Positions 1 through 5,081 of a DNA stretch of 5,081 nucleotides are shown here, piece after piece. Source of the DNA: Anaerolineaceae bacterium (GTDB taxonomy: Bacteria > Chloroflexota > Anaerolineae > Anaerolineales > Anaerolineaceae); assembly GCA_003542325.1 (NCBI GenBank), contig DPKV01000206.1, positions 1 to 5,081 on the forward strand, in the 5' to 3' direction. Under the pieces are notes generated by a model. It was not told the DNA's origin, ran no database searches, and worked only from the letters and a program-made list of their open reading frames with translations. The first letter of the stretch is position 1, and each line of letters opens with the position of its first letter. Both the position numbers and the translations under genes were made by a program.

Positions 1-587
1 AAGCCTGGTATCCCGGTCAGGCCGGGGGGCGGGCTGTGGCTGAAGCGCTGTTTGGCGATACCAACCCGGGCGGACGCTTGCCGGTGACTTTTTACAAGTC
101 AGTTGACCAGCTCCCACCTTTTGAAGATTACGCCATGGCCGGCCGTACCTACCGCTATTTTGATGGCGAGGTCCTCTATCCCTTTGGCTATGGCCTCAGT
201 TACACCCGGTTTGAATACGCTGATATGAGGCTGAACTTCGACCGGATGGAAGGCCCGGAGACCCTGGAAGTTGCCTGCCGGGTCAGGAACATTGGGCAGG
301 TGGCAGGGGATGAGGTCGTACAGGTCTACATCCGGGACGAGGAGGCCTCCGTGCCGGTCCCGCGTCACAGCCTGGCTGCTTTCAGGCGGGTACGTCTGGC
401 TCCCGGCGAGGAGACGCAGGTCTTGCTCCGGGTGGCCCCGCGCGCTTTTGGTTGTGTGAATGACGACGGCGAATGGGTGATCGAGCCCGGAAAATTCACC
501 GTCTTTGTGGGCGGGGGGCAGCCCGGAACACCGGGCCTATTGCAGAACACCGTTGAAATGGTTGGCAAGACGGCCAACCTGGATTGA
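1..587 (+). CDS. Glycoside hydrolase family 3 (beta-glucosidase/beta-xylosidase type), C-terminal part; 5' end outside window
   Basis: The frame is open from the first base (first full codon at position 3) to TGA at 585-587, giving 194 visible residues; the start lies upstream. It begins with AWYPGQAGGRAVAEALFGD, followed by NPGGRLPVTF, the characteristic end of the second (alpha/beta sandwich) domain of GH3 enzymes. YPFGYGLSYTRFEY is the usual linker into the C-terminal fibronectin-III-like domain. That domain follows with its typical pattern: VRNIGQVAGDEVVQVYIRD, then LAAFRRVRLAPGEE, then WVIEPGKFTVFVGG. GH3 enzymes remove terminal beta-linked glucose, xylose or related sugars from oligosaccharides or glycosides. 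The catalytic aspartate domain is not in the window, so substrate and secretion cannot be judged. The internal GTG at 36 is not a start, because conserved family sequence continues upstream of it. A lactate permease gene follows after 48 bases on the same strand, so co-transcription is possible. Confidence 0.95.
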   Translation, partial: AWYPGQAGGRAVAEALFGDTNPGGRLPVTFYKSVDQLPPFEDYAMAGRTYRYFDGEVLYPFGYGLSYTRFEYADMRLNFDRMEGPETLEVACRVRNIGQVAGDEVVQVYIRDEEASVPVPRHSLAAFRRVRLAPGEETQVLLRVAPRAFGCVNDDGEWVIEPGKFTVFVGGGQPGTPGLLQNTVEMVGKTANLD

Positions 588-635
588 ACGCTACAGCCGG
601 CGCTTTGCCGGTCATTACTCTGGAAAGAATTATTC

Positions 636-2210
636 ATGGAACTGACATTATCGTTTTGGAATTGGCTGCTGGCGTTTTCGCCAGTCCTGGTCGTGGTGGT
701 CCTGATGCTCGTTTTCCGCTGGGGAGGCAGCCGGGCGGGTGGATTGGGCTGGTTTCTCGCGGTGCTGGCCGCTGTGCTCTTCTTTGGCGCACGGTTCGAT
801 CTTTTAGCTTATTCCCAGGTGAAAGCGGTCCTGCTGAGCCTGGATGTGTTGTATATCATTTGGGCGGCTTTGCTGCTCTTCAATATTGCCCGTGAGGCCG
901 GTGCGATCCGTATGATCGGGCGCGCCCTGCCTGGGCTGACCGGCGACCGGGTGATGCAGTCGCTGCTGATCGGCTGGCTGATGGTGTCCTTTTTGCAGGG
1001 CACGGGCGGCTTTGGGGTGCCCGTAGCCGTCTGTGCGCCGCTGCTGGTGGGCCTCGGCTTCTCGCCCGTGCAGGCGGTGGCAATGGCGGCCATCGGTCAC
1101 GGCTGGGCGGTCACGTACGGTTCGCTGGCGTCTTCCTTCCAGACCCTGATCGCCGTCACCGGGCTGCCCGGTGAGGTCCTCGCTCCCTTCACCGCATTGC
1201 TGCTGGGGATTTCCGCCCCGGTGGCCGGGCTGCTGGTGGCTCTGATCGGCAATGGCTGGAAGGGACTTAAACGCGCCGTGCTGCCTGTTCTCGTGATCGG
1301 CTCGGTGATGGGCGCGGCTCAATACCTGCTGGCCACCAACGGCCTCTGGACCCTGGGCGCGACGGGCGGGGCGATTGCCGGGTTACTCGTTGGGTTGATC
1401 CTGGTACGGCTGCCCGCCTATCGCGCCAAACCGGAAACTGAAGCTGTCGAACCTCCGGCGGTGGAAGATGAGGGCAAGTCCCTTTGGCTTTCTCTGCTGG
1501 CTTACGGCCTGCTGGTCGTACTGGCCTTCTCGGTCAACCTGATCCCATCGGTGGACAACTTCCTCTCGCAGGTGAAGCTGACGATGAACTTCCCGGAACT
1601 GGAGACCGCATTGGGCTGGGTTACAGCGGCGGGAAGCGGCCGGGAGATCAATATCTTTGGGCATCCCGGCGCGATCCTGCTCTACACGTCAATCATCTCC
1701 TTCATTATTTACCGCAAGGTGGGCTACATCCAGAAAGGCGCGCTCAATGGCATTTTGGGGCGGGTCGTGAAGAGTGGCGTCAATTCCAGCCTGGGGATCC
1801 TGGCGATGGTGGGCCTGGCGTCCGTCATGCTGCACAGCGGGATGACCTACCTGCTGGCGGAAGGGTTGAGTATGGGCTTTGGGCCGAAGGTCTTCCCCCT
1901 GGTGTCGCCGTTCATCGGCGCACTGGGCGCCTTCATCACCGGCAGTAATAACAATTCCAATGTCCTGTTCGCCGCTTTGCAGATGAATACCGCCGAGCTG
2001 TTGCACCTGGATGTGCTGCTGATCCTCGCCGCGCAGACCGCGGGCGGCGCGCTGGGCAGCGTCCTGGCCCCGGCCAAGGTGATCGTCGGGTGCAGTACCG
2101 TCGGCCTGGCAGGCAGGGAAGGCGAAGTGATGCGCAAACTATTGGGCTACGGCGGCGTGGCGGTCGGTGTGGTTGCCCTGGCGGCTTTCATTATTAATCT
2201 GGTAATCTGA
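636..2210 (+). CDS. lctP: L-lactate permease (LctP/LldP family)
   Basis: This is a 524-residue polytopic inner-membrane protein, close to the usual 530-560 residues of the family, with about a dozen hydrophobic segments by eye. LctP proteins move L-lactate (also D-lactate or glycolate) with protons. Family landmarks are QGTGGFGVP (121-129), GHGWAVTYGSLASSF (154-168), FITGSNNNSNVLFAALQ (433-449) and APAKVIVGCSTVGLAGREGEV (478-498). The last two correspond to the well-conserved TGS..SSNVLFG and SP..I..A.ATGL.G.E stretches of the family. A charged, proline-containing loop (about 263-281) separates two halves and is probably cytoplasmic. ATG at 636 has GGAAAG at 622-627, eight bases upstream. A longer upstream start is not needed, since the protein begins with a short polar end and then the first helix. 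No lactate dehydrogenase or regulator lies nearby, so whether it imports or exports acid, and which acid, is open. Two small membrane-protein genes follow at operon spacing. Confidence 0.93.
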   Translation: MELTLSFWNWLLAFSPVLVVVVLMLVFRWGGSRAGGLGWFLAVLAAVLFFGARFDLLAYSQVKAVLLSLDVLYIIWAALLLFNIAREAGAIRMIGRALPGLTGDRVMQSLLIGWLMVSFLQGTGGFGVPVAVCAPLLVGLGFSPVQAVAMAAIGHGWAVTYGSLASSFQTLIAVTGLPGEVLAPFTALLLGISAPVAGLLVALIGNGWKGLKRAVLPVLVIGSVMGAAQYLLATNGLWTLGATGGAIAGLLVGLILVRLPAYRAKPETEAVEPPAVEDEGKSLWLSLLAYGLLVVLAFSVNLIPSVDNFLSQVKLTMNFPELETALGWVTAAGSGREINIFGHPGAILLYTSIISFIIYRKVGYIQKGALNGILGRVVKSGVNSSLGILAMVGLASVMLHSGMTYLLAEGLSMGFGPKVFPLVSPFIGALGAFITGSNNNSNVLFAALQMNTAELLHLDVLLILAAQTAGGALGSVLAPAKVIVGCSTVGLAGREGEVMRKLLGYGGVAVGVVALAAFIINLVI

Positions 2211-2229
2211 GAAAAGAAAAGAGACGGAT

Positions 2230-2412
2230 ATGACCTCTTTAGCTGAAAAGAAACAAGCCCTGCGCCCGGCAATACGGAACGTGCTGCTGGTCCTGTTGAT
2301 CGGGCTGCCGTTCTTACTGTATGTTGCCCTGCAATCGGGGTGGACGGTCATTGCCTGGGCGCTGGCCGGCCTCCTGGCGCTGAGTATGGCGGTGCTGGTA
2401 TGGCTGGGGTGA
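2230..2412 (+). CDS. Small two-helix membrane protein of unknown function
   Basis: This 60-residue protein starts 19 bases after the permease stop. The first 16 residues are polar and basic (MTSLAEKKQALRPAIR). They are followed by two hydrophobic stretches, about 17-35 (NVLLVLLIGLPFLLYVALQ) and 38-58 (TVIAWALAGLLALSMAVLVW), joined by a very short turn, so a helical hairpin with a cytoplasmic N-terminus is likely. I do not recognise the family. The purine-rich leader at 2211-2226 (GAAAAGAAAAGAGACG) is a weak but plausible ribosome binding region for ATG 2230. The 3' end overlaps the next gene, which suggests coupled translation. Its place between a permease and another membrane protein suggests, without proving, a role at the membrane with one of them. 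It could also be a non-conserved reading frame, but the coding pattern, hydrophobicity and tight packing argue for a real gene. Confidence 0.7.
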   Translation: MTSLAEKKQALRPAIRNVLLVLLIGLPFLLYVALQSGWTVIAWALAGLLALSMAVLVWLG

Positions 2413-3047
2413 AGCGGAACCACAGTGGGCTGCCCAAACTCCTGTTCGGGCTGAGCCTGGTCTGCCTGGCGTTTGGGCTGATCAGCCTGGCCTGGGCCGT
2501 CTGGCCGACCTCGGAAGATGCCGCCCAGTTCACCATCGAGGCCGGGGTGCTGCCCGGCGCACCGGCCGGAACGTCCTATGCGGCTGTGACGGACTATACC
2601 CTCAGCCTCAACTGGCCGACCTGGCTGCGCAAAGGAGATACCGGCACGCTGCGGGTCACGCTGGCGGAAGCCGGGCAAGCTGGCGGCGCGGCCGCTGACC
2701 AACCCGCGCAGGTGATCGTAGTCGAACCGGTCATCTCCAGCCTGCCGATCGACCCACCCGGGCGGGTGCAGGCCTCCGCCGCGGCGGGGCATGACCTGGA
2801 GCTTGCCTGGGAACTGACCGGCGGGGGAGAAGGCGACTATGAAGGCAAGGTGGCCGTGTTGTTCGCCTTCTATGATGAAGAGCAGGCAGCCCTGGTGACC
2901 GTGCCGGTGGTTGTGGTCGATGTGGCGACCCGCGTGGACGCGCTATGGGGACTGGAAGCGAACCTCGTCCTTTGGCTGGGGTTTGTGGGGCTGGTGCTGT
3001 GGGGCGCGCTGTTCGTGATTGGACGGGTGGTGGAGGGTAAGGAATAA
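2400..3047 (+). CDS. Membrane-anchored protein with extracytoplasmic domain between two transmembrane helices, unknown function
   Basis: From ATG 2400 this encodes 215 residues. A basic start (MAGVKRNHSG) precedes helix 1 (about 12-35). A mostly beta-prone, soluble region of about 150 residues (36-185) follows, then helix 2 (about 188-208) and a short charged tail (GRVVEGKE). The likely topology is both ends in the cytoplasm and the middle domain outside. The middle domain contains NWPTWLRKGDTGTLRVTL (71-88) and alternating hydrophobic strands such as QVIVVEP and LVTVPVVVVDV, like an immunoglobulin-type sandwich, but I cannot name a family. The frame is open further upstream to GTG 2340, but that would bury the start in the preceding gene and give an uninterpretable N-terminus. 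ATG 2400 (13-base overlap) or GTG 2409 (GTGA overlap with the previous stop) are the realistic starts; both suggest translational coupling. It is the last gene of the permease run. Confidence 0.75.
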   Translation: MAGVKRNHSGLPKLLFGLSLVCLAFGLISLAWAVWPTSEDAAQFTIEAGVLPGAPAGTSYAAVTDYTLSLNWPTWLRKGDTGTLRVTLAEAGQAGGAAADQPAQVIVVEPVISSLPIDPPGRVQASAAAGHDLELAWELTGGGEGDYEGKVAVLFAFYDEEQAALVTVPVVVVDVATRVDALWGLEANLVLWLGFVGLVLWGALFVIGRVVEGKE

Positions 3048-3077
3048 GTAATTGCGAAGGCTCAGAACTTAGAAAAG

Positions 3078-3129
3078 CCTTCCCCTCGAGGAGCGTAGCG
3101 ACGAAGCCCCCGAAGGGGATAGGGGAAGG
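3078..3129. repeat. Palindromic intergenic repeat with outer 9-bp arms; shares a core with the right-hand repeat family
   Basis: CCTTCCCCT at 3078-3086 is the exact reverse complement of AGGGGAAGG at 3121-3129. Inside, CCCC and GGGG (3108-3111 and 3115-3118) can close a small hairpin over GAA. The left inner part, CGAGGAGCGTAGCGACGAAGC (3087-3106 plus neighbouring base), matches the interior of the CATTGCGAG...GACGAAGCAATCT family found at 4106-4655, although the outer ends differ. Immediately to the right, GCAC and GTGC around GGA (3132-3142) form another small hairpin. No coding potential is apparent. Confidence 0.75.
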
Positions 3130-3221
3130 TGGCACGGAGTGCTGTAACAAGGTGGAACACCCACAGGGCGCTGGATGAGGGGTATTGAATTTATTCTTAA
3201 GCAGATAATTGGAATTTCCTG

Positions 3222-3232
3222 AAGGTGAAGAG
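3222..3232 (+). promoter_or_regulatory. Ribosome binding region that decides the start of the cysteine-rich protein
   Basis: AAGGTGAAGAG lies seven bases before ATG 3240. An in-frame GTG at 3225 sits inside this purine-rich stretch and has no good site of its own, so ATG 3240 is preferred. That choice also gives a cleaner signal peptide start (MKKYAIL). Confidence 0.6.
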
Positions 3233-3239
3233 AATAACA

Positions 3240-3725
3240 ATGAAAAAATACGCGATCTTGATCGTTTTATATTTCACCCTTGCAGCAATCGGTTCAGCCT
3301 GCAAAGCGCAAAATGACTTCGTTTGTCCCGATGGTGAAGGGCTGACGGATGCGGAGTGCAGCAATGCAGGTACGCACGACTATCAATCCCATCTGGAGAT
3401 CCAGGGCATTGGCGGTGTGGACTGTTCGGGTGAGGAGGGTGTCACGAAGCTGGATGGCGCCGCCACCTATACCTTCACCTTTATTGAGGATGAAGGGGTG
3501 ATGTACGAACACCCGGACGAATTGGTGTGGGAGTCTTATCTGCAGCCTTTCATGAAAACCGCTGAGAACCAGTACATCTTCCTCGGAGCCGAGGATAATA
3601 TGCTGCAGACCTGGGAGGTGGAGTTCTTCAATGGGGGATTCAATGAGAAACTGACCCTGACCTGGGACTGCGCCAATGGGACCTGCGGCTGTGTGACGAC
3701 CGGGGAGAATGTGATTGATGATTAG
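3240..3725 (+). CDS. Small secreted or lipid-anchored cysteine-rich protein, unknown function
   Basis: This 161-residue protein has a classical export signal: MKK, then a hydrophobic core (about 4-17), then AIGSAC. The cysteine at 21 could be lipidated, but the residue at -3 is Gly where Leu is usual, so a plain signal peptidase I site near SA-C is also possible. The mature part is acidic and holds six more cysteines (29, 40, 62, 144, 149, 151). The last three are grouped in DCANGTCGC. The even number suggests disulfide bonds outside the cytoplasm. The centre (about 74-142) looks beta-rich (TYTFTFIEDEG, YIFLGAEDN, WEVEFFNGGF, KLTLTWDC). I do not recognise a family. The previous gene ends 192 bases upstream with a repeat in between, so this gene probably has its own promoter. 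The AtpZ-like gene starts 20 bases after its stop. Confidence 0.78.
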   Translation: MKKYAILIVLYFTLAAIGSACKAQNDFVCPDGEGLTDAECSNAGTHDYQSHLEIQGIGGVDCSGEEGVTKLDGAATYTFTFIEDEGVMYEHPDELVWESYLQPFMKTAENQYIFLGAEDNMLQTWEVEFFNGGFNEKLTLTWDCANGTCGCVTTGENVIDD

Positions 3726-3745
3726 GAATTGGGTAAAATAAGAGG

Positions 3746-4039
3746 ATGAACAATCAAAATTCCACAACGAAGAACATGATGCGCATGGCGGCGGTGTCGG
3801 TATCCGCCGGGTGCCTGACGTTGGTGATCGCGGGGCTGTTCGTGCTGGCCGGGTTCCTGATCGACCGGAGCGTGGGGACGGGGCCGCGCTGGATGCTGAT
3901 CCTGCTGTTTGTGAGCCTGCCGTTTTCGCTGGGCGTTTCGTATCTCGTGGCGCGGCGCGCGATCAATAAGGCGAAGGCTGAGGCGGCCGCAATGACGGTG
4001 GAGGGGGAAGCGGATAGTTTTGATGATATTAACGAATAA
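3746..4039 (+). CDS. AtpZ/AtpI-like ATP synthase accessory membrane protein
   Basis: This 97-residue protein has two hydrophobic segments (about 15-38 and 49-69). Between them is AGFLIDRSVGTGPRWML (35-51), which fits the G..(L/I)DR..GT.P pattern of the AtpZ/AtpI-like family. Members are small inner-membrane proteins usually encoded just ahead of F-type ATP synthase genes and linked to assembly of the c-ring or to Mg/Ca handling. The tail after helix 2 is first basic (ARRAINKAKAE) and then acidic (VEGEADSFDDINE). The start is uncertain: at ATG 3746 the purine stretch AAGAGG (3740-3745) touches the start codon. ATG 3776 or 3779 follow GAAGA (3769-3773) and would still leave both helices intact. 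No atp genes follow; a repeat doublet begins 29 bases after the stop. The family assignment rests on the motif and topology only. Confidence 0.75.
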   Translation: MNNQNSTTKNMMRMAAVSVSAGCLTLVIAGLFVLAGFLIDRSVGTGPRWMLILLFVSLPFSLGVSYLVARRAINKAKAEAAAMTVEGEADSFDDINE

Positions 4040-4067
4040 TGATATTTTGGTGGAAACGATCATGGGA

Positions 4068-4097
4068 CTACTTCCGTTGATCGCTTCGCTGTGACAA
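4068..4097 (-). repeat. Degenerate, internally deleted copy of the structured repeat (copy A0)
   Basis: Read on the minus strand, this copy retains both ends of the repeat but lacks the hairpin interior. CTACTTCCGTTGATCGCTTCG (4068-4088) matches the reverse complement of copy A's right end at 19 of 21 positions by eye. TGACAA (4092-4097) matches the other end. It stands head to head with copy A. The junction TGACAAGATATTTTGTCA (4092-4109) is palindromic except for one G-T pair. Confidence 0.65.
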
Positions 4098-4105
4098 GAT
4101 ATTTT

Positions 4106-4158
4106 GTCATTGCGAGTGAGCACCCGCAGGGTGCGACGAAGCAATCTACGGAAGTAGA
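4106..4158 (+). repeat. Structured repeat copy A (GTCATTGCGAG ... GACGAAGCAATCT)
   Basis: The conserved left end GTCATTGCGAG (4106-4116) and right end GACGAAGCAATCT (4135-4147) include pairing arms ATTGC and GCAAT. Between them GCACCC (4120-4125) pairs perfectly with GGGTGC (4129-4134) over a GCA loop. The tail ACGGAAGTAGAT (4148-4159) is also shared with copy C (GCGGAAGTGGAT). It lies about 55 bases upstream of the GIY-YIG start codon. Confidence 0.85.
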
Positions 4159-4213
4159 TGCGTAGAGGTTTATCTTCCGTCAGAACATGAAATAATGAGA
4201 TAGGTGGAAAAAG

Positions 4214-4504
4214 ATGCACGAATACTACGTCTACATCATGACAAATATCAATCATACGGTTCTGTATACTGGCGTGACGAACGATCTGTACCGTCGGGTT
4301 GAGCAACATCGTGCGGGTGAAGGTGGGAGGTTTACATCACGTTATTACCTAAAGAAGCTTGTTTATTATGAGACGCATGAGTACGTGGAGGATGCCATTC
4401 AGAGGGAGAAACAGATCAAGGGTGGGTCGCGGCAGAAGAAGATGGATTTGGTGAATGATCTGAATCCGGCTTGGAAGGATCTGTTTGAAGAGATGCAAGG
4501 TTGA
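4214..4504 (+). CDS. GIY-YIG nuclease domain protein (small single-domain type, YhbQ/UPF0213-like)
   Basis: This 96-residue protein is essentially one GIY-YIG catalytic domain. The two signature strands appear as YVYIMTN (5-11) and LYTGVTNDLYRRVEQH (17-32), with YTG at 18-20 standing for YIG. The expected catalytic Arg is 27 or 28, the conserved His is 32, and the metal-binding Glu is 65 in AIQREKQIKGGSRQKK (61-76). NPAWKDL (84-90) is the usual C-terminal signature of this subfamily, so all key residues look intact. Such proteins cut or nick DNA. Natural targets of the stand-alone bacterial type are poorly known; related domains occur in homing endonucleases, UvrC and structure-selective nucleases. 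ATG 4214 follows AGGTGG (4202-4207) at a six-base spacing. The gene stands alone and is flanked on both sides by inverted doublets of a hairpin repeat. Its DNA is visibly less GC-rich than the permease region, compatible with transfer (inference). Confidence 0.92.
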   Translation: MHEYYVYIMTNINHTVLYTGVTNDLYRRVEQHRAGEGGRFTSRYYLKKLVYYETHEYVEDAIQREKQIKGGSRQKKMDLVNDLNPAWKDLFEEMQG

Positions 4505-4555
4505 AGAGATATTGGTTTGATTCAATTTGAGCAGATCAATAAGTAAAAAATAGAA

Positions 4556-4598
4556 TCCGTAGGTTGCTTCGTCCCCTGGCGGGGACTCGCAATGACAA
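4556..4598 (-). repeat. Structured repeat copy B (opposite orientation to C)
   Basis: On the minus strand this reads TTGTCATTGCGAG, then a hairpin, then GACGAAGCAACCT and CGGA. The hairpin is GTCCCC (4571-4576) paired with GGGGAC (4581-4586) over TGGC, quite different in sequence from copies A and C but still perfectly paired. It differs from the consensus by a T-to-C change in GCAATC (GCAACC). Its left end abuts copy C in an inverted arrangement. Confidence 0.85.
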
Positions 4599-4605
4599 AA
4601 TTATC

Positions 4606-4658
4606 TTGTCATTGCGAGAAGCTGCAAAGCAGCGACGAAGCAATCTGCGGAAGTGGAT
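4606..4658 (+). repeat. Structured repeat copy C
   Basis: The left end TTGTCATTGCGAG (4606-4618) and right end GACGAAGCAATCT (4634-4646) are identical to those of copy A where they overlap. The interior hairpin is GCTGC (4621-4625) and GCAGC (4629-4633) around AAA. The tail GCGGAAGTGGAT (4647-4658) matches copy A's tail at 10 of 12 bases. Together with copy B it forms a doublet with a 13-base perfect inverted junction, CTCGCAATGACAA (4586-4598) and TTGTCATTGCGAG, separated by seven bases. Confidence 0.85.
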
Positions 4659-4799
4659 ATTATTTGGTTTCTTGATAACCCAAAGTTGTGTTAATAATCT
4701 TATTAAAAAAACACTTTTTTATTGACATTTCCCTTGTTCTAATCCCCGGTTCAGGTTTATTAATCCCAATTGACAGCCATTAATGATCGTTTCTCCGCT

Positions 4800-4806
4800 G
4801 AAAGGA
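4800..4806 (+). promoter_or_regulatory. Ribosome binding site supporting a TTG start
   Basis: GAAAGGA ends seven bases before TTG 4814, the only plausible start of the following frame in this region. It is the main reason to believe that the frame is, or once was, a gene. Confidence 0.5.
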
Positions 4807-4813
4807 CCATCTC

Positions 4814-5023
4814 TTGACCGAAAAACGCGCCCAACGTCTGTCCGTCTGCCTGGGGGAGATGGCGGACCGCATCCTTAACCGCTTCGATGACGCCGAAGTT
4901 GTAGGGTGGGTTGCCAACCCACCAAATCTGCTTTCATCCTTCTGGATCGTCAAGCCACCACCTGCAGTGGCTCCCCGCAATGACGACAGCCTGATACCTG
5001 ATCACCTAATACCTGATCCCTGA
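4814..5023 (+). CDS. Short frame of 69 residues, probably the 5' remnant of a gene overrun by repeats
   Basis: Starting at TTG 4814 behind a good ribosome binding site, the first 28 or so residues (MTEKRAQRLSVCLGEMADRI, then LNRFDDAE) look like a genuine amphipathic, charged N-terminus. From about residue 30 the frame runs through noncoding-type repeats. GWVANPP is the translation of a 19-bp palindrome (4905-4923), IVKPPPAVAPRNDD comes from a degenerate minus-strand copy of the hairpin repeat (4942-4984), and SLIPDHLIPDP comes from a heptamer array (4991-5026). I do not recognise the N-terminal part. Most likely a longer gene was broken by repeat insertion or deletion and the frame now ends by chance at 5021-5023. 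A small real protein with a repeat-derived tail is possible but less likely. Confidence 0.35.
   Translation: MTEKRAQRLSVCLGEMADRILNRFDDAEVVGWVANPPNLLSSFWIVKPPPAVAPRNDDSLIPDHLIPDP
4905..4923. repeat. 19-bp perfect palindrome with single-base centre
   Basis: GGTGGGTTG and CAACCCACC pair perfectly around C4914. This is a compact element distinct from the CATTGCGAG family. It lies exactly where the frame starting at 4814 stops looking like protein-coding DNA. Confidence 0.7.
4942..4984 (-). repeat. Degenerate structured repeat copy D
   Basis: On the minus strand it begins GTCATTGCG (4976-4984 on plus as CGCAATGAC). A 6-bp hairpin follows, AGCCAC (4953-4958) with GTGGCT (4967-4972) over eight bases, then GACGA (4947-4951) and a decayed tail. 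It has the order of parts of copies A-C, but the GCAATCT end is no longer clear. Confidence 0.55.
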
Positions 5024-5026
5024 TCC
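4991..5026. repeat. Short heptamer tandem array
   Basis: Five consecutive 7-base units, CTGATAC, CTGATCA, (C) CTAATAC, CTGATCC, CTGATCC, follow copy D directly, with one extra C at 5005. The array is imperfect and noncoding in character, although the frame from 4814 reads into it. Confidence 0.6.
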
Positions 5027-5081
5027 AACTATTCACCATCCCCCATTCATGAAATCCCTGAAGCGTAGCGGAACGCCCGTA
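5024..5081. other. Right edge of window, no gene supported
   Basis: The last 58 bases continue the repeat-type DNA. An ATG at 5049 opens a frame to the window edge (11 codons) but has no ribosome binding site. GAAGCGTAGCGGA (5061-5073) resembles the GGAGCGTAGCGACGA core at 3090-3104, so this is more likely the beginning of another repeat than of a gene. Confidence 0.4.

Follow-up and report, generated by a model that had tools for sequence, protein, structure and literature searches.

A GIY-YIG nuclease gene enclosed by inverted tagged hairpins in an Anaerolineaceae genome: a REPIN-like unit and its probable cognate enzyme

Why does a small nuclease gene lie between inverted copies of a single hairpin repeat, and does its product recognize, or even propagate, the DNA that encloses it? 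These questions are raised by one locus of an Anaerolineaceae bacterium. The window, that is, the whole stretch of 5,081 nucleotides analysed here, contains the following elements.

4068..4096, minus strand: repeat A0, a shortened degenerate copy with inverted pairing with A, probably forming the right end of the unit before it
4105..4597, unstranded: gene-bearing unit of two inverted TGTC-tagged hairpins with complementary ends, tags outward and the nuclease gene inside
4105..4152, plus strand: repeat A, with a TGTC tag, an ATTGC/GCAAT stem, a GAG...CGAA internal loop, a variable apical hairpin and the tail CTACGGA
4214..4504, plus strand: gene for a 96-residue single-domain GIY-YIG nuclease of the repeat-associated clade (PF01541, E 4.7e-16; frame intact)
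4556..4597, minus strand: repeat B, of the family of A, with four of five stem pairs (GCAAC for GCAAT)
4607..4651, plus strand: repeat C, of the family of A, outer stem present, the probable left end of the next unit
about 4943..4985, minus strand: repeat D, a decayed CGTC-tagged copy, the possible right end of the unit that starts with C

An earlier, sequence-only reading had described an intact 96-residue GIY-YIG gene bracketed by repeats of one family, and this is borne out: the frame is intact and the outer ends of A and B are complementary at 17 of 17 positions (4101-4117 with 4585-4601). It had also arranged the repeats as two doublets, A0-A and B-C. All of these copies are present; A0 and A form an inverted pair of 21 nt with 90% matching and stand tag-to-tag across a linker of about 8-10 bp, and C stands tag-to-tag with B across roughly 10 bp. 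The arrangement can be refined, however: the natural unit is A-gene-B with the tags pointing outward, A0 and C look like the ends of neighbouring units, and the doublets are thus the joints between them. When folded as single-stranded DNA, A (-9.0 kcal/mol, z -1.8) and B (z -2.6) are more stable than most shuffled sequences, whereas the free energy of C is no better (z -0.1). Repeat D reads GTCATTGCGGG with one mismatch and has lost the 3' half of its stem. A described RNA family was also considered and rejected, the window having no Rfam match at the gathering score.

The surroundings of the unit comprise two ordinary neighbours, a family 3 glycoside hydrolase gene represented by its C-terminal end (3-587) and an L-lactate permease gene (636-2210), and two intergenic elements. 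In one of them, a composite (4895-5040), a GGGTTGCCAACCC palindrome is followed by the decayed repeat D and then by CCTGATACCTGATC tandem words; TAGGTATCAGG-like words adjoin ATCGC-type repeats at two further loci of the same genome, L014 and L017, and GGTTGGCAACCCA is found at L017. The other is an inverted element (3070-3140, CCTTCCCCTCGAGG...AGGGGAAGGTGGCACGGAGTGC), and words similar to it occur directly upstream of a repeat pair on contig C96 of this genome (L010).

Reading of the 96-residue protein revealed a C-terminal NPxWxDL motif and a K69-G70-G71-S72-R73 turn. In the AlphaFold2 model (pLDDT 93.7, pTM 0.86), residues 71-72 form the turn between the helix of the conserved Glu65, which we take from the GIY-YIG family to be a metal ligand, and the following helix. 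By structural comparison (Z), the model is nearer to HIGLE, Slx1 and UPF0213 than to I-TevI, and NCBI family models gave no match at E 0.01. Reading of the GIY-YIG proteins of the phylum set an NPxWxDL clade apart, and it is to this clade that flanking by hairpins belongs. UPF0213/YhbQ-type loci lack the motif in all 17 cases and a hairpin within 350 bp in 16 of the 17 (the frame of L049, one of these loci, being long); having both the motif and the repeat neighbourhood, the window protein falls outside this type. That the gene might belong mainly to plasmids or phages was considered and rejected, with matches in 35 of 72,556 plasmid records, 34 of these 35 typed as non-mobilizable, and in 13 of 50,697 phage records, eight of which were listed, at 38-45% identity.

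The same association recurs across the source genome, a draft of 1.84 Mb in 257 contigs estimated at 66.6% complete. The word GTCATTGCGAG occurs there in 11 exact copies and in 45 copies with one mismatch; its abundance is not due to chance, since the reversed word has 0 and 9, respectively. All four GIY-YIG matches of the draft carry a repeat copy, exact or with one mismatch, on each side; a naive estimate puts the probability that four of four random genes would each have one copy within 350 bp at about 8e-8. A search of this 66.6%-complete draft gave no uvrC. One nuclease copy (L004, contig C233:1082-1303) has an in-frame stop between two repeats and is a decaying gene-bearing unit, and gene-less pairs with the outward layout of A-gene-B are found on contigs C10, C92 and C96. 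Three stem types coexist in the genome, ATTGC/GCAAT, ATCGC/GCGAT and ACTGC/GCAGT. On contig C19 (1-1160, L007), units of about 153 bp form a tandem array, each combining an ATCGC hairpin with an ACTGC hairpin in inverted orientation, with linkers of about 9-10 bp, and one of them contains a nuclease gene.

Comparison of loci from many bacteria revealed that the neighbourhood is a property of the clade. A (C/T)GTC hairpin lies within 350 bp of 118 of 131 clade nuclease loci, on both sides in 88 of them, as compared with an average of 4.0 of 131 when the flanks are dinucleotide-shuffled. Within the same distance a hairpin is found at 1 of 17 other GIY-YIG loci, at none of four uvrC loci and at 2 of the 30 listed loci of RAYT-type (Y1) transposases, never on both sides of the latter. 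The earlier proposal of REPIN-like units whose partner is something other than a tyrosine transposase is thereby upheld, and homologues of the nuclease do have repeats close by far more often than the control genes. The 131 loci, with gene ends read from frames, comprise 80 from named species (75 flanked, 60 on both sides), 26 from the order (21 and 12) and 25 from the phylum (22 and 17). The 80 are the best of at least 581 confirmed stretches, among at least 585 matched in a named-species scan with an alignment of 25 clade members, and the order and phylum loci come from the best 30 matches of each search. Away from the genes, the same 80 loci hold 11 hairpin matches in 115,059 bases. Four loci with broken or short frames (L004, L035, L042 and L072) are left out of the 131; L004, L035 and L042 have hairpins on both sides, one of those at L042 being 400 bp away.

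The titles of these best 80 loci name Pseudomonadota, Deltaproteobacteria, Chloroflexi, Planctomycetes, Bipolaricaulota/Acetothermia and Patescibacteria groups, and further Nitrospinae, Nitrospirae, Omnitrophus and UBP14. Eight plasmid loci, picked among 12 listed of 35 (Planktothrix, Spirosoma, Neorhizobium, Rhizobium, Sinorhizobium, Novosphingobium, Aeromonas and Photobacterium), have a hairpin in seven cases, with none at Novosphingobium. Pairing of the NPxWxDL clade with tagged hairpin repeats is therefore general and beyond chance. Pairs of adjacent nuclease copies about 500-700 bp apart were also noticed in three genomes (G104:C1 576893/577542; G031:C20 875/1581; G058:C11 13562/14070), as if gene-bearing units had been duplicated in tandem.

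The form of the hairpin is variable in detail. The window type has the consensus A[TC][TC]GC, mostly GAG, an apical hairpin of very variable length, mostly CGAA or CGTG, and GC[AG][AG]T, whereas 49 of the 80 named-species loci have a 10-nt-spaced hairpin, mainly CGTC-ATTCCCGC-GNAN-GCGGGAAT-CCAG, with an 8-bp stem and a 4-nt loop. The stem varies among loci (ATTGC, ATTCC, ATTTC, ATTAC, ATCCC, ATCCT, ATGCT and others). The GTC tag and the C after the stem, both of which are required by the hairpin finder, recur across loci. The tail reads CTA or CTG in the window; across its own genome it is CC or CT, and in most of the best 80 loci CCA. Since the finder demands five perfect pairs, only the inner pairs offer an unbiased test of folding. 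In 37 distinct sequences, all 111 cells for the three inner pairs (111 of 111) are paired, and double-changed inner-pair cells number 16, against 3.8 in shuffles, none of 500 shuffles being as high; the coarser covariation measures, namely pairs with a double change and the number of pair types, were not above shuffles.

The stem sequence appears to follow one amino acid of the enzyme. Position 71 is Trp in most clade members and Gly in the window protein. Across the 131 loci, 89 with Trp71 have no GC-ending stem and 24 with another residue (21 Gly, one Ser, one Asn and one Asp) have only GC-ending stems, the reverse being never observed. Residue and stem thus agree in 113 of 113 unmixed loci, outside which stand 13 loci with no hairpin and five with mixed stems (three Trp, two Gly). 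In the three mixed Trp71 loci, L023, L059 and L177, ATTGC stems occur nearby together with ACCCC, ATTAC or ATGCC, and these nucleases are possibly enzymes with two targets. A later check of the labelled plasmid loci gave Trp and no GC stem in seven of seven. On a tree built from the alignment with the stem-linked residue columns removed, the residue changes six times and the stem four times, giving four independent residue-stem pairs on the best tree and one on supported branches; a sign test is not significant. Shared history may therefore account for the match, there being a single independent pair on supported branches. Residue 71 can be regarded as a putative switch of hairpin specificity.

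Comparison of repeat abundance with nuclease presence gives a more complex picture. In the order (121 genomes, nuclease threshold E 1e-15), the median number of copies is 12.5 in the 48 genomes with the nuclease and 1 in the 73 genomes lacking it, so repeats are not equally abundant in relatives that lack the enzyme, the outcome that the sequence-only reading had named as fatal to its idea. Shuffling of labels within families never reached the observed copy-number difference (0 of 5000). The nuclease is present in 28 of 49 genomes with at least 10 copies versus 20 of 72 with fewer (Fisher p 0.0014). On the other hand, the clade nuclease was not detected in 21 of the 49 repeat-rich genomes. The claim that the nuclease mobilizes the repeats is weakened by these, and the repeats can persist without the continued presence of the enzyme, as they are abundant in these 21 genomes.

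The wider phylum shows the same duality. GTCATTGCGAG is present in at least 10 copies in 19 of 151 genomes, with up to 172 copies in a relative, and GTCATTCCGAG in at least 10 copies in 14 of 151, the two sets being disjoint. Matches to the window protein at E 1e-8 occur in 31 of the 151, several weak ones being YhbQ-like proteins, and in 7 of the 14 GTCATTCC-rich genomes, the other seven having none at that threshold. Among the matches read, which cover part of those in the 19 genomes, a non-Trp clade nuclease is found in 6 of the 19 GTCATTGC-rich genomes (G000, G026, G055, G080, G104 and G110). Nine GTCATTGCGAG-rich genomes are without a clade nuclease (G005, G078, G084, G112, G118, G062, G011, G028 and G088). 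In G005, a single contig with 70 copies, PF01541 matches are confined to a YhbQ-like protein and UvrC; in G084 (89 copies) and G112 (36 copies), UvrC is the sole GIY-YIG match. In four genomes lacking the clade nuclease, 19 of 30 repeat copies keep an exact GCAATC partner within the stretch inspected, among them all seven copies of G112, and no rule is evident.

Several observations bear on movement of the units. In three relatives, 20 gene-less units of 74-121 bp have the ends YGTCATTGCGAG...CTCGCAATGACR and no spacer shared by eye. For two intact units of G078, the corresponding sites in G017, a second species of the same genus, contain no intact unit, and one unit of G017 is absent from G078; at one of the empty places, the short stretch of G017 may be a decayed unit. 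Since insertions differ between these congeners, units come and go. With respect to the criteria of classical insertion sequences and MITEs, the inverted ends are clear; at the three empty places, where intergenic DNA is too diverged, no target-site duplication or exact insertion end was definable. Neither congener has a non-Trp nuclease, G078 having no clade member and G017 one of Trp type.

On balance, it is probable that A-gene-B is a REPIN-like unit, the product of which nicks its own hairpins in single-stranded form, so that repair-coupled copying would likely help the repeats and the gene to persist and spread. The nuclease would recognize the single-stranded form of the TGTC-tagged hairpins that flank its own gene and nick them by hydrolysis, in DNA made single-stranded at the replication fork or during transformation; the cut would then be repaired from another copy, with no covalent strand transfer, and both repeats and gene would spread. 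Directly observed are the layout of the unit and its further genomic copies, the proximity of nuclease and hairpins throughout the clade, covarying stems, insertions that differ between congeners and the agreement of residue 71 with the stem sequence. The parts of the account differ in strength. The case for a nuclease cognate to the repeats is strong, and recognition of the hairpins by the nuclease is strongly suggested. Since relatives in many bacterial groups adjoin matching repeats, the enzyme likely recognizes and nicks its own hairpins; that it would bind and cut the repeat is argued from co-variation and from homology to the Neisseria nuclease, apparently Ssn, and for nicking itself the argument is this homology and what is reported of Ssn. 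Single-stranded DNA as the substrate, and repair copying, not strand transfer, as the driver of spread, are our extrapolations. Mobilization of the repeats by the nuclease is unproven. A simple RAYT-like role is counted against, because of the 21 repeat-rich order genomes lacking the nuclease and because GIY-YIG chemistry is hydrolytic. A broader version, in which NPxWxDL nucleases mobilize CGTC-tagged REPs in all phyla by nicking and repair, W71 or G71 setting which stem is read in a lock-and-key co-evolution, is less likely than not to be true.

The direction of dependence could also be reversed, the repeats spreading by other means and a free-standing nuclease of homing type cutting them, so that repair would copy its gene between two hairpins and its spread would depend on the repeats, not the reverse. 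We hold this to be a less probable but serious alternative: among the enzymes looked for, no other was flanked by repeats (Y1 genes were flanked on both sides at 0 of 30 loci and absent from 8 of 19 repeat-rich genomes), and within families the genomes with the nuclease have more copies. It is also conceivable, though rather unlikely, that the nuclease cuts incoming single-stranded DNA at the repeats and gates uptake, the repeats spreading as a by-product of selection that acts on the host. Such gating of uptake, by cutting single-stranded DNA at repeats, is reportedly the role of Ssn in Neisseria. This possibility is favoured by that report, by the homology with the Neisseria gonorrhoeae nuclease that adjoins dRS3-type repeats, and by a unit on Planktothrix agardhii plasmid p1 (L292), which has hairpins on both sides and is placed with an MmeI-type restriction gene on one side and the DISARM gene drmA on the other. 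Against it, the several gene copies per genome, one of them with an in-frame stop, resemble selfish elements rather than a function conserved for the host.

Two further explanations would make the neighbourhood incidental. Y1 transposases could move the repeats, as in RAYT-driven REPs, and Y1 matches do exist in 11 of 19 repeat-rich genomes, with six in the source genome. This appears very improbable, given that 2 of the 30 listed Y1 loci have a hairpin and none has one on both sides, that 8 of the 19 repeat-rich genomes lack Y1, and that the tag is C/TGTC and not the GTAG of RAYT-linked REPs (PMC3733652). Chance, or an intergenic hot spot gathering repeats and small genes, can be practically dismissed even though the repeats are common and mostly intergenic, because controls from the same phylum (Y1, uvrC and other GIY-YIG genes) are unflanked, shuffles yield 4 of 131 flanked loci against 118, and the stem sequence tracks residue 71. 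The REPIN-like unit with a nuclease acting on its own hairpins thus stays our preferred reading.

The loci assembled here link CGTC-tagged REPs with a single nuclease clade in about ten groups at the phylum level. Since the repeats are tied to a single clade and their stems vary with a single residue, both the question of who moves or maintains them and that of how the enzyme reads its hairpin are directly testable, with short DNA oligonucleotides. If the nuclease nicks its own hairpins, a class of repeats widespread in bacteria would gain its missing partner; if the broader version is true, the NPxWxDL nucleases would solve the RAYT problem a second time, by a different chemistry. Sequence-specific single-strand nucleases with swappable specificity would, furthermore, be useful tools.

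Among known systems, the closest likeness is found in Neisseria. A 2025 report is said to describe Ssn, a family of site-specific single-stranded nucleases of the GIY-YIG type, with the NTS repeats of Neisseria, and the repeat-flanked Neisseria gonorrhoeae nuclease found here (L150) is presumably Ssn. The claim of a new kind of partner enzyme therefore does not stand as worded, since a GIY-YIG nuclease on such repeats has reportedly been described already in Neisseria. The window nuclease is 44% identical to the gonococcal homologue over 86 residues, and both are single-domain proteins of about 96 residues. The gonococcal gene adjoins CGTC-ATTCC hairpins, eight of them within 350 bp, and its repeat likewise exists in many copies. 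By the reported definition of Ssn, the window locus has the homologous single GIY-YIG domain and the cognate repeat both around the gene and genome-wide. They differ in residue 71, Trp in Ssn and Gly in the window enzyme, and in the hairpin, an 8-bp stem with a GNAN loop in the Neisseria type versus a 5-bp ATTGC stem, an internal loop (GAG/CGAA) that is asymmetric, and an apical hairpin that varies. By this analogy, the window enzyme would represent a sub-branch of Ssn-type nucleases with Gly for Trp at position 71. Among open-licence PMC papers, none was found on a GIY-YIG-repeat system and none was titled on the repeat family of the window word.

The repeats themselves resemble the CGTC-tagged REP superfamily, which includes the dRS3 repeats of Neisseria and RPE-6/RPE-4 of Rickettsia and was stated in 2013 to span five phyla with no dedicated transposase (Di Nocera et al. 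2013, PMC3733652). Its members are defined by an unpaired tag, a stem of 8-9 bp starting with AT, a loop of 4-5 nt and, in most, a CCA tail (PMC3733652). As in these, the window repeats have an unpaired C/TGTC tag, a stem starting with AT (A, B and C all read TGTC-ATTGC), a short C-rich tail, many copies and inverted pairs. Stem and loop lengths depart from the definition, with a stem of 5 bp (4 in B) followed by an internal loop and a separate hairpin, and the tail is CTA or CTG instead of CCA; a nuclease gene, moreover, sits inside units of the window type. On the whole, the window repeat fits as a variant of this superfamily.

The likeness to REPIN/RAYT systems lies in a dispersed unit of two inverted tagged hairpins bracketing one or few enzyme genes. 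The enzyme there is an HUH/Y1 protein and the tag GTAG (PMC3733652), whereas the window has a GIY-YIG hydrolase, C/TGTC tags and several gene copies per genome; neither a Y1 gene flanked by the repeats nor a GTAG tag is found. The homing endonucleases I-TevI and Seg share the GIY-YIG catalytic fold with the window enzyme but, unlike them, its gene is flanked by multicopy hairpin targets, is associated with no intron and encodes no separate DNA-binding domain. As a kind, the pairing of a nuclease with repeats is known or nearly so; new here are the variant hairpin, the family-wide tie to CGTC-tagged REPs and the correlation between residue 71 and the stem.
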